A DNA stretch of 64,000 nucleotides from positions 2,666,001 to 2,730,000 of the forward strand of contig CP099652.1 of NCBI GenBank assembly GCA_024123955.1. The letters run 5' to 3'. The notes beneath the pieces are model-generated. The model saw only the letters and a program-made list of their open reading frames with translations, was not told the origin of the DNA and ran no database searches. Below, piece by piece: positions 1 to 64,000 of this stretch. The position numbers and the translations under genes are program-made. The DNA is from Oxalobacteraceae bacterium OTU3CINTB1 (lineage in GTDB: Bacteria > Pseudomonadota > Gammaproteobacteria > Burkholderiales > Burkholderiaceae_D). Position 1 is the first letter of the stretch. Each line of letters begins with the position of its first letter.

Positions 1-2
1 CG

Positions 3-875
3 CGCGGGCGGCTGTGGCGGCGCTTCCATCACAAGCGCTGGCACTACGTGGCGCTGTGCACCGAGCGGATTTTCTGCGCGGTCGCCATCGTCGATCTGGG
101 CTGGGCCTGCACCGCGTTCGCCTATGCGTTCGACCGCAACGACGGCGACATGCTGGCCAATTTTTCGCAGGACGGCCTGCCCGGCCGGTCGGCGCGGCTG
201 GCCGACCACGCCGGCGGCGACAGCTGGTTCCGGCAAGGGAGCAACCGGATCGCCATCGACAGCGATGGCGAGGGCCGCTACGAGCTGTCGCTGCGCTGCG
301 ACTTCCTGGAGATCGACGCCGCGTTCGGCCCGGGCGGCTCGCCGTTGCTGCTGGCGACGGGGCCGGTGGCGCGCGGCTCGGTGCACGCGACGCAAAAGTC
401 GTCCGGCATGCCGCTGACCGGCGAGGTGCGCACCTGGCGCGAGGATTATGACCTGGCCGGCGGCGTGGCCAGCTTCGATTATTCGAACGGTTTGCTGGCG
501 CGCGAGACCGCGTGGCGCTGGGCCTCGGCCCATACGCTGGAGATGGGTTTCAACCTGCAGGCCGGCTATTTTCGCGGCCACGAAAACGCGCTGTGGCTCG
601 ATGGCGAGTTGCATGCGCTGGCGCCGGCCCACTTCCTGTACGATAGCAGCGATCCGCTGTCGCAATGGCATATCTTCACCGAGGATGATTTATTGGAGCT
701 GTACTTCACGCCGGAGGGCGCGCGCCGCGACAACAAGAAAAAGCTGTTCGCGGCCAGCCGGTATCTGCAGCCGGTCGGCACTTTCAGCGGCTGGGTGCGC
801 AGTGCGCCGGATCAGCCAAAACGCATCGTCACGCAGATGATGGGCGTGACCGAGGACCACGCTTCACGCTGGTAA
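3..875 (+). CDS. DUF2804 family protein, 5' end outside window
   Basis: The reading frame is open from the first bases of the window, so the true start lies upstream. The visible C-terminal part (about 290 residues) begins with a WRRFHHKRWHY segment, followed by a hydrophobic VAIVDLGWACTAFAYAF stretch. This resembles the conserved core of DUF2804 proteins, whose function is unknown. A GTG at 48 is in frame, but it falls inside the conserved region and is unlikely to be the start. The gene ends 40 bases before the next gene on the same strand. DUF2804 assignment is from pattern memory; no enzymatic role can be claimed. Confidence 0.7.
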   Translation, partial: RGRLWRRFHHKRWHYVALCTERIFCAVAIVDLGWACTAFAYAFDRNDGDMLANFSQDGLPGRSARLADHAGGDSWFRQGSNRIAIDSDGEGRYELSLRCDFLEIDAAFGPGGSPLLLATGPVARGSVHATQKSSGMPLTGEVRTWREDYDLAGGVASFDYSNGLLARETAWRWASAHTLEMGFNLQAGYFRGHENALWLDGELHALAPAHFLYDSSDPLSQWHIFTEDDLLELYFTPEGARRDNKKKLFAASRYLQPVGTFSGWVRSAPDQPKRIVTQMMGVTEDHASRW

Positions 876-915
876 TTCACGCCGGTAAGCCATAGCAAAC
901 CTGGGAACGCCCGCC

Positions 916-3326
916 ATGAGCATCAGGAATCTCGACCGACTGTTTCAACCGCGCTCGGTGGCCGTGATCGGCGCGTCGGAAAAGCCGGACCGCATCGGCA
1001 CGCGCGTGCTGGACAACCTGCTGCAGGGGGCGTTCCTCGCCGGTGGCGGGGCGGTCTGGCCGGTCAATCCCAAGTACGCGCAACTGCGCGGCATGCCTTG
1101 TTACGCCAAGGTGTCGGCCTTGCCGGCGGCGCCGGACCTGGCCATCATCTGCACGCCGCCGACCGGCATTCCCGGCGTGATCGCCGAACTGGGCGCGCGC
1201 GGCACCAAGGCGGCCGTCGTCATGACCGCCACCGACGGCCGTTCCGGCACGCTGCGCCAGGGGATGCTGGACGCCGCCAAGCCGCACCTGCTGCGCATCC
1301 TCGGGCCGGGCAGCGTCGGCGTGCAATCGCCTGCGCTGGGCCTGAACGCCAGCTTCAACCACCTGCCGGCCGGCGACGGCAAACTGGCTTTCGTTTCGCA
1401 ATCCGGCGCGCTGGCGGCGGCCGTGCTCGATTGGGCGGCGTTGCGCGGCATCGGCTTCTCGCGCTGCATCGCCATGGGCGAGAGCGCCGACGTCGACTTC
1501 GGCGACCTGCTCGATTATCTGGCCGCCGACAACAGCACCCACGCGATTTTGCTGAGCATCGAGCAGGTGAGCTCGGCGCGCAAGTTCATGTCGGCCGGGC
1601 GCCTGGCCGCGCGCGGCAAGCCGGTCATCGTGCTCAAGGTCGGCGCGATCAAGCACCCGGCGCCGACCTGGTGTTCGACGCCGCGATCCGCCGCGCCGGC
1701 ATGCTGCGGGTGCAGTCGACCGAGGATTTGTTCGACGCCGTCGAAACCCTGGCGCGGCGCCGGCCGCAGCGCGGCGAGCGGCTGGCCGTGCTGACCAACA
1801 GCGGCGGGCTGGGACTGATCGCGGCCGACGCGCTCGATAGCGGAGGCGCGCGGCTCGCGCCGTTGTCGGCCGAGTCGCTCAAGCAGCTGGCGCAGGCCGG
1901 CGCGCCGCCCGCCAATCCGGTCGACCTGCTGGCCGACGCGCCGGTCGAACGCTACACGGCCGCCGTCGAGACCTTGCTGCGCGAGTCGCAGGCCGACGCG
2001 CTGCTGTTCCTGCACGCGCCGACGGCGATGGTGTCGAGCCGGTTGATCGCCGAGGCGGTGGCGCCGCTGATGCGCTCGGTCGGCAAGAACGTGCTGTCGT
2101 GCTGGCTCGGCGGCAGTTCGGTGACGGCCGCGCGCCAGGTCTTCGCCGACGCCGGCCTGCCGACGTACGACACGCCCGAGAAGGCGGTGCACGGCTTTGT
2201 GCAGATCGCCCAGTACCGGCGCAACCAGGAGCTGTTGATGGAGGTGCCGGCCGGCCTGCCGACCACCTCGGCGCCGGAGCGGGCGGCGGCGCGTTCGCTG
2301 GTCGCGGCGGCGCTGGCGGCCGGCCGCGCCGAATTGTCCGACGAGGACGCGCGCGCGCTGCTGGCCGCCTACGGCATCGCGCTGGCCACGCCGCGGCAGG
2401 CGGCGCTGTCGGGCCACACGCTGGCGGCGGCGCGCATCCAGATCGGCGCCGATCCGGTATTCGGGCCGGTGGTGTTTTTCGGCCAGGGCGGCATCGCCGC
2501 CGATGTCGCCGCCGACCGCGCGGCCGGCCTGCCGCCGCTGAACATGGTGCTGGCGCGCGACATGGTCGGGCGCACGCGCGTGGCGCGCCTGTTGGGGTAT
2601 GGACCGGGGCAGACGGCGGCCGACGCCGACGCCATCGTGCGCACCGTCGTGCAGGTGGCCGACATGGTGACCGAGCTGCCGGAACTGGCCGAGCTGGACC
2701 TCAATCCCTTGCTGGCCATCGGCGGCGCGGTGATGGCGCTGGGCGCGCGGCTCAAACTAAGGTCTGAATCTGCGCCGCGCAGCAGGACAACGTTGGCGAT
2801 CCGGCCCTATCCGCAGGAGCTGGCGCAGGACGTTGCGTGGGACGGCGGCCAGATCCTGCTGCGGCCGATCCGGCCCGAGGACGGCCCGCAGCACCAGGCC
2901 TTCTTCCACGCGCTCGATCCGGACGACGTGCGGCTGCGCTTTTTCTCGGCCATGCGCGAGCTGCCGCCGGCCCAGCTGGCGCGCCTGACGCAGATCGACT
3001 ACGACCGCGCGATGGCCTTCATCGCTACCCGCAACGGCGCCGACGGCATGCCGGAAACCCTGGGCGTGGTGCGGGCCGTCACCGATCCCGACAATCAGCA
3101 CGCTGAATTCGCCATCATCGTGCGCTCCGACCTGAAGGGGAAGGGACTCGGCTATATCCTGTTCGGCAAACTGGTCGACTACTTCCGCGCCAACGGTACT
3201 GCTGAGATCGTCGGCGACGCGTTGTCGGAGAACCTCGGCGTGCAAAAACTGGTGCGCCAATTCGGCGGTGTGGTATCGGCGCATCCAGAACCCGGAATGG
3301 TGCGTCTCCAACTGCCTTTGCGATAG
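916..3326 (+). pseudogene. Pat-type protein lysine acetyltransferase (acyl-CoA synthetase-like/GNAT), disrupted
   Basis: Intact homologues (E. coli PatZ/YfiQ type) join a CoA-binding domain, a ligase-CoA domain, an ATP-grasp domain and a C-terminal GNAT domain, and acetylate lysines on enzymes such as acetyl-CoA synthetase. Here the CoA-binding part is read in one frame from ATG 916 (SVAVIGASEKPDRIG). The rest is read in another frame from about 1659 (GADLVFDAAIRRAGMLRV) to the stop at 3326. The join near 1655-1660 lacks the expected segment around a 'SHTGALAG' motif, so a deletion has shifted the frame. A second, in-frame loss near 2420-2450 removes most of the ATP-grasp core: 'ALSGHTLAAARI' runs straight into 'QIGADPVFGPVVFFGQGG'. 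The GNAT domain is complete (SDLKGKGLGYILF). It is probably non-functional as a whole, unless these are assembly errors. Confidence 0.8.
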
Positions 3327-3487
3327 TGTTAGTTATCCGGTTGATATATATTTGCTGTTCCAAATGAAAGAAAACGCGGGGTCCTGTTTGTTCTAGCTCA
3401 AGGCGTCCGTGTCGGGTTTATTTACACTTTCACTTCCGCCCTTGCCGCCCATCCCGGGTGAGCGCAACTTTAGTCTTGGGAGTCAGA

Positions 3488-4249
3488 ATGTTAACGGCCA
3501 CATATACCCTGGTAGCGCTGTCGGTCGAACAGTCCAGCGTTCGCCTCAGTTTGTTATCTTTTCAAAAGTATGTGCGCTCGACGCTGATGCAGCAGAACAG
3601 CATAACCCTGTCCCAGCTGGAATACGCGTGCGAGAACCTCAATAGCCTGTATCAGGCCTGCCATTGGCGCAAGACCGAGATGTACCTGATCCCGGCGCTG
3701 CGCGACACGACCGAGCGCGCCGACGCGCTGCTCGACGAGCTCAACCATTTGAACCAGGCCGCGCTGGCCGCCATCCGCACCTTGCAGGAGCGCATCGGCA
3801 TCATCGCCGACGTGCGCGACTTCCGGGTCGAGCAGGTGTGCGAGAGCATCGAGACCTGCTGCACGTCGCTGCTCAAGCGGCTCGAGAAAGAAGAGCAGGA
3901 ACTGTTTGCCATGGCGCGCGGTCTGATAGGAGGGGAGACCTGGTTCTCCATCGCCAACCAGCTGATGATGCACGACAAGCACCTGGAGGAGATGAAACGT
4001 TCCGGCGTGGCGCTGGGCGACCAGGCGCCGCCGGCCGTGGCGGCCAAGGCCAAGGCCAAGGTGGAGGCGCAGGGGCAGCCGAACGGGCTCCGGCGCGCCG
4101 CCAACAGCCGCATCGACGACGCCCCGATCAACATCCCGGGCCTGCAAGCGTTACCCACGGTGCAGCTCGACGATGCCGACGCGGGATCGGCCCCGGCCCC
4201 TCTATATAGCGCCCGGCAGCAGCCGCTGGACGATGTCATAACGAAATAG
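3488..4249 (+). CDS. Hypothetical helical protein, possibly hemerythrin-like
   Basis: This is a 253-residue protein. The start is taken at ATG 3488 because a GGGAG ribosome site lies 5 bases before it; an in-frame GTG at 3458 has no such site. The first about 165 residues look all-helical, with spaced His/Glu pairs (HWRKTE near residue 60, KEEQEL, MHDKHLEE). The layout recalls a hemerythrin-type four-helix bundle, but the canonical iron-ligand set is not clearly present. The C-terminal third is Ala/Lys/Pro-rich and likely disordered. There is no signal peptide. I do not recognise a specific function. Confidence 0.65.
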   Translation: MLTATYTLVALSVEQSSVRLSLLSFQKYVRSTLMQQNSITLSQLEYACENLNSLYQACHWRKTEMYLIPALRDTTERADALLDELNHLNQAALAAIRTLQERIGIIADVRDFRVEQVCESIETCCTSLLKRLEKEEQELFAMARGLIGGETWFSIANQLMMHDKHLEEMKRSGVALGDQAPPAVAAKAKAKVEAQGQPNGLRRAANSRIDDAPINIPGLQALPTVQLDDADAGSAPAPLYSARQQPLDDVITK

Positions 4250-4326
4250 CCGCCAAATAGCACGCGCCTCGGGCAAATTTCCCCTGCTTTGCTATGATGG
4301 TGGTTTTCTCCATCACATAGCGCACC

Positions 4327-6840
4327 ATGTTCGATTTCATCTTCAAGCGCACTACCGACCAGCCGGCAGCCGCCGCCGCTCCCGCCGCACCGGAGCAGGC
4401 CGCCGCCGCTGCGTTATCGGCCAGCCGCCGCGACGAGCAGGCGCAACGCGCCGCCGCGCTGGCCGGCGATGAAGCGGCCGCCGTCGAGCTGATTCTCCAA
4501 AGCGAATTCGCCGGCGTGCGCCTGGCCGCGGCGGAGCATGTAAAGTCGCAGCCTTACCTGGAGCAGGTGCAGCAGGCGATGCGCAACACCGACCGCCGCG
4601 TCGCCAAATTGATGCAGGGACGGCTCGACGCCATCCGCTACCAGCAGGCCGAATTGCAAAAGGCGCAAGCCTGCCTCGACCTTGCCAACCGCCTGCTGCA
4701 GGACGAAAAATTGACGCCGAACCAGGTCGCCGAGCTCGATCGCCAATGGAAGATCACCTCGGCCGTGCCGGAGCTGGCCGAGCCGTACGACGCCGCCCGC
4801 GCCGCGCTGGCGGCACGCCTGGAGGCGCAGGTCAACCTGCAACGCGCCATCATCGATGCCATGGCCGCCGTGCGCCAGCTGCCGGCCACCGGCCTGGCGC
4901 TGGAGGAGGCGACGCAGGCGCTGGAACGCCACGCGGCCGCGCTGGCCGAATACCAGCAGGCGCCCGAGCACAACGCGCTGCCCAAGCATTTGCTGAGCGA
5001 CTTCGCGCAGGCGGTCGAGCAGGCGCGCGCCGCGCTGTCGGCCGCCGCGCAGCGTGCGGCGCAGCCGCAGCCAGCCTCGGCGCCTGTCGCCGAGCCGGAA
5101 GCGGCCGACGCCATTGCCACCGATGCCGCCGCCGGCGCCGGCGCCTCTGGCGAGACGGCGCCGACCTCCGGCGCGCAGGCTCAGCCGAAGCCGGCAAAAG
5201 GCCCCAAACCCGCCAAGCCCGCGCAGCCGCCCAAAGAAACCGACAAGAAATTCCTTGAAACGCTGGACGCGCTGGAAGCCGCGCTCGAGCAAGGCTCGCT
5301 GCACGATGCCGCCGAGCACGATAAATGGTTGAAAGAGCACAAAACCCGCCTGACGCCGGCGCAGACCGATAGGCTGAACCACGTCCGCGCCGAGCTCAAG
5401 CGCCTGGGCGACTGGGCCCGCTGGGGAGGCAACGTCTCGCGCGAGGAACTGGTCAAGGCGGTGGAGGAACTGCCGGCGCTGGGCTTGCCGATGAGCGAGC
5501 TGGCCAAGAAGGTCGGCAGCATGCGCGAGCGCTGGAAGTCGCTCGACACCGTCTCCGGCCACGCGCCGAAAAGCTTGTGGGAGCGGTTCGACGCCGCCTG
5601 CACCACTGCCTATGCGCCGGCGGCGGCCCATTTCAAGCAATTGGCCGACGAGCGTCACGCCAATGCCGCCAAGGCGCAGGTGCTGATCGACGAGACCCAT
5701 GCGATGGCCGCGGCCGCCGCCGGTGAAAACGCGGACTTGAAGAACGTCGCCGCCGCCGGCCAGCGCCTGCGCCAGGTATGGGGCCGTCTGGGCACCATCG
5801 ACCGCAAGGAAAAGCGCAAGCTTGACCAGGCCTTCGACAAGGCGCTGGCGCAAATGCTGGCGCCGCTGTCCGAGCAGCGCAAGATCGAAACGGCCAAGCG
5901 CGAACAACTGATTACCGAGGCCGAGCAGTTGCAGCCGACGGACCGCCACACGCTCGACAAGCTGCGTGGTTTGCAGGAGCGCTGGCAGGAGCAGGCCAAG
6001 GCGCTGCCGCTCGAGCGCAAGGTCGAGCAGGCGCTGTGGCAGCGTTTCCGCGCCGCCTGCGACGCGATCTTCGCCAAGCGCAAGGAAACCGCACACGCTG
6101 CGGATCACGAGCGCAAGGAGCATCTGCACGCGCGCGAGGCCATCTGCAAGGAACTGGAAACGGCCACCTTCAGCGGTGACGACAAGGCGCAACTGGCGGC
6201 CATCGCCAAGACGCTGCGCGACGCCGCCGCCGCGTGGAACGCGTCCGGCACCGTGCCGCGCGCGGCCGAAGCCAAGATCGGGCAGCGTTACCAGGCCGCC
6301 GTGGCGGCGGTGCAGGGGCAGGCGGAGGCGATCAAACGGCGCGCCGGCGCCGCCCAGGCCAACGCGCTGCGCGACAAGCTGCGGCTGTGCCAGGCGCTGG
6401 AGGCCGCCATCAGCGGCATCGACGGCGCCGGCGCCGACGGCATCGACGCGGCCGAATGGCAAGCCCGCTGGGCGGCCTTGCCGCCGCTGGCCACCGAATA
6501 CGAGCGGGCGCTGCACGGGCGCTTCACGGCCGGGCTGGCCGCTTTGGACGGCAAACGCGAGGCCTACGCCGCGCTGCTGGAGCGCAACCGTTCCAAGCTG
6601 CTTGACGAAGTGCTGCGGCTGGAGATCGTCGCCGGTGTCGACAGCGGGGCCGAGTTCGCCCGCGAGCGCCTGAAAATGCAGGTCGAGGTGCTGCAATCGT
6701 CGCTCAAGTCCGGCCAGAAGCCGCTGACGGCCGCCGCCGCGTACCTGCAGTTGTGCGCGATGCCGGCCCTGGCCGACGCCCGCACCGCCAGCCGCATCGA
6801 GCAGCTGTTCCGCCGCATCGGCGCCTCGGAGCGCGCATGA
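4327..6840 (+). CDS. DUF349 domain-containing protein
   Basis: The 837-residue protein carries repeated DUF349-type helical units (for example WGRLGTIDRKEKRKLDQAFDKAL and RWQEQAKALPLERKVEQALWQRFRAACDAIFAKRK, quoted only in part: 'ERKVEQALWQRFRAACDAIF'). An Ala/Pro/Lys-rich linker at about residues 240-310 splits the protein into an N-terminal and a larger C-terminal coiled part. DUF349 proteins are long soluble helical proteins; in E. coli the family member is YicC-unrelated and poorly characterised. The stop codon overlaps the moaE start (ATGA), so the two genes are translationally coupled. A TATGAT -10-like box lies at about 4293. Family call is confident; function unknown. Confidence 0.8.
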   Translation: MFDFIFKRTTDQPAAAAAPAAPEQAAAAALSASRRDEQAQRAAALAGDEAAAVELILQSEFAGVRLAAAEHVKSQPYLEQVQQAMRNTDRRVAKLMQGRLDAIRYQQAELQKAQACLDLANRLLQDEKLTPNQVAELDRQWKITSAVPELAEPYDAARAALAARLEAQVNLQRAIIDAMAAVRQLPATGLALEEATQALERHAAALAEYQQAPEHNALPKHLLSDFAQAVEQARAALSAAAQRAAQPQPASAPVAEPEAADAIATDAAAGAGASGETAPTSGAQAQPKPAKGPKPAKPAQPPKETDKKFLETLDALEAALEQGSLHDAAEHDKWLKEHKTRLTPAQTDRLNHVRAELKRLGDWARWGGNVSREELVKAVEELPALGLPMSELAKKVGSMRERWKSLDTVSGHAPKSLWERFDAACTTAYAPAAAHFKQLADERHANAAKAQVLIDETHAMAAAAAGENADLKNVAAAGQRLRQVWGRLGTIDRKEKRKLDQAFDKALAQMLAPLSEQRKIETAKREQLITEAEQLQPTDRHTLDKLRGLQERWQEQAKALPLERKVEQALWQRFRAACDAIFAKRKETAHAADHERKEHLHAREAICKELETATFSGDDKAQLAAIAKTLRDAAAAWNASGTVPRAAEAKIGQRYQAAVAAVQGQAEAIKRRAGAAQANALRDKLRLCQALEAAISGIDGAGADGIDAAEWQARWAALPPLATEYERALHGRFTAGLAALDGKREAYAALLERNRSKLLDEVLRLEIVAGVDSGAEFARERLKMQVEVLQSSLKSGQKPLTAAAAYLQLCAMPALADARTASRIEQLFRRIGASERA

Positions 6841-7295
6841 GCTTGAATGAAGTACGTATTCAAACGGAGGATTTCGATCTGAGCACCGAGGTGGCGGCCT
6901 TGCGCGCCACCAATCCCAAGGTTGGCGCGATCGTCACGTTCGTCGGCGTGGTGCGCGACCTGAACGAGGGCGCGACGGTGGCGGAGATGGAGCTGGAGCA
7001 TTATCCGGGCATGACCGAGCAGTCGATCGGCGCCGTTATCGAGCGGGCAAAGCGCCGTTGGCCGACGTTCGGCGCGCTGGTGATCCACCGGGTGGGGCCG
7101 CTCAAGCCGCTCGATCAGATCGTGCTGGTGGCGGCGACCGCCGCGCATCGCGGCGAAGCGTTCGCGGCTTGCGAATTTATCATCGATTATTTGAAGACCG
7201 AAGCGCCGTTCTGGAAGAAGGAACAGACGCCGGAGGGCGCGCGGTGGGTGGATGCCCGCGTCAGCGACGATGCCGCCCTGGCGAAGTGGCAATAG
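6837..7295 (+). CDS. moaE: Molybdopterin synthase catalytic subunit MoaE
   Basis: MoaE is the large subunit of molybdopterin synthase, which transfers sulfur from MoaD thiocarboxylate to precursor Z (cPMP) in the cytoplasm during molybdenum cofactor synthesis. The 152-residue length is typical. The motifs VTFVGVVRD near the N-terminus, LELEHYPGM-like 'MELEHYPGM', VLVAATAAHRGEAF and the C-terminal FWKKEQTPEG with the conserved active-site lysines are all present. The start is fixed by the ATGA overlap with the preceding DUF349 gene. No moaD or other moa genes lie beside it, so they are presumably elsewhere. It is followed by a palindromic repeat pair that probably closes the transcript. Confidence 0.95.
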   Translation: MSLNEVRIQTEDFDLSTEVAALRATNPKVGAIVTFVGVVRDLNEGATVAEMELEHYPGMTEQSIGAVIERAKRRWPTFGALVIHRVGPLKPLDQIVLVAATAAHRGEAFAACEFIIDYLKTEAPFWKKEQTPEGARWVDARVSDDAALAKWQ

Positions 7296-7314
7296 CCATT
7301 CATACGTTGTTGGC

Positions 7315-7453
7315 GGCTCGCCGGTGGCGGATTACGCTCCGCTAATCCGCCCTACGTGGCTCTACATGATTCAACGGTCCCGGTGCAATCGAATTACTTC
7401 GGCTCCACGTAGGGCGGATTAGCGCGAAGCGCGTAATCCGCCACCGAGCCGCC
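7315..7453. repeat. Palindromic repeat pair (REP/BIME-like), copy 1
   Basis: Two units face each other (7326-7359 and 7405-7442). Each is itself a hairpin of the form GGCGGATTA-N-TAATCCGCC flanked by CTACGTG/CACGTAG. Outer arms (GGCTCGCCGG and CCGAGCC) extend the pairing. It lies between moaE and clpB and could act as a transcript end. Confidence 0.85.
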
Positions 7454-7482
7454 CACACCGTCGCCGGAACGCCGGCCCGCCC

Positions 7483-7510
7483 TTGAAAACCGCATATATA
7501 ACACTATCTA
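7483..7510 (+). promoter_or_regulatory. Candidate clpB promoter
   Basis: TTGAAA (7483-7488) and TATCTA (7505-7510) are spaced by 16 bases, 32 bases upstream of the clpB ATG. The box reads CTTGAAA, which also matches the -35 of heat-shock sigma-32 promoters, but a clear CCCCAT -10 is absent. Sigma-32 control is therefore only a suggestion. Confidence 0.45.
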
Positions 7511-7541
7511 TCCGATAACTTAAATATATCGGAGCAATTCC

Positions 7542-10142
<2,601 letters not shown>

Positions 10143-10149
10143 TCTTGGA

Positions 10150-10247
10150 CACGTAGGGCGGATTAGGCGGAACGCCGTAATCCGCCAATGCGTGCGCCGT
10201 CGAAACGCATGCATGGCGGATTACGCTGCGCTAATCCGCCCTACGTG
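10150..10247. repeat. Palindromic repeat pair (REP/BIME-like), copy 2
   Basis: A CACGTAGGGCGGATTA unit on the left and its mirror ending TAATCCGCCCTACGTG on the right are separated by about 30 bases. The whole can form a long stem. It sits directly behind the clpB stop and before the convergent AraC-type gene, so it may serve both as a transcript end. Confidence 0.88.
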
Positions 10248-10296
10248 TATCCGTGGTTTTTCCGCGATGTATCCGCAGCGTATCCAAGGCGCGCTT

Positions 10297-11088
10297 CTAA
10301 CGTTGGTCGAAAAACGCTGACGGGCTATTTCCAAACGTCTTCTTGAACATCGCGGAAAACGCCGACTGGCTGGCGTAGCCCAACTCCGCCGCCACCTGCG
10401 ACAACGGCACGCCGCGCGCGATCAACGGCGCGGCGTGCGCCAGCCTGACCTGCTGGCGCCACTGCACGAAACCCATTCCGAGTTCTCGTTCGAACAAACG
10501 GCTCAACGTCCGGTCCGACGCGCCGACCTGGCCGGCCCACTGCTGCAACGTCAGTTCGGCGCCGGGATCGGCGATCAGCGCATCGCACAGCGCCCGGAGC
10601 CGTTTGTCGGCCGGCAGCGGCACGCGAATCGGGCGCACCGCGCAGCGCGGCAGCTCGTCCAATATCATCTCCCCCAACAATTTCTCGCGGTTCGATCGCT
10701 CATGCTGGTCGTGCTGTTCCAGCGCGGCGATCAATTCGCGCAGCAGGCTCGATACCTCCAGCACCTTGCAGTCATCGCCGGGGAAAGGCGAGCGGCTGGC
10801 GTGCACGCACAACGGCCGCATGCGCGAGGGTTCGAGCACCGTGACGGCGTGCACCACATCGGGCGCGATCCAGATCGCCCGCTGCGGCGGCACGATCCAG
10901 CTGCTGTTGTTGGCCGTCACGCGCATCACGCCCTGCATCGCATAAGTGAACTGGCCCCACGGATGGTGATGCGGCAGCAGGTTGGCGTCGGCCGGCAGGT
11001 CGCGCCCCGACATGGTCAACGGGCGCTCCGGCGTTGGATCGTCGCGATCCGAGTCGAAGTGTGTGTGGGTGACGATGGGAAGGCGCAT
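10297..11088 (-). CDS. AraC family transcriptional regulator with cupin domain
   Basis: The N-terminal half is a cupin sensor (LPHHHPWGQFTYAMQGVMRV, truncated here, then a basic DNA-binding half). The C-terminal half has two AraC helix-turn-helix motifs (LTLQQWAGQVGASDRTLSRLF and VPLSQVAAELGYASQSAFS). ATG 11088 is preferred over an upstream TTG at 11118. It is divergent from an MFS exporter at 11195, and a perfect inverted repeat lies between them, so it most likely controls that transporter and itself. The effector is unknown. Length 263 residues is normal for this subgroup. Confidence 0.9.
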   Translation of the reverse strand: MRLPIVTHTHFDSDRDDPTPERPLTMSGRDLPADANLLPHHHPWGQFTYAMQGVMRVTANNSSWIVPPQRAIWIAPDVVHAVTVLEPSRMRPLCVHASRSPFPGDDCKVLEVSSLLRELIAALEQHDQHERSNREKLLGEMILDELPRCAVRPIRVPLPADKRLRALCDALIADPGAELTLQQWAGQVGASDRTLSRLFERELGMGFVQWRQQVRLAHAAPLIARGVPLSQVAAELGYASQSAFSAMFKKTFGNSPSAFFDQR

Positions 11089-11111
11089 GGAGTCGACCTG
11101 ATGGCGTAATC

Positions 11112-11128
11112 GCGACAAATGTTGTCGC
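11112..11128. promoter_or_regulatory. Inverted repeat between divergent AraC regulator and MFS genes
   Basis: GCGACAA-ATG-TTGTCGC is a perfect 7-bp inverted repeat with a 3-base centre, placed in the 106-bp gap between the two start codons. Position and symmetry suggest an operator for the AraC-type regulator, although AraC proteins often bind direct repeats. Confidence 0.45.
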
Positions 11129-11194
11129 CCTATCTTAAACCAGACTCCCGATAATTGCTTACACTTTGGTTAATAATTGACAGAGGAGAGCTTA

Positions 11195-12415
11195 ATGAGT
11201 GAAACGACACTGCTGCGCCAGGATGCCAAGGTCATCACCTTGGTCGGACTGGCGCACGGAACCTCCCACTTCTACCACGTGATCCTGGCCGCGCTGATCC
11301 CCTGGCTGAAACCCGAATTCCACCTCAGCTACGCGGAACTGGGCCTGCTAATGACGGTCTTCTTTGCCGTCTCCGGCGTCGGCCAGGCGATGGCCGGCTT
11401 CGTGGTCGACCGCTTCGGCGCGCGCGCGGTCCTGTTCAGCGGCATCGCGCTGCTGGGCCTGTCGGCGGTGATGCTGGCCGGCGCGCACAGCTACGCCCAG
11501 TTGATGGCCGGCGCCTTCCTGGCCGGCTGCGGCAACTGCGTGTTCCATCCGGCCGACTACACCTTGCTCAACCAGCGCGTCTCCAAGGCCCGGCTGGCGC
11601 ACGGCTTCTCGGTGCACGGCATCAGCGGCAATATCGGCTGGGCGCTGTCGCCGCTGTTCCTCACCTTTGTTGCGGCCCGCACCGACTGGCGCACCGCCTT
11701 GCTGAGCGCCGCGCTGCTGCCGCTTGCGGTGCTGGCGCTGCTGCTGTGGAACCGCCACGCGCTGCGGCCCGAACCGCTGGCTAAGCCATCCGCCGCCGGC
11801 GCGCCAGCCCCCGCCGGCGCCCTCGATTTCCTGCGCCTCAAAGTGGTATGGATGTGCTTTGGTTTCTTCCTGATCTCGGCCGTCGCGCTGGCAGGCATCC
11901 AGACCTTCGCCGCCACCAGCCTGGTGAGCCTGTACGGCATGTCGCTGCAATGGGCGACCTCGGCTTACACCTGCTTCATGTTCGCCTCGGCCGCCGGCAC
12001 GTTGTACGGCGGCTTCCTGGGCGCCGGCAGCCGCCAGCATGATCGCATCATCATGCTGGCCTTCGCCGGCGCGGCCGTGCTGGCGCTGGTGCTCGCCGCC
12101 GCCGTGGTGCCGGCGTGGATGGCCGTCGTGCTGATGGGGATGATCGGCCTGGTCACCGGCATCGCCGGGCCGTCGCGCGATCTGATGATACGCGGCGCGG
12201 CGCCGGCCAACGCCACCGGACGCGTGTTCGGCGTCGTTTATTCGGGGCTGGACTGCGGGCTGGCGCTTGGCCCGTTGCTGTTCGGCGCGCTCATGGATGG
12301 CAATCATCCTGCCGGCGTGTTCGTTCTCATCGGCGTGTTCCAGGCGCTGGTGATCGTCACCACCGTCGGCGTCGGCAACAACAGCCGCGTGGTCGGCGTC
12401 CCCAAAACAGCATAG
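11195..12415 (+). CDS. MFS transporter, Fsr/DHA1-like
   Basis: This is a 406-residue inner-membrane protein with about 12 predicted hydrophobic segments. The opening [21 protein letters not shown] and [14 protein letters not shown] motifs resemble the fosmidomycin-resistance (Fsr) branch of the major facilitator superfamily, proton-driven exporters of small molecules. VDRFGAR is the usual loop 2-3 MFS motif. ATG 11195 is chosen because GAGGAG stands 8 bases before it; an in-frame TTG at 11177 lacks a site. It is divergent from the AraC regulator. The actual substrate cannot be read from sequence. Confidence 0.88.
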
Positions 12416-12452
12416 AATTGGCTCCATCCCAATTCAGCCGCGAGGTAAGACG

Positions 12453-12947
12453 ATGAGCTTTGCCACCACCGATTTGTGCGACGACAACTCCAATCTGTTG
12501 GAGGACGGGCGGCTCGCCGTGCTGCCGCCGGTGTTCCGGCACTTCGGCAAGCATGTGCGGTTCTCCGGGCGCGTCACGACCCTGAAGGTGCACGAGGATA
12601 ATGCGCTGGTGCGGGCGACGCTCGAAACGCAAGGTGATGGCAACGTGCTGGTGATCGACGGCGGCGGCAGCCTGCGGCGGGCGCTGGTGGGCGGACAACT
12701 GGGCTTGCTGGCGCAGGATAACGGCTGGGCCGGCATCGTCGTCGACGGCTGCATTCGTGACACCGATGAAATCAACGCCTGCGAGATCGGCGTGCGCGCG
12801 CTCGGCGCCCATCCGCAAAAGAGTAGCAAGAAGGGCGCCGGCGAGCGCAACCTGCGGGTCCACATCGCCGGCGTCGCGGTCAATCCGGGCGACTGGATTT
12901 ATGCCGACGCGGACGGCATCCTGGTGGCGCAGCAAAAACTGGCTTGA
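12453..12947 (+). CDS. rraA: RraA family protein (RNase E regulator / HMG-oxaloacetate aldolase-like)
   Basis: The 164-residue protein spans the whole RraA family: N-terminal [17 protein letters not shown], the [15 protein letters not shown] loop and [12 protein letters not shown]. RraA binds and inhibits RNase E in E. coli. Relatives are divalent-metal 4-hydroxy-4-methyl-2-oxoglutarate/oxaloacetate aldolases using the Arg and Asp of the GCIRD motif, both present here. The two activities cannot be separated from sequence. It lies 37 bases after the MFS gene on the same strand and ends at a bidirectional terminator. Confidence 0.92.
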
Positions 12948-12974
12948 AAGCGGGGGCGTCGCGCTCTGGACAGG

Positions 12975-13003
12975 CGGAAAAAAAGCCCCGGTCGGGGCTT
13001 TCT
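12975..13003. terminator. Bidirectional intrinsic terminator
   Basis: AAAGCCCC (12982-12989) pairs with GGGGCTTT (12994-13001). The A-run on the left gives a U-tract for leftward transcripts, and a short T-run on the right serves rraA. It sits between convergent rraA and the small gene at 13016. Confidence 0.8.
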
Positions 13004-13015
13004 GCTGGCTCGCGC

Positions 13016-13252
13016 TCAAGCCTTGGGATGGGTCTTCTGCAGGTGCGTGTCCAGATGCTTGCGCAGACGCTGCTGGAAGATGGTGGCGTCGTCGATGGTG
13101 CCCATGTCGTCGTCCACTTCCATCAGGTGTGTCTGATAGCCCTCCGCGAACGAGACGCTAGCCTCGACCTCGCCTTGTTTCTCCGACAGGGAGTGACCCT
13201 GCACGGCACCAAGAATGTTCCCCTGGTCGTCGGTGATAATGGTCATTTTCAT
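13016..13252 (-). CDS. Small hypothetical protein
   Basis: This 78-residue acidic protein starts MKMTIITDDQGNILGAVQGH, a beta-hairpin-like opening, and continues with a helical, charged C-terminal half (FQQRLRKHLDTHL). No signal peptide or membrane segment is present. Its start codon overlaps the stop of the upstream partner (ATGA at 13249-13252), so the two are translated together. I do not recognise the family. Confidence 0.6.
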   Translation of the reverse strand: MKMTIITDDQGNILGAVQGHSLSEKQGEVEASVSFAEGYQTHLMEVDDDMGTIDDATIFQQRLRKHLDTHLQKTHPKA

Positions 13253-13506
13253 ACCATGCCTCCGCCTTGTAAGTTGTGAAAGGCGCCACCGATGCCGCGA
13301 TTGTGTATCTGCACGAAATAGGTGGCGTTGCCGTTGTTTTCCTTGCGCTTGGCCTGCTCGTCGGCGACGTGGACCGCACCCTGGTTGGGTGCTTTCACAT
13401 CGGCCGACGCGAACTGCGTGCCGCGGTCGCCAGGAAAGCTGTAGCTCCAGAACGCCGTTTCCCCCGGCGCCAGGAAGGTCAGCGGGCCTACATTGTTGAA
13501 TGACAT
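13249..13506 (-). CDS. Small hypothetical protein, partner of the gene at 13016
   Basis: This 85-residue protein starts at ATG 13506, preceded by a strong GGAGGAG ribosome site; an upstream in-frame start at 13554 is not needed. It is glycine/asparagine-rich and probably all-beta (FLAPGETAFWSYSFPGDRG, then HVADEQAKRK and TYFVQIHNRG). It could be a small beta-sandwich or lectin-like fold, but that is a guess. It is first in a two-gene unit transcribed leftward to the terminator at 12975. Confidence 0.6.
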   Translation of the reverse strand: MSFNNVGPLTFLAPGETAFWSYSFPGDRGTQFASADVKAPNQGAVHVADEQAKRKENNGNATYFVQIHNRGIGGAFHNLQGGGMV

Positions 13507-13682
13507 GATCTCCTCCAAAAAGTGCGTCGCACCGGCAAATGCCCGAGCGGCCATTCCATCTTAATCACCGCTACCGAGCTCGCTTTGATGCAAACGATGT
13601 GGGGCCTTTTTTGTCCGTGGCGGCTTTCTAGTGGATAATGCGGGATTGTGATGCACCATTTATTTTAGGAAGTCCCCAAGCT

Positions 13683-14612
13683 ATGTTGAGTTACCGCCAC
13701 GGCTTTCACGCTGGCAATCACGCCGATGTATTGAAGCATTTCGTGACCATCCAGCTGATGCAGTATCTGAACCAGAAAGATACCGCGTACAGCTACATCG
13801 ACACGCACTCCGGCGCCGGCGTCTACGCGCTCGACGGCACGTTCGCGTCCAAGAACGCCGAATACGACACCGGCATCGGCCCGCTGTGGGAGCGCACCGA
13901 CCTGCCGGCGCCGCTCAAGGAATACGTCGACCTGATCAAGGCGATGAACCCCAGCGGCAAGATGCGCTACTACCCGGGTTCGCCGTACATCGCCGACCAG
14001 GTCGCCCGCGAGCAAGACCGTCTGCGCCTGTTCGAGCTGCACCCGGCAGATTCGAAACTGCTGGCCGACAATTTCCGCAAGCTCGACGAGCACGCCGCGC
14101 AGCAGGGCATCCGTCCGACCACGCGCGGCAAACGCGTGCTGGTCACCCGTGGCGATGGTTTCCAGGCGCTCAAGGCGCTACTGCCGCCGCCGTCGCGCCG
14201 GGCGCTGGTGCTGATCGACCCGCCGTACGAAGACAAGATGGACTACAAAAAGGTCAAGGACACCTTGGCCGAGGCGCTGGGCCGTTTTCCGACCGGCACT
14301 TACGCGGTCTGGTATCCGCTGCTGCAGCGCATGGAATCGCGCCAGTTCGCCGACAAGCTCAAGCAGTTGCCGTGCAGCGACTGGCTCAACGTCGTACTGA
14401 CCACGCACACGCCGATGCCGGACGGCTTCGGCCTGCACAGCAGCGGCATGTTCATCCTGAATCCGCCTTACACGCTCGAGCCGATGCTCAAGGAAGTGAT
14501 GCCGTGGCTGGTCAAGGCGCTGGCCAAGGACAGCGGCGCCAAATTCACGCTCGAGAGCGGCAAACCGACTTCTACGCGCAACACTCCCGCGCGCCGTCCT
14601 GTTACTCGATAG
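13683..14612 (+). CDS. rlmJ: 23S rRNA (adenine(2030)-N6)-methyltransferase RlmJ
   Basis: RlmJ methylates N6 of A2030 in 23S rRNA using S-adenosylmethionine. The protein begins MLSYRHGFHAGNHADVLKH, the hallmark of the family. It carries the catalytic DPPYE motif near residue 178 (LVLIDPPYEDKMDY) and the LNPPYTLE segment near the C-terminus. At 309 residues it is somewhat longer than E. coli RlmJ (280) because of a basic, probably disordered tail. ATG 13683 is preferred to an upstream in-frame start at 13638 because the conserved sequence begins exactly there. Confidence 0.95.
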   Translation: MLSYRHGFHAGNHADVLKHFVTIQLMQYLNQKDTAYSYIDTHSGAGVYALDGTFASKNAEYDTGIGPLWERTDLPAPLKEYVDLIKAMNPSGKMRYYPGSPYIADQVAREQDRLRLFELHPADSKLLADNFRKLDEHAAQQGIRPTTRGKRVLVTRGDGFQALKALLPPPSRRALVLIDPPYEDKMDYKKVKDTLAEALGRFPTGTYAVWYPLLQRMESRQFADKLKQLPCSDWLNVVLTTHTPMPDGFGLHSSGMFILNPPYTLEPMLKEVMPWLVKALAKDSGAKFTLESGKPTSTRNTPARRPVTR

Positions 14613-14658
14613 AAAAATGTTGTCAAGACGGTAGGTGCGGGGTAGTCTGGCGGTTAGC

Positions 14659-14683
14659 GGGTCGCTCGCTGAGATAGCGACCC
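14659..14683 (+). other. Hairpin in the leader of the EAL/HDOD gene
   Basis: GGGTCGCT and AGCGACCC form an 8-bp stem with a 9-base loop, 30 bases before the ATG at 14713. No T-run follows, so it is not a standard terminator. It could influence RNA stability or translation. Confidence 0.4.
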
Positions 14684-14712
14684 GGATAATGCCATCGCAG
14701 ATTGGGAAATGA

Positions 14713-15981
14713 ATGATGACAGCCCCGGAGCTGCCGACGTCCAAGCTTGCGGACAACTTCTTTCTGGCCCGCCAGCCCATCCTCAACCGGGGGCAGCGGC
14801 TGGTCGGCTATGAACTGCTGTTTCGCGACGCGCACACCAATAACGCCGCCAATATCACCGACCAGGCCGAAGCGACGGCCACAGTGATCGCCCACGCGTC
14901 GGAGCTGGGCATGGGCCACGTGGTCGGCGACCAGATGGCCTTCGTCAACGTCGACGGCGTCGGGCTGATGAGCGATTTCATCCGCTTTCTGCCCAACGAC
15001 AAAGTCATCCTCGAAATCCTCGAAACCGTCAAAGCCACGCCGGACGTGCTCGACCGCATCCGCGAGCTCAAGCAGGCCGGCTTCCGCTTCGCGCTCGACG
15101 ACGTCATCGGCGCGACCGAGGACGTGAAACAGTTGCAGGCGTTGTGCGACGTCATCAAGGTCGACATCCAGGACATGCAGCCCGGCACCTTGCCGGCGCT
15201 GGCCCGCGTGCTGAAGAACCCCAAGCAAAAGCTGCTGGCCGAAAAGGTCGAAACGGTCCAGGAATTCCGTCAGTGCATGGATCTCGGCTTCGAGTATTTC
15301 CAGGGATATTATTTCGCCCGTCCGGTGATCTTGAGCGGAAAGAAGATCTCGCCGTCGCAGCGCAGCGTGCTGCATCTGCTGGAGCTGCTCGATGCCGATG
15401 CCAGCAGCCACGAGATCGAAAGCAGCGTCAAGCACGACGCCTTGATCACGTTGAATTTGCTGCGGCTGGTGAACACGCCGGCGGTCGGCACGCGTTACCG
15501 CATTAATTCCGTGGGGCACGCGCTGATGGTGCTGGGCCGGCGCCAGCTCAAGCGCTGGCTGCAGATTTTGCTGTATGTGAAGGGGGCGGGGGCGCAGGAG
15601 TTCACGTCGCCGTTGCTGCAGCTAGCCACCACGCGCGGCAAGACGCTCGAGCTGATGGTCGAGCATTTGCGGCCGGGGCAGCGGGTCAGCGCCGATATCG
15701 GCTTCACTGTGGGCGTGATGTCGTTGATGGACACCTTGTTCTCGATCCAGATGCGCGACGTGCTCGAGAGCGTGAACGTGCTCGACGAGGTGAGGGCGGC
15801 GCTGCTGCATCGCGGCGGCGACTACGGCAGCATGCTCAGCCTGATCGAGCACATCGAGCACGGGCGGGAAGGGCAGGTGCTGGCGCAGATGCTGAGCCAG
15901 ATGTCGCTCAGGCCGTCCGATCTGTACGCGATACAGCTGGCCGCGATCGAGTGGGTGACGGAATATACGCGCGGGTTTTAG
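14713..15981 (+). CDS. EAL and HDOD domain signalling protein (YuxH-like)
   Basis: The protein (422 residues) has an N-terminal EAL-type domain (FFLARQPILNRGQRLVGYEL, then ILEILETV, FALDDVIGA, IKVDIQ, LLAEKVET) and a C-terminal HDOD domain (NLLRLVNTPAVG, INSVGHALMVLGRRQLKRWL). EAL domains cleave cyclic di-GMP. Here the signature EAL is YELLFR and the DDFG loop is DDVIGA, so catalysis is doubtful and the domain may only bind the nucleotide or a partner. HDOD domains act as non-catalytic signalling modules. Two adjacent ATGs (14713, 14716) could start it. It is followed by a single palindromic repeat unit. Confidence 0.9.
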   Translation: MMTAPELPTSKLADNFFLARQPILNRGQRLVGYELLFRDAHTNNAANITDQAEATATVIAHASELGMGHVVGDQMAFVNVDGVGLMSDFIRFLPNDKVILEILETVKATPDVLDRIRELKQAGFRFALDDVIGATEDVKQLQALCDVIKVDIQDMQPGTLPALARVLKNPKQKLLAEKVETVQEFRQCMDLGFEYFQGYYFARPVILSGKKISPSQRSVLHLLELLDADASSHEIESSVKHDALITLNLLRLVNTPAVGTRYRINSVGHALMVLGRRQLKRWLQILLYVKGAGAQEFTSPLLQLATTRGKTLELMVEHLRPGQRVSADIGFTVGVMSLMDTLFSIQMRDVLESVNVLDEVRAALLHRGGDYGSMLSLIEHIEHGREGQVLAQMLSQMSLRPSDLYAIQLAAIEWVTEYTRGF

Positions 15982-16014
15982 CTGTGGCCACTTCGGCTAC
16001 CTGGACCACTAAAA

Positions 16015-16052
16015 CACGTAGGGCGGATTAGGCGGAACGCCGTAATCCGCCA
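16015..16052 (+). repeat. Single palindromic repeat unit, left half of a split pair
   Basis: CACGTAGGGCGGATTA followed by TAATCCGCC matches one unit of the family. Its usual mirror partner is not 30 bases away but at 16748-16780, about 700 bases downstream and in the expected facing orientation. Confidence 0.8.
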
Positions 16053-16072
16053 TGGCGTGCGCCGCCAGCGAT

Positions 16073-16504
16073 GGGGTCAAGTCTAACATTCGTACACGAG
16101 CTGATCACTAAGGAGGCGGTGTTGAGCAGAAAGGTATTGCGCATCAAGATGGTAGTACTGGCGTGCGTGGCCGCCGCCGCGCTGACCTATTGTTCACTGC
16201 TCGTGCCCGGACGCGTCAGCGCGGTCTGCTCCAACCTGGGCACGCCAGTCTATTGTCCTGTGATCGCGTATGGCTTTCCGCTACCGTTTGTCGCCGACAG
16301 TAGGGTGACGTCACCGGTCGGCTCGGTAGCAAGGGATCCCTTGTCATTGCTGGTCGGTCAGGATGAGGTTTTGTGGCCCCAACTCGCTCTCACCGCATTG
16401 TTTTGGCTGCTCGGGGTGGTGATTGGCAGCTTGATCTGGCTGCGGAGGGGCGGAGCGATACCTCGTAAATGTTGAGGGCGTCTCCGAATGTCAGACTTGA
16501 CCCC
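16073..16504. mobile_element. Candidate cassette bounded by 20-bp inverted repeats
   Basis: GGGGTCAAGTCTAACATTCG (16073-16092) is matched by the reverse complement of 16485-16504 (GGGGTCAAGTCTGACATTCG), 19 of 20 identical. The 432-bp segment between carries one small membrane-protein gene and no transposase. Termini of this kind recall REP-type ends mobilised in trans by Y1 (RAYT) transposases, which is an inference. It lies between the two halves of a palindromic repeat pair. Confidence 0.5.
16122..16475 (+). CDS. Small membrane protein inside the inverted-repeat cassette
   Basis: The start is taken as TTG 16122, because AAGGAGG (16110-16116) is 5 bases before it; a GTG at 16119 is too close. 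The 117-residue product has one hydrophobic segment near the N-terminus (VVLACVAAAALTYCSLLVPG), a short exposed loop with two cysteines (VCSNLG, VYCPV), and a second hydrophobic segment near the C-terminus (LALTALFWLLGVVIGSLIWL). It ends in a basic tail. Two membrane spans with the loop outside is the likely layout. I do not recognise the family; there is no obvious partner. Confidence 0.55.
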   Translation: MSRKVLRIKMVVLACVAAAALTYCSLLVPGRVSAVCSNLGTPVYCPVIAYGFPLPFVADSRVTSPVGSVARDPLSLLVGQDEVLWPQLALTALFWLLGVVIGSLIWLRRGGAIPRKC

Positions 16505-16505
16505 G

Positions 16506-16655
16506 TGCTCGGGTTGGAGCGCTTGGGAGGACAATAAAACTTTCTATCTGCAGGGGCCTGCGGGGTCACATGTGGACGCCCAAGGAGGTGGGCTCATCGG
16601 CGGTGTGGTCCTGCGCATGGCGTGGAATGACAAACTGATTATCGGCTGCAGGTAA
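16506..16655 (+). pseudogene. 3' stump of an unidentified gene
   Basis: An open frame without a start codon begins right at the right-hand inverted repeat and ends at TAA 16653. The about 49 residues (WSAWEDNKTFYLQGPAG... VVLRMAWNDKLIIGCR) read like a true protein C-terminus with the conserved 'AWND-IIG' ending seen in small lipoprotein-like proteins. The upstream part is missing, which fits truncation by the cassette. Identity unknown. Confidence 0.4.
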
Positions 16656-16747
16656 AAGAAGCAGCTCAAGCGTGGAATGAGTTATGAGTTGCGGTCGGTT
16701 CGCTATCGTGGAGGGGCTGGCGTGGTGATTCGCTGACACACATGCGT

Positions 16748-16780
16748 GGCGGATTACGCTTCGCTAATCCGTCCTACGTG
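16748..16780 (-). repeat. Single palindromic repeat unit, right half of a split pair
   Basis: GGCGGATTACG...CTAATCCGTCCTACGTG matches the family with one change (GTCC for GCCC). It faces the unit at 16015 across about 700 bases. Read leftward it supplies the last codons and the stop of the antitoxin gene at 16754. Confidence 0.8.
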
Positions 16781-17317
16781 TTTCCCTAATTTGGCTTGGC
16801 TTCGTTTGGACGCTGGTTTGGACGGAACGACCGCTCTTCTGGCCGGAGCGGCTTTTGCGGTTGCTGTCTGGCCGACAGCAGCTTTTGCGGAAATTTTTTT
16901 GGCTGAAGATGCCGCAGGCTTTGCGGCGTCGGCAATGCTTGTTGCAGTAATGGCAGGCGCGTTTAAATCATCGGCGGTCTCGCTTGCATCGGTCCACGGA
17001 AGGAAGTTTGGCAGATCGATACGGGCTCCGTTTTTCGCGACAACCGATAGCTCAAGCGTCATTCCGAGGGATTTTAAAAATCGGCGTAATGTGGAGACGT
17101 AAGTATCCGCACGGTTTTCGAGTTGCGAAACGGCGTTCTGGTTGATGCCTAGCTTTTTTGCCACCTCAGCCTGAGTTTTTCCCACGGCTTTACGAAAATC
17201 GGCGAGAGTAGCGGCGTAGGTCAGCATTTCTGCGATCTTTTTGTTGGAAAGATCGGCAATTTTGGCTTGACGGTCCGCCGGTAGGCTTTGGATGACGTCC
17301 TCTATATTTCTGCCCAT
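16754..17317 (-). CDS. XRE-family antitoxin (HigA-type)
   Basis: The 187-residue protein has a helix-turn-helix core near residues 37-85 (LADFRKAVGKTQAEVAKKLG, INQNAVSQLENRADTYVSTL) typical of XRE regulators and HigA-type antitoxins, which bind and neutralise a partner toxin and repress their own operon. An AGGAGA site precedes ATG 17317. It lies 9 bases after the toxin frame at 17327. The C-terminal 70 residues are a low-complexity Ala/Lys/Pro tail. Its last residues (KHVGRISEA) and stop are encoded by a palindromic repeat unit, so the original C-terminus was probably replaced. Confidence 0.85.
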   Translation of the reverse strand: MGRNIEDVIQSLPADRQAKIADLSNKKIAEMLTYAATLADFRKAVGKTQAEVAKKLGINQNAVSQLENRADTYVSTLRRFLKSLGMTLELSVVAKNGARIDLPNFLPWTDASETADDLNAPAITATSIADAAKPAASSAKKISAKAAVGQTATAKAAPARRAVVPSKPASKRSQAKLGKHVGRISEA

Positions 17318-17326
17318 GTCTATCTC

Positions 17327-17557
17327 CTATTTCTTCCTCTTTGCGGATTTGGTTTTTGCTTTTGCAGTCTCGGCAACCCTTAGCCGTTCCAAATGTTGGT
17401 CATAGCGTTTATTTGCCTTTCTTAATAAATCCTTGTAAAACTTATTTTCATCGACCCCTTGCTTGTCGGCTGCCACCAAGATGATGGCGTTCCGATCATC
17501 GAATTCGGAATCGAACTCGTCGTGGAACGATACGTTCCATACTTTAGATTCGGCCAA
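17327..17557 (-). CDS. HigB/Gp49-like toxin with internal deletion
   Basis: Intact relatives are about 110-120 residue ribosome-dependent mRNA interferases of the RelE fold. This frame keeps the first strand/helix (WNVSFHDEFDSEFD) and the C-terminal part (AIILVAADKQGV, FYKDLLRKANKRYDQHLERL) but joins them directly. That loses about 55 residues in the middle, including the usual catalytic strand region. The junction is near 17493-17501. The start is a TTG at 17557 with GGAGA upstream. The tail is lysine-rich. The product (76 residues) is unlikely to be toxic but might still bind the antitoxin. Confidence 0.7.
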   Translation of the reverse strand: MAESKVWNVSFHDEFDSEFDDRNAIILVAADKQGVDENKFYKDLLRKANKRYDQHLERLRVAETAKAKTKSAKRKK

Positions 17558-17569
17558 TTATCATCTCCG

Positions 17570-17581
17570 CGTGATATCACG
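17570..17581. promoter_or_regulatory. Perfect palindrome upstream of the HigBA-type operon
   Basis: CGTGATATCACG is a 12-bp perfect palindrome, 12 bases before the toxin start codon. HigA-type antitoxins repress their own promoter through such sites, so this is the natural operator candidate. Confidence 0.5.
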
Positions 17582-17674
17582 TCAAGCTGATTTTCTGGTG
17601 TCGGTGTTGGCTGTTCCATTTCGGCCGCCCCATGCTTCGCCAGCTATTTCATTGTCCTTACCTGCCGCATTTAG

Positions 17675-18400
17675 TTATTGCGCCAGCAGCAGGAACACCG
17701 TCGGTTTCTTGTGGAAGTCCGGCGCCTTGGCGCTTTTCCATTGCGCGGCCGCCATCGTGCGTATCGTTTCCGATGCCAGGCTTAGATCCGTTGCCACGCA
17801 GACCAAAGTCGATGGTGAGCACGCTGCCACCAGCGCTTCCAGCATCGCCGCGTTGCGGTACGGCGTTTCGATAAACAGCTGCGTTTGCTTTTCCTTGCGC
17901 GAACGGCTCTCCAGCTCTTTGATGCGCGTGGCGCGCTGCGCGGCGTCGGTCGGCAGATAGCCGTTGAACGCGAAGCTCTGTCCGTTCAGGCCGCTCGCCA
18001 TTACTGCCAGCAGCAGCGACGACGGCCCCACCAGCGGGCGCACCGGAATATTGTGCTGATGCGCCAGCCGCACCAGGTCGGCGCCGGGATCGGCCACCGC
18101 CGGCACGCCGGCCTCGGACACCAGTCCGCCATCGCGGCCCGCCAGCAGCGGCGCCAGCAGGCCGGCCAGCGCGGCCGCCGGCGTGTTGACGTTCAACTCG
18201 GAGATGGTGATTTCCTGCAGCGGCTTGGCCAGCGGGTGGTTGGCGTTGACCAGCTTGAGGAAGGCGCGCGCGGTCTTGGCGTTCTCCGCCACGAAGTAAT
18301 CCAGTTGCGAGGTGATCTGCTGCACCTGTTCGGGCAGGACGGAGGAGAGCGCTTCAGTCTCGCCCAAGGTATTCGGTATTAAAAAGAGGGTGCCGGGCAT
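17675..18400 (-). CDS. SAM-dependent methyltransferase, RsmI/tetrapyrrole-methylase fold
   Basis: The 241-residue protein starts PGTLFLIPNTLGE and contains LVSEAGVPAVADPGADLV, the variant of the RsmI SDAGTPAISDPG loop, followed by VRPLVGPSSLLLAVMASGLNG. RsmI 2'-O-methylates C1402 of 16S rRNA; this shorter paralogue is common in betaproteobacteria and its substrate is not established. It ends before the HigBA-type module and lies 6 bases downstream of maf on the same strand, so the two are probably co-transcribed. Confidence 0.88.
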   Translation of the reverse strand: MPGTLFLIPNTLGETEALSSVLPEQVQQITSQLDYFVAENAKTARAFLKLVNANHPLAKPLQEITISELNVNTPAAALAGLLAPLLAGRDGGLVSEAGVPAVADPGADLVRLAHQHNIPVRPLVGPSSLLLAVMASGLNGQSFAFNGYLPTDAAQRATRIKELESRSRKEKQTQLFIETPYRNAAMLEALVAACSPSTLVCVATDLSLASETIRTMAAAQWKSAKAPDFHKKPTVFLLLAQ

Positions 18401-18406
18401 ATCAAT

Positions 18407-19048
18407 CTAGGTGTTGTGTGATGAAGTGTTGAAAAAGGAGACGCCAATCTTGCGCAGCATGCCTGTCAGCGCGATCAAAGGCAAGCCGGTGAGGGCGGTC
18501 GGGTCGCTGCTGTCGATGCGTTCGAGGATGGCGATGCCGAGCGCTTCGTTCTTGGCGCTGCCGGCGCAGTCGTACGGCTGTTCGATGCGCAGGTAGGCGT
18601 CCAGCTCGGCGTCGGGCAGGTCGCGGAATTTGACGACGGTGCGGATGTCCTCCACTTGCGCGGCGGCGGCAGGATCGCCCACGCGGCCGTCCCAGACGCA
18701 CAGCGCGGTGTGGAACACCACCTCACGGCCGCGCATCTTTTGCAACTGCGCCAGCGCGTTGGCGTGGTTGCCCGGCTTGCCAATCTGCTCGTCGTCCAGC
18801 GTGGCGACCTGGTCGGAGCCGATGACGATACAGCCCGGCAGTTTGGCGGCCACGGCGGCCGCCTTTTCGCGTGCCAGGCGCAGCGCCGTGGCGCTCGGGG
18901 TTTCGCCGGCGGCGGGCGCCTCGTCGATGTCGGGCACGGCAACCTCGAACGGCAGTTGTAGCCGTGATAATAATTCCTTGCGATAGGCCGAACTGGAGGC
19001 CAAAACGAGCCGTTGTGCGGCGATTTGAGCGGTTGCGCTTGATGTCAT
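18407..19048 (-). CDS. Maf family nucleotide pyrophosphatase (YceF-like)
   Basis: Maf proteins hydrolyse non-canonical nucleotides; the YceF branch prefers 7-methyl-GTP. The 213-residue protein has the signature LVLASSSAYRKELLSRL at the N-terminus, IGSDQVATLDDEQIGKPG in the middle and the AGSAKNEALGI segment that replaces the usual AGAF. It is divergent from yceD-rpmF-plsX, a very common arrangement in this order. The subgroup choice (YceF rather than YhdE) follows from this neighbourhood and the QIGKPG motif. Confidence 0.9.
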   Translation of the reverse strand: MTSSATAQIAAQRLVLASSSAYRKELLSRLQLPFEVAVPDIDEAPAAGETPSATALRLAREKAAAVAAKLPGCIVIGSDQVATLDDEQIGKPGNHANALAQLQKMRGREVVFHTALCVWDGRVGDPAAAAQVEDIRTVVKFRDLPDAELDAYLRIEQPYDCAGSAKNEALGIAILERIDSSDPTALTGLPLIALTGMLRKIGVSFFNTSSHNT

Positions 19049-19184
19049 AGGGGGAATGTTATATGCTCTGTCGCCGGCTTGAACAGCGACGGAAAAAGAC
19101 GAAAAACAGGAAAAAGCCGCGCAGGCTTTGACTTGGTGCCGAAAACCCTGTTATTATCGCAGGTTTTCCGGGGAATTTTCTGTA

Positions 19185-19682
19185 ATGAATGCTATTGTCA
19201 TCGACGCTTTTGAGTTCTGTCGGAGCAACGGCAGCCAGCAAGGCGTGACGCCTGTTGCTGAAATGACCCGCCTGACCAAGGATTGTGCCGATACCTCGGG
19301 CACTATCACCTGGAAGGTCGAAGGAGGCACCGGCAAGATGGGCTTCCCGCAGTTGAAGCTGTCGGTCGCCGGCACCGTGCAATTGGTCTGCCAGCGCTGC
19401 CTGACCCCATACGCTCACACCATCGATTCGTCGACGCTGTTGATGCTGGGTAAGGACGATCAGCAGGCGGATGAAATCGAAGAAATGATCGACGACGAAA
19501 CGATCGACGTGATCGTCGGTAGCCGCACCATGGCGGTGGCGGATCTGGTGGAAGACGAAGCGCTGCTGGCCCTGCCGCATACGCCGAAACATGATGTCTG
19601 CCCCGACAACGCCCTGCTGGACAAGGCGAAGAGCGAGAAGATCTCGCCGTTCGACGCCCTCAAGGGCCTCAAATCCGAATAA
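19185..19682 (+). CDS. yceD: YceD/DUF177 family protein
   Basis: This 165-residue protein belongs to the DUF177/YceD family always found before rpmF. The core LVCQRCLTPYAHTID and the late VCPDN, with three cysteines, are family hallmarks and could bind a metal. Related plastid proteins help 23S rRNA accumulation, so a role in ribosome assembly is likely but unproven here. ATG 19185 matches the family start (MNAIVIDAFEFCRS). It is the first gene of the yceD-rpmF-plsX-fab series. Confidence 0.9.
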   Translation: MNAIVIDAFEFCRSNGSQQGVTPVAEMTRLTKDCADTSGTITWKVEGGTGKMGFPQLKLSVAGTVQLVCQRCLTPYAHTIDSSTLLMLGKDDQQADEIEEMIDDETIDVIVGSRTMAVADLVEDEALLALPHTPKHDVCPDNALLDKAKSEKISPFDALKGLKSE

Positions 19683-19687
19683 GTACC

Positions 19688-19714
19688 GAACAAGTAGTAC
19701 AGAACAAGTAGTAC
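19688..19714 (+). repeat. Tandem 13-bp direct repeat behind yceD
   Basis: GAACAAGTAGTAC occurs twice (19688-19700 and 19702-19714) in the 206-bp gap between yceD and rpmF. The gap also holds TTAAAAT just before rpmF, a probable -10 element at about 19854. Confidence 0.55.
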
Positions 19715-19888
19715 GTAAAGTACGTGCCACGCACGTGTTGTAGTCGAGTATGGCAAGTCAGTAGGGCAATGTAGTAAATCTCAGTTTAACTATGCCGGTT
19801 CCGTTTTGCCGGCAGGATACTCGATTCGCATGTATTTGCTGGTCGAATGTGTTAAAATTTTAGAACTTATGTATTAGGAGTCATTAAC

Positions 19889-20071
19889 ATGGCAGTTCAA
19901 CAGAACAAGAAGTCCCCTTCGAAGCGCGGTATGCACCGTTCGCACGATTTCCTGGTAGCTCCACAACTGGGTATCGAGCCAACCACCGGTGAAACCCACC
20001 TGCGTCACCACATCAGCCCTAACGGCTTTTATCGTGGCCGTAAAGTCCTGAAAACCAAAAACGACGAGTAA
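19889..20071 (+). CDS. rpmF: 50S ribosomal protein L32
   Basis: The 60-residue protein is a complete bacterial L32: [20 protein letters not shown], then [14 protein letters not shown]. It is a structural component of the large ribosomal subunit near the peptidyl-transferase centre. This copy lacks the CxxC zinc-knuckle cysteines, as do most proteobacterial L32 forms. TAGGAG lies just before the ATG. It is co-oriented with yceD and plsX. Confidence 0.97.
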
Positions 20072-20099
20072 TCGACGCTTTTGCTGGACCCGGAAATAG

Positions 20100-20136
20100 G
20101 CGGTGCTGTCTTATGAAGCATCGCTTTTTCTTTTTT
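20100..20136 (+). terminator. Terminator or attenuator between rpmF and plsX
   Basis: GCGGTGCT (20100-20107) pairs with AGCATCGC (20117-20124) with one G-U pair, followed by TTTTTCTTTTTTC. It would partly uncouple the highly expressed L32 message from plsX. Confidence 0.65.
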
Positions 20137-20258
20137 CATCGGCTGCAATCCTCTTTTGCACACCGTCATTTTGAAACGCGTAGACCTGGGTTTCAGTGGT
20201 CCGCCGCTTGCCGCAGCTTGCCCAGACAAGGGCTGGAGCGTGGTACTGAATCAAAACA

Positions 20259-21320
20259 ATGACAATCAAAATTTCTATCGACTGCATGGGCGGAGATCAC
20301 GGTCCATCGGTCACCATCCCCGCAGCTATATCCTTCGTCAAACGCGAATCCGAGGCTGAACTGATTTTGGTCGGTTTGGAAGACGTTATCCGCGCAGAAT
20401 TGAAAAAACATCACGCCGACGCGCATCCGCGCCTGTCCGTCGTGCATGCATCCGAACAAGTCACCATGGACGACCCTTTGGAAGTGGCGCTGCGCCGCAA
20501 GAAGGATTCGTCGATGCGCGTGGCCATCGAGCAGGTCAAGGGCGGCAGCGCCCAGGCTTGCGTCTCGGCCGGCAACACCGGCGCGCTGATGGCCGTGGCG
20601 CGCTACGTGCTCAAGACCATGACCGGCGTCGACCGTCCGGCCATCTGCAGCATCATGCCGAACCAAAAGGGCGGCCCGACCTACATGCTGGACCTGGGCG
20701 CCAACGTCGATTGCGAACCGCATCACCTGCACCAGTTCGCCATCATGGGGTCGGTGCTGGTCTCCGCCATGGAAAACATCGAGCGCCCGACCCTGGGCCT
20801 GCTCAACGTCGGCACCGAGGACATCAAGGGCAACGACGTGGTCAAGGCCACCAGCAAGCTGCTGCAGGCCGACCACGAGCGCGGCGCGCTGAACTTCTAC
20901 GGCAACGTCGAAGGCAACGACATCTTCAAGGGCACCACCGATATCGTCGTCTGCGACGGCTTCGTCGGCAACGTCACCCTGAAAGCGGTGGAGGGTGTGG
21001 CGCGCTTCTTCGCCGACACCGTCAAGACCGAATTCAAACGCACCCCGCTGACGATGCTGAGCGCCTTGCTCGGCCGCGGCGCGCTCAACAACATCAAGGC
21101 ACGCCTGTCGCCGTCGCGCTATAACGGCGCCAGCCTGCTTGGTTTGCGCGGCCTGGTGTTCAAGAGCCACGGCGGCGCCGACGCATATTCTTTCGAGTGG
21201 GCGATCAAGCGGGCGTATGATGCTGCAAAAAATGATGTGTTGCCGCACATTTCGACGTTAATCGCCGAACTCATGCCACGCAACACGGAAACCCCGGAAG
21301 TACCAAGCTCAACTATTTAG
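20259..21320 (+). CDS. plsX: Phosphate acyltransferase PlsX
   Basis: PlsX converts acyl-ACP to acyl-phosphate, the donor for PlsY in phospholipid synthesis, at the inner face of the membrane. The 353-residue protein starts [20 protein letters not shown] and keeps [42 protein letters not shown] and [13 protein letters not shown], all family-typical. It leads the fab cluster and ends 15 bases before the preferred fabH start. Confidence 0.97.
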
Positions 21321-21335
21321 TGGATGGTAGACGGC

Positions 21336-22340
21336 ATGACTTTGTACAGCAAAATAATCGGCACCGGCAGCTATCTGCCTGAGCGGCGTGTCACCAACCA
21401 GGATCTGACCGATCAGCTCGCCGCGAAGGGCATCGAGACTTCGGACGAGTGGATCGTCAGCCGCAGCGGCATCTCGGCGCGCCACTTCGCCGAGCCGGGC
21501 GAGAAGTCGTCCGACCTGGCCGTCAAGGCCGCCAAGCGCGCGCTCGACATGGCCGGCTTGCAACCCAACGATATCGACCTGATCGTCCTGGCCAGCTCGA
21601 CCCCCGATTTCTTCGGCAGCTTCCCGAGCACCGCCTGCATCGTCCAGCAAAAGCTGGGCATCACCAACAACGGCGCGGCCGTCGACGTGCAGGCTGTCTG
21701 CAGCGGCTTCGTCTACGCGATGTCCACCGCCGATGCTTTCATTCGTTCCGGCATGAACAAGAACGTGCTGGTGATCGGCTCGGAAGTGTTCTCGCGCATC
21801 CTCGATTTCAACGACCGCACCACTTGCGTGCTGTTCGGCGACGGCGCCGGCGCCGTGGTGCTGACCGCGTCGCAAGAACCGGGCATCCTGGCGACCGCGC
21901 TGCACGCGGACGGCCGCCATTCCGGCATCCTGTGCATGCCCGATTCGTTCGGCGGCGCGGTGGCCGGCGAGGCTTACCTGTACATGGACGGCCCGGCGGT
22001 GTTCAAGCTGGCCGTGTCGGTGCTGGAGAAGGTGGCCCACGAGGCGCTGGAAAAAGCCGACATGGCGCAGGACCAGATCGACTGGCTGATTCCGCACCAG
22101 GCCAACATCCGCATCATGAACAGCACCGCCAAGAAGCTGGGACTGCCGCTGGAGAAGATGGTGGTGACCGTCGATCAGCACGGCAATACCTCTGCCGCGT
22201 CGATCCCGCTGGCGCTGGACGCCGCCGTGCGCGACGGCCGCGTCAAAAAGGGCCAGAACATCATGATGGAAGGTGTCGGCGGCGGCTTCACGTGGGGCGC
22301 CGTGCTGGCCCGCATCACCGACGACCTGGGCGCCCGCTAA
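21336..22340 (+). CDS. fabH: Beta-ketoacyl-ACP synthase III
   Basis: FabH condenses acetyl-CoA with malonyl-ACP to begin fatty-acid synthesis. The catalytic triad is visible: Cys in [11 protein letters not shown], His in [10 protein letters not shown], and Asn in [16 protein letters not shown] 21336 ([20 protein letters not shown]) matches the family start; an in-frame ATG at 21324 would add four residues. The length of 334 residues is normal. The cluster order plsX-fabH-fabD-fabG-acpP-fabF is complete. Confidence 0.96.
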
Positions 22341-22469
22341 GGCTCCGGCTTGTTCTTGCGCGTAAATTAGAATTAGAACTCTAACGGGCTCTACGGTAGT
22401 GGTGCGGTCATCATTGCATGCTAGCGTAGCGGCCAATTAACGAGATCAATCAATGAGATGGATGACGTA

Positions 22470-23411
22470 ATGACTAAATTTGCTTTTGTATTTCCAGGCC
22501 AGGGTTCGCAAGCGATCGCGATGATGGACGGCTTCGCCGGCAACCCGGTGGTGGCGCAGACCATCGCCGAGGCATCGGACGCGTTGAACTTCGACCTGGG
22601 CAAACTGATGGCCGAAGGTCCCAAGGAAGAGCTGGATCTGACCACCAATACCCAGCCGGTGATGCTGACCGCCGCCGTCGCCACCTACCGCGCGTGGATC
22701 GCCGCCGGCGGCCCGGTGCCGTCGGTCGTCGCCGGCCACAGCCTCGGTGAATACTCGGCGCTGGTCGCCGCCGGCGTGATCGCCTTCAAGGACGCGGTGC
22801 CGCTGGTGCGCTTCCGCGCGCAAGCCATGCAGGAAGCCGTGCCGGTCGGGCAGGGCACGATGGCCGTGGTGCTGGGCCTGTCGGACGACGACGTCCGCGC
22901 CGCCTGCGCCGAGGCGGTCGCCGCCACGCCGGGTTCGGTGGTCGAGGCGGTCAACTTCAATGCGCCGGCCCAGGTGGTCATCGCCGGCGAAACCGCCGCC
23001 GTCGAGCGCGCCTGCGAAATCGCCAAGGCCAAGGGCGCCAAGCGCGCCATGAAATTGCCGGTGTCGGCGCCGTTCCATTCGTCGCTGCTCAAGCCCGCTT
23101 CGGACCGCCTGCGCGACTACATGGCCGACCTGAACTTCTCGGCGCCGCAGATCGCGCTGATCAACAACGTCGACGTCGCCGTGCTCAACGATCCGGCCGC
23201 CATCAAGGACGCGCTGGTGCGCCAGGCCGCCGCGCCGGTGCGCTGGGTCGAGACGATGCAGAAAGTCGCCGCCGAAGGCATCACCCAGGTGGTCGAATGC
23301 GGCCCGGGCAAGGTGCTGATGGGCTTGACCAAGCGCATCGACGCCGCCCTGGTGGGCGACGCCATCACCGATCAGGCTTCGCTGGACCGCATCTTGACCT
23401 CGCTCAAGTAA
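22470..23411 (+). CDS. fabD: Malonyl-CoA:ACP transacylase
   Basis: FabD loads malonyl groups onto ACP. MTKFAFVFPGQGSQ is the family N-terminus, so ATG 22470 is preferred to 22458. The active-site serine sits in VVAGHSLGEYSALVAAG, and the catalytic histidine in SAPFHSSLLKPA. At 313 residues it is full length. A 129-bp gap separates it from fabH and holds no gene. Confidence 0.97.
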   Translation: MTKFAFVFPGQGSQAIAMMDGFAGNPVVAQTIAEASDALNFDLGKLMAEGPKEELDLTTNTQPVMLTAAVATYRAWIAAGGPVPSVVAGHSLGEYSALVAAGVIAFKDAVPLVRFRAQAMQEAVPVGQGTMAVVLGLSDDDVRAACAEAVAATPGSVVEAVNFNAPAQVVIAGETAAVERACEIAKAKGAKRAMKLPVSAPFHSSLLKPASDRLRDYMADLNFSAPQIALINNVDVAVLNDPAAIKDALVRQAAAPVRWVETMQKVAAEGITQVVECGPGKVLMGLTKRIDAALVGDAITDQASLDRILTSLK

Positions 23412-23459
23412 GCGGCAAGCCAAATCAAAGACACTCGTTATTTACGTAGAAGGACAACC

Positions 23460-24206
23460 ATGAATTTAGCAAATCAAGTCGCGCTGGTCACGGGCGCATC
23501 GCGCGGCATCGGCAAGGCCATCGCGCAAGAGCTGGCCCGCCAGGGCGCGCGCGTGATCGGCACCGCCACCACCGAGGCGGGCGCCGAGGCGATCAGCGCC
23601 TACCTGGCCGAGTTCGGCGCCGAGGCGGGCAAGGGCATGGTCCTGAACGTGACCGATGCCGAGCGCTGCGCGGCCGTCATCGACGAGATCGGCAAAACCT
23701 TCGGCGCCGTCGGCATCCTGGTCAACAACGCCGGCATCACGCAGGACCAACTGGCCATGCGCATGAAGGACGAGGAATGGGACAGCGTCATCGCCACCAA
23801 CCTGACGTCGGTCGGCCGTTTGTCGCGCGCGGTACTGCGCGGCATGATGAAAGCGAAAACTGGGCGTATTATTAACATCACTTCGGTGGTGGCGTCGTCG
23901 GGCAATCCAGGCCAGATGAACTATGCCGCCGCCAAGGCCGGCGTCGAGGGCATGGGCCGCGCGCTGGCGCGCGAGATCGGCAGCCGCAACATCACCGTCA
24001 ACAGTGTGGCGCCGGGCTTCATCGACACCGACATGACCAAGGCCCTGGGCGAAGAGCAACACGCGGCGCTGCTGACGCAGATTCCGCTGGCGCGCCTGGG
24101 CAAGCCGGAGGACATCGCCGCGGCGGTGGCCTTCCTGGCGTCGCCGCAAGCGGCCTATATTACCGGTACCACCCTGCACGTGAACGGCGGTATGTACATG
24201 AATTGA
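23460..24206 (+). CDS. fabG: 3-oxoacyl-ACP reductase
   Basis: FabG is the NADPH-dependent ketoreductase of fatty-acid elongation. The 248-residue SDR protein has the cofactor loop VTGASRGIGKAIA, the NNAG motif (LVNNAGITQDQLAM), and the catalytic Ser-Tyr-Lys set (ITSVVAS then NYAAAKAGVEG). The C-terminus GTTLHVNGGMYMN is typical. AGAAGGA lies just before the ATG. Confidence 0.97.
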   Translation: MNLANQVALVTGASRGIGKAIAQELARQGARVIGTATTEAGAEAISAYLAEFGAEAGKGMVLNVTDAERCAAVIDEIGKTFGAVGILVNNAGITQDQLAMRMKDEEWDSVIATNLTSVGRLSRAVLRGMMKAKTGRIINITSVVASSGNPGQMNYAAAKAGVEGMGRALAREIGSRNITVNSVAPGFIDTDMTKALGEEQHAALLTQIPLARLGKPEDIAAAVAFLASPQAAYITGTTLHVNGGMYMN

Positions 24207-24360
24207 TGGGTTTGGGCATGATTAAAATGCCGATTCCCGTCTTTTACCAGTGATTTCGAAAGAGTTTGCAGTAATTTAGCGGCAGACATCGAAATTAGTT
24301 TTTCAGTGCGCAAACCTGATAAAATGCGCGCTTTCCGTAACAAACAAATGGAGCCATAAC

Positions 24361-24600
24361 ATGTCGGATATCGAACAACGCGTTAAGAAAATCGTCGCTG
24401 AGCAACTGGGCGTCGCCGAAGCAGACATCAAAATCGAATCCTCGTTCGTCGACGACCTGGGCGCTGACTCGCTGGACACCGTCGAGCTGGTAATGGCCCT
24501 GGAAGACGAATTCGAAATGGAAATCCCTGACGAACAAGCAGAAAAGATCACGACCGTACAGCAAGCGATCGACTACGCTACTGCACACGTCAAGGCCTGA
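24361..24600 (+). CDS. acpP: Acyl carrier protein
   Basis: This 79-residue acidic ACP carries the phosphopantetheine serine in [18 protein letters not shown]. It is the carrier for FabD, FabG and FabF beside it, and is activated by the AcpS encoded at 36532. A GATAAAAT -10-like box at about 24317 and a 154-bp leader suggest its own promoter, consistent with very high ACP demand. Confidence 0.98.
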
Positions 24601-24631
24601 TTTACCGCCCGATCGACTTTAGGAGAATCGC

Positions 24632-25879
24632 TTGAGAGGTTCTAAAAACCGTCGTGTTGTCATTACCGGCCTGGGCGCCGTTTCCCCGATCGGCAACAAC
24701 GTTGCCGACACGTGGGCGGCGGCGCTGGAAGGCAAATCCGGTATTGCCACCATCACCAAGTTTGACGCGCAAGCTTTCAGTACCCGTTTTGCCGGTGAAG
24801 TCAAAGGCTTCAACATCGAGGACTACATCACGGCCAAGGAAGCCCGCCATATGGATACGTTTATCCATTACGGCATGGCGGCCGGTATCCAGGCCGTGCA
24901 GGATTCGGGCGTGGTCGTGACCGAAGACAACGCCGATCGCATCGGCGTCATCATCGGTTCCGGCATCGGCGGCCTGCCGATGATCGAAGAGCAAAAGGAA
25001 GACTACGACAAGCGCGGTCCGCGCCGTATCTCCCCGTTCTTCGTGCCGGCCTCGATCATCAACATGATCTCCGGTAACCTGTCGATCAAGTACGGCATGC
25101 GTGGCCCTAACCTGTCGATCGTGACGGCCTGCACCACCGGTCTGCACTGCATCGGCGCCGCCGCTCGCCTGATCGAGTACGGCGATGCCGACGTGATGGT
25201 GGCCGGCGGCGCGGAATCGACCATATCGCCGCTGGGCCTGGGTGGTTTCGCCTCGGCCAAGGCGCTGTCGTCGCGTAACGACGATCCGGCCACCGCGTCC
25301 CGTCCATGGGACACGGACCGCGACGGTTTCGTGCTCGGCGAGGGCGCCGGCGTGATGGTGCTCGAAGAGTACGAGCACGCCAAGGCGCGCGGCGCCACGA
25401 TCTACGCGGAATTGCTCGGCTTTGGCATGAGCGCCGACGCGTATCACATGACCTCGCCGTTGGAAGACGGCGCCGGCGGCAGCAAGTCGGCGCAAGCCGC
25501 GTTGCGCAACGCCGGTGTCAACCCCGACCAGGTGCAGTACGTGAACGCGCACGGCACTTCGACGCCGCAGGGCGACGTGGCCGAGGTGCAGGGCATCAAG
25601 CGTACCTTCGGCGACCATGCCAAGAAGCTGGTGGTCAATTCGACCAAGTCGTTGACCGGCCACCTGCTGGGTGGCGCCGGCGGTCTGGAAGCGGTGTTTA
25701 CGGTCCTGGCGGTCCACCATCAGGTGTCGCCACCGACCATCAACATCTTCAACCAGGACCCCGCGTGCGACCTGGACTTCTGCGCCAATGTCGCCCGTCC
25801 GATGAAGATCGAGTACGCGCTGAAGAACTCGTTTGGGTTCGGCGGCACCAACGGCAGTCTGCTGTTCGGTAAAATGTAA
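24632..25879 (+). CDS. fabF: Beta-ketoacyl-ACP synthase II
   Basis: FabF elongates acyl-ACPs by condensation with malonyl-ACP. The 415-residue protein starts at a TTG (24632) behind AGGAG and reads [17 protein letters not shown]. The catalytic Cys is in [10 protein letters not shown], and the two His residues are in [11 protein letters not shown] and [10 protein letters not shown]. It closes the fab cluster. The TTG start may temper its expression relative to acpP, which is an inference. Confidence 0.97.
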
Positions 25880-25945
25880 AAAAGTTTGACTTCGCGTTGA
25901 ACTAAATCCGGGCTCACCTGGTCCAACCAAAGTGAGCGAGGATTC

Positions 25946-25967
25946 GGCGCTGGCATTCGCCAGCGCC
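25946..25967 (+). other. Strong hairpin behind fabF
   Basis: GGCGCTGGC and GCCAGCGCC form a 9-bp perfect stem with a 4-base loop, 67 bases after the fabF stop. No U-tract follows immediately. It may stabilise the 3' end of the fab message. Confidence 0.5.
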
Positions 25968-26052
25968 AGAATTGCCCAGCCTAGCGCTGGCGCTTCCAAG
26001 CTGTGTTGTTTCCCCCTATTTTTTTGTGTACGCGTTTTGTGGTGCTGCCGTC

Positions 26053-26481
26053 ATGTCGATTGCGGTGTCCGTCATCATTCGCCCATCGGCCGGCCTGCGT
26101 CTGTTGCATGCCGGGCTGTGTAGTTGCGTGACGATGTCGGGCGCCGTCTGTCCGGGCGTGTTGGCGCCGCTGCTGTGTGTGTTGGCCGGCGTGCTCGGCT
26201 GGGTAATGGGGCGTCCCTGCGGTTTCGCGCTGCAGCTTGATATATCGGGTGTCGGCCGGTTTCGGCTGGCGGTATACCAAGAGCCAGGGACGATTCTGCG
26301 CCTGCTGGATGGGTCGACCTTGTGGCCGGGCATCTTGTTGTTACGCCTGGGTGGCGATGACGGCAAGGTGCGGTGGGTGCTGGTGCTGCCCGATGGTGTA
26401 ACGCGGCCTGAGCTGCGTGCGCTGTCGCTGGCGTGCCGTTCCGTTGCTGGACGCACTGAAATAAAAACGCCAACACTGTGA
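26053..26481 (+). CDS. YgfX-like membrane protein
   Basis: The 142-residue protein has two hydrophobic spans near the N-terminus (ending CVLAGVLGWVMG) followed by a cytoplasmic part LQLDISGVGRFRLAV, STLWPGILLLRLGGDDGKV and a conserved LRALSLACR end. This layout matches the YgfX (CptA) family, which in E. coli is linked with the SdhE flavinylation factor and reported as a toxin. In this order it is regularly found before rpoE. ATG 26053 is chosen over an in-frame start at 25972 because MSIAVSVIIRPS is the usual opening. The sigma-E promoter overlaps its end. Confidence 0.65.
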   Translation: MSIAVSVIIRPSAGLRLLHAGLCSCVTMSGAVCPGVLAPLLCVLAGVLGWVMGRPCGFALQLDISGVGRFRLAVYQEPGTILRLLDGSTLWPGILLLRLGGDDGKVRWVLVLPDGVTRPELRALSLACRSVAGRTEIKTPTL

Positions 26482-26507
26482 ACTTCTTGCAGCGGGCTAA
26501 CTCTATA
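26480..26507 (+). promoter_or_regulatory. Sigma-E-type promoter for rpoE
   Basis: GAACTT (26480-26485) and TCTATA (26502-26507), 16 bases apart, match the sigma-E pattern GGAACTT-N16-TCTRA. The site overlaps the stop codon of the YgfX-like gene and lies about 55 bases before the rpoE start, so rpoE would be self-activating as in E. coli. Confidence 0.6.
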
Positions 26508-26560
26508 GCATATATGACTATAAGATTTGGCGATGCTGCAGGCCACTGAGGAATGCAGGA

Positions 26561-27163
26561 GTGACGACAGAACGTGAGTGTGACCAGATGCTGGTCGACC
26601 GGGTCCGGGCCGGTGACAAGCAGGCGTTTGACATGCTGGTGGCGAAGTACCAACGCCGCCTGATGCGCTTGCTGTCACGTATCGTACACGACCCGGCCGA
26701 GGCTGAAGATGTGGTACAAGAGACGTTTATCAAGGCGTATCGGGCGTTGCGGCATTTTCGCGGCGACTCCGCCTTCTACACGTGGCTGTACCGCATCGGC
26801 ATTAATACCGCCAAGAACTTCCTGGCGACGCAGGGCCGCCGTACGCCCACGTCGACCGAAGCGGACGCGGAACAAGCGGAAGCCTTTAACGATGGAGAGC
26901 ATTTACGCGACATTAATACGCCGGAATCCATGCTGGCAAGTAAGCAGATCGCGCAGACGGTCAATGCGGCGATGGATGCCTTGCCTGTGGATTTGCGGAC
27001 CGCGATCGCCTTGCGCGAGATCGAGGGATTGAGCTATGAGGAGATTTCAGACATCATGGCCTGTCCCATCGGTACGGTCCGCAGCCGCATATTCCGTGCC
27101 CGCGAAGTCATCGCCGAAAAATTGAAGCCTTTACTGGACATGCCGATTGACAAGCGCTGGTAA
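26561..27163 (+). CDS. rpoE: RNA polymerase sigma factor RpoE (ECF, sigma-E)
   Basis: The 200-residue ECF sigma factor directs envelope-stress genes. Region 2 is clear (AFDMLVAKYQRRLMRLLSRI, AEDVVQETFIKAYRAL, FYTWLYRIGINTAKN), as is region 4 (LREIEGLSYEEISDIMACPI, GTVRSRIFRAREVI). It starts at GTG 26561 with TGAGGA 8 bases upstream. It is followed by its anti-sigma gene and a MucD-type protease, and appears self-regulated through the promoter at 26480. Confidence 0.95.
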   Translation: MTTERECDQMLVDRVRAGDKQAFDMLVAKYQRRLMRLLSRIVHDPAEAEDVVQETFIKAYRALRHFRGDSAFYTWLYRIGINTAKNFLATQGRRTPTSTEADAEQAEAFNDGEHLRDINTPESMLASKQIAQTVNAAMDALPVDLRTAIALREIEGLSYEEISDIMACPIGTVRSRIFRAREVIAEKLKPLLDMPIDKRW

Positions 27164-27253
27164 GGCAGTAATGATGGCAATTGTTGTTGGCGTCCGGAAA
27201 GTGTCGGCTAGGCGGCACCAGGGCGGATGTGTTTTAAGATGGCGGGATACGCG

Positions 27254-27592
27254 ATGGATACCCAGAAAAGACTGCACGAAAACATCTCGGCGCTGGCCGA
27301 TGGTGAACTGCCGCACAGCGAACGGGAGCTGGCATTCGCCGCCCTCGACACTGCGGACGGGCAGGCGGCCTGGCGCGCTTACCATCTGACCGGCGACGTG
27401 CTGCGCGATGAGGCCGACGGCACCCTCAGCGATGGCTTCAGCGCGGCGCTGGCGGAGCGTCTGGCCGCCGAGCCGGCCCTTGAGATTTCCCCGTTCACGT
27501 CCGGCGCCGGCGATCCGGCCGCGCCGCCGTTCGACGCCCCACCGCCGTCCGAGGACTATCCGGAATCGCGGGCCGACGTAATTCTGCCTTAA
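27254..27592 (+). CDS. rseA: RseA-type anti-sigma-E protein, without membrane segment
   Basis: The N-terminal part (MDTQKRLHENISALADGELP... AAWRAYHLTGDVLRDE) is a clear RseA N-terminal domain, which clamps sigma-E. The protein is only 112 residues and ends in a Pro/Ala/Asp-rich tail (SEDYPESRADVILP) with no transmembrane helix or periplasmic domain. Classic RseA/MucA proteins are about 190-200 residues with one membrane span, and release sigma-E after DegS/RseP cleavage. A soluble form could not respond this way. ATG 27254 begins the conserved part; an in-frame start lies at 27227. Confidence 0.8.
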   Translation: MDTQKRLHENISALADGELPHSERELAFAALDTADGQAAWRAYHLTGDVLRDEADGTLSDGFSAALAERLAAEPALEISPFTSGAGDPAAPPFDAPPPSEDYPESRADVILP

Positions 27593-27738
27593 GCCAAAGG
27601 CCGTCACATACTCTTATAATAACTTTGGGCAAGCTGGCGGGCGACTTTTCGCTTACCATGTATGCTAACCACCCATAACGCCTGGCGCTACTGGGTGGTT
27701 AAACGCATCCAAGAACTTTATAGAGACCGATACTTTCC

Positions 27739-29274
27739 ATGAAAAACAATATCACTGCTGGTAGTAAAACTCTTTCCGCGCTGCTCATCGGCGCAAGCGT
27801 ATGGATGTCTCCGGCCCTGCTGGGCATGGCGCCCGCCGTCGCGGCCGCGCCGGTCACCGGCGCCGTGCTCGGCTTGCCCGATTTCGCCGACCTGGTCGAC
27901 AAGGTCGGCCCGGCGGTGGTCAATATCCGCACCACCGAGGTGGTGAAGCAGGGCGGCCGCGGCGAGGAGCTCGGCGACGAGGAAATGCAGGAATTCCTGC
28001 GCCGCTTCTTCGGCGGCGCCATTCCCCAGCCCGGTCCCGGCGGCAAGGCCACGCCTCCGGGCAGGGGCAATCCGCGCGGACGCCGCCAGGCGCCGGAAGA
28101 GCCGGTCCAGCGCGGCGTCGGCTCCGGCTTCATCCTGTCGGCCGACGGCTATGTGATGACCAACGCCCATGTGGTCGAGGGCGCCGACGAGGTGTTCGTC
28201 ACCCTGACCGACAAGCGCGAGTTCAAGGCCAAGGTGCTGGGCGCCGACGCCCGCACCGACGTCGCCGTGCTGAAAATCGAGGGCGACAAGCTGCCGTTCC
28301 TGATCATGGGCGACTCGGACAAGATCCGCGTCGGCGAATGGGTGATCGCCATCGGCTCCCCGTTCAACCTGGAAAACACCGTCACCGCCGGCATCATCTC
28401 GGCCAAGCAGCGCGACACCGGCGACTACCTGGCGCTGATCCAGAGCGACGTGGCCGTCAATCCCGGTAATTCGGGCGGCCCGCTGATCAATATGCGTGGC
28501 GAAGTCATCGGCATCAACTCGCAGATCGCCACCCTGTCCGGCGCCTACAACGGCATCTCGTTCGCGGTGCCGATCGACGAGGCGATCCGCGTTTCCGAGC
28601 AGCTCAAGAAGTCGGGCAAGGTCACGCGCGGCCGCATCGGCGTGCAGATCGGCGAAGTGAGCAAGGAAGTGGCCGAATCGCTGGGCTTGAAGAACGCACA
28701 GGGCGCTGAAGTGTCGCTGGTCGAGCCGGGCGGTCCCGCCGACAAGGCCGGCATCAAGTCGGGCGACATCATCCTGAAGTTCAACGGCGCGGCGGTGACC
28801 CGCTCGTCGGACCTGCCGCGTTTGGTGGGCGGTACCGCCATCAACAGCAAGGCGACCGTGACGGTTTGGCGCAAGGGCCAGCAGATCGACCTGCCGGTGG
28901 TGGTGGCCGAGCTGGAGGCGGAGAAGGGCGCCAAGGCATCCAAGGGCAAAGGCAAGGGCAAGGGTAAGCAGGCCGAGCCAGAAGCGCAAGGCAAACCCAA
29001 CGCGCTGGGCCTGGTTGTCAGCGATTTGACGGCGGACCAGAAAAAGGCGCTGGGCGTCAGCGGCGGTGCGGCGGTCGAATCGGCCGAGGGCGTGGCTTCG
29101 CGCCTGCAGGAGGGCGACGTGATTCTGCAGTTGAACAACAGCGAGATCAAGGACGCCAAGCAGTTCAACGCGTTGGTGGCCAAGCTCGATCCGAAGAAGC
29201 CGTCGGTGCTGCTGGTGCGCCGTGGCGAGGCGACGCAGTTCATTTCGTTGCGGCCTAGTTCGACGGCCAAGTAA
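27739..29274 (+). CDS. mucD: DegQ/MucD-type periplasmic serine protease
   Basis: HtrA proteases degrade misfolded envelope proteins. The 511-residue protein has a signal peptide (to about AVAAAP, residue 38), a protease domain with His in VMTNAHVVEG, Asp in ARTDVAVLKI and Ser in NPGNSGGPLI, and two PDZ domains. Between the PDZ domains is a Lys/Gly-rich linker (SKGKGKGKGK). An extra Gly/Arg/Pro loop (residues about 95-120) precedes the catalytic histidine. It completes the rpoE-rseA-mucD set, but the usual rseB is missing before it. Confidence 0.93.
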   Translation: MKNNITAGSKTLSALLIGASVWMSPALLGMAPAVAAAPVTGAVLGLPDFADLVDKVGPAVVNIRTTEVVKQGGRGEELGDEEMQEFLRRFFGGAIPQPGPGGKATPPGRGNPRGRRQAPEEPVQRGVGSGFILSADGYVMTNAHVVEGADEVFVTLTDKREFKAKVLGADARTDVAVLKIEGDKLPFLIMGDSDKIRVGEWVIAIGSPFNLENTVTAGIISAKQRDTGDYLALIQSDVAVNPGNSGGPLINMRGEVIGINSQIATLSGAYNGISFAVPIDEAIRVSEQLKKSGKVTRGRIGVQIGEVSKEVAESLGLKNAQGAEVSLVEPGGPADKAGIKSGDIILKFNGAAVTRSSDLPRLVGGTAINSKATVTVWRKGQQIDLPVVVAELEAEKGAKASKGKGKGKGKQAEPEAQGKPNALGLVVSDLTADQKKALGVSGGAAVESAEGVASRLQEGDVILQLNNSEIKDAKQFNALVAKLDPKKPSVLLVRRGEATQFISLRPSSTAK

Positions 29275-29289
29275 GCGCAACCACGGCAA

Positions 29290-29388
29290 CACGTAGGGCG
29301 GATTAGCGCAGCGTAATCCGCCAATGCATGCGTTTCGACGGCGTATGCATTGGCGGATTACGGCGTTCCGCCTAATCCGCCCTACGTG
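29290..29388. repeat. Palindromic repeat pair (REP/BIME-like), copy 5
   Basis: Facing units CACGTAGGGCGGATTA and TAATCCGCCCTACGTG are separated by a short core that is itself palindromic (AATGCATGCG ... GCATTGG). It lies directly after mucD and would close that transcript. Confidence 0.88.
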
Positions 29389-29416
29389 CCCCCAATTCGG
29401 ACCCGATAGCCCGTCC

Positions 29417-29665
29417 ATGCTTTTCACCCTCTACTCCCGTAGCTATTGCCACCTCTGCCAGGACATGCTGGACGCTCTGCTGCGCCTGCAAACGCCGTCG
29501 CGCCCGTTCACTGTTGACGTGATCGACATCGACACCTCGGACGACCCCACCTTGCTGGCCCGCTTCGACGAGCTGGTGCCCGTGCTGTACGCCGACCTGT
29601 CCCAGCCCGAGCTGTGCCACTACTTCCTCGACGAGCCACGCGTACTGGCATTGCTCAATAAATAA
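29417..29665 (+). CDS. Glutaredoxin-like protein (DUF836)
   Basis: This 82-residue thioredoxin-fold protein has a YCHLC active site near residue 12 after the strand LFTLYSRS, and the cis-Pro region ELVPVLYADL. It is small and cytoplasmic, with no signal peptide. DUF836 proteins are commonly found between mucD and lepA in betaproteobacteria. ATG 29417 begins the conserved sequence; an upstream in-frame start at 29324 lies within the palindromic repeat and is an artefact. Confidence 0.85.
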   Translation: MLFTLYSRSYCHLCQDMLDALLRLQTPSRPFTVDVIDIDTSDDPTLLARFDELVPVLYADLSQPELCHYFLDEPRVLALLNK

Positions 29666-29739
29666 GCAAAAAATGCCGCATTGCAGAAGTCGGCCTTTCC
29701 CCTCTGAAATCCGGTAAAATGCGGGGTTAGCTACATTAG

Positions 29740-29782
29740 GCGCTCGCCAGGGCATTCCAGCCCCGCTCGGAGCGCTTTTTTT
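29740..29782 (+). terminator. Structured terminator/attenuator in front of lepA
   Basis: GCGCTC (29740-29745) pairs with GAGCGC (29770-29775), followed by TTTTTTT. An inner GGGC/GCCC stem lies inside the loop. A TAAAAT -10-like box is only about 25 bases upstream (29715-29720), so a short leader RNA might end here. Confidence 0.55.
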
Positions 29783-29849
29783 GTATTGCGCACAGGATGT
29801 AAGTTCCACGCGCGCCCGTCGTCTCACCCCCGTTTTTGAATATTTGTTA

Positions 29850-31639
<1,790 letters not shown>

Positions 31640-31643
<4 letters not shown>

Positions 31644-32560
31644 ACCTGCAAGTGATCTTGGGTAACTTCGCATTAATCCTGTTCGTGCTGATGGTCATCA
31701 CGGGCGTGATCTGGTTCCTCGACGTGTTTTACCTGGCCAAACAGCGCCGCGCCGCCGCCAACCGCGCGCTGGCCGAGTACGACGCGCGCAACGCCAAGCT
31801 GACCGCCGACGGCATCAAGGTCGACAACACCGGCAACCGCGCCGCGATCGAGGCCGGCATCCTGCGCCAGCCGGTGTGGATCGAGTATTCGGGCAGCTTC
31901 TTCCCGGTCATCGCGCTGGTGTTCTTCCTGCGCTCGTTCCTGTACGAGCCGTTCAAGATCCCGTCGTCGTCGATGGTGCCGACCCTGCTGGTGGGCGATC
32001 TGATCTTGGTGAACAAGTTCACCTACGGCATCCGGCTGCCTGTGCTCAACCAGAAAATTATCCAGATCAACGATCCACAACGCGGCGACGTGATGGTCTT
32101 CAAATATCCGCGCGACATGAGCCAGGATTACATCAAGCGCGTGGTCGGCGTGCCGGGTGATAAGATCACGTATGCCAACAAGCGCTTGACGGTCAACGGC
32201 GTGGAAATCAAGTACACCGCGCTGGACGATTACCTGGACGACGAGCGCCTGGTCTACAACAAGCAGTACCAGGAAGGCCTGACCGGCGTCACCCACCGCA
32301 TTCTGAACAACGAACGCGCGCCGACGTTGAACCCGGCCGAAGTGCAGCAGTTCCCGTTCAAGGACGAGTCGTGCACCTACACCTATGACAGTTTCACATG
32401 CACGGTTCCGAAGGGTAACTACTTCATGATGGGTGATAATCGCGATAACAGCCTCGACAGCCGCTACTGGGGCTTCGTTCCTGATAAGAACATTGTTGGA
32501 AAAGCATTCTTTGTCTGGATGAACCTGGGGAATCTGCGCCGCATCGGCAGCATCCAGTAA
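31640..32560 (+). CDS. lepB: Signal peptidase I
   Basis: LepB removes signal peptides at the periplasmic face of the inner membrane. The 306-residue protein has an N-terminal membrane span ([20 protein letters not shown]) and a second one near residue 95. The catalytic Ser is in [14 protein letters not shown], Lys in [11 protein letters not shown], and the [15 protein letters not shown] box is intact. Translational coupling with lepA is standard. Confidence 0.97.
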
Positions 32561-32606
32561 TCGCCGGCAGGGTTGTTGAGCGCAAGGCGGGCCGAAAGGG
32601 ACTAAC

Positions 32607-33017
32607 ATGCAATCAGTTCGTCAGCACGGGAAGCATGCAAGGCAGCAGGGTATTTCGCTGGTGGGACTGATTCTGCTCCTGGCCGTACTGGGCTTTGTCG
32701 GCGTGCTGGGGCTGAAGATCGTGCCCACCTACACCGAATACCGGGCGATCCAGAACGCCATCGTCACGGCCAAGTCCGTTGGCGGGAATTCGGTGGTCGA
32801 GATCCAGAAGGCGTTCGACGCCAGCGCCACGACCGGGTACATCAGCTCGATCAACGGCCGCGATCTGGTCATCGGCAAGGAAAACGGCGAGATGGAGGTG
32901 AGTTTCGCTTACGAAAAGAAAATCCCGCTGGTCGGACCGGCCAGCCTGCTGCTCGAATACCAGGGCACGACCGCCAAGTCCGGCCTGCCGGCGGCGACGG
33001 CAAAAATCGATCAATAA
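32607..33017 (+). CDS. DUF4845 membrane protein
   Basis: This 136-residue protein has one N-terminal membrane span (GISLVGLILLLAVLGFVGVL) followed by a periplasmic part starting KIVPTYTEYRAIQNAIV. DUF4845 genes sit between lepB and rnc in many beta- and gammaproteobacteria. The N-terminus resembles a pilin-like leader (QQGISLVGLI), though no pilus genes are near. Function unknown. Confidence 0.88.
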   Translation: MQSVRQHGKHARQQGISLVGLILLLAVLGFVGVLGLKIVPTYTEYRAIQNAIVTAKSVGGNSVVEIQKAFDASATTGYISSINGRDLVIGKENGEMEVSFAYEKKIPLVGPASLLLEYQGTTAKSGLPAATAKIDQ

Positions 33018-33072
33018 CGCCAGCCGATTAATTTAAAGCGTCGAGACGACGTCACACAGAACCGATCAAACA

Positions 33073-33882
33073 ATGAATCTTCAGTTATTGCAAAACCGTT
33101 TAGGCTATACGTTCCAGGATGCCGGCCTGCTGCAGCAGGCCTTGACGCATCGTAGCCACAGCAGTTTGCATAACGAGCGGCTGGAGTTCCTGGGCGATTC
33201 GATCCTCAACTGCGTGGTGGCGTCGATCCTGTACGAGCGTTACGTGGCGATCGACGAGGGCGACCTGTCGCGCCTGCGCGCCAACCTGGTCAAGCAGCAG
33301 TCGCTGTACGAAATCGCCCAAAAGCTGGAGCTGTCGCAGTTCCTGCGCCTGGGCGAGGGCGAGTTGAAATCGGGCGGTTTCCGGCGTCCATCGATCCTGG
33401 CCGACACGCTCGAGGCGCTGTTGGGCGCCATTTTTTTGGATGGCGGCTTCAACCCGGCGCGCGACGTGATCCGCGCCTTCTACATCCCCATCCTCGACAC
33501 CGTCGACCCGCAGACCCTGGGCAAGGACGCCAAGACGCTGCTGCAGGAATTCCTGCAAAGTAAGAAGATTTCGCTTCCGCTGTACAATGTGGTGGCCACC
33601 CATGGCGCCGCGCACAGCCAGGAATTCGAGATCGAATGCCTGGTGCCCAAGCTGGGCATCCAGGTCTACGGACGCGGCGGCAGCCGCCGCGCCGGCGAAC
33701 AGGCCGCCGCCAAGCTGGCGCTGGAAGTGGCCGAGCAGGCGTTGCTGAAGACCCCGGCCGCCGGCCGCAAGGCCAAGCCGCGCGCCGCCCAGCTCAAGCT
33801 GGCCGGCATCGCCACCGTGCAGGGCGAGGCCGCTGCAGATCAGCCGGCCGCGGCCGCGCCGGCCAAGGCGGCCAGCAAGTAA
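33073..33882 (+). CDS. rnc: Ribonuclease III
   Basis: RNase III cuts double-stranded RNA in rRNA processing and mRNA turnover. The 269-residue protein has the signature [13 protein letters not shown] with the metal-binding Glu/Asp residues, [10 protein letters not shown], and a dsRNA-binding domain at about 155-225 ending [18 protein letters not shown] 40-residue Ala/Lys-rich tail follows. The order rnc-era-recO-pdxJ-acpS is the classic operon. Confidence 0.97.
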
Positions 33883-33932
33883 CCGCCGCAGCATTACACG
33901 AAGCGCACCACCATACTCTGAAGCGATATAGC

Positions 33933-34835
33933 ATGACTACCGAAACGATCCCCGCCAACTTCCGTTGTGGCTATATCGCCATTGTCGGCCGCCCCAACGT
34001 GGGCAAATCGACGTTGATGAACACGCTCATCGGCGCCAAGGTCAGCATCACCTCGCGCAAGGCGCAGACCACGCGCCACCGCATCACCGGCATCCAGACG
34101 CATGACGACGCGCAGTTCATCTACGTCGACACGCCAGGCTTCCAGACCCGCCACGCGAACGCGCTCAACAAAACGCTCAACAAGACCGTCACCAATACGC
34201 TGATCTCGTCGGACCTGATCCTGTACGTGATCGAGGCGGGCACCTTCGGCCCGGCCGACCAGCAAGTGATGGACTTGCTGCCGTCCGAAGTGCCGGTGAT
34301 CCTGGTGATCAACAAGGCCGACAGGGTCAAGGACAAGGCGGTGCTGCTGCCGTTCGCCCAGCAAGTCGCGGCCAAGTTCAATTTCGCCGCCATCGTGCCG
34401 GTCTCGGCCAAGCTGCGCTTCCAGCTTGACGGCCTCGAAAAAGAGATCAAGAAATTCCTGCCGGAGAACCAGCCGATCTTCGGACCGGACGACATCACCG
34501 ACCGCAGCGAGAAATTCCTGGCGTCGGAGATCGTGCGCGAAAAACTGTTCCGCTTCGTCGGCGACGAGCTGCCGTACACCAGCACCGTGCTGATCGAGCA
34601 GTTCGAGCAGGAGGGCGACTTGCGCCGTGTGTTCGCCGCCATCCTGGTCGAGCGCGACACGCATAAGTCCATGATCATCGGTAACAAGGGCGCGCGCCTG
34701 AAAGAAGTGTCGACACAAGCGCGGCTGGACATGGAAAAACTGTTCGGCGGCCCGGTCTACCTGGAGATCTGGGTCAAGGTCAAATCCGGCTGGGCCGACA
34801 ACGAAGCGGGTCTGCGCGCCTACGGCTACGAATAA
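33933..34835 (+). CDS. era: GTPase Era
   Basis: Era binds 16S rRNA and couples small-subunit assembly to growth. The 300-residue protein has G1 [13 protein letters not shown]2 [10 protein letters not shown]3 DTPGFQ, G4 INKADRV and G5 VSAK, then a C-terminal KH domain ([17 protein letters not shown]). ATG 33933 precedes the conserved part; the longer frame from 33636 reads through rnc in another phase and is discarded. Confidence 0.97.
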
Positions 34836-34845
34836 AAGAGGACCG

Positions 34846-35748
34846 ATGTCCAACACCACGCACGACGCCGAGGCTGATGCCGATAGCACGGCCGAACCGC
34901 GACAGGCAGCGCCTGCCGTGGAGCGTGGCGTAGTGCCCGCCATAACCCCTGCGCCGGCGCCCGTGGTGGTTGCCACCCCGGCGACGCCCGCAACGCCCCC
35001 CAAGCGGCCCCGCGCGCCGTCGCGCGAGCGCACCTTCGGCACCAAGGTCGCCGGCCAGCCGGCCTTCGTCCTGCACAGCTATCCCTACAAAGAAACCAGC
35101 CTGATCATCGATCTGTTCACGCGTGACTTCGGCCGCGTGGCCTTGATCGCCAAGGGCGCCAAGCGGCCGCACTCGCAGCTGCGCGGGGTGCTGCAAACCT
35201 TCCAGCCGCTGTCGTCGAGCTGGGTGGGCAAATCCGAGCTGCGCACCCTGACCGACGCCGAATGGGTTGGCGGCATGCTGCCGCTGGAAAAAACCGCGCT
35301 GCTGTGCGGCTTCTATCTCAACGAACTGCTGGTCAAGCTGCTGGCGCGCGACGACGCCCATCCGGCCTTGTTCGACCACTACGTCGCCACGCTCAATCAA
35401 CTCGCGCACAACGAACCTGCGCCCATCGTCTTGCGAAAGTTCGAACGGGCCTTACTTAAAGAGACGGGGGTCTCGGCCGACCTGTCGCGCTGCACCGCCA
35501 CGCGCGCGCCGGTGCGGGCCGACGTGGTCTATGTGGTCGATCCGGAGCGCGGTCCGCGTCCCGAGCGCGCATCCGACCAGTCGCCGCGCGTGGCCGGCAA
35601 GACCTTGATCGACATGGAGCGCGAAGACTACCAGGACGCCGCCACGCAATCGCAGAGCAAGCAGCTGATGCGCTTCCTGCTGGCGCACCACCTGGGCGGC
35701 GCGCCGCTGAACACGCGCCAGATATTGATCGACCTGTCGCAGTTGTAA
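34846..35748 (+). CDS. recO: DNA repair protein RecO
   Basis: RecO helps RecR load RecA on SSB-coated single-stranded DNA. The 300-residue protein has an OB-fold from about residue 68 ([20 protein letters not shown]) and a helical domain ([20 protein letters not shown]). An N-terminal Ala/Pro/Thr-rich stretch of about 60 residues is extra relative to many RecO proteins and is probably disordered. A GAGGACCG site lies before ATG 34846. Confidence 0.93.
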
Positions 35749-35776
35749 AACAATCATAATTACACGGTAAAGACAA

Positions 35777-36535
35777 ATGAGCTACCTGCATCCTTCCGGC
35801 ACCATCATCGACCTTGGCGTGAACATCGACCACGTCGCCACCTTGCGCAACGCCCGCGGCACCATGTATCCGGACCCGATCCGCGCCGCGCTGCTGGCCG
35901 AGCAGGCCGGCGCCGACTGCATCACCCTGCACCTGCGCGAAGACCGCCGCCACATCAAGGATGCCGACGTCATCGCGCTGGCGCCGCAACTGCTCACCCG
36001 CATGAACCTTGAGGCCGCCGTCACGCAGGAGATGATCGACTTCGCCTGCCGCATCAAGCCGGCCGACGTTTGCCTGGTGCCGGAAAAGCGCACCGAGGTC
36101 ACCACCGAAGGCGGCCTCGATGTCGTCACCCACTTCAACGCCGTGCAGGCGGCCGTCAAGCAGCTGCAGGCCGAGGGCATCCGCGTCAGCCTGTTCATCG
36201 ACGCCGACGAGGCGCAGATCGCCGCCACGGCGGACATCGGCGCTCCGGTCATCGAGCTGCATACCGGCCGCTATGCCGACACCGAAGGCGCCGAGCAGGC
36301 GGCCGAACTGGAACGCATCAAGCGCGGCGTGCTGTTTGGCGTCTCCAAGGGCTTGAAGGTCAACGCCGGCCACGGTCTGCACTACACCAACGTCCAGGCC
36401 ATCGCCGCCATTCCGGATATCGCGGAGCTGAACATCGGCCACGCCATCGTCGCCCATTCGGTGTTCGTCGGCTGGGAGAACGCGGTGCGCGAAATGAAGG
36501 CCATCATGGTCTCGACCCGGCTGGGGGCGCGGTGA
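35777..36535 (+). CDS. pdxJ: Pyridoxine 5'-phosphate synthase
   Basis: PdxJ condenses 1-deoxyxylulose 5-phosphate with 3-amino-2-oxopropyl phosphate in vitamin B6 synthesis. The 252-residue TIM-barrel protein starts [17 protein letters not shown] and keeps [35 protein letters not shown] and GHGLHYTNV. The stop overlaps the acpS start. Confidence 0.97.
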
Positions 36536-36933
36536 TCTACGGCATCGGCACCGATATCTGCAAAATCCCGCGCATCGAGGCGGCGCTGGCGCGCCACGGC
36601 GACCGCTTCGCGAAAAAAATACTGGGACCGCAGGAGATGGAGAAGTACCTGGCGCGCAAGGCCAAGAACCCCGTGCGCGGCATCCGCTTCGTCGCCACGC
36701 GCTTCGCTGCCAAGGAAGCCTTCGCCAAGGCCATCGGCCTCGGTATCCGCATGCCGATGACGTGGCCGGCCGCGCAGATGCTCAACGCGCCGAGCGGCAA
36801 GCCGATGATCGTGTGCAGCGGCGTACTGAAAGAATTCATGGACAAGAACAAGCTGACGACGCAGGTGACGGTCAGCGACGAGTCGGAATACGCCGTCGCA
36901 TTCGTCATCGTGGAACAGAGCGACGGGGATTAA
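36532..36933 (+). CDS. acpS: Holo-[acyl-carrier-protein] synthase
   Basis: AcpS attaches 4'-phosphopantetheine to the ACP serine (the acpP gene is at 24361). The 133-residue protein starts at GTG 36532, overlapping the pdxJ stop (GTGA), and reads [18 protein letters not shown]. The magnesium-binding [15 protein letters not shown] motif is intact. A longer upstream frame from 36070 is a shadow of pdxJ. Confidence 0.96.
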
Positions 36934-36947
36934 GCGCCAATCTGAAT

Positions 36948-37046
36948 CACGTAGGGCGGATTAGCGCAGCGTAATCCGCCAATGCGTGCGCCGTCAGCGG
37001 CTCATAGATGGCGGATTACGGCGTTCCGCCTAATCCGCCCTACGTG
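36948..37046. repeat. Palindromic repeat pair (REP/BIME-like), copy 6
   Basis: Facing units begin CACGTAGGGCGGATTA and end TAATCCGCCCTACGTG, with about 30 bases between. It separates acpS from uvrC. The right half extends the uvrC frame upstream as a spurious [13 protein letters not shown] peptide. Confidence 0.88.
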
Positions 37047-37085
37047 GATCAGTGGCCCGCGTGGCATTATCAATCGAGACAAGCA

Positions 37086-38954
37086 ATGACCGAAGTCGCA
37101 CCAATCGTAAAAACGCCCGACCCGCGCGAACAAGTGCTGGCCACCGTGGCCAAGCTGCCCAACCTGCCGGGTGTGTACCGCTATTTCGACGCCGAGGACA
37201 AGGTTCTCTACGTCGGCAAGGCGCGCGACCTGAAAAAACGCGTCTCCAGCTACTTCCAGAAGAATATCGCCAGCCCGCGCATCGCCATGATGGTCGAACG
37301 CATCGCCCGGCTGGAAACCACGGTCACGCACAGCGAGGCCGAGGCGCTGATCCTCGAGAATAATTTGATCAAGGCGCTGGCGCCGCGCTTCAATATCCTG
37401 TTCCGCGACGACAAATCGTACCCGTACTTGAAGATCACCGGCGGCGACTCGCCGCGCATGGTCTACTACCGCGGCGCGGTCGACAAGAAGAACCAGTATT
37501 TCGGCCCGTTCCCCAGCTCGTGGGCGGTCAAGGAATCGATGCAGATCCTGCAGAAGGTGTTCCTGATCCGCACCTGCGAGGACAGCGTCTACTCCAATCG
37601 CACGCGCCCCTGCCTGCTGCACCAGATCGGCCGTTGCAGCGGCCCGTGCGTCGATTTGATCAGCAAGGAAGACTATAAGGTCGACGTCGAAAACGCCGCC
37701 CGTTTCCTGCGCGGGCGCCAGAGCGAAGTGATGGAAGACCTGGAAAGGAAAATGCACGCCTACGCCGCCGACCTCAAATTCGAGCAGGCCGCGTCGGTGC
37801 GCAACCAGATCCAGTCGCTGTCGCGCGTGCTGCACCAGCAAAGCATGGAAACCACCGGCGACGCCGATGTCGACATCATCGCCGTGCTGGTGCAGGGCGG
37901 TCGCGCCTGCGTCAACCTGGCCATGGTGCGCGGCGGCCGCCACCTGGGCGACCGCGCCTATTTCCCGAACCACATCGGCGACGCCGCCGCCATCGCGGAA
38001 GACCCTATCGAGGTCGAGGTGCTGGCCGCCTTCCTGGTCCAGCACTACACCGAGAAATTCATCCCCGGCACGCTGATCCTGAATATCGAATTCGACCAGC
38101 CGGCGCTGATGGTCGCTTTGCAGGAGCAGTGCGGCCACCGCATCAACCTGATCTTCCAGCCGCAGGACCAGCGCCGCAAATGGCTGGAACTGGCGCAGAA
38201 GGGCGCCGAGATTTCGTTGGCGCGCCTGCTGTCGGAGCAGGGCTCGCAGCAATCGCGCACGCGCGCGCTGGTCGAGGCGCTGGCGCTGGAACCGGAGGAT
38301 GTCGATCTGCTGCGCATCGAATGCTTCGACATCTCGCATACGCAGGGCGAGGCGACGCAAGCCTCGTGCGTGGTGTTCCACCACCACCAGATGCAGAACG
38401 GCGAATACCGCCGCTACAACATCAACGACATCACGCCCGGCGACGATTACGCGGCGATGCGGCAGGTGCTGTTCCGCCGCTACGAGAAGGTGGCCAACGG
38501 CGACGGCGTCATGCCCGACGTGGTGCTGATCGACGGCGGCAAGGGCCAGATCGAGATGGCGCGCCAGGTGTTTGCGGAACTGGGGCTGGATATCAGCCTG
38601 ATTGTCGGCGTGGCCAAAGGGGAAGGGCGCCGCGTCGGCCTCGAGACCCTGATGTTCGTCGACGGCCGCGCGCCGCAGGAGCTGGGCAAGGAATCGGCGG
38701 CGCTGATGCTGGTGGCGCTGATCCGCGACGAGGCGCACCGCTTCGCCATCACCGGCATGCGCGCCAAGCGCGCCAAGACGCGCCAGACCTCGCGGCTGGA
38801 GGAAATCGAGGGCATCGGCGCCAAACGCCGCCAGCGCCTGCTGGCGCGCTTTGGCGGCCTGCGGGGCGTGGTCAACGCCAGCGTCGAGGACCTGAAGCAG
38901 GTTGAAGGCATCTCCAGCGCGCTGGCCGAGGAAATCTACCGCCAGTTGCACTAG
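37086..38954 (+). CDS. uvrC: Excinuclease ABC subunit C
   Basis: UvrC makes the two incisions in nucleotide excision repair. The 622-residue protein has the GIY-YIG domain ([20 protein letters not shown]), a UVR motif ([17 protein letters not shown]), the RNase H-like domain ([29 protein letters not shown]) and C-terminal helix-hairpin-helix motifs. ATG 37086 is used; the upstream extension to 37008 is repeat-derived. Confidence 0.97.
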
Positions 38955-39097
38955 CGGCGGCGAAGGTGGCGATGAGGCTCCGGGCGATGAAGCCCGGGGC
39001 AAACGTGCTGGTTTAATGTGCGTCGGCAAGGTAGACTAGCGGCGCATACAAAATAGTCACAGCGAAAATATTCACACCAGCACTTTCACCCAAGCCT

Positions 39098-39679
39098 ATG
39101 CCTTTCAATATACCGATACTGTTAACCTGGTTGCGCGTCGCGCTGATTCCGCTGGTGGTGGGCGTCTACTATCTGCCGACGACGATGCTGCCGGTGGCCG
39201 ATCAAAACCTGGCGGCCACGCTGGTGTTCATCATCGCCGCCGTCACCGACTGGTTCGACGGATTCCTGGCGCGCCGCTGGAACCAGACGTCGGCCTTCGG
39301 CGCCTTCCTCGATCCGGTGGCCGACAAGTTGATGGTGGCGGGGGCCTTGCTGGTGCTGGTGCAGCTGGACCGCGCCAACGCCGTGCTGTCCTTCGTCATC
39401 ATCGGGCGCGAGATCGCCATCTCGGCGCTGCGTGAATGGATGGCGCAGATCGGCGCCTCCAAATCGGTCGCCGTCAGCTCGCTGGGCAAGATCAAGACCA
39501 CCGCGCAAATGACCGCCATCCCGCTGCTGCTGTACCACGACGTGCTGTTCGGCGCCGTCGACACGCAATTCTGGGGCGCGCGCCTGCTGGAGATCGCTGC
39601 CGTGCTGACGGTGTGGTCGATGTTCTACTACCTGCGCCTGGCATGGCCCCTGATCAAGGAAAAAGCGGGCACGTTGTAG
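39098..39679 (+). CDS. pgsA: CDP-diacylglycerol-glycerol-3-phosphate 3-phosphatidyltransferase
   Basis: PgsA makes phosphatidylglycerophosphate in the inner membrane. The CDP-alcohol phosphatidyltransferase motif is complete (TDWFDGFLARRW, then GAFLDPVADK), and about four to six membrane segments are visible in 193 residues. It follows uvrC and precedes tRNA-Gly, the same order as in E. coli (uvrC-pgsA-glyW-cysT). Confidence 0.95.
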   Translation: MPFNIPILLTWLRVALIPLVVGVYYLPTTMLPVADQNLAATLVFIIAAVTDWFDGFLARRWNQTSAFGAFLDPVADKLMVAGALLVLVQLDRANAVLSFVIIGREIAISALREWMAQIGASKSVAVSSLGKIKTTAQMTAIPLLLYHDVLFGAVDTQFWGARLLEIAAVLTVWSMFYYLRLAWPLIKEKAGTL

Positions 39680-39740
39680 GGCTGCATGCAGGAACGAAAT
39701 AAACTATTTCAATCTTTTTTATTCAGCAAAGTTTTGACCA

Positions 39741-39768
39741 TTGACAGCCGGCACAGATACTCTATAAT
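39741..39768 (+). promoter_or_regulatory. Strong sigma-70 promoter of the tRNA cluster
   Basis: TTGACA (39741-39746) and TATAAT (39763-39768), both perfect consensus, are 16 bases apart and end 26 bases before the first tRNA. Confidence 0.8.
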
Positions 39769-39794
39769 GCTGGCCTGTTGTTGCTGATGACGAC

Positions 39795-39870
39795 GCGGGA
39801 GTAGCTCAGTTGGTAGAGCGCAACCTTGCCAAGGTTGAGGTCGAGAGTTCGAGACTCTTCTCCCGCTCCA
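39795..39870 (+). tRNA. tRNA-Gly (GCC), copy 1
   Basis: The 76-nt cloverleaf starts GCGGGAGTAGCTCAGTTGG, has anticodon GCC in the CTTGCCAAG loop, TTCGAGA in the T-loop and an encoded CCA end. The acceptor stem GCGGGAG/CTCCCGC is perfect. Confidence 0.98.
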
Positions 39871-39949
39871 GTTTGATGGAACGACAAGCGTCAGAAAAAA
39901 GTAGGACTAGAATTAGCAACAGCTTGCTGCTATGATGTTGGACTCCGAT

Positions 39950-40025
39950 GCGGGAGTAGCTCAGTTGGTAGAGCGCAACCTTGCCAAGGTTGAGGTCGAG
40001 AGTTCGAGACTCTTCTCCCGCTCCA
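39950..40025 (+). tRNA. tRNA-Gly (GCC), copy 2
   Basis: Identical over all 76 nt to the copy at 39795, including the encoded CCA. The 79-bp spacer before it is unrelated to the other spacers. Confidence 0.98.
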
Positions 40026-40078
40026 GTTTCCCAGAAGCTGGCCGGTGCGGTAAAAAGTAGTAAAAACGTAACTCCAAT

Positions 40079-40154
40079 GCGGGAGTAGCTCAGTTGGTAG
40101 AGCGCAACCTTGCCAAGGTTGAGGTCGAGAGTTCGAGACTCTTCTCCCGCTCCA
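40079..40154 (+). tRNA. tRNA-Gly (GCC), copy 3
   Basis: Identical over all 76 nt to the other glycine copies. The spacer to copy 2 is 53 bp. Confidence 0.98.
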
Positions 40155-40208
40155 GAATTTCGGATCGCAGCGCGTAACCCGCTGCCTTCTTAGTCAAAAG
40201 TTTCCTCT

Positions 40209-40282
40209 GGCGAGGTAGCAAAGCGGTTATGCAGCGGCCTGCAAAGCCGTGTAGACGGGTTCGACTCCCGTCCTCGCCTCCA
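40209..40282 (+). tRNA. tRNA-Cys (GCA)
   Basis: The 74-nt cloverleaf starts GGCGAGGTAGCAAAGCGG, has anticodon GCA in the CCTGCAAAG loop and GGTTCGACTCC in the T arm, and ends CCA. It lies between the third and fourth glycine copies. Confidence 0.97.
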
Positions 40283-40299
40283 GACAATTTGAACTCCAA

Positions 40300-40375
40300 G
40301 CGGGAGTAGCTCAGTTGGTAGAGCGCAACCTTGCCAAGGTTGAGGTCGAGAGTTCGAGACTCTTCTCCCGCTCCA
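40300..40375 (+). tRNA. tRNA-Gly (GCC), copy 4
   Basis: Identical to the other three glycine copies, 17 bp after tRNA-Cys. The cluster ends at the hairpin terminator at 40385. Confidence 0.98.
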
Positions 40376-40384
40376 GTATTGAAG

Positions 40385-40411
40385 AAGGGCAGCCACGTGG
40401 CTGCCCTTTTT
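40385..40411 (+). terminator. Intrinsic terminator of the tRNA cluster
   Basis: AAGGGCAGCC-ACGT-GGCTGCCCTT forms a 10-bp stem followed by TTT; together with the stem's own T residues this gives a run of five. It ends the tRNA transcript. Confidence 0.88.
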
Positions 40412-40445
40412 GCGTCATGCCCTGTACCAGGTCGGTGCTTTCCGC

Positions 40446-40529
40446 CTATGCCGTCACATTGTTGTCGGCCTTGCCCCAGCGCGCCTTACGCAGCTCGGAC
40501 ACCACGTTAGTATCCAGAACAAACTTCAT
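40446..40529 (-). pseudogene. Truncated VapC-type (PIN domain) toxin
   Basis: The frame begins MKFVLDTNVVSELRKARWGK and stops after 27 residues. MKFVLDTNVVSEL is the exact opening of PIN-domain VapC ribonucleases, including the first catalytic Asp (LDTN); intact proteins are about 130-140 residues. The start overlaps the antitoxin stop (ATGA), the normal coupling. The remainder is missing, and the tRNA terminator lies 35 bases beyond. It cannot be active. Confidence 0.75.
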
Positions 40530-40780
40530 GAGAAGTCAGCTGGCCGGGTCTCGATGGCCGCGCACGGCGGTTCAAACTCGATGTCGGCACCGTCCGGCAT
40601 GGCCAGCGCATCAGCGATGTTACGCCGCTGCTTGGTGAGCCGCTGATAGTCCTCAAAGGTCATCAGCACGTGGGCAGGTCGACCCCGATCCGTGATAACT
40701 ACCGGTCCGTTCCTCGTGGCACGTTTGGCCTCGCTCGCGCCTTTGTTGAATTCGCGGCTCGAAATGGTGGTAATGGTCAT
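40526..40780 (-). CDS. Phd/YefM-type antitoxin
   Basis: The 84-residue protein begins MTITTISSREFNKGASEAKR, then NGPVVITDRGRPAHVLMTFEDYQRL, which is the Phd/YefM DNA-binding fold. The C-terminal helix (IEFEPPCAAIETRPADF) is the toxin-wrapping part. Antitoxins of this family repress their operon and neutralise a VapC or Doc partner. Here the partner is truncated, so the antitoxin is an orphan. ATG 40780 matches the family start; an in-frame start at 40840 adds a non-conserved stretch. Confidence 0.88.
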   Translation of the reverse strand: MTITTISSREFNKGASEAKRATRNGPVVITDRGRPAHVLMTFEDYQRLTKQRRNIADALAMPDGADIEFEPPCAAIETRPADFS

Positions 40781-40911
40781 GGCTTCATTCCGAATGTTGC
40801 GTGATGCAGTGACGTTACTACATCGAGCGCATGTCTTCAATTGGGTATGCGGTGGTTGATTCGCCGGCCATCCCGGACACTGGTGCGCGCAGGACGGCCG
40901 GGATATCGGGT

Positions 40912-42453
40912 TTAACCCTCGACCGCGACCACCACCACCGCCTTGGCGGGGATCTTCAGGCTCAATTTGCCATCGACCGCTTTCGCGGCGAACGGCGCCG
41001 GCTTGACCGCATCCTTTTGCTTGAAGGTATTATGCGCGTCCATCGCCGCCGCCGTCAGCACCTGGCCGCTGACGCCGGACACCTGCTGTCCGGCGACAGC
41101 GACCGCCACGTCCGACGCCTCGTGCGGGTTGGTGTTGACGATCGCCAAGTATAGCTTGCCGTCCCTGGCGCGGGCCGCCGAGGCGCTGATGCCCGGGATG
41201 CCGGCCGTGCCGGCCTTATACTCGACATTGCCGCTCAAGACCACCGGCAACGAGGTCGCGTCCTGGAACGGCACGTACATTTTGAAGGCGTGGTAGGTCG
41301 GCGTCAGCAGCATCTTGTCCTTGTCGGTGAGGATCATCGCCTGCAACACGTTGACCATCTGCGCGATATTCGTCATCGTGACCCGGTCCGCGTGGGCATG
41401 GAAGATGTTGAAGTGCAGCGCCGCGACCACCGCGTCGCGCAGCGTGTTTTGCTGGTACAGGAAGCCGGCGTTGGTGCCTTTTTCCACGTCATACCAAGTG
41501 CCCCATTCGTCGACTAGCAGTCCGATTTTCTTCTCCGGATCGTTCTTGTCGAGCGCGGCGACATTTTCCTTGATTTGCGTGTCGATCTTCAAGGCGGCCG
41601 CCATGGTCGACATCCATTCCTTCTCCGGGAAGCCCGTGGCCGCGCCCTTGACTTCCCACTGGCCGGTCGGGATGGTGTAGTAGTGGAAGCTGATGCCGCT
41701 GGTGCGGCCCTTCAGGGTGCGGCTCAACACGTCGCTCCATTTGCCGTCCGAGTGGCCGCCGCTGGCGATCATTTTCGGGCGGTGCTGCGACGGCGCCCGC
41801 AGGAAGGTTTCATAGTTACTGTACAGGTTGGCGTAATACTCCGGCGTCATATTGCCGCCGCAGCCCCATGCTTCGTTACCAACGGCGAAGAAATCCACCT
41901 TGAACGGTTTGTCGCGGCCGTTCTTGCGGCGCAGTTCGGCCAGGGTGGACTTGCTGTCGGAGGTCATGTACTCGATCCACTCCGACATTTCCTGCGGGGT
42001 TCCCGTGCCGAGGTTGCCGTTCACATAGGTGTCGGCGCCCAGCATTTCGGCCAGATCGAAGAATTCGTGGGTGCCGACCGCGTTGCTTTCTTCCACGCCG
42101 CCCCAGTTGGTGTTGACCTTGACCGGACGCTTGTCGCGCGCGCCGATACCGTCCCGCCAGTGGTATTCGTCGGCAAAGCAGCCGCCCGGCCAGCGCACCA
42201 GCGGAACGTGCAGTTCCTTCAGCGCGCCGACCACGTCGTTGCGCCAGCCCCTGGTATTCGGGATGTTGGAGTTGGGGCCGACCCACATGCCTTCGTAGAT
42301 GCCGGTGCCCAGGTGCTCGGCGAACTGGCCATAGACATTCTTGTTGATGACCGCACCAGGCTTGGCCGGATCGATGCTGATGGTCACGTCCGCGAATACC
42401 GGCGCGGCCGCCAGCATCGCAAGCGCCAGTACGCTGCTCTTCACTACACTCAT
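40912..42453 (-). CDS. GH51 alpha-L-arabinofuranosidase, secreted
   Basis: The enzyme removes terminal arabinofuranose from arabinan and arabinoxylan. The 513-residue protein has a signal peptide (SSVLALAMLAAAPVFA), so it acts in the periplasm or outside. The acid/base Glu is in FFAVGNEAWGCGG and the nucleophile Glu in LLVDEWGTWY. The N-terminal motif NKNVYGQFAEHLGTGIYEG and LVRWPGGCFADEYHWRDGIG are typical of GH51. A C-terminal beta-sandwich follows the barrel. ATG 42453 is chosen for the signal peptide. It is a single gene; other plant-sugar genes lie at 60.9-64 kb. Confidence 0.94.
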   Translation of the reverse strand: MSVVKSSVLALAMLAAAPVFADVTISIDPAKPGAVINKNVYGQFAEHLGTGIYEGMWVGPNSNIPNTRGWRNDVVGALKELHVPLVRWPGGCFADEYHWRDGIGARDKRPVKVNTNWGGVEESNAVGTHEFFDLAEMLGADTYVNGNLGTGTPQEMSEWIEYMTSDSKSTLAELRRKNGRDKPFKVDFFAVGNEAWGCGGNMTPEYYANLYSNYETFLRAPSQHRPKMIASGGHSDGKWSDVLSRTLKGRTSGISFHYYTIPTGQWEVKGAATGFPEKEWMSTMAAALKIDTQIKENVAALDKNDPEKKIGLLVDEWGTWYDVEKGTNAGFLYQQNTLRDAVVAALHFNIFHAHADRVTMTNIAQMVNVLQAMILTDKDKMLLTPTYHAFKMYVPFQDATSLPVVLSGNVEYKAGTAGIPGISASAARARDGKLYLAIVNTNPHEASDVAVAVAGQQVSGVSGQVLTAAAMDAHNTFKQKDAVKPAPFAAKAVDGKLSLKIPAKAVVVVAVEG

Positions 42454-42547
42454 GTCTTCTCCATTTTTGCAATTTTTGTGGTGCCGGTCCGGCTTCGCTT
42501 GCGGAGCGGGGGAGGGGCCTCCCTGTCCAGCAAACCGGCCGAGTGTA

Positions 42548-42563
42548 GCCCAAATATTTTGGC
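42548..42563. promoter_or_regulatory. Palindrome upstream of the arabinofuranosidase gene
   Basis: GCCCAAATATTTTGGC pairs at 7 of 8 positions per arm. Read leftward it is followed by TACACT, a possible -10 box about 95 bases before the gene, so a repressor bound here would block transcription. Confidence 0.4.
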
Positions 42564-42798
42564 ATTTGTATGCGCTGGAATGTGCTGCCGCTCGCCATGC
42601 CAGCGGTTCTGCAAGGCTTGTACTAGTACTCGTGCGGATTTTGTTATGGCGCGCTTCAGAGGCAGCGGTTCGGGACGGCCACCGCCTGTGCGCCAGCGGA
42701 CGCGCCGCCGTCGCGGCGCGTCGAATGCAAAAAAGTGCAGTATCAATGCGATTATTTGCAACTTGTAATTTTTTCGCCGTTTGCGTTAGTTCGATCAT

Positions 42799-42830
42799 AA
42801 AAAAAGGCAGCCGCTGTGGCTGCCCTTTAT
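42799..42830 (-). terminator. Intrinsic terminator of the leftward gene at 42849
   Basis: Read leftward, GGGCAGCC pairs with GGCTGCC(T) around a short loop and is followed by a run of seven T. It lies about 20 bases after the stop of the small gene. Coordinates are good to a base or two. Confidence 0.78.
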
Positions 42831-42848
42831 ACGGATGGCGCGGACCGC

Positions 42849-43133
42849 TCAGGCGGTGACGTTGATGTGTTGGCCGGTGGTCGGATTGGGGCTGGCAGCC
42901 GGCTGGTTCACCACGGGAAGCAGTTGCTCTTCCTGGACGCCACGCGCTTTTAGCAATTCTGCGAAGGTGGTCGGCAGTCCGGGCACCGGCTTGGGGAGCG
43001 GATGGTCGGTATCCAGCGAGGCATAATAGGCCGCGTTAGGGCTGCCGGCCCACCCCGCGCCTGCCGATTTGCCTTGCGCCTGCATGTCCCGGATCCAGGC
43101 GGTGCCCGAGTTACTGATCGTTAGTGTGGTCAT
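42849..43133 (-). CDS. Small hypothetical protein
   Basis: This 94-residue protein starts MTTLTISNSGTAWIRDMQAQ after AAAGGAACG. It has a Pro/Ala-rich C-terminal third ending in GQHINVTA. No signal peptide, membrane segment or cysteine is present. It forms its own transcript, with a dedicated terminator at 42799. I do not recognise the family; a small cytoplasmic or peptide-precursor role cannot be judged. Confidence 0.55.
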   Translation of the reverse strand: MTTLTISNSGTAWIRDMQAQGKSAGAGWAGSPNAAYYASLDTDHPLPKPVPGLPTTFAELLKARGVQEEQLLPVVNQPAASPNPTTGQHINVTA

Positions 43134-43367
43134 GTCGTTCCTTTGCTGTTTGGTTGAGGAAATAATCGATAGTTGCTCGTTGACTATACGTATTCGACGA
43201 ACCCGTTTCGATGCTCATCTGCACAAGACAGTGATGGCGAAACTGGAACAATCGATGTGCGCGGATTGTCCCGTTTCCGACTATGGTGTAGTGCGTACGG
43301 GCCGTCGTCATGTCGCCTGCGGTCCTCTACAATCGCCGCCATCGCATACCAACCACAGGGATCATCC

Positions 43368-43814
43368 ATGCACAAGTTGATACAACTGCGCGAAGCCGGC
43401 GCCGGCGCGGAGGAAATCGGCGCCATTCTTGCGCCCGACGTCGTGTTCCACAGCCCGATCCTGTCGCGCAGCGTCATCGGGCGCGACGCCGTGGCGAGCG
43501 CCATGGTGGGCGCCATCGCCGTGCGCGAGGGCCACTACGTCACCGAAATGTCGGACGGTAAAGTGACGCTGTTGGTGTGGCGCGGTACGGTCGATGGTCT
43601 GCCGCTCGACAGTTTTGAAATGCTACTGCACGACGACGCCGGTCTGGTGGTCGAGCGCAGCGTCGCCATGCGGCCGTTCGCCTCGCTGCTGGCGTTCCGC
43701 CAGGCTTTCCACGAGCGGATGAAAGAGGTGCTGGACCCCGCTTACTTTGCGTTGCCGTCCACGTCCACGTCGGCGTCGGCGGGGCCGTCGAACGCTTCTC
43801 GCGGCAAGGACTGA
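43368..43814 (+). CDS. NTF2-like (SnoaL-type) protein
   Basis: The 148-residue protein has an alpha+beta barrel pattern: an N-terminal helix, DVVFHSPILSRSVIGRDAV, KVTLLVWRGTVDGLP and a final basic helix FHERMKEVL. NTF2-like domains bind small hydrophobic ligands or act as isomerases and hydrolases. Its last 73 bases overlap the convergent LysR gene. A TACAAT -10-like box lies at about 43329. ATG 43368 begins the conserved part. Confidence 0.75.
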   Translation: MHKLIQLREAGAGAEEIGAILAPDVVFHSPILSRSVIGRDAVASAMVGAIAVREGHYVTEMSDGKVTLLVWRGTVDGLPLDSFEMLLHDDAGLVVERSVAMRPFASLLAFRQAFHERMKEVLDPAYFALPSTSTSASAGPSNASRGKD

Positions 43815-44692
43815 TACAGCGCCGTGAACCAGTCGATGAAGGTGCGCAATCGCTGCGGCATGTGGCGGTTGGGCCGGAACGCGATGGACACCGGGCGTGG
43901 CGGCGCGGCGTACTCGCGCAGGATTTGACGCAACTGGCCGCGTGTCACAGCGGGACGCAAGGTGTACTCCGACGCGCTGACAATGCCCAAGCCGGCCACG
44001 CCGCAGGCGAGGTAGGCATCGGCGTCATCGACAAAGACCGTATGCGCCATCGGCACTTGCTCCAGCCTTTGGTCGACGGTGAATTCCCAGGGGCGGCTTC
44101 GGCCACCATGGTCCCACACATAGCCGACGCCGACATGCCCGGCAAGATCGGCCACGCTGCGCGGCTCGCCGCGCCGCAGCAGGTAGTCCGGCGAGGCGCA
44201 GGTGATGCGCGTCACCTCGCCAATATGTTTGACGACCATGTTGGGATCATCGCTGGCGCCGACCCGGATCGCACAGTCGACGCCGGCCTCGATCAGGTTG
44301 ACGCGGCGGTCCGAGATGGCCAGTTCGATGTCGATCTGCGGATAGCGCGCGATAAAGCCCGGCAGCGCAGGAATCAGCACGCCTTTCGCCATCGCGCCCG
44401 GCAGGCTGACCTTCAGCCGTCCGCGCGGCCCCTGCCGGGCGCCGGCGGTCGCCTCCATGTCGTCGATCTCGCCCAGCACCCTGGCGCACCGCTCGTAGTA
44501 GGCGCGGCCCTCGTCGGTGAGAGTGACATTGCGGGTGCTGCGGTTGAGCAGGCGCACCTTCAGGCGCGCCTCCAGCGCCTGCACCATGCGCGACACCGAC
44601 GCCGGCGGCAAGTGCAGCGCCTCGGCCGCGCGCACGAAGCTGGCCGCGTCGGCCACCCGCACGAACACCTCCATCGTCGCCAGCCGGTCCAT
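43742..44692 (-). CDS. LysR family transcriptional regulator
   Basis: The 316-residue protein starts MDRLATMEVFVRVADAASF with a winged helix-turn-helix (HLPPASVSRMVQALEARLKV) and the usual substrate-binding domain (SLPGAMAKGVLIPALPGF). ATG 44692 is the standard LysR start; the in-frame start at 44794 adds an unconserved stretch. It is convergent with the NTF2-like gene and divergent from a MarR gene. Target and effector unknown. Confidence 0.9.
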   Translation of the reverse strand: MDRLATMEVFVRVADAASFVRAAEALHLPPASVSRMVQALEARLKVRLLNRSTRNVTLTDEGRAYYERCARVLGEIDDMEATAGARQGPRGRLKVSLPGAMAKGVLIPALPGFIARYPQIDIELAISDRRVNLIEAGVDCAIRVGASDDPNMVVKHIGEVTRITCASPDYLLRRGEPRSVADLAGHVGVGYVWDHGGRSRPWEFTVDQRLEQVPMAHTVFVDDADAYLACGVAGLGIVSASEYTLRPAVTRGQLRQILREYAAPPRPVSIAFRPNRHMPQRLRTFIDWFTALYQSLPREAFDGPADADVDVDGNAK

Positions 44693-44815
44693 CAACGCGG
44701 TGCGGCCGTGGCAATGCGGCGGGCCGGGCCAGGGGATGACTTTGAAGGCAGGAGGATGACAGTGTCCACAAAATATCCGCGCGTCGTCGTTCAAGGGGCC
44801 TTATTTTACCTGTTT

Positions 44816-44831
44816 GTGTGTAATTGCACAC
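44816..44831. promoter_or_regulatory. Palindrome GTGTGTAATTGCACAC, copy 1
   Basis: This 16-bp near-perfect palindrome lies between the divergent LysR and MarR genes, 105 bases before the MarR start. A close copy (14 of 16 bases) is at 48361, before an NTF2-like gene. Symmetry and length suit a MarR dimer. Confidence 0.5.
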
Positions 44832-44935
44832 CTAAATTCCCGGCCGGTGCGGATTTCTGCGGCACACAGGCGCCGGCGCGGCGGCTGCGGTACACTGGCA
44901 TCCGCACCGACCATCCTGTTATCGATAGAAACGCC

Positions 44936-45376
44936 ATGACCAAGCCACCCGCCAAGCCACTCGCCATTTTGGACTGCAATTGCCTCACCGTGCGCCAGGC
45001 CGCGCGCGCGATCTCCTCGGTGTATGACCGTCACTTGGCGCCGACGGGTTTGAGTTCATCGCAATTCAGCATCCTGGCCGCTATCCACGAGCGGCGCGAC
45101 ATGCCCGTGCAGGAGCTGGCCGACGCGCTGGTGATGGACCGGACCAGCACGGTGAGGGCGCTGCAACCGCTAACGCGCGACGGCTACGTCTTGCAGCAGC
45201 CCGACCCCGCCTATCCGCGCAAACTGCTGCTGTCGCTGACGGCGGAGGGCCGCGCCACGTACAAACAGGCGCGCAAGTACTGGCAGGCGGCACAGGCGGA
45301 GTTCGAAGCCGGCGTCGGCCCGGCGGAGGCGGCGGCATTGCGCCAGCAACTGGCCGCCTGGAGTCGAAAACCGTAG
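44936..45376 (+). CDS. MarR family transcriptional regulator
   Basis: The 146-residue winged-helix protein has the MarR core: SSSQFSILAAIHERRDMPVQ, ELADALVMDRTSTVRALQPL (recognition helix), DPAYPRKLLLSLTAEGR (wing). MarR repressors respond to small phenolic or oxidising ligands. The N-terminal LDCNCLTVRQAARAIS has two cysteines close together, which might sense oxidants. It precedes an alpha/beta hydrolase gene by 138 bases. Confidence 0.9.
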   Translation: MTKPPAKPLAILDCNCLTVRQAARAISSVYDRHLAPTGLSSSQFSILAAIHERRDMPVQELADALVMDRTSTVRALQPLTRDGYVLQQPDPAYPRKLLLSLTAEGRATYKQARKYWQAAQAEFEAGVGPAEAAALRQQLAAWSRKP

Positions 45377-45479
45377 ACTTTGAACGTGCAATAAGCCTGC
45401 AATAAGCCTGCAATAAGCGCGCGATCGGCGCGGCTCGCCGCTTGACAGCGGCCGCCGCGCGTTTTACTATCCGCTTAAT

Positions 45480-45497
45480 CTATCTATCGATAGATAG
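45480..45497. promoter_or_regulatory. 18-bp palindrome (shared operator), copy A
   Basis: CTATCTATCGATAGATAG is a perfect palindrome ending 17 bases before the hydrolase start at 45515. Two close copies (15 and 17 of 18 bases) lie in the TetR/GST divergent region at 49742 and 49796. Confidence 0.65.
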
Positions 45498-45514
45498 TTA
45501 ACCAAAGGACTATC

Positions 45515-46486
45515 ATGACGATCAATCACTCCACGACATCCCGCCGCACCTTGCTCGGCTCCCTGGCCGGACTGGCCGCCCTGACCGGACTTGCCGCCGT
45601 CGGCGGCCAGGCCGCAGCCGCGACGGCCAAGCCGACCAAGCCGACGCCACCGGCCCGACTCACCTCCAGCACCTTGACGCTGAACGACGGCACCACGCTG
45701 TACTACAAGGACTGGGGCAGCGGCCCGGCGGTGGTCTTTAGCCACGGCTATCCGCTGTCGTCGGACGCCTGGGAATACCAGATGCTGTTCCTGATGCAGC
45801 AGGGCTACCGCGTCATCGCCTGCGACCGCCGTGGCTTTGGCCGTTCGAGCCAGCCTGCCGGCGGCTACGACTACGACACCTTCGCCGACGACCTGGCAGC
45901 GCTGATCGACGCGCTCGACCTGAAGCAGGTCACGCTGGTGGGGCACTCGATGGGCGGCGGCGAGGTGGCGCGCTATATCGGCCGCCACGGCCAACAGCGC
46001 GTGGCCCGTGTGGCGCTGGTGGCCGCCGTTACGCCGTTCCTGCTGCAAACGCCGGACAATCCGGGCGGCGCGCCGAAAGCGCTGTTCGACACCTTCCGCG
46101 CCGCCGTGCAGGCCGACCGTTCGCAGTGGAACCGGGACGTGACCATGCCTTACTACAGCTACAACCGCGCCGGCACCAAGGTGTCGGAAGGGGTGCGTGA
46201 AGACTACTGGCGCCAGGGCATGAACACCGGCGTACTGGCCGCCTATCACGCGATCACCGCGTTTTCCGAAACCGACTTCCGCGCCGACCTGAAAAAAATC
46301 CGCGTGCCCACCCTGGTGGTGCACGGCGACGACGACCAGATCGTGCCGCTGGAAATTTCCGGCAAGTTGACGGCGCAACTGGTGCCCAACGCCACGCTGA
46401 AGGTGTACGAGGGCGGTTCGCACGGCCTGTTGATCACGCAGAAAGACCGGTTGAACGGCGATTTGCTGGCCTTCCTGCGCTCCTGA
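45515..46486 (+). CDS. Alpha/beta hydrolase with Tat-type signal (haloperoxidase-like)
   Basis: The 323-residue protein has a Tat-like signal (SRRTLLGSLAGLAALTGLAA) and a mature domain of the non-heme chloroperoxidase/esterase group. The nucleophile Ser is in LVGHSMGGGEVARY, Asp in HGDDDQIVP and His in GGSHGLLIT. It would act in the periplasm on esters, or generate peracids. The palindrome at 45480 covers its promoter, so the TetR at 49867 is its likely repressor. It converges on a second hydrolase gene 2 bases away. Confidence 0.88.
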   Translation: MTINHSTTSRRTLLGSLAGLAALTGLAAVGGQAAAATAKPTKPTPPARLTSSTLTLNDGTTLYYKDWGSGPAVVFSHGYPLSSDAWEYQMLFLMQQGYRVIACDRRGFGRSSQPAGGYDYDTFADDLAALIDALDLKQVTLVGHSMGGGEVARYIGRHGQQRVARVALVAAVTPFLLQTPDNPGGAPKALFDTFRAAVQADRSQWNRDVTMPYYSYNRAGTKVSEGVREDYWRQGMNTGVLAAYHAITAFSETDFRADLKKIRVPTLVVHGDDDQIVPLEISGKLTAQLVPNATLKVYEGGSHGLLITQKDRLNGDLLAFLRS

Positions 46487-46488
46487 TC

Positions 46489-47304
46489 CTACAGCCCGCC
46501 GACGCTGCCGACCGCGCCCAGGATGCTGTTGGCGACTTCGGCGGGATGCGAGATCAGCGCCACGTGGCTGGCGCCGCCGATGGTGCTGACGCGGGCCTTG
46601 ATCTGCGCCGCCTCCGCCTGCTGGAAGGCACCGGGGATGATGCCGTCGGCGTCGCCGTACACCCACCACGACGGCTTGGTTTTCCAGGCGGCGGTGGCGA
46701 CCTTATCGTCCAGCACATGGTTGAAGATCGGGCCCTGCACCGACGCCAGCACGGCGCGCTCCGCGGCCGGCACGTCCGGCGCGAAGCTGGCCGCGAAGGT
46801 GGGCGCGTCGAGCGACAGATAGCCGGCGCTATCGACCACCAAGCCCTTTTGCCAGGCGCCCGCCGGGTAGGGCCTGGTGATATCGTTGATCGACTCGCCG
46901 TCGCCGGGGGCGAAGGCGGACACGTACACCAGCGCCGCCACCTTGCCGTCATTGCCCGATTCCGTAATCACCGCGCCGCCATAGGAGTGGCCCACCAACA
47001 CCACCTGGCCGCTTTGCGCGGCGATGGCGCGTCGCACGGTGGCCGCGTCGTCGGCCAGCGACTGGCGCGCCAGTTGCACCGCGACGACCTTTAGCCCGCG
47101 TTGTTGCAGCAGCGGGATCACCTTGGACCAGCTCGAGCCGTCGGCCCAGGCGCCGTGCACCAGCACCACGGTGGTGGGTTTGATCTCGGCCGGCGCGGTG
47201 GCGGCGACGGCGTCTGAACCGCCGCAGCCGGAAAGCGACAGGGGGCCTGCCAGCGCGGCCAGCGCGAGCGCGATCGCGCCCAGGGGTTTGCGTAGTTGTT
47301 TCAT
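46489..47304 (-). CDS. Alpha/beta hydrolase lipoprotein
   Basis: The 271-residue protein has a lipobox (LSLSGCGG, cysteine at residue 27), so it should be anchored in a membrane facing the periplasm. The hydrolase core shows VVLVHGAWADGSSWSKVI, nucleophile Ser in LVGHSYGGAVITE, Asp in VYGDADGIIP and His in GASHVALIS. This is the EstC-like group of esterases. It is divergent from an AraC gene, the starts being only 44 bases apart, which suggests control by it. Confidence 0.88.
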   Translation of the reverse strand: MKQLRKPLGAIALALAALAGPLSLSGCGGSDAVAATAPAEIKPTTVVLVHGAWADGSSWSKVIPLLQQRGLKVVAVQLARQSLADDAATVRRAIAAQSGQVVLVGHSYGGAVITESGNDGKVAALVYVSAFAPGDGESINDITRPYPAGAWQKGLVVDSAGYLSLDAPTFAASFAPDVPAAERAVLASVQGPIFNHVLDDKVATAAWKTKPSWWVYGDADGIIPGAFQQAEAAQIKARVSTIGGASHVALISHPAEVANSILGAVGSVGGL

Positions 47305-47348
47305 GAAGTATTCCCGAAAATGAAGATGAAATTGAAAGTGCCGCGGCG

Positions 47349-48356
47349 ATGGACATCATAGGCAGGCCCCGTCGGCGCGACCATGATGCGGACACCGTGG
47401 TTCATGCCCCATCGTCCGAAACGGCGGGCGTGCCGTCGGCCGATGCCGACCTGCTGTCCCAAGTGCTGACGCAGGTGCGCCTGCGCGGTGGCGCCGTCTA
47501 CAGGGCCGAGCTGGGCGCGCGGTGGGCGTTGCGCTTTCCCGCCGGCGCCGCGCATTTTTACTATGTCGAGGAGGGCGCGGCGTGGCTCCATCTGGACGGA
47601 CGCGCGCCGTTGCCGCTGGCGCGCGGGGATCTGCTGCTGTTGCCGCACCGGCAGCAGCACACACTGAGCAGCTGCGCGTTGGTCGCCGCCGCCGACATCG
47701 AACCGGTTGACCGTGCCCATTTTGGCGCCGACCGCCGTACGTTGCGCGCGGGACGGGGCGGGGCGGCGTCCCGGCTGATCGGCGGCCAGTTCCACTTCGA
47801 CGGCGACGCGGCGGCGGCCGTCGCGGCTGGGCTGCCATCCACGCTGCACCTGCCCGTTGAGGGCGCCGCCGTCCCGCCGTGGCTCGACGCCATCACCCGT
47901 TTTCTGCTGCTGGAGGCCGATGGCGGCGGCCCCGGCTCGGCGCTGATGGTGTCGCGGCTGGTGGACCTGTTGGTGATACGGGCGCTGCGCGGATGGGCCG
48001 AGGGCCAGCCCCGACATCCGGGCTGGGTTGCCGGATTGTCGGAGCTTCGGCTGGGCCGGGCGCTGCGCGCCATCCACGCCGAACCGCATCGCGGCTGGAC
48101 GGTGCAGGCGCTGGCCGAGCTGGCCGGCATGTCGCGCTCGGCGTTTGCGGAACGCTTCACCACGGCGGTGGGCAAGGCCCCGCTGCAATACGCGCAGCAC
48201 TGGAAGCTGACGCTGGCGCATGAAATGCTGGTGCAGGGCGCGCCGGTCGGCCAAACGGCCTGGCGCAGCGGATACGCTTCGGAGGCCGCGTTCAGCCGAG
48301 CCTTCACGCGCCATTTTGGCTATGCCCCGAGCACGGTGCGCGGGCGACGCGCTTGA
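47349..48356 (+). CDS. AraC family regulator with cupin domain
   Basis: The 335-residue protein has a cupin sensor (AHFYYVEEGAAWLHLDG, LPLARGDLLLLPHRQQHTL) and two C-terminal helix-turn-helix motifs (WTVQALAELAGMSRSAFAER, VGQTAWRSGYASEAAFSRAF). This group commonly regulates an adjacent oxidoreductase or hydrolase. It is divergent from the lipoprotein hydrolase and is followed by an NTF2-like gene. Confidence 0.9.
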   Translation: MDIIGRPRRRDHDADTVVHAPSSETAGVPSADADLLSQVLTQVRLRGGAVYRAELGARWALRFPAGAAHFYYVEEGAAWLHLDGRAPLPLARGDLLLLPHRQQHTLSSCALVAAADIEPVDRAHFGADRRTLRAGRGGAASRLIGGQFHFDGDAAAAVAAGLPSTLHLPVEGAAVPPWLDAITRFLLLEADGGGPGSALMVSRLVDLLVIRALRGWAEGQPRHPGWVAGLSELRLGRALRAIHAEPHRGWTVQALAELAGMSRSAFAERFTTAVGKAPLQYAQHWKLTLAHEMLVQGAPVGQTAWRSGYASEAAFSRAFTRHFGYAPSTVRGRRA

Positions 48357-48360
48357 CTGA

Positions 48361-48376
48361 GTGTGCAATTGCACAT
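48361..48376. promoter_or_regulatory. Palindrome GTGTGCAATTGCACAT, copy 2
   Basis: The core TGTGCAATTGCACA is a perfect 14-bp palindrome. It lies right behind the AraC gene and 84 bases before the NTF2-like gene. Copy 1 is at 44816, before the MarR gene. Confidence 0.5.
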
Positions 48377-48459
48377 ATGATCGAACCAGACTATCAGGCG
48401 GAGCACAACGTACCCGGCACCCGATGGCTCTTTTCAAAATATATCTTCAAGGAGTTTCC

Positions 48460-49005
48460 ATGCAAGCTTTTCCTTCCGTCGCGCGCGTCAGCCAAGTGGA
48501 TGCCGCCGACCGCGCCAGCGCTGTCGATTTCGTCAACCGCGTCAACTGGCTGTTTGAGACCTGGGACGTGGAAGGCATGATCGACGCCTTCCTGCCCGAC
48601 GCCGTGGCCTACCACTTCCACGGCACCATCAGCGGCCACGCTGAGATCCGCCATTTCTTCGAACACGATTACCCGTATCTGATTCCGGGCGTGAGCCGCC
48701 ATGCGACCAATCATATTGTCGATGCGGATGGCGATGGCGTGCAGGTGCGCTATCACAATCTGCTGGTGCGCCACGCTTCGCCGCAGGATGCACCCGCACT
48801 CGGCGCCGGGCAGGTGATGACCAGCCACGACGGCCTGCCGGCCATCTGGCTGTATTCGCCGATGCGCGACCGCCTGGTCCGCACGGCCGATGGCTGGAAG
48901 ATCGCCGAGCGCTATATCGGCGGCTCGACCACCAATGCCGCGCTGACGCCGGCCGATACCTCGGCGGCGGCCTTTGAAGGACTGATGCCGGTCCTGCCTG
49001 CCTGA
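48460..49005 (+). CDS. NTF2-like (SnoaL_4-type) protein
   Basis: The 181-residue protein carries an NTF2-like fold: FVNRVNWLFETWDVEGMIDA, VAYHFHGTISGHAEIRHFF, and WKIAERYIGGSTTN near the end. Related proteins include ring-hydroxylase beta-like and polyketide-cyclase-like enzymes, with a His/Asp pocket. GGAG lies 5 bases before ATG 48460. It probably belongs to the regulon of the palindrome at 48361 and ends at the terminator at 49043. Confidence 0.78.
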   Translation: MQAFPSVARVSQVDAADRASAVDFVNRVNWLFETWDVEGMIDAFLPDAVAYHFHGTISGHAEIRHFFEHDYPYLIPGVSRHATNHIVDADGDGVQVRYHNLLVRHASPQDAPALGAGQVMTSHDGLPAIWLYSPMRDRLVRTADGWKIAERYIGGSTTNAALTPADTSAAAFEGLMPVLPA

Positions 49006-49042
49006 TAAGGGACGGGGCCCGGGCGGCACATCAGGCGGCATG

Positions 49043-49074
49043 AAAAGGGAGTCCCACGGGACTCCCTTTTTTTT
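49043..49074. terminator. Bidirectional terminator
   Basis: AAAAGGGAGTCCC and GGGACTCCCTTTT form a long stem with an almost absent loop, followed by eight T on the plus strand and with an A-run on the left. It sits between the NTF2-like gene and the convergent GST gene. Confidence 0.88.
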
Positions 49075-49723
49075 ATTGTCCGCTGCGGTTTTTCACGCTC
49101 GGACGCTCCGCCACCGTCGCTTGCCAGGCTTTCAGCGCCGGGTACTCGTCCGTGACCGTGATGCCGACGAAGGCCGCGTGCAGCAGCGCGCAGTACACGG
49201 TGATGTCGGCCATCGAGAATTGCGCGCCGGCCAGATAGGGCGTCTTGGCCAGGACGCCGTCGAAATAGCGCATGCCGGTCTTGAATTTCTCCAGTTGGCG
49301 CCCGCCCCATTCCTTGCGGCCGGCCCAGTCGGGACTCTTGTGGGCCTCCAGCGTGGCGCCCAGGCCCGGCGTGGCGTAGTGGAAGTAGCCGCCGATGCCA
49401 TCGATCATCCAGTCGTCCGCGCGTTTCTGCATCATGTGGACCATGGCTTTTTCACGGGGCGTCTTGCCGGTCAGGACCGGGTTGCCATCGAGGTTGTCAA
49501 GGTACTCGGTGATCGCCACGCATTCGGCAATGTGGGTGCCGTCGTCCAGCTCCAGCACCGGCACCACGCCGTTTGGATTCTTGGCAAGGAAGGGCGGTTG
49601 CTTGTGCTCTGCCGCAATCAGGTCCACCGGAATGAAGGTGAACAGCTGGTCGATGCCTTTTTCGGCGAGCACGATGCGGATGCGGGCCGGATTGGGGAAG
49701 CCGGGGGTGTCATAGATTTTCAT
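49073..49723 (-). CDS. Glutathione S-transferase family protein
   Basis: The 216-residue protein has a thioredoxin-like N-terminus (MKIYDTPGFPNPARIRIVLA, KNPNGVVPVLEL with the cis-Pro, HIAECVAITEYL) and a helical C-terminal domain (YLAGAQFSMADITVYCALL). It conjugates glutathione to electrophiles in the cytoplasm. It is divergent from the TetR gene, and the 143-bp gap has two copies of the shared palindrome, the nearer 19 bases from its start, so repression by that TetR is very likely. Confidence 0.92.
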   Translation of the reverse strand: MKIYDTPGFPNPARIRIVLAEKGIDQLFTFIPVDLIAAEHKQPPFLAKNPNGVVPVLELDDGTHIAECVAITEYLDNLDGNPVLTGKTPREKAMVHMMQKRADDWMIDGIGGYFHYATPGLGATLEAHKSPDWAGRKEWGGRQLEKFKTGMRYFDGVLAKTPYLAGAQFSMADITVYCALLHAAFVGITVTDEYPALKAWQATVAERPSVKNRSGQ

Positions 49724-49741
49724 ATTCAGCTTTCTGTGAGT

Positions 49742-49759
49742 CTACCTTTCGGTAGATAG
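49742..49759. promoter_or_regulatory. 18-bp palindrome (shared operator), copy B
   Basis: CTACCTTTCGGTAGATAG matches the perfect palindrome at 45480 in 15 of 18 positions. It lies 19 bases before the GST start, overlapping its likely promoter. Confidence 0.6.
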
Positions 49760-49795
49760 AGTAAAATGAACGACAGAGACGCCTTCCGGAGTTGT

Positions 49796-49813
49796 CTATC
49801 TATCGATAGGTAG
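49796..49813. promoter_or_regulatory. 18-bp palindrome (shared operator), copy C
   Basis: CTATCTATCGATAGGTAG matches the palindrome at 45480 in 17 of 18 positions. It lies 54 bases before the TetR start and 54 bases from copy B, about five helical turns. Confidence 0.65.
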
Positions 49814-49866
49814 ATAATAGCGCCGGCAGTTTTGTCGCGTCAAGCGAAACTTTTCCAGGATCAGGT

Positions 49867-50430
49867 ATGGCAAGCGATAAAAAACAGGAAGTGATGATGG
49901 CGGCAAGGCTGATGGTGCAGGCGCGGGGCTACAGCGCGCTGAGCTTTCGCGACCTGGCGGAGGCGGTCGGCGTCAAGAGTTCCAGCATCCATTACTATTT
50001 CCCGACCAAGGGGGATCTGGGCGCCGCATTGGCGCGCCAGTACACCGAGGAGTTCATGGAGTACCTGACCGGCCTGCAACAGCAGGGACTGGACTGGAAA
50101 ACCTGCCTGGACAAATACGCCGACGTGTTTCGCGAAACACTGCTGCGCGAAAACCGCATGTGCATGGCGGGCGTGCTGGCGGCAGAGCGGCCCGGCCTGG
50201 CGCCGGAGGTAAGGGCGGAAGTCGAGCGCTTCACCGAGCAGATCGTCGGCTGGCTGGCGAGTGTGCTGGCGGTGGGGCATCCGCGCATGGACGCCGAGGC
50301 GGTGAAGGGCCGCGCGTTCGCGGTCTTCTCCGCGATTGAAGGCGCGCAGCTGGTGGCGCGTGGCTGCGACGACGTGTCGGTCTTCGACAGCACCCTGGCG
50401 GCTTACCGCGTGGCCGGTCTGTTGCCGTAA
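49867..50430 (+). CDS. TetR family transcriptional regulator
   Basis: The 187-residue protein has the TetR DNA-binding domain (GYSALSFRDLAEAVGVKSSS, IHYYFPTKGDLGAALARQY) and a ligand-binding half with a cysteine-bearing helix (ENRMCMAGVLAAERPGL). The family often senses electrophiles. It is divergent from a GST gene and has two palindromic sites in the gap. A third site in front of the hydrolase at 45515 extends its presumed regulon. ATG 49867 is well placed. Confidence 0.9.
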   Translation: MASDKKQEVMMAARLMVQARGYSALSFRDLAEAVGVKSSSIHYYFPTKGDLGAALARQYTEEFMEYLTGLQQQGLDWKTCLDKYADVFRETLLRENRMCMAGVLAAERPGLAPEVRAEVERFTEQIVGWLASVLAVGHPRMDAEAVKGRAFAVFSAIEGAQLVARGCDDVSVFDSTLAAYRVAGLLP

Positions 50431-50525
50431 ACGCGGCTGTTGTTTGTTTGATGCAGCAAATTGAGCGTCTCGTGTTACATTTGCTGTTCCCTACATCAAT
50501 TCGGCATCTCTCAACGCCCAAAATT

Positions 50526-50537
50526 GTTATCGATAAC
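50526..50537. promoter_or_regulatory. LacI-type palindrome 1
   Basis: GTTATCGATAAC is a perfect 12-bp palindrome with the central CG typical of LacI/GalR operators. Its centre is 65 bases from that of the second copy. Confidence 0.5.
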
Positions 50538-50587
50538 TTTGTCGTCGATGGATATTTCGGCACTAGATCAGCCTTTTTTTACCGTAA

Positions 50588-50605
50588 ATTATTATCGATA
50601 ACAAT
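50588..50605. promoter_or_regulatory. LacI-type palindrome 2
   Basis: ATTATTATCGATAACAAT pairs at 16 of 18 positions around TTATCGATAA. With copy 1 it defines the consensus ATTGTTATCGATAACAAT. No LacI-type gene lies nearby. Confidence 0.5.
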
Positions 50606-50708
50606 GAAGAAAAATGATCGAGGGAACTCAGCATTTCTAACTGTAAGGAGACATATCGACAACCAACCCGTTCAGGGCGTCAAGCGGCAAGGACCGTAAG
50701 CGCCCGCC

Positions 50709-50795
50709 CATCGGCGCATCAAGCTGTGTGCCGCGATAACCTCGGCACTGCTGCTCATTTCAAGCCCGTGGGCGACGGCCGTCCCGGTGCGGTAG
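50709..50795 (+). pseudogene. Possible signal-peptide remnant
   Basis: A frame without start codon reads HRRIKLC followed by AAITSALLLISSPWATA and stops at TAG 50793. Basic residues, hydrophobic core and an A-T-A end fit a Sec signal peptide. It could be what remains of a secreted protein once driven by the promoter region just upstream. It is short enough to be chance. Confidence 0.25.
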
Positions 50796-50898
50796 CGCCG
50801 GTCCAGCCATCGCGGTGCCGACATGCAAGCACCTGTCTTGCGATACGTTGACACGGGTCCGGTCGCGTATATACTTGTAGATACAGACGGAGGATGTG

Positions 50899-51153
50899 AT
50901 GGCCAAGCCAATTAATCTGACTATTCAACAATGGGGCAATAGCCTGGCAGTGCGCATTCCGGCGGCGATCGCGCGATCAGCGCATTTTTCGGTGGGTCAG
51001 CCGGTCGAGATGGTGCTCGATGAGGCCGGCGTTACGGTCCGGGCCGTGGGGCAGCCGAAGTTATCGCTGGCCCAGAAACTTGCATTATTCGATCCGGCCA
51101 TCCACGGTGGCGAAGTGATGGAAACGCGGCCTCTGGGTATCGAGGAGATGTGA
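50899..51153 (+). CDS. AbrB/MazE-type antitoxin
   Basis: The 84-residue protein begins with a swapped-hairpin AbrB/MazE domain (NLTIQQWGNSLAVRIPAAIA, VEMVLDEAGVTVRAVG), which binds its own promoter. The acidic C-terminal tail (GGEVMETRPLGIEEM) is the part that usually wraps the MazF toxin. The stop overlaps the toxin start. GGAGG stands before ATG 50899. The pair appears intact. Confidence 0.9.
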   Translation: MAKPINLTIQQWGNSLAVRIPAAIARSAHFSVGQPVEMVLDEAGVTVRAVGQPKLSLAQKLALFDPAIHGGEVMETRPLGIEEM

Positions 51154-51518
51154 TGGTGGCCAGGAAGATCTGGTCGCCAGAGCGGCGCGATATCATCTGG
51201 ATCGATTGTAATCCCCAAGCAGGCCGCGAAATGAAGGATTTCCATCCGCTGCTTGTGCTTTCCCCCAAGGCATTCAACGAGCGTACCGGCATTGTCATCG
51301 GACTGCCGGTGACTACTGCCGCCTACAACGACGCCAATCCGTTTGCGATACGATTTGTCGGCGCGACCGGAGTTGTCAGCTATATTCTCGCGCACCAGCC
51401 GAAGTCATTCGACTGGAAAAGCCGGGGAGGTAAAGCACATCCGATGAAACAGGCGCCGGAAAGCATATTTCTTGAGGCTTGCGATGCGCTGAACCAGATT
51501 GTCGCTATCGGCCCATAA
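51153..51518 (+). CDS. MazF/PemK-type endoribonuclease toxin
   Basis: The 121-residue protein has the MazF/PemK fold: WSPERRDIIWIDCNPQAGRE (catalytic Arg region), HPLLVLSPKAFNERTGIVIG, LPVTTA and a C-terminal EACDALNQIVAI helix. MazF toxins cut mRNA at short sequences. Length and motifs are complete, so unlike the two other modules in this window this toxin seems functional. It begins at ATG 51153 within the TGATG overlap; a GTG at 51150 is an alternative. Confidence 0.9.
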   Translation: MVARKIWSPERRDIIWIDCNPQAGREMKDFHPLLVLSPKAFNERTGIVIGLPVTTAAYNDANPFAIRFVGATGVVSYILAHQPKSFDWKSRGGKAHPMKQAPESIFLEACDALNQIVAIGP

Positions 51519-51612
51519 TCACGACCCGACGCTGCGTCGTGACGGGGGGCATTGAGCTTAGACGGGCTATGCTGTAATCTGTTGCTTTTTGGTTACTAAG
51601 TATGCCGCCAGT

Positions 51613-54600
51613 ATGAGTTTCCCGTCGCCCGCTCCCTTGGCCGGCCCGCCATCCGCGCGCCGGCATCGCGCCCTGTGGGCGGCGGCGGTCTTTGCGGTCA
51701 CGGCCACGACGATGGCCACGACATTGGCCACGACGACGGCCACGACGGCCACGACGGCCGCCGCCGAGCCGCCGCCGTTCTGGCGCACCAACCTGTCGCA
51801 CAAAGCCTGGACCAAGCAGGACGGCGCGCCGTCCGACGCCATGGCGATGGTGCAGGACCGCGCCGGCATGCTGTGGTTCGGCGCGTCGGACGGCCTGTTC
51901 CGTTTTGACGGCGTGCGCTTCGAACGGCTCGACGATTTCGCCGGCAATAAGCTGCTGTCGCCCAACGTGCGCTCGCTGGCCTTGTCCGGCGACGCGTTGT
52001 GGGTGGGCTACGCGCACGGAGGCATTTCCGTGTTCGAGCATGGGGCGGCGCGGCACTACGGCGAAGCGGAGGGTGTGCCGCCGAGCGCCATCCTGCAAAT
52101 CGCCCAGAGCGGCGACGGCACGCGCTGGTTTTCCAGTCCCGCCGGCATCTACCGGCTTGACGGCATGCGCTGGCGCCGGGTGTCGCCGGCCGACGGCGTG
52201 CCGCCAGGCGACCAGCCGACCTTCAACGTCCTGCCCGACGGTGGACTGCTCGTCACGCATCTCGATGGCTTGTATCGCCAGATCCCCGGCACCCACCGAT
52301 TCCGCCAGGTCGACGGCTTCGGCAGCATGCAGCCGAGCCAACTACTGCCCGACGGCAGGGTGAGGGTGTTCCGCTTCGGCGTGCAGCCACGCATTTTCGA
52401 CCCGGTGTCGGAGACTTCCGCGCCGCTGGTTTTGCCCGATGTCGGCGTCATGCCCTACAGCGTGCACCAGGACCGCCGCAACGCGTGGTGGATCGGCCCC
52501 GGCGACGGCATGCGGGTCTACACGCCGGACTTCGCGTTGAAGAAACGGCTGCCGGCGCCCAACGGTTTTAGCGCCAGGCGCGTGTTCACCGGCCCGTTCG
52601 ACGACCGCCAGGGCAATCTCTGGTTCATGACGGAGAACGGCGTCGATCGCATACGGGAAACCCGGTTGTCGGTGCAGGATATGCCGGCCGGCAGCACCGA
52701 TTTCAGCATCACCGCCGGCGCCGACGGCGAGGTCTGGATCAACAGCCACTCGTCGTTGAACGCGCTCTCGCCGCCGACCTTCGCCATCGCGGCCGACGGG
52801 CGCCGCATCGCCAGCACGATGGAGTCGGCCACCGCCGGCGTGCTCGCCGCCGATGGCACGCTCTGGTTCGGCAACGTCCACGCGCTGTGGAGCCGGCGCA
52901 ATGGGGTGGTGCGGCGCTGGGCGCTGCCGCCGGCCTTGATCCAGCAGCCGGTGCAGGCGCTGGCGATCGCCGCAGACGGCCGGTTGTGGGTGTCGATCAT
53001 GCGGCGCGGCGTGCACACTTTCAAGGACGGTGTCTGGCGGGCCGGCGGCGGCCACGCCGGGCTGACCGGGCGCGACGCCACCTCCCTGCACACCGACCCC
53101 CGGGGACGGCTCTGGCTCGGCTACGCCGGCAATGCCATGGCGATGCTCGACCAGGGAAAAATCCGGCGCTTCGGCGCTGCAGACGGCCTGGGGGTCGGCA
53201 ACGTGCTGGCTATGTTCAGCCGCCGGGGCACGCTGTGGGTCGGCGGCGACCAAGGCCTCGCCCGCTTCCACAATGGGCGCTTCGTCGCGCTCGACGACAG
53301 CAGCGGCCGGCCGTTCGCCGGCGTCTCCGGCATCGTGCAGACGGCGGCGGGCGATCTGTGGCTGCACGGGCTCGATGGCTTGGTCCGGATCGGCGCCGCC
53401 GACCTGGCCGCCGCGACGGCATCGGACGGTGAAGGTGGTAAAACCGGCCGGGTCGCCGCCGAACGTTTCGACCATCTGGACGGCCACGAGGGCGTGCCGG
53501 CCCAGATGCTGCCGCTCGACAGCCTGGTCGAAGCCGGCGACGGCCGCCTGTGGTACGCCACCTCCGGCAGCGTTGGCGTGGTCGATCCGCGCCGCATCGC
53601 CCGCAACCCGGTGGCGCCGACGCCGCTGATCACCGCGCTCACCGCCGACACGCAACGCTACCGCGCCGCCCGCGGCCTTGGCCTGCCGAGGCACACGCAC
53701 AACCTGCGCATCGACTTCACCGCCGCGGTGTTGTCGATTCCGGAACGGGCGCGCTTTCGCACCCGGCTGGTCGGACAGGACCACGCCTGGCGCGACGCCG
53801 GCGCGCTGCGCCAGGCCTTCTACACCAACCTCGGTCCGGGTGATTACCGGTTCGAGGTGATGGCCGCCAACGAGGATGGTCTCTGGAGCGCCGCGCCGGC
53901 CAGCTTGGCGTTCAGCATCGCGCCGGCGTTCTACCAGACCTTCTGGTTCAAGCTGGCGTGCGGCGCGCTGCTGGCTGCCGGCGCGTATCTGCTGCACCGG
54001 CGCCGGCTGGACAGCCTGACGGCGCGCGCGGTCGAACGCATGCGCGCGCAGCTCGAGGAGCGCGAGCGCATCGCCCGCACCCTGCACGACACCTTCCTGC
54101 AAAGCGTGCAAGGCCTGATCCTGCGCTTCCACAGCATCAAGAACGCACTGCCGAAGGACGATGCGGCGCATGCGCGCATCGACGCCGCCCTCGACGCCGC
54201 CGACGCCGTCCTCGACGAGGGGCGCGACCAGTTGCTGGACCTGCGCGTCCACCATGCCTGCCGCGACGATCTGGCGCCGGCGCTGGCGACCGCCGGCGGC
54301 GCAGCGTGCGACGAGCGCGGCGTGGCTTTCTCGCTGCATGAGCGCGGCGAGCAGCGCGCGCTGCGGGCCGACGCCCAGGACGAGCTGTACGCCATCGCCA
54401 AGGAGGCGATCGCCAACGCGCTGCGCCATTCCGGCAGCGCCACCTTGGCCGCCGAGCTGTCTTACGGCGCGGCCGCCTTTACGCTGGCCATCCGCGACCA
54501 GGGCAAGGGCTTCGACGTCGCGCCGGGTGCGCCGCCGGCCGCGCAGGACGGGCGCCATTGGGGCCTGACGGGCATGGCCGAGCGCGCCGCGCGCATCGGC

Positions 54601-54681
54601 GGCGCGCTGCGGCTCGAGAGCGCGCCCGGCGCCGGCGCCACCGTCGAGGTGTCGCTGCCGGCGGCGCTGGCCTACCGGTAA
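51613..54681 (+). CDS. Beta-propeller sensor histidine kinase
   Basis: The 1022-residue kinase has an N-terminal signal/anchor, a periplasmic beta-propeller of repeated D-G-LWFG-GL-RFDG units (about residues 60-650), a Y_Y_Y domain (NLRIDFTAAVLSIPERARF), one membrane span (FWFKLACGALLAAGAYLLH), a HisKA_3 dimerisation helix with the phospho-His in ERIARTLHDTFLQ, and a HATPase domain (EAIANALRHSG, RDQGKGFD, GLTGMAERA). Such sensors often detect carbohydrates. The partner regulator follows 47 bases later. ATG 51613 is used; an in-frame start at 51589 is possible. The signal region contains a tandem repeat (51702). Confidence 0.92.
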   Translation: MSFPSPAPLAGPPSARRHRALWAAAVFAVTATTMATTLATTTATTATTAAAEPPPFWRTNLSHKAWTKQDGAPSDAMAMVQDRAGMLWFGASDGLFRFDGVRFERLDDFAGNKLLSPNVRSLALSGDALWVGYAHGGISVFEHGAARHYGEAEGVPPSAILQIAQSGDGTRWFSSPAGIYRLDGMRWRRVSPADGVPPGDQPTFNVLPDGGLLVTHLDGLYRQIPGTHRFRQVDGFGSMQPSQLLPDGRVRVFRFGVQPRIFDPVSETSAPLVLPDVGVMPYSVHQDRRNAWWIGPGDGMRVYTPDFALKKRLPAPNGFSARRVFTGPFDDRQGNLWFMTENGVDRIRETRLSVQDMPAGSTDFSITAGADGEVWINSHSSLNALSPPTFAIAADGRRIASTMESATAGVLAADGTLWFGNVHALWSRRNGVVRRWALPPALIQQPVQALAIAADGRLWVSIMRRGVHTFKDGVWRAGGGHAGLTGRDATSLHTDPRGRLWLGYAGNAMAMLDQGKIRRFGAADGLGVGNVLAMFSRRGTLWVGGDQGLARFHNGRFVALDDSSGRPFAGVSGIVQTAAGDLWLHGLDGLVRIGAADLAAATASDGEGGKTGRVAAERFDHLDGHEGVPAQMLPLDSLVEAGDGRLWYATSGSVGVVDPRRIARNPVAPTPLITALTADTQRYRAARGLGLPRHTHNLRIDFTAAVLSIPERARFRTRLVGQDHAWRDAGALRQAFYTNLGPGDYRFEVMAANEDGLWSAAPASLAFSIAPAFYQTFWFKLACGALLAAGAYLLHRRRLDSLTARAVERMRAQLEERERIARTLHDTFLQSVQGLILRFHSIKNALPKDDAAHARIDAALDAADAVLDEGRDQLLDLRVHHACRDDLAPALATAGGAACDERGVAFSLHERGEQRALRADAQDELYAIAKEAIANALRHSGSATLAAELSYGAAAFTLAIRDQGKGFDVAPGAPPAAQDGRHWGLTGMAERAARIGGALRLESAPGAGATVEVSLPAALAYR
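51702..51759 (+). repeat. Short tandem repeat inside the sensor kinase leader
   Basis: GGCCACGAC recurs five times, three times followed by a 3-base spacer (GAT, ATT, GAC) and then twice directly. It encodes a run of Ala-Thr-Thr units. All unit lengths (12 and 9) are multiples of three, so copy-number changes keep the frame. Confidence 0.8.
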
Positions 54682-54728
54682 CGGCGCGCTTGTGTCAGAA
54701 TGGGCGCTCCCACTTGCCGACGGTTTTT

Positions 54729-55364
54729 ATGAGCGCCTTCAAGCCGCTGCCGATCACGATCCTGAGCGTCGATGACCACCCGCTGTTCCAGCAGGGCATC
54801 GCCAGCGTCATCGCCACCGAGCCTGACCTGTATCTGGTCGGCCAGGCCGCCAGCGGCGCCGAAGCGATCGCGCTGCACCGGGCCCTGCGTCCGGCCGTCA
54901 CCTTGATGGACCTGCAAATGCCCGACATGGGCGGTGTCGAGGCCATCGCCGCCATCCGCGCCGAGTTCCCCGCCGCGCGCATCGTCGCGCTCACCACGCT
55001 CGAGGGCGACTGCCACGCGGCGCGCGCCATCATGTCCGGTGCGGTCGGCTACGTCTTCAAGAGCGCGGTGCGCAAAAGCCTGCTCGAGACGGTGCGCCAC
55101 ATCCATGCGGGCGGCCGCAGCATCCCGCCGTCGCTCGAATCGGCGATGACCCATACCCGCAACGGCACGGTCGTCACGGCGCGCGAGGTGGACGTGCTCA
55201 AGCTTGTCGCGCGCGGCAACACCAACGCGGCCATCGCCGAGACGCTGGGTATCTCGAGCGAAACCGTCAAGGGCTACATGAGCAACATCCTGCTCAAGCT
55301 GCAGGCGCGCGACCGCGCCCACGCGGTGATGATCGCGCTCGAGCGGGGCATCCTCGGCCTGTGA
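54729..55364 (+). CDS. NarL/LuxR-type response regulator
   Basis: The 211-residue regulator has a receiver domain (ILSVDDHPLFQQGIASVI, phospho-Asp in VTLMDLQMPDMGG, Thr in IVALTTLEG, Lys in GYVFKSAV) and a LuxR-type helix-turn-helix (VTAREVDVLKLVARGNTNAA, IAETLGISSETVKGYMSNIL). It follows the sensor kinase in the same direction, forming a two-component system. ATG 54729 begins the conserved part. Confidence 0.94.
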   Translation: MSAFKPLPITILSVDDHPLFQQGIASVIATEPDLYLVGQAASGAEAIALHRALRPAVTLMDLQMPDMGGVEAIAAIRAEFPAARIVALTTLEGDCHAARAIMSGAVGYVFKSAVRKSLLETVRHIHAGGRSIPPSLESAMTHTRNGTVVTAREVDVLKLVARGNTNAAIAETLGISSETVKGYMSNILLKLQARDRAHAVMIALERGILGL

Positions 55365-55492
55365 GGCCGGCCACGCTGCCCTGCGCCGGCCCGATGGTGC
55401 CGGCGCCGTCGTGGCCCCCCATTTCAGGGGGGTAATCCGGCGCCATCTGCGCGGTGCGCCATCCCGACCGGAGGAAAATCAGGCAAGCTGGT

Positions 55493-55516
55493 CGCTACTA
55501 CGCTACTACGCTACTA
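55493..55516 (+). repeat. Three tandem copies of CGCTACTA before the LysR gene
   Basis: The 8-bp unit is repeated exactly three times, 31 bases before the LysR start codon, in non-coding sequence. Repeats of this kind can change copy number and alter promoter spacing. Confidence 0.7.
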
Positions 55517-55546
55517 CGACGACTTTCAACGGGGACGGCCTTGGCA

Positions 55547-56455
55547 ATGGACCAGATACATCTCATGCGCGTGTTTGTCGCGGTGGGCGAACAAGAGAGT
55601 TTTTCCGGCGCCTCGCGGCGGCTCGCGCTGTCGCCGGCGGCGGTCACGCGCGCCGTCTCCGCGCTCGAGGCGCGCCTGGGCGTGACGCTATTGCTGCGCA
55701 CCACGCGCAACGTGCGCCTGACGGAAGCCGGGCAGCGCTACCTCGACAACAGCCGCGAGATCCTCGCCAGCATCGAGGAGGCGGGGCGGGCCGCCGCCGG
55801 CGTCAACGCCGCGCCCAAGGGGCGCCTGTCGGTCACGGCGTCGGTCTTGTACGGCAAGTCCTTCGTCGTGCCCTGCGTGGTCGAGTTCCTCAAGCGCTAT
55901 CCGGAGGTCGAGGTGCTGGCCCATTTCCTCGACCAGAACGTCAACTTCGTCGACGAGGGCATCGACGTGGCCGTGAAGATCGGCCCGCTGCCCGATTCGA
56001 GCCTGAAGGCTTTGCGCGTCGGCCAGGTACGGCGCGTGCTGTGCGCCTCGCCGGAGTATCTGGCCAGGCATGGCGTGCCGGACCATCCGGGCGAGCTGCA
56101 GCGCCATACCGTGATCGCGGCGGCCGGCGTGTCGCCCGGCGTGGAATGGAAGTTCGGCGGCGCCGGCGAGCCGACCACGGTGCGGATGAAGCCGCGCCTG
56201 ACCGTCACCAGCAACGACGCCGCGATCGAAGCGGTGCTCGCCGGCCTGGGCATCTCCCGGCTGCTGTGCTACCAGGTGGCCTCTGGCCTGGCCGAGGGGC
56301 GCCTGCGCATCATCCTGGCCGATTACGAGGAGGCGCCGTGGCCGGTGCACATCCTGCACCGGCATGGCACGCTGGGCTCGTCGAAGGTGCGCCACTTCAT
56401 CGACCTGCTGGCCGCTTCGCTGCGCGCGCATCCGTACATGAACCACCACGCCTGA
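55547..56455 (+). CDS. LysR family transcriptional regulator
   Basis: The 302-residue protein starts MDQIHLMRVFVAVGEQESF with a helix-turn-helix (LALSPAAVTRAVSALEARLG) and the usual two-part effector domain (GKSFVVPCVVEFLKRYPEVE). ATG 55547 is standard for the family; the frame is open upstream to 55454 without conservation. Neighbours are unrelated signalling genes, so the target is unclear. Confidence 0.92.
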   Translation: MDQIHLMRVFVAVGEQESFSGASRRLALSPAAVTRAVSALEARLGVTLLLRTTRNVRLTEAGQRYLDNSREILASIEEAGRAAAGVNAAPKGRLSVTASVLYGKSFVVPCVVEFLKRYPEVEVLAHFLDQNVNFVDEGIDVAVKIGPLPDSSLKALRVGQVRRVLCASPEYLARHGVPDHPGELQRHTVIAAAGVSPGVEWKFGGAGEPTTVRMKPRLTVTSNDAAIEAVLAGLGISRLLCYQVASGLAEGRLRIILADYEEAPWPVHILHRHGTLGSSKVRHFIDLLAASLRAHPYMNHHA

Positions 56456-56536
56456 AATTGCGTTCTCTTTCGGTAGCGTTGCCCCATGAGCTGTTTTGCG
56501 GGCACAATGCGCTGTGTTCGCTAACTTCCTTCAATC

Positions 56537-57493
56537 ATGAAATTGACTCTTCCCGGCGCCGATTCGGCCGCCCCCGCCGATCACGGCGTCTATCGCACCT
56601 TGCTTGAATCGACCCGCGCCATTCCCTGGCGCATCGACTGGGCCACGATGAGCTTTAGCTATATCGGCCCGCAGATCGAGGCGCTGCTCGGCTGGAGCCA
56701 GTCCAGCTGGCTTTCGGCCAACGACTGGATCGAGCGCATCCATGAGGAGGACCGGCAAAAGACCGTCGATTTCTGCATCGCCCAGTCGCAGAAGGGCGTT
56801 GACCACGAGGCAGACTATCGCGCCCTGACCAGCGACGGCGGTTACGTCTGGATCCGCGACGTGGTGCACGTGGTGCGGCGCGAGGATGGCAGCGTCGATT
56901 CGCTGGTCGGCTTCATGTTCGATATCACCGAGCGCAAGCAGGCCGAGGACAAGATCGTGCAACTGCAGCGCGAGCTGGAAGTGCTGTCCTACCGCGACAG
57001 CCTGACCAACGTCGCCAACCGCCGCATGTTCGACACCCTGTACCCGGTAGAGTGGGCCAAGGCGCGCGCGACCGGCGAGCCCTTGTCGGTGGTGGTGGTC
57101 GATATCGACTATTTCAAACAGTACAACGACCACTACGGCCACGTGCAAGGCGACGAGTGCCTGCGCCGCGTGGCCGGCGCGCTCGACGCCGGCGCCTCGC
57201 GTTCGCGCGACCTGTGCGCGCGCTTCGGCGGCGAGGAGTTCGTGCTGCTGCTGCCGGCCACCGACGCCGCGTCGGCCCGCAATGTGGCCGAGCGCTGCCG
57301 CAAGCTGCTGGCGCAGAAGGAGCTGCCGCATGCCCGCTCCGGCGTCGGCCGCGTGGTCACCGTCAGCATGGGCGTCGGCACCATCGTGCCTGGCGCGGGG
57401 GACGATGCCGACGTCTTCCTCGACCGGGTCGACCGCCGCCTGTACCAGGCCAAATCCTCGGGACGCGACCGCATCTCCGACGTCGAGGCCTGA
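56537..57493 (+). CDS. PAS-GGDEF diguanylate cyclase
   Basis: The 318-residue protein has a PAS domain (FSYIGPQIEALLGWSQSSWL, with the PAC end VGFMFDITERKQAE) and a GGDEF domain with the active-site motif GGEEF (CARFGGEEFVLLLP). An RxxD inhibitory site (RSRD) stands five residues before it, so the product cyclic di-GMP should inhibit the enzyme. No membrane segment is present; it is a cytoplasmic sensor. Confidence 0.94.
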   Translation: MKLTLPGADSAAPADHGVYRTLLESTRAIPWRIDWATMSFSYIGPQIEALLGWSQSSWLSANDWIERIHEEDRQKTVDFCIAQSQKGVDHEADYRALTSDGGYVWIRDVVHVVRREDGSVDSLVGFMFDITERKQAEDKIVQLQRELEVLSYRDSLTNVANRRMFDTLYPVEWAKARATGEPLSVVVVDIDYFKQYNDHYGHVQGDECLRRVAGALDAGASRSRDLCARFGGEEFVLLLPATDAASARNVAERCRKLLAQKELPHARSGVGRVVTVSMGVGTIVPGAGDDADVFLDRVDRRLYQAKSSGRDRISDVEA

Positions 57494-57561
57494 GCCCGCA
57501 TTTCAGTTATTCCAAAACTTGCCGTTATAGGGGAAGGGGAAAAAACAGGGCGATAGACGGC

Positions 57562-58332
57562 ATGAGGATTCGAGCGGCACTTTGCATGATCATTTTGGCC
57601 ACGGCTAATCCCGCCATCGCTGTCAAACAGGAAGCGGCCACAGCAACCGCCACGCCGGCGGTGACGCTGCGCATCGCCACCGAACGCATGCCGCCATCGA
57701 GCATGGTGGTGGACGGCGTGATGACGGGCCGGGAAACCGACAAGATACGCGAGCTGATGGCGCGCACCGGCACCGCATACAAGCTTGAACTTTTGCCATG
57801 GAAACGGGCTTACGTCAACGCCCTGACCAACGATTACGCCTGTGTTTATTCAACGACGCGCACGCCGGAGCGGGAGCCGTTGTTCAAATGGGTCGGCGCG
57901 ACCGACTTTGCCGAATGGCAGCTGTGGGGCCGCGTCGATTCCGGGTTCGCGTTGAAAACCCTGGAGGACGCGCGCCGGCTGCGCATCGGCACCGCCAACG
58001 GCGACGCGCGGGATGAGTTCCTGCGTAGTCGCGGGTTCACCGTCGAGCCGGTCAACGAAGACATGTTGAACGCGCAAAAACTCTTAATGCGTCGTATCGA
58101 CCTGTGGGCGGTCAGCGTGCGCAACGGCACCAAGGGGCCGCGCGGGCTGACCGGGTCAGAGGTGGCGCCGCTGCTATCGTTTCACAGGGTACAGGTCTAT
58201 TTGGCGTGCAACAACTCGGTGCCGGACGCCCTGATCGAGCGGCTCAACGCCGCCGCCGCCGAGATGTGGCGCGACGGCACGATGGAACGGATCGGCCGCA
58301 AGTACGAGAACTGGGCGCCGCCGGGCAAGTGA
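57562..58332 (+). CDS. Periplasmic substrate-binding protein (SBP_bac_3-like)
   Basis: The 256-residue protein has a signal peptide (LCMIILATANPAIA) and a two-lobed domain of the amino-acid-binding type (VTLRIATERMPPSSMVVDGV, LELLPWKRAYVNAL, LRIGTANGDARDEFL). No ABC permease or ATPase lies next to it. Such solitary proteins often deliver signals to a nearby cyclase, here the one at 56537, which is an inference. ATG 57562 is used. Confidence 0.82.
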   Translation: MRIRAALCMIILATANPAIAVKQEAATATATPAVTLRIATERMPPSSMVVDGVMTGRETDKIRELMARTGTAYKLELLPWKRAYVNALTNDYACVYSTTRTPEREPLFKWVGATDFAEWQLWGRVDSGFALKTLEDARRLRIGTANGDARDEFLRSRGFTVEPVNEDMLNAQKLLMRRIDLWAVSVRNGTKGPRGLTGSEVAPLLSFHRVQVYLACNNSVPDALIERLNAAAAEMWRDGTMERIGRKYENWAPPGK

Positions 58333-58335
58333 CGC

Positions 58336-59424
58336 CTAGGGCACCACCGTCACGAACAAATACACCGCGAAGATCATCAGCAGCACCGTGCCCTGCATGA
58401 TGGTGGTGCGGCCGCTGCCCAGCGACAGCGAGGTGACGATGATCGACAACAGCAGCAACACGGTCGACTTGACGTCGATGCCCAGGGTCAGGGTCCAGCC
58501 GTTGACCAGCGACACGATCGCCACCGCCGGAATGGTCAGGCCGATGCTGGCCAGCGCCGAGCCGAGCGCCAGGTTCAAACTGGTTTGCAGGCGGTTGGCG
58601 CGCGCCGCCTGATAGGCGGCAATGCCTTCCGGCAGCAGCACCACGGCCGCGATGATGATGCCGACCAGGGCCTTGGGCGCGCCCATCTTCACCACCGCCG
58701 CCTCCAGCGCCGGCGACAGCGATTTGGCCAGCAGCACCACCCCGCCCAGGCACACCAGCAGCAGCGCGCCGCTCCACCAGGCCAGCCTGGCCGGCGGCAC
58801 CGCCGCGTGGTCGTCCGCGCCGCCGCTGGCGGGCAGGAAGTAATCGCGGTGGCGCACCGTCTGCACGAACACGAACGTGCCATACAACACCAGCGAAACC
58901 ACGGCGATGAAAATCAGCTGGCTGCCGCTGTAGAACGGTCCCGGCGTGGTGGTGGTGTAGTTCGGCAGCACCATCGTCAGCACCGAGATCGCCGCCAGCG
59001 TGGTCAGCGCCGCCGACACGCCGCTCAACGTGAAGGTTTGCTCGCCATGGCGGCTGCCGCCGGCCAGCAGGCAGATGCCCACCATGCCGTTGAGGATCAG
59101 CATGACGGCGGCGAACACGGTGTCGCGCGCCAGGCCGGTGGTCTCGGCGCCGCCGGCGATCATCAGCGACACGATCAGCGCCACCTCGATCGCGGTCACC
59201 GCCACCGCCAGCACCAGGGTGCCGTAGGGCTCGCCGATCTTGTGCGCCACCACCTCGGCGTGGAACACCGCAGCCAGCACGCCCCAGAACAGGCCGATGG
59301 CCAGCACCACCAGATAGGCGCCGCCCAGCAGCTCCTGGGCGCCGAGCGCCTTGCCGGCCAGTGCCAGCCAGCCGACCACGGGTCCGGCGATGGCCCAGGC
59401 GGGCAGGGTGGTGGATATTTTCAT
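58336..59424 (-). CDS. Ca2+/H+ antiporter ChaA-like
   Basis: The 362-residue inner-membrane protein has about 11 hydrophobic segments and the two cation-exchanger repeats, with acidic motifs GEPYGTLVLAVAVTAIEVAL and VLLPEGIAAYQAARANRLQT. ChaA exchanges Na+, K+ or Ca2+ for protons at high pH. The central loop is short and Ala/His/Asp-rich (GGADDHAAV). It converges on the binding-protein gene with 3 bases between stops. Confidence 0.9.
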   Translation of the reverse strand: MKISTTLPAWAIAGPVVGWLALAGKALGAQELLGGAYLVVLAIGLFWGVLAAVFHAEVVAHKIGEPYGTLVLAVAVTAIEVALIVSLMIAGGAETTGLARDTVFAAVMLILNGMVGICLLAGGSRHGEQTFTLSGVSAALTTLAAISVLTMVLPNYTTTTPGPFYSGSQLIFIAVVSLVLYGTFVFVQTVRHRDYFLPASGGADDHAAVPPARLAWWSGALLLVCLGGVVLLAKSLSPALEAAVVKMGAPKALVGIIIAAVVLLPEGIAAYQAARANRLQTSLNLALGSALASIGLTIPAVAIVSLVNGWTLTLGIDVKSTVLLLLSIIVTSLSLGSGRTTIMQGTVLLMIFAVYLFVTVVP

Positions 59425-59657
59425 GGGCGGCTCATCGGAAAATGGTGAAGGGAAGGCGGACGATTTATTGCCAGCGCGTTAATTTTACCCGATGAACCAC
59501 TGCGGCACCCGTCCCGGTCGCGTTGGGCATACGGGGACCGTTGTGGCGGAAATGCGCCACTGTGTTCCACAGTCGCCGTGCTGGCGGACTGAACTGCTAT
59601 GATGCGAGCGCACACCCGCCTAGAGGTGTAGCTTTAAGAGACCAGAGACATATCGCA

Positions 59658-60872
59658 ATGCACGATTTCTACAAGAGGGCGCTGATCGCGCTCCTGCTGC
59701 TGGTGGCTGCCGACGCCCTGCTGGCGGGCTTTTTCGTTTATCGGAGCTATCCGACCTTGTCGCTGTTGCCGGGGAAGCAGGACGACGCCCGCTGGCATTA
59801 CCGCACCTACTCGGACCAGGCGACGGCGGGAAGCTCGTCGGTGCGCATGCCGGCGCCGTCGCGCGAGCGCATGCGCTTCGACTTCAAACTGACCGACAAG
59901 GCGCTATTCCCCTACGTCTCCACCGAGCTGGCGCTGGACGACAAGAACGGCAAGCCCGCCCATATGGACTGGTCGAAATACACCACCATCAGTTTCCTGG
60001 CCAAATGCTCGCCGGCCAATACGATGTCGTTGGTCATTTCCACCTATGACGCCAAGGTGTCGACGGTGGGCAAGCCCGAGACCTACCGTTCGCCCGGCAG
60101 CTATTTCTCGTGCAACGGGCAGGGCGTGCCGGTGTCGCTGGACATGACCCGCTTCACGATGCCGCAGTGGTGGTTCGAGCAGATGAAACTGGACTTGTCG
60201 GAGCAGGGCTATACGCTGGACGGCGTGTCGAAACTCGCTTTCGGGACCGCTCCCTTCAGTCGCCGCAACGTCGATTCCTACTTTGAGGTGAGCGAGGTCA
60301 CCTTGCACGGCCGCGATTACCGCTATTTGATCGCGCTGGCGGTGCTCACCCTGGCCAGCTGGCTGGGCTTCGCCGTCTGGTTTTTCCGCGGCCAGGCGCG
60401 TGCGCTGATCGCCAACCGGGATACCCAGATACAAAAGGATTTGCCGCTGGTCGCCTACCGCCAGTTGACCCTGGAGCCGTTCAAGGACAAGGAGAAGGCA
60501 TCGGTATTGCGCTTCATCGCCACCAACTATGCCGACCAGGGGTTGGACCTCGAAGGCGTGGTGGCCGGAACCGGCGCCAACCGCAACAAGGTCAACGAAT
60601 TGCTGAAGGCCGAACTGGGCATGACCTTCACCAGCTACCTGAACAAGCTGCGGCTGACGGAGGCGGCCAGACTGCTGGCCGAGCAAAACAGCGCGGCGGT
60701 GGCGGAAATCGCCTACTCGGTCGGCTACGGCAACGTCTCCTACTTCAACCGGTTGTTCAAGGAGGAATACGGCTGCACGCCGAAAGCCTTCCGTGCCATG
60801 TCCACCCAACAAGACACGACGCCCGCCGGCACGCCGCAAGCCGGCCGCCCCGAACAGAAGGCCGGCGGGTGA
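59658..60872 (+). CDS. Membrane-anchored AraC-type regulator with periplasmic beta-sandwich domain
   Basis: The 404-residue protein has an N-terminal membrane span (ALIALLLLVAADALLAGFFV), a periplasmic domain of about 200 residues that looks like a CBM/CIA30-type beta-sandwich (DWSKYTTISFLAKCSPANTM, LDGVSKLAFGTAPFSRRN), a second span (YLIALAVLTLASWLGFAVWF), and a C-terminal cytoplasmic AraC helix-turn-helix domain (TSYLNKLRLTEAARLLAEQ, VAEIAYSVGYGNVSYFNRLF). It could sense a sugar outside and control genes directly. It ends exactly where the convergent beta-galactosidase gene ends. Confidence 0.85.
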   Translation: MHDFYKRALIALLLLVAADALLAGFFVYRSYPTLSLLPGKQDDARWHYRTYSDQATAGSSSVRMPAPSRERMRFDFKLTDKALFPYVSTELALDDKNGKPAHMDWSKYTTISFLAKCSPANTMSLVISTYDAKVSTVGKPETYRSPGSYFSCNGQGVPVSLDMTRFTMPQWWFEQMKLDLSEQGYTLDGVSKLAFGTAPFSRRNVDSYFEVSEVTLHGRDYRYLIALAVLTLASWLGFAVWFFRGQARALIANRDTQIQKDLPLVAYRQLTLEPFKDKEKASVLRFIATNYADQGLDLEGVVAGTGANRNKVNELLKAELGMTFTSYLNKLRLTEAARLLAEQNSAAVAEIAYSVGYGNVSYFNRLFKEEYGCTPKAFRAMSTQQDTTPAGTPQAGRPEQKAGG

Positions 60873-62999
60873 TTACTTGCCGTCTTCTTCGACGATGGCC
60901 ACTTCCCACGGTGCCAATGTCAGCTTTTCGCCGGCTGCCACGCGCCGTGTCGCCAGCAGCTCGGTGCCGGCCTTGCGCGGGTAGTTGAAGCTGACCTCGG
61001 CGCCGCTGTAGTTGAAGTAGTAGTGCACCGCCCGCTTGAAGGCGTTGGTGCCGCTGCGGGTTTGCACCCCTGGCGGCAACTGCTGGTCCGGTCCCAGCAT
61101 GCCCAGCTCCCGCAGCGACGATTGCAGCACCGCCTTTTGCAGCTTGTCCGACAGATAGGTGCCTTCATACACCACCTTGCCCGCGCCGAACCGGTTGGAC
61201 GTGATGGCCGGCCAGCGGCCGAAGAAGGCATGGTCGTACCAGGCCAGCGCCTTGGCCGTGTCCAGTTGCAGGAATTCGGCCCAGTGCTTGACCTGGTTGT
61301 CGGCGCCCGCCTGGAACGGGTCGCCCTTCAAAGCCAGCGGCTGCGCCAGGTTGGAGAATTCCTGGTAATGGAAGCCGAGCGCCTCGCGCAGCGGGCCCGG
61401 CGCCATGGTCCAGCGCACCGCCGCGTTCTCGTTGACAAAGCCGCTCTTGAAGGTCATCACGACGTGGCCGCCCTTGCGGATGTAGTCGGAGATGCGCTTG
61501 AGCAGCGCGTCGTCGGCCACATACAGCGACGGCACCACCAGCAGTTTGTAGGACGAGAAATCCTCGGTATCGTCGAACACGAAGTCGGTGCCGACATTCA
61601 TGTCGTACAGCTGGCGATGCAGCTGGCGCACCAGAGAACCATAATCGGCCTTGGTACCGCCGCCGCCCCATTGCGATTCCTTGGCGAAGGGCATGTCGTT
61701 GAGGGCGTTGAGCGAGTCGCGGCTCCACAGGATGGCGACGTCGTTCCTGATCTTCATGTTGACCAGGCGCGCGCCGATCTTTTTCAGCTCCTGCCCGGTG
61801 CGGCGCATCTCGGCGTAGGCGCGGTTCGGTTCCAGGTCGTGCGACAGCACGCCTTTCCAGTACGTTTCCTGGTTGGCGTGGACCGACGCCCAGTGCCAGT
61901 ACTCGACCATGTTGGCGCCGTTGGACAGGTGGGTGTAGACATCCTGGCGGAACTGGCCGTCATACGGTGGATACTGGAACGACGAGCTCCAGTCGGTCGT
62001 TTGCGCGTTGGTCTCGGTCACCAGGAAATTGCCGCGCTTGAGCGAGCGCGTGAAGTCGGCGTCGAGGGTTTGGCCGGCGCCGTTGTAGTACTCGCGCGGG
62101 CCCCAGTTGTAGACGTTCACGGCCGGCATGTCGAGCTTGCGCGACACCGCCACCTCGTTGACGTCGCCGTGCATGGAGCCGGCGAAATCGTGGGTGACGA
62201 ACTGGCGCGGCGAGGCGCATTCGCGGATCAGCGCGGTCTGCCATTGCAGGAAGTCGGTCACGCGCATCTGGCCCCAGCGCGACCATTCGAGCTTGTAGCC
62301 GGTGCTCTGGGCGCCGTCCGGGCGCGGCAGGTCCACCCAGCTGTGCAGGTCCTGGCCCCAGTAGTTCAGGAACCAGGCCTTGCTGAGCGCTTCCGGCGTG
62401 CCGAATTTCTTTTCGAGGTAGTGCTGGAAGCGGACGAAGACGTCGTCGTTGGCGGCGCCGTAGGTGCCGGTTTCATTGTCCACCTGCCAGCCGATGACGT
62501 TCGGATTGTCCTTGTAGCGGGTGGCGATTTTGCGGATCAGGCGCTCGGCGTAGAAGCGGTAGGCCGCCGAGTCGGTGTTCATGTTCTGGCGCATGCCGTA
62601 GGTGTTTTGCGCGCCGTTCAACTTGCGGGCCAGGATTTCCGGGTTCTGCTTGGCCATCCAGGCCGGAATCGAATAGGTCGGCGTGCCCATGATGACCTTG
62701 ATCCCGGCTTTGGTCATGGCGTCGATGACGCGGTCCATCCACGCGTACTCGAAGCGGCCGTCCTCCGGCTCCCACAGGCTCCACGTCGATTCGCCCAGGC
62801 GCACCACGTTGAAGCCGGCGGCCTTCATCATCGCCACGTCCTTTTCCAGCCGCTCGTAGGGCATGTACTCGTGGTAGTAGGCGGCGCCGTACAGCACGGT
62901 GGGGAATTCGGGCGGCGTGGCCTGCGCGGCGGCCGGCGCGTGCGGCGCGGCCGCGAGCACGCACGACAGCGCGCAGCAGAGGAGGGTACGTTTCAGCAT
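60873..62999 (-). CDS. GH42 beta-galactosidase, secreted
   Basis: The 708-residue enzyme has a signal peptide (LLCCALSCVLAAAPHAPAAA) and the GH42 barrel: VLYGAAYYHEYMPYERLEKD, acid/base Glu in GWQVDNETGTYG, nucleophile Glu in FLVTETNAQTTDW. A trimerisation-like domain and a C-terminal beta domain follow. It releases galactose from galactans and plant oligosaccharides. Most GH42 enzymes are cytoplasmic, so secretion is worth noting. CAGGAAG precedes ATG 62999. The convergent AraC regulator is its likely functional neighbour. Confidence 0.95.
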   Translation of the reverse strand: MLKRTLLCCALSCVLAAAPHAPAAAQATPPEFPTVLYGAAYYHEYMPYERLEKDVAMMKAAGFNVVRLGESTWSLWEPEDGRFEYAWMDRVIDAMTKAGIKVIMGTPTYSIPAWMAKQNPEILARKLNGAQNTYGMRQNMNTDSAAYRFYAERLIRKIATRYKDNPNVIGWQVDNETGTYGAANDDVFVRFQHYLEKKFGTPEALSKAWFLNYWGQDLHSWVDLPRPDGAQSTGYKLEWSRWGQMRVTDFLQWQTALIRECASPRQFVTHDFAGSMHGDVNEVAVSRKLDMPAVNVYNWGPREYYNGAGQTLDADFTRSLKRGNFLVTETNAQTTDWSSSFQYPPYDGQFRQDVYTHLSNGANMVEYWHWASVHANQETYWKGVLSHDLEPNRAYAEMRRTGQELKKIGARLVNMKIRNDVAILWSRDSLNALNDMPFAKESQWGGGGTKADYGSLVRQLHRQLYDMNVGTDFVFDDTEDFSSYKLLVVPSLYVADDALLKRISDYIRKGGHVVMTFKSGFVNENAAVRWTMAPGPLREALGFHYQEFSNLAQPLALKGDPFQAGADNQVKHWAEFLQLDTAKALAWYDHAFFGRWPAITSNRFGAGKVVYEGTYLSDKLQKAVLQSSLRELGMLGPDQQLPPGVQTRSGTNAFKRAVHYYFNYSGAEVSFNYPRKAGTELLATRRVAAGEKLTLAPWEVAIVEEDGK

Positions 63000-63211
63000 T
63001 CGGTGTCTTCCTGATTTGTTTTATCGATGGCGCTCAACGCGCTAACAAGGCGGGCGCGCGCCTATTGGGCCATGGACGGGCCTGGTGCGCAATTACAAAA
63101 TTCACCGGCGGGCGCAATGATTTGTCGGAACGCGGGCGCTGCGCAATTTCATGTTCCGCATTGACGAATATTGCAATTGCTGCATGGCGGCGCTGATTCC
63201 ACAATGTGTCA

Positions 63212-63282
63212 TCAAACCCGTTTGTGTTTGTCTGCCTCTCCAAAGGCACTTTAGGGGCGGCTTCGGCCGCCCCCTTTTTTTT
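63212..63282 (+). ncRNA. Candidate small RNA
   Basis: TTGCTG (63177-63182) and CACAAT (63200-63205), 17 bases apart, form a plausible promoter. A transcript from about 63212 would be some 70 nt, with a 5-bp hairpin TGCCT/AGGCA (63233-63248) and then the terminator at 63254. It contains no gene, so a regulatory RNA is the simplest reading. It could also be the leader or tail of a lost gene. Confidence 0.35.
63254..63282 (+). terminator. Orphan intrinsic terminator with UUCG loop
   Basis: GGGGCGGC-TTCG-GCCGCCCC is a perfect 8-bp stem with the stable UUCG tetraloop, followed by one C and eight T. No gene on the plus strand lies upstream for more than 2 kb. Confidence 0.9.
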
Positions 63283-63527
63283 CCTACTTAAGCTGCTGGG
63301 GAGGCCCGATACGCCGCTAAACAGCCCGTTCTAGCACTTCTTGCAGAACTTCTCGTACTTTTTGCACCGTATTAGTAATCCTTTTACGGTCGTTAACCGC
63401 GCTCCGGGGCCGGCTATATGCTGGACTCACTTCGCCACGGCTTCGCGCCGGGGGCAGCGAAGGATTTATTGACCGAGGCGCTGCCATAAAGCGCCCGGAT
63501 AAAATCTATAAACCGGAGACAAAGACC

Positions 63528-64000
63528 ATGACTGCGAAAGTACGTCGGATTGCCTTGCTGTTTAATGCGAATAAGAGTTTCGATCGAGAAGTAACCGCCG
63601 GTATTGCCGCCTACCTGGGCAGCACGCGGGCGGCCTGGGACTTGTTCCTGGAAGAAGATTTCCGGCTGCGCCTGTCCGGCATAGAACGCTGGCAGGGCGA
63701 CGGCATCATCGCCGATTTCGACGATCCCGCCGTGGCCGAGGCCTTGTCGCACTGCAGCGTGCCTGTCGTCGGCGTCGGCGGCTCCTACGCCAACCCGGCC
63801 GACTATCCCGTCGGTGTTCCCTACGTTGCAACCGACAATTACAAGCTGATTAAGATGGCGCGCGACCACCTGATCGACGTCGGCCTTTCCCGCTTCGCCA
63901 TGTTCAGCCTGCCCAAGACCAAGGAGAACCGCTGGGCGCAGGAGCGCGAAAACGCCTTCCTCAGCCTGATGCGGCAAGACCGGATGGAAGCCGAGATCTT
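63528..64000 (+). CDS. xylR: XylR-type AraC-family regulator, 3' end outside window
   Basis: The first 157 residues match the periplasmic-binding-like sensor domain of E. coli XylR, the xylose-responsive activator: RIALLFNANKSFDREVTAGI, DLFLEEDFRLRL, DGIIADFDDPAVAEAL, PVVGVGGSYANPADYP, YVATDNYKLI. The C-terminal AraC DNA-binding domain would lie beyond the window. GGAG lies 9 bases before ATG 63528. A xylose or arabinose gene cluster to the right is likely, in line with the hemicellulose enzymes in this window. Confidence 0.92.
   Translation, partial: MTAKVRRIALLFNANKSFDREVTAGIAAYLGSTRAAWDLFLEEDFRLRLSGIERWQGDGIIADFDDPAVAEALSHCSVPVVGVGGSYANPADYPVGVPYVATDNYKLIKMARDHLIDVGLSRFAMFSLPKTKENRWAQERENAFLSLMRQDRMEAEI

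Follow-up and report, generated by a model that had tools for sequence, protein, structure and literature searches.

Among described systems, the closest to the one considered here are NemR of E. coli, AltR of Pantoea ananatis and the EstR/estC pair of A. tumefaciens. NemR controls nemA and gloA and senses bleach and electrophiles; according to the pertinent part of a review, Cys106 serves the sensing of reactive chlorine, and Cys21 and Cys116 that of electrophiles. AltR, as portrayed in the parts of its paper drawn on here, is an autoregulated TetR-family repressor of a thiosulfinate-tolerance cluster in which Cys100 is essential, and it answers thiosulfinates, not N-ethylmaleimide or diamide. 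EstR/estC, going by excerpts of its published account, combines a MarR-type thiol sensor with a hydroperoxide-inducible alpha/beta-hydrolase (an esterase) and palindromic operators. Searches of openly licensed PMC papers, for the operator reported below or for a TetR gene paired with a glutathione S-transferase (GST) gene, gave among the matches listed no title or abstract opening in which this operator is described, and the TetR subfamily concerned is apparently uncharacterized.

Operators, promoters and genes of the locus

The window, a stretch of 64,000 bp at C1:2666001-2730000 of a genome that forms a single contig of 6,868,374 bases (G000), contains the following features. The host is a soil bacterium, and the nearest named relatives of its TetR protein are found in Duganella.

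44936-45376: MarR gene, upstream of the hydrolase gene
45442..45470, plus strand: hydrolase promoter, TTGACA (45442-45447), 17 bp, TACTAT (45465-45470), 10 of 12 consensus bases
45480..45497: operator O3, the perfect 18-bp palindrome, starting 35 bp before the hydrolase ATG and 9 bp after the -10 box
45515..46486, plus strand: alpha/beta-hydrolase, 323 aa, of the cofactor-free haloperoxidase/arylesterase type
49073..49723, minus strand: GST, 216 aa
49742..49759: operator O2 (15/18), adjoining the candidate tetR promoter
49762..49767, plus strand: candidate tetR -10 box, TAAAAT, alignment judged by eye
49796..49813: operator O1 (17/18), abutting the -10 box of the GST promoter
49814..49843, minus strand: GST promoter, TTGACG (49843-49838), 18 bp, TATTAT (49819-49814), 10 of 12 consensus bases
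49867..50430, plus strand: TetR-family protein, predicted repressor, 187 aa, with Cys99

An earlier note on this DNA had reported the 18-bp palindrome CTATCTATCGATAGATAG at 45480, 49742 and 49796, matched at 18, 15 and 17 of its 18 positions, respectively, and a scan of the window with up to three mismatches confirmed these sites and returned no others, while 100 shuffles gave none. The genome scan with the 18-mer that the note had proposed as a check found, at up to three mismatches, the same three sites only, and the reversed 18-mer gave one site genome-wide. The two sites at the TetR/GST pair do lie 54 bp apart, start to start, within the divergent intergenic region; as a refinement, it is the tetR-proximal site (49796) that abuts the GST promoter, and not the GST-proximal one. 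The wider pattern CTAYCTNNNNNNAGRTAG has four perfect sites in the genome, namely these three and one at 929389, which adjoins a paralogous TetR gene (31% identical). Two TetR paralogs are encoded in G000, each with related palindromes, and cross-talk is possible. A search for a wider regulon in G000 yielded no fifth convincing site, the family pattern with one mismatch allowed occurring at 13 places compared with 10 for the reversed control.

The hydrolase, which had been called haloperoxidase-like, has chloroperoxidase F as its best solved relative (1a8s, E 6e-103), and its relation to chloroperoxidase F and arylesterase, along with Ser-Asp-His motifs (GHSMGG from residue 143, HGDDD from 270 and GGSHGL from 300), places it in the cofactor-free haloperoxidase/arylesterase family. 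It is predicted to be an esterase/haloperoxidase-type enzyme, and it is probably exported to the periplasm via Tat, judging by eye from a twin-arginine-type N-terminus (SRR from residue 9). The GST has the Pfam domains GST_N and GST_C and is of the Gtt2 type, its nearest solved relative being yeast Gtt2 (3erf, E 1.2e-69). In the TetR protein, the TetR_N helix-turn-helix domain (PF00440) scores 41.2 bits against a cut-off of 24, the AlphaFold2 model is all-helical with nine helices and a mean pLDDT of 96, and the nearest solved structures are 3on4 and 2g7s. Its C-terminal half matches TetR_C_13_2 of Pfam, the LmrA/QdoR type, at an E-value of 4e-5, which is below the Pfam cut-off; TetR proteins of that type have flavonoid ligands. 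Between the hydrolase and the TetR/GST pair lie a second hydrolase gene, an AraC-type gene and a SnoaL-type gene, none of which has a site.

In an alignment of hydrolase promoters from six genomes, 17 of the 18 operator columns are invariant and both promoter boxes (12 columns) are identical in all six, compared with 38 of 113 columns elsewhere. The candidate tetR -10 box, which adjoins the operator at 49742, reads TATAAT in two related loci (L011 and L012). A good -35 box to go with it was looked for and not found, and the promoter scan listed no promoter on the plus strand. That the palindrome at 45480 is a chance or relic site devoid of function is extremely improbable, even though chance alone, at equal base frequencies, would give a random genome this large about two sites with up to three mismatches and the reversed pattern does give one, since an exact match is expected only about 1e-4 times, the operator columns are conserved amid a diverging region, and the site always follows the -10 box at a set position.

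The operator across relatives of the TetR protein

The relatives considered are the best 80 of 161 matches to the TetR protein and belong, by record title, to Pseudomonadota, Actinomycetota, Bacteroidota, Bacillota, Planctomycetota and others. Their loci are not independent of one another, since 21 come, again by title, from Burkholderia, Caballeronia or Paraburkholderia. TetR identities range from 24 to 98% across an alignment of 39 rows in which 34 of these relatives are represented. The probe used in the search, IHYYFPTK, covers TetR residues 41-48, and the invariance of these residues was set aside as evidence because the probe selects for it.

In the 300 bp preceding the TetR gene, the palindrome was present with at least 11 of its 12 key positions in 70 of the 80 relatives (all 12 in 36 of them), whereas the reversed control gave none in 80. 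No 11/12 site was found in that interval in the other ten relatives, three of which (L013, L047 and L061) carry a 12/12 site one gene farther out, ahead of the neighbor that precedes TetR. Over the whole 894 kb of the 80 loci, 163 such positions were counted, as against 8 in the control. Where TetR and GST genes converge (L191-L193), the GST gene keeps an upstream operator of its own in all three layouts and tetR does so in two (L192 and L193). This distribution suggests that the operator belongs to the TetR subfamily. A build similar to that of the GST promoter, identified by a simple rule, recurs in 14 of 19 GST upstream regions, including L189-L193, which represent another genus or the convergent layout, and the distance from the -10 box to the start of the operator is 0-11 bp in those 14; the same rule found no such build in L013, L014, L015, L017 and L018.

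The sequence CTACCTACCGATAGGTAG occurs in four genomes of another genus (g6), and one-mismatch forms occur in three, and these seven genomes gave no match to the TetR protein at E<=1e-25; in the one g6 genome inspected (L197), the site lies upstream of an MFS-type transporter gene, as judged by eye. The motif alone, therefore, does not prove the presence of this TetR, and another regulator can use a similar site. Among 20 proteins picked from beside such operators in distant relatives were four GSTs, four short-chain dehydrogenases, three amidases, four alpha/beta-hydrolases (two Abhydrolase_1 and two Abhydrolase_3), one OsmC, one Cu-oxidase_4, one homocysteine S-methyltransferase-like protein, one ChrR-cupin and one protein without a Pfam match, and the operator-linked partners are not all of one theme. 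A TetR protein with 34.5% identity is found in an OsmC/SDR/reductase/C-S-lyase cluster on an onion plasmid of B. cepacia, a cluster that we take to resemble the alt cluster.

The hydrolase as a probable member of the regulon

An ortholog of the hydrolase was found in seven of 74 genomes of the genus (E<=1e-125) and the TetR protein in 13 (E<=1e-50), including all seven that have the hydrolase. In six of these seven, the hydrolase ATG is preceded by a 12/12 operator whose start lies 35-39 bp away, and in the seventh (G199, locus L012) the gene order is TetR-operator-operator-GST-hydrolase. At the level of the family, 76 hydrolase matches occur in 53 of 145 genomes, two of them being the orthologs of G000 and G089; of the 74 others, 28 were examined over the 400 bp upstream, where no 12/12 site turned up and an 11/12 site appeared in two. 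The sites, their uniqueness, their conservation, their positions at promoters and the co-occurrence of the genes can all be read from the sequences directly. Taken together, the conserved operators, the promoter architecture, the co-occurrence and the GST-hydrolase order in a relative lend strong comparative support to the proposal of the earlier note that the GST gene, a hydrolase gene about 4 kb away and the tetR gene itself are all under the control of a single TetR protein. A shared local regulon is the likely reading, and its purpose would most likely be that of a small detoxification circuit.

The MarR gene adjoining the hydrolase could add control, and it lies directly upstream of the hydrolase in six of the seven orthologous loci. 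That the MarR protein mainly controls the hydrolase and that the palindrome is its site, on the pattern of EstR-estC, a MarR-esterase pair published (in the excerpts used here) with palindromic operators, is nevertheless improbable: the palindrome recurs beside a TetR gene in distant relatives, 37 of 40 loci listed are without a MarR relative (at least 35% identity), no MarR relative was reported on the stretches covered of L012, where the hydrolase stands behind the GST, and the published EstR box, as excerpted, is GTTATCGCGATAAC and differs from the palindrome. Ownership of the site by MarR is disfavored on these grounds, and TetR is preferred as its regulator.

A hydrolase of another lineage may be connected to the same operator family. 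Three Duganella genomes (G145, G146 and G151) carry the TetR-GST pair without a hydrolase ortholog. In one of them, Duganella aceris (G145), an extra site at C1:575821, unlinked to tetR/gst, is preceded by TTGACG-17-TAGTAT, as seen by eye, and begins 45 bp upstream of the gene for another hydrolase, whose N-terminus is signal-like. The site has two mismatches to the search pattern and three to the 18-mer, which corresponds to 10 of 12 key positions, and sites this loose are about as common as in the reversed control, with four forward sites in G145 (two of them at tetR/gst) versus two, among the matches listed. A further extra site in G145 lies at C12:529818. The D. aceris hydrolase is 26% identical to the window hydrolase and 68% identical to a hydrolase behind the GST on a plasmid of Paraburkholderia caledonica, where the adjoining TetR is 55% identical and the two palindromes score 10/12. 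Homologs of the D. aceris hydrolase occupy 30 loci in 19 of the 74 genus genomes, and they were rejected as general targets because only the D. aceris locus has a site within three mismatches of the 18-mer; one other locus, L226, matches 10 of 12 key positions as well, yet it departs from the 18-mer at 9 of 18 positions. As an independent target the D. aceris site is suggestive, weak by sequence and interesting by position and neighbor, and two hydrolase lineages may stand under this operator family beside GST. The broader reading, in which an unnamed, cross-phylum, thiol-sensing TetR subfamily with the operator CTAYCT-N6-AGRTAG has repeatedly wired a cytosolic GST to an exported alpha/beta-hydrolase from either lineage, is one that we would sooner doubt than trust, because the second lineage rests on 10/12 sites. 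If true, it suggests that toxic esters, lactones or peroxy compounds of one class are the substrates of both enzymes, on either side of the inner membrane.

Proposed mechanism and comparison with described regulators

The mechanism that we infer, from binding and repression through thiol sensing to enzyme substrates and export, would run as follows. The TetR protein (49867-50430), as a dimer, would bind the three copies of one palindrome, and since O1 closely follows the -10 box of the GST gene, O3 that of the hydrolase gene, and O2 adjoins the candidate promoter of tetR, the bound repressor would block the start of transcription at all three. An inducer, most likely thiol-reactive, would modify Cys99 and release the TetR protein, upon which its own gene would be switched on together with those for the cytosolic GST and the exported hydrolase. 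The core of this scheme, a dimeric TetR repressor that binds three palindromes, is released by an inducer and controls the GST, the hydrolase and itself, appears likely to us.

With regard to the signal, a cysteine at the position of Cys99, which aligns with Cys106 of E. coli NemR, is present in all 80 TetR relatives as well as in the window protein, and in the AlphaFold2 model it is located just before the helix formed by residues 100-106. This alignment, together with the GST, makes the electrophile response suggested in the earlier note plausible. Thiol chemistry as the signal is a fair guess, and the term electrophile would be narrower than the evidence, given the roles of Cys106, Cys21 and Cys116 in NemR and the inducer range of AltR; the inducer may instead be a compound that oxidizes thiols, or else an ester-like ligand that is not reactive. 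In the latter case the three-promoter circuit would still be real, the signal would be a non-reactive small molecule, such as an ester, a lactone or an aromatic substrate of the hydrolase, and Cys99 would be structural. TetR proteins mostly bind small ligands, and the genes that accompany such operators elsewhere code, among others, for amidases, short-chain dehydrogenases and further hydrolases, in keeping with such a signal; however, the cysteine persists in relatives as distant as about 24% identity (39-row alignment), GST is a recurrent partner and OsmC was found once, and we regard a non-reactive ligand as possible without thinking it probable. If, as in the preferred mechanism, Cys99 is the sensor, the subfamily would represent a naturally occurring collection of thiol-responsive promoters, in which the GST and the exported hydrolase would together form one step of detoxification. 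The operator is conserved enough for targets of the TetR subfamily to be proposed from sequence across phyla, which provides regulons to test in many genomes that have not been studied, secreted hydrolases without a known purpose among them.

Like NemR, the window protein belongs to the TetR family, is a predicted repressor of detoxification enzymes and has a cysteine corresponding to Cys106. In contrast, the identity between the two is 19% over 176 columns (hhalign), short of clear orthology, no cysteine stands at the positions of NemR Cys21 and Cys116 (aligned by eye), and the targets here are a GST and a hydrolase rather than nemA and gloA; among 11 NCBIfam matches of the TetR protein, all below cut-off, none is named NemR. 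The published AltR operator, in the portion of the paper that gives it, is CAATCTAC[N6]GTAGATTG, and its ATCTAC half-site resembles one found here, whereas the half-sites are spaced by 2 bp here and by 6 bp in the AltR box. Neither this box nor YWAYCWAC[N6]GTWGRTWR has a match in the window (0 matches), and the loose AltR consensus was matched somewhere in 11 of the 80 relative loci. AltR is likened to the present system by its description, and the main text of its paper has the term glutathione S-transferase 0 times. EstR/estC shares, in the excerpted account, the placement of two operators in a divergent region, one of them over the -10 box of the hydrolase gene, but its regulator is of the MarR and not the TetR family, its operator is another one and GST is absent from that description. 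The finding itself is a well-made example of an ordinary and known kind, a local TetR regulon, with possible thiol sensing.

Palindrome variants at other TetR genes

Variants of the main 18-bp palindrome, the putative TetR operator of the window, were observed near two TetR paralogues, both of which are encoded in the same genome (G000), at loci L187 and L188.

L187, 1868-2443: TetR paralogue, with the palindrome variant CTAACGAACGTTAGGTAG at 2498 and, judged by eye, an adjoining amidase-like gene
L188, 1395-1979: TetR paralogue, with the palindrome variants CTACCTACTAGTTGGTAG and CTACCTTCCAGTAGGTAG at 1319 and 1990

Specificity between the TetR paralogues may be set by the centre of the palindrome. 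A similar site, CTACCTACCGATAGGTAG, lies at 2907-2924 of L197, a locus of another genus (g6), approximately 66 bp 5' of a gene judged by eye to encode an MFS-type transporter, and this sequence or a one-mismatch form of it was found in seven g6 genomes, in which a search with the window TetR gave no match at 1e-25. Separately, a TetR 34.5% identical to that of the window is encoded on a Burkholderia cepacia onion plasmid (L201, 1-12495). It is clustered there with genes for OsmC, an SDR, an alkene reductase, DsbA and the C-S lyase PatB, and the cluster resembles those for thiosulfinate tolerance.

A second palindrome and neighbouring genes

A second palindrome, TGTGYAATTGCACA, is common to two places in the window, listed here together with the gene for an AraC-type regulator.

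44817-44830: TGTGYAATTGCACA, copy 1, between the LysR and MarR genes
47349-48356: AraC-type regulator, between the second hydrolase gene and the SnoaL-type gene
48362-48375: TGTGYAATTGCACA, copy 2, before the SnoaL-type gene

Locus comparison recovered both copies in L004 (at 545 and 4010) and a single copy in each of L005 (3979) and L171 (794), and TGTGYAATTGCACA may represent an operator of the LysR or the MarR protein. The top NCBIfam match of the AraC-type regulator was RclR, a reactive-chlorine regulator, at 99 bits, well under the cut-off of 400.

The region downstream of tetR

By eye, an ORF of MazF/PemK-like appearance (51150-51518) has a short reading frame resembling MazE before it, at about 50901 (region 50900-51518). 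Closer to tetR, on its 3' side, the palindrome TTATCGATAA occurs twice with a spacing of 65 bp.

50527-50536: TTATCGATAA, first copy
50592-50601: TTATCGATAA, second copy

Their counterparts in L004 were located by locus comparison at 6680 and 6747. The two TTATCGATAA copies bear some likeness to the box of EstR, a MarR-type thiol sensor of Agrobacterium, which is printed as GTTATCGCGATAAC in PMC5201249.
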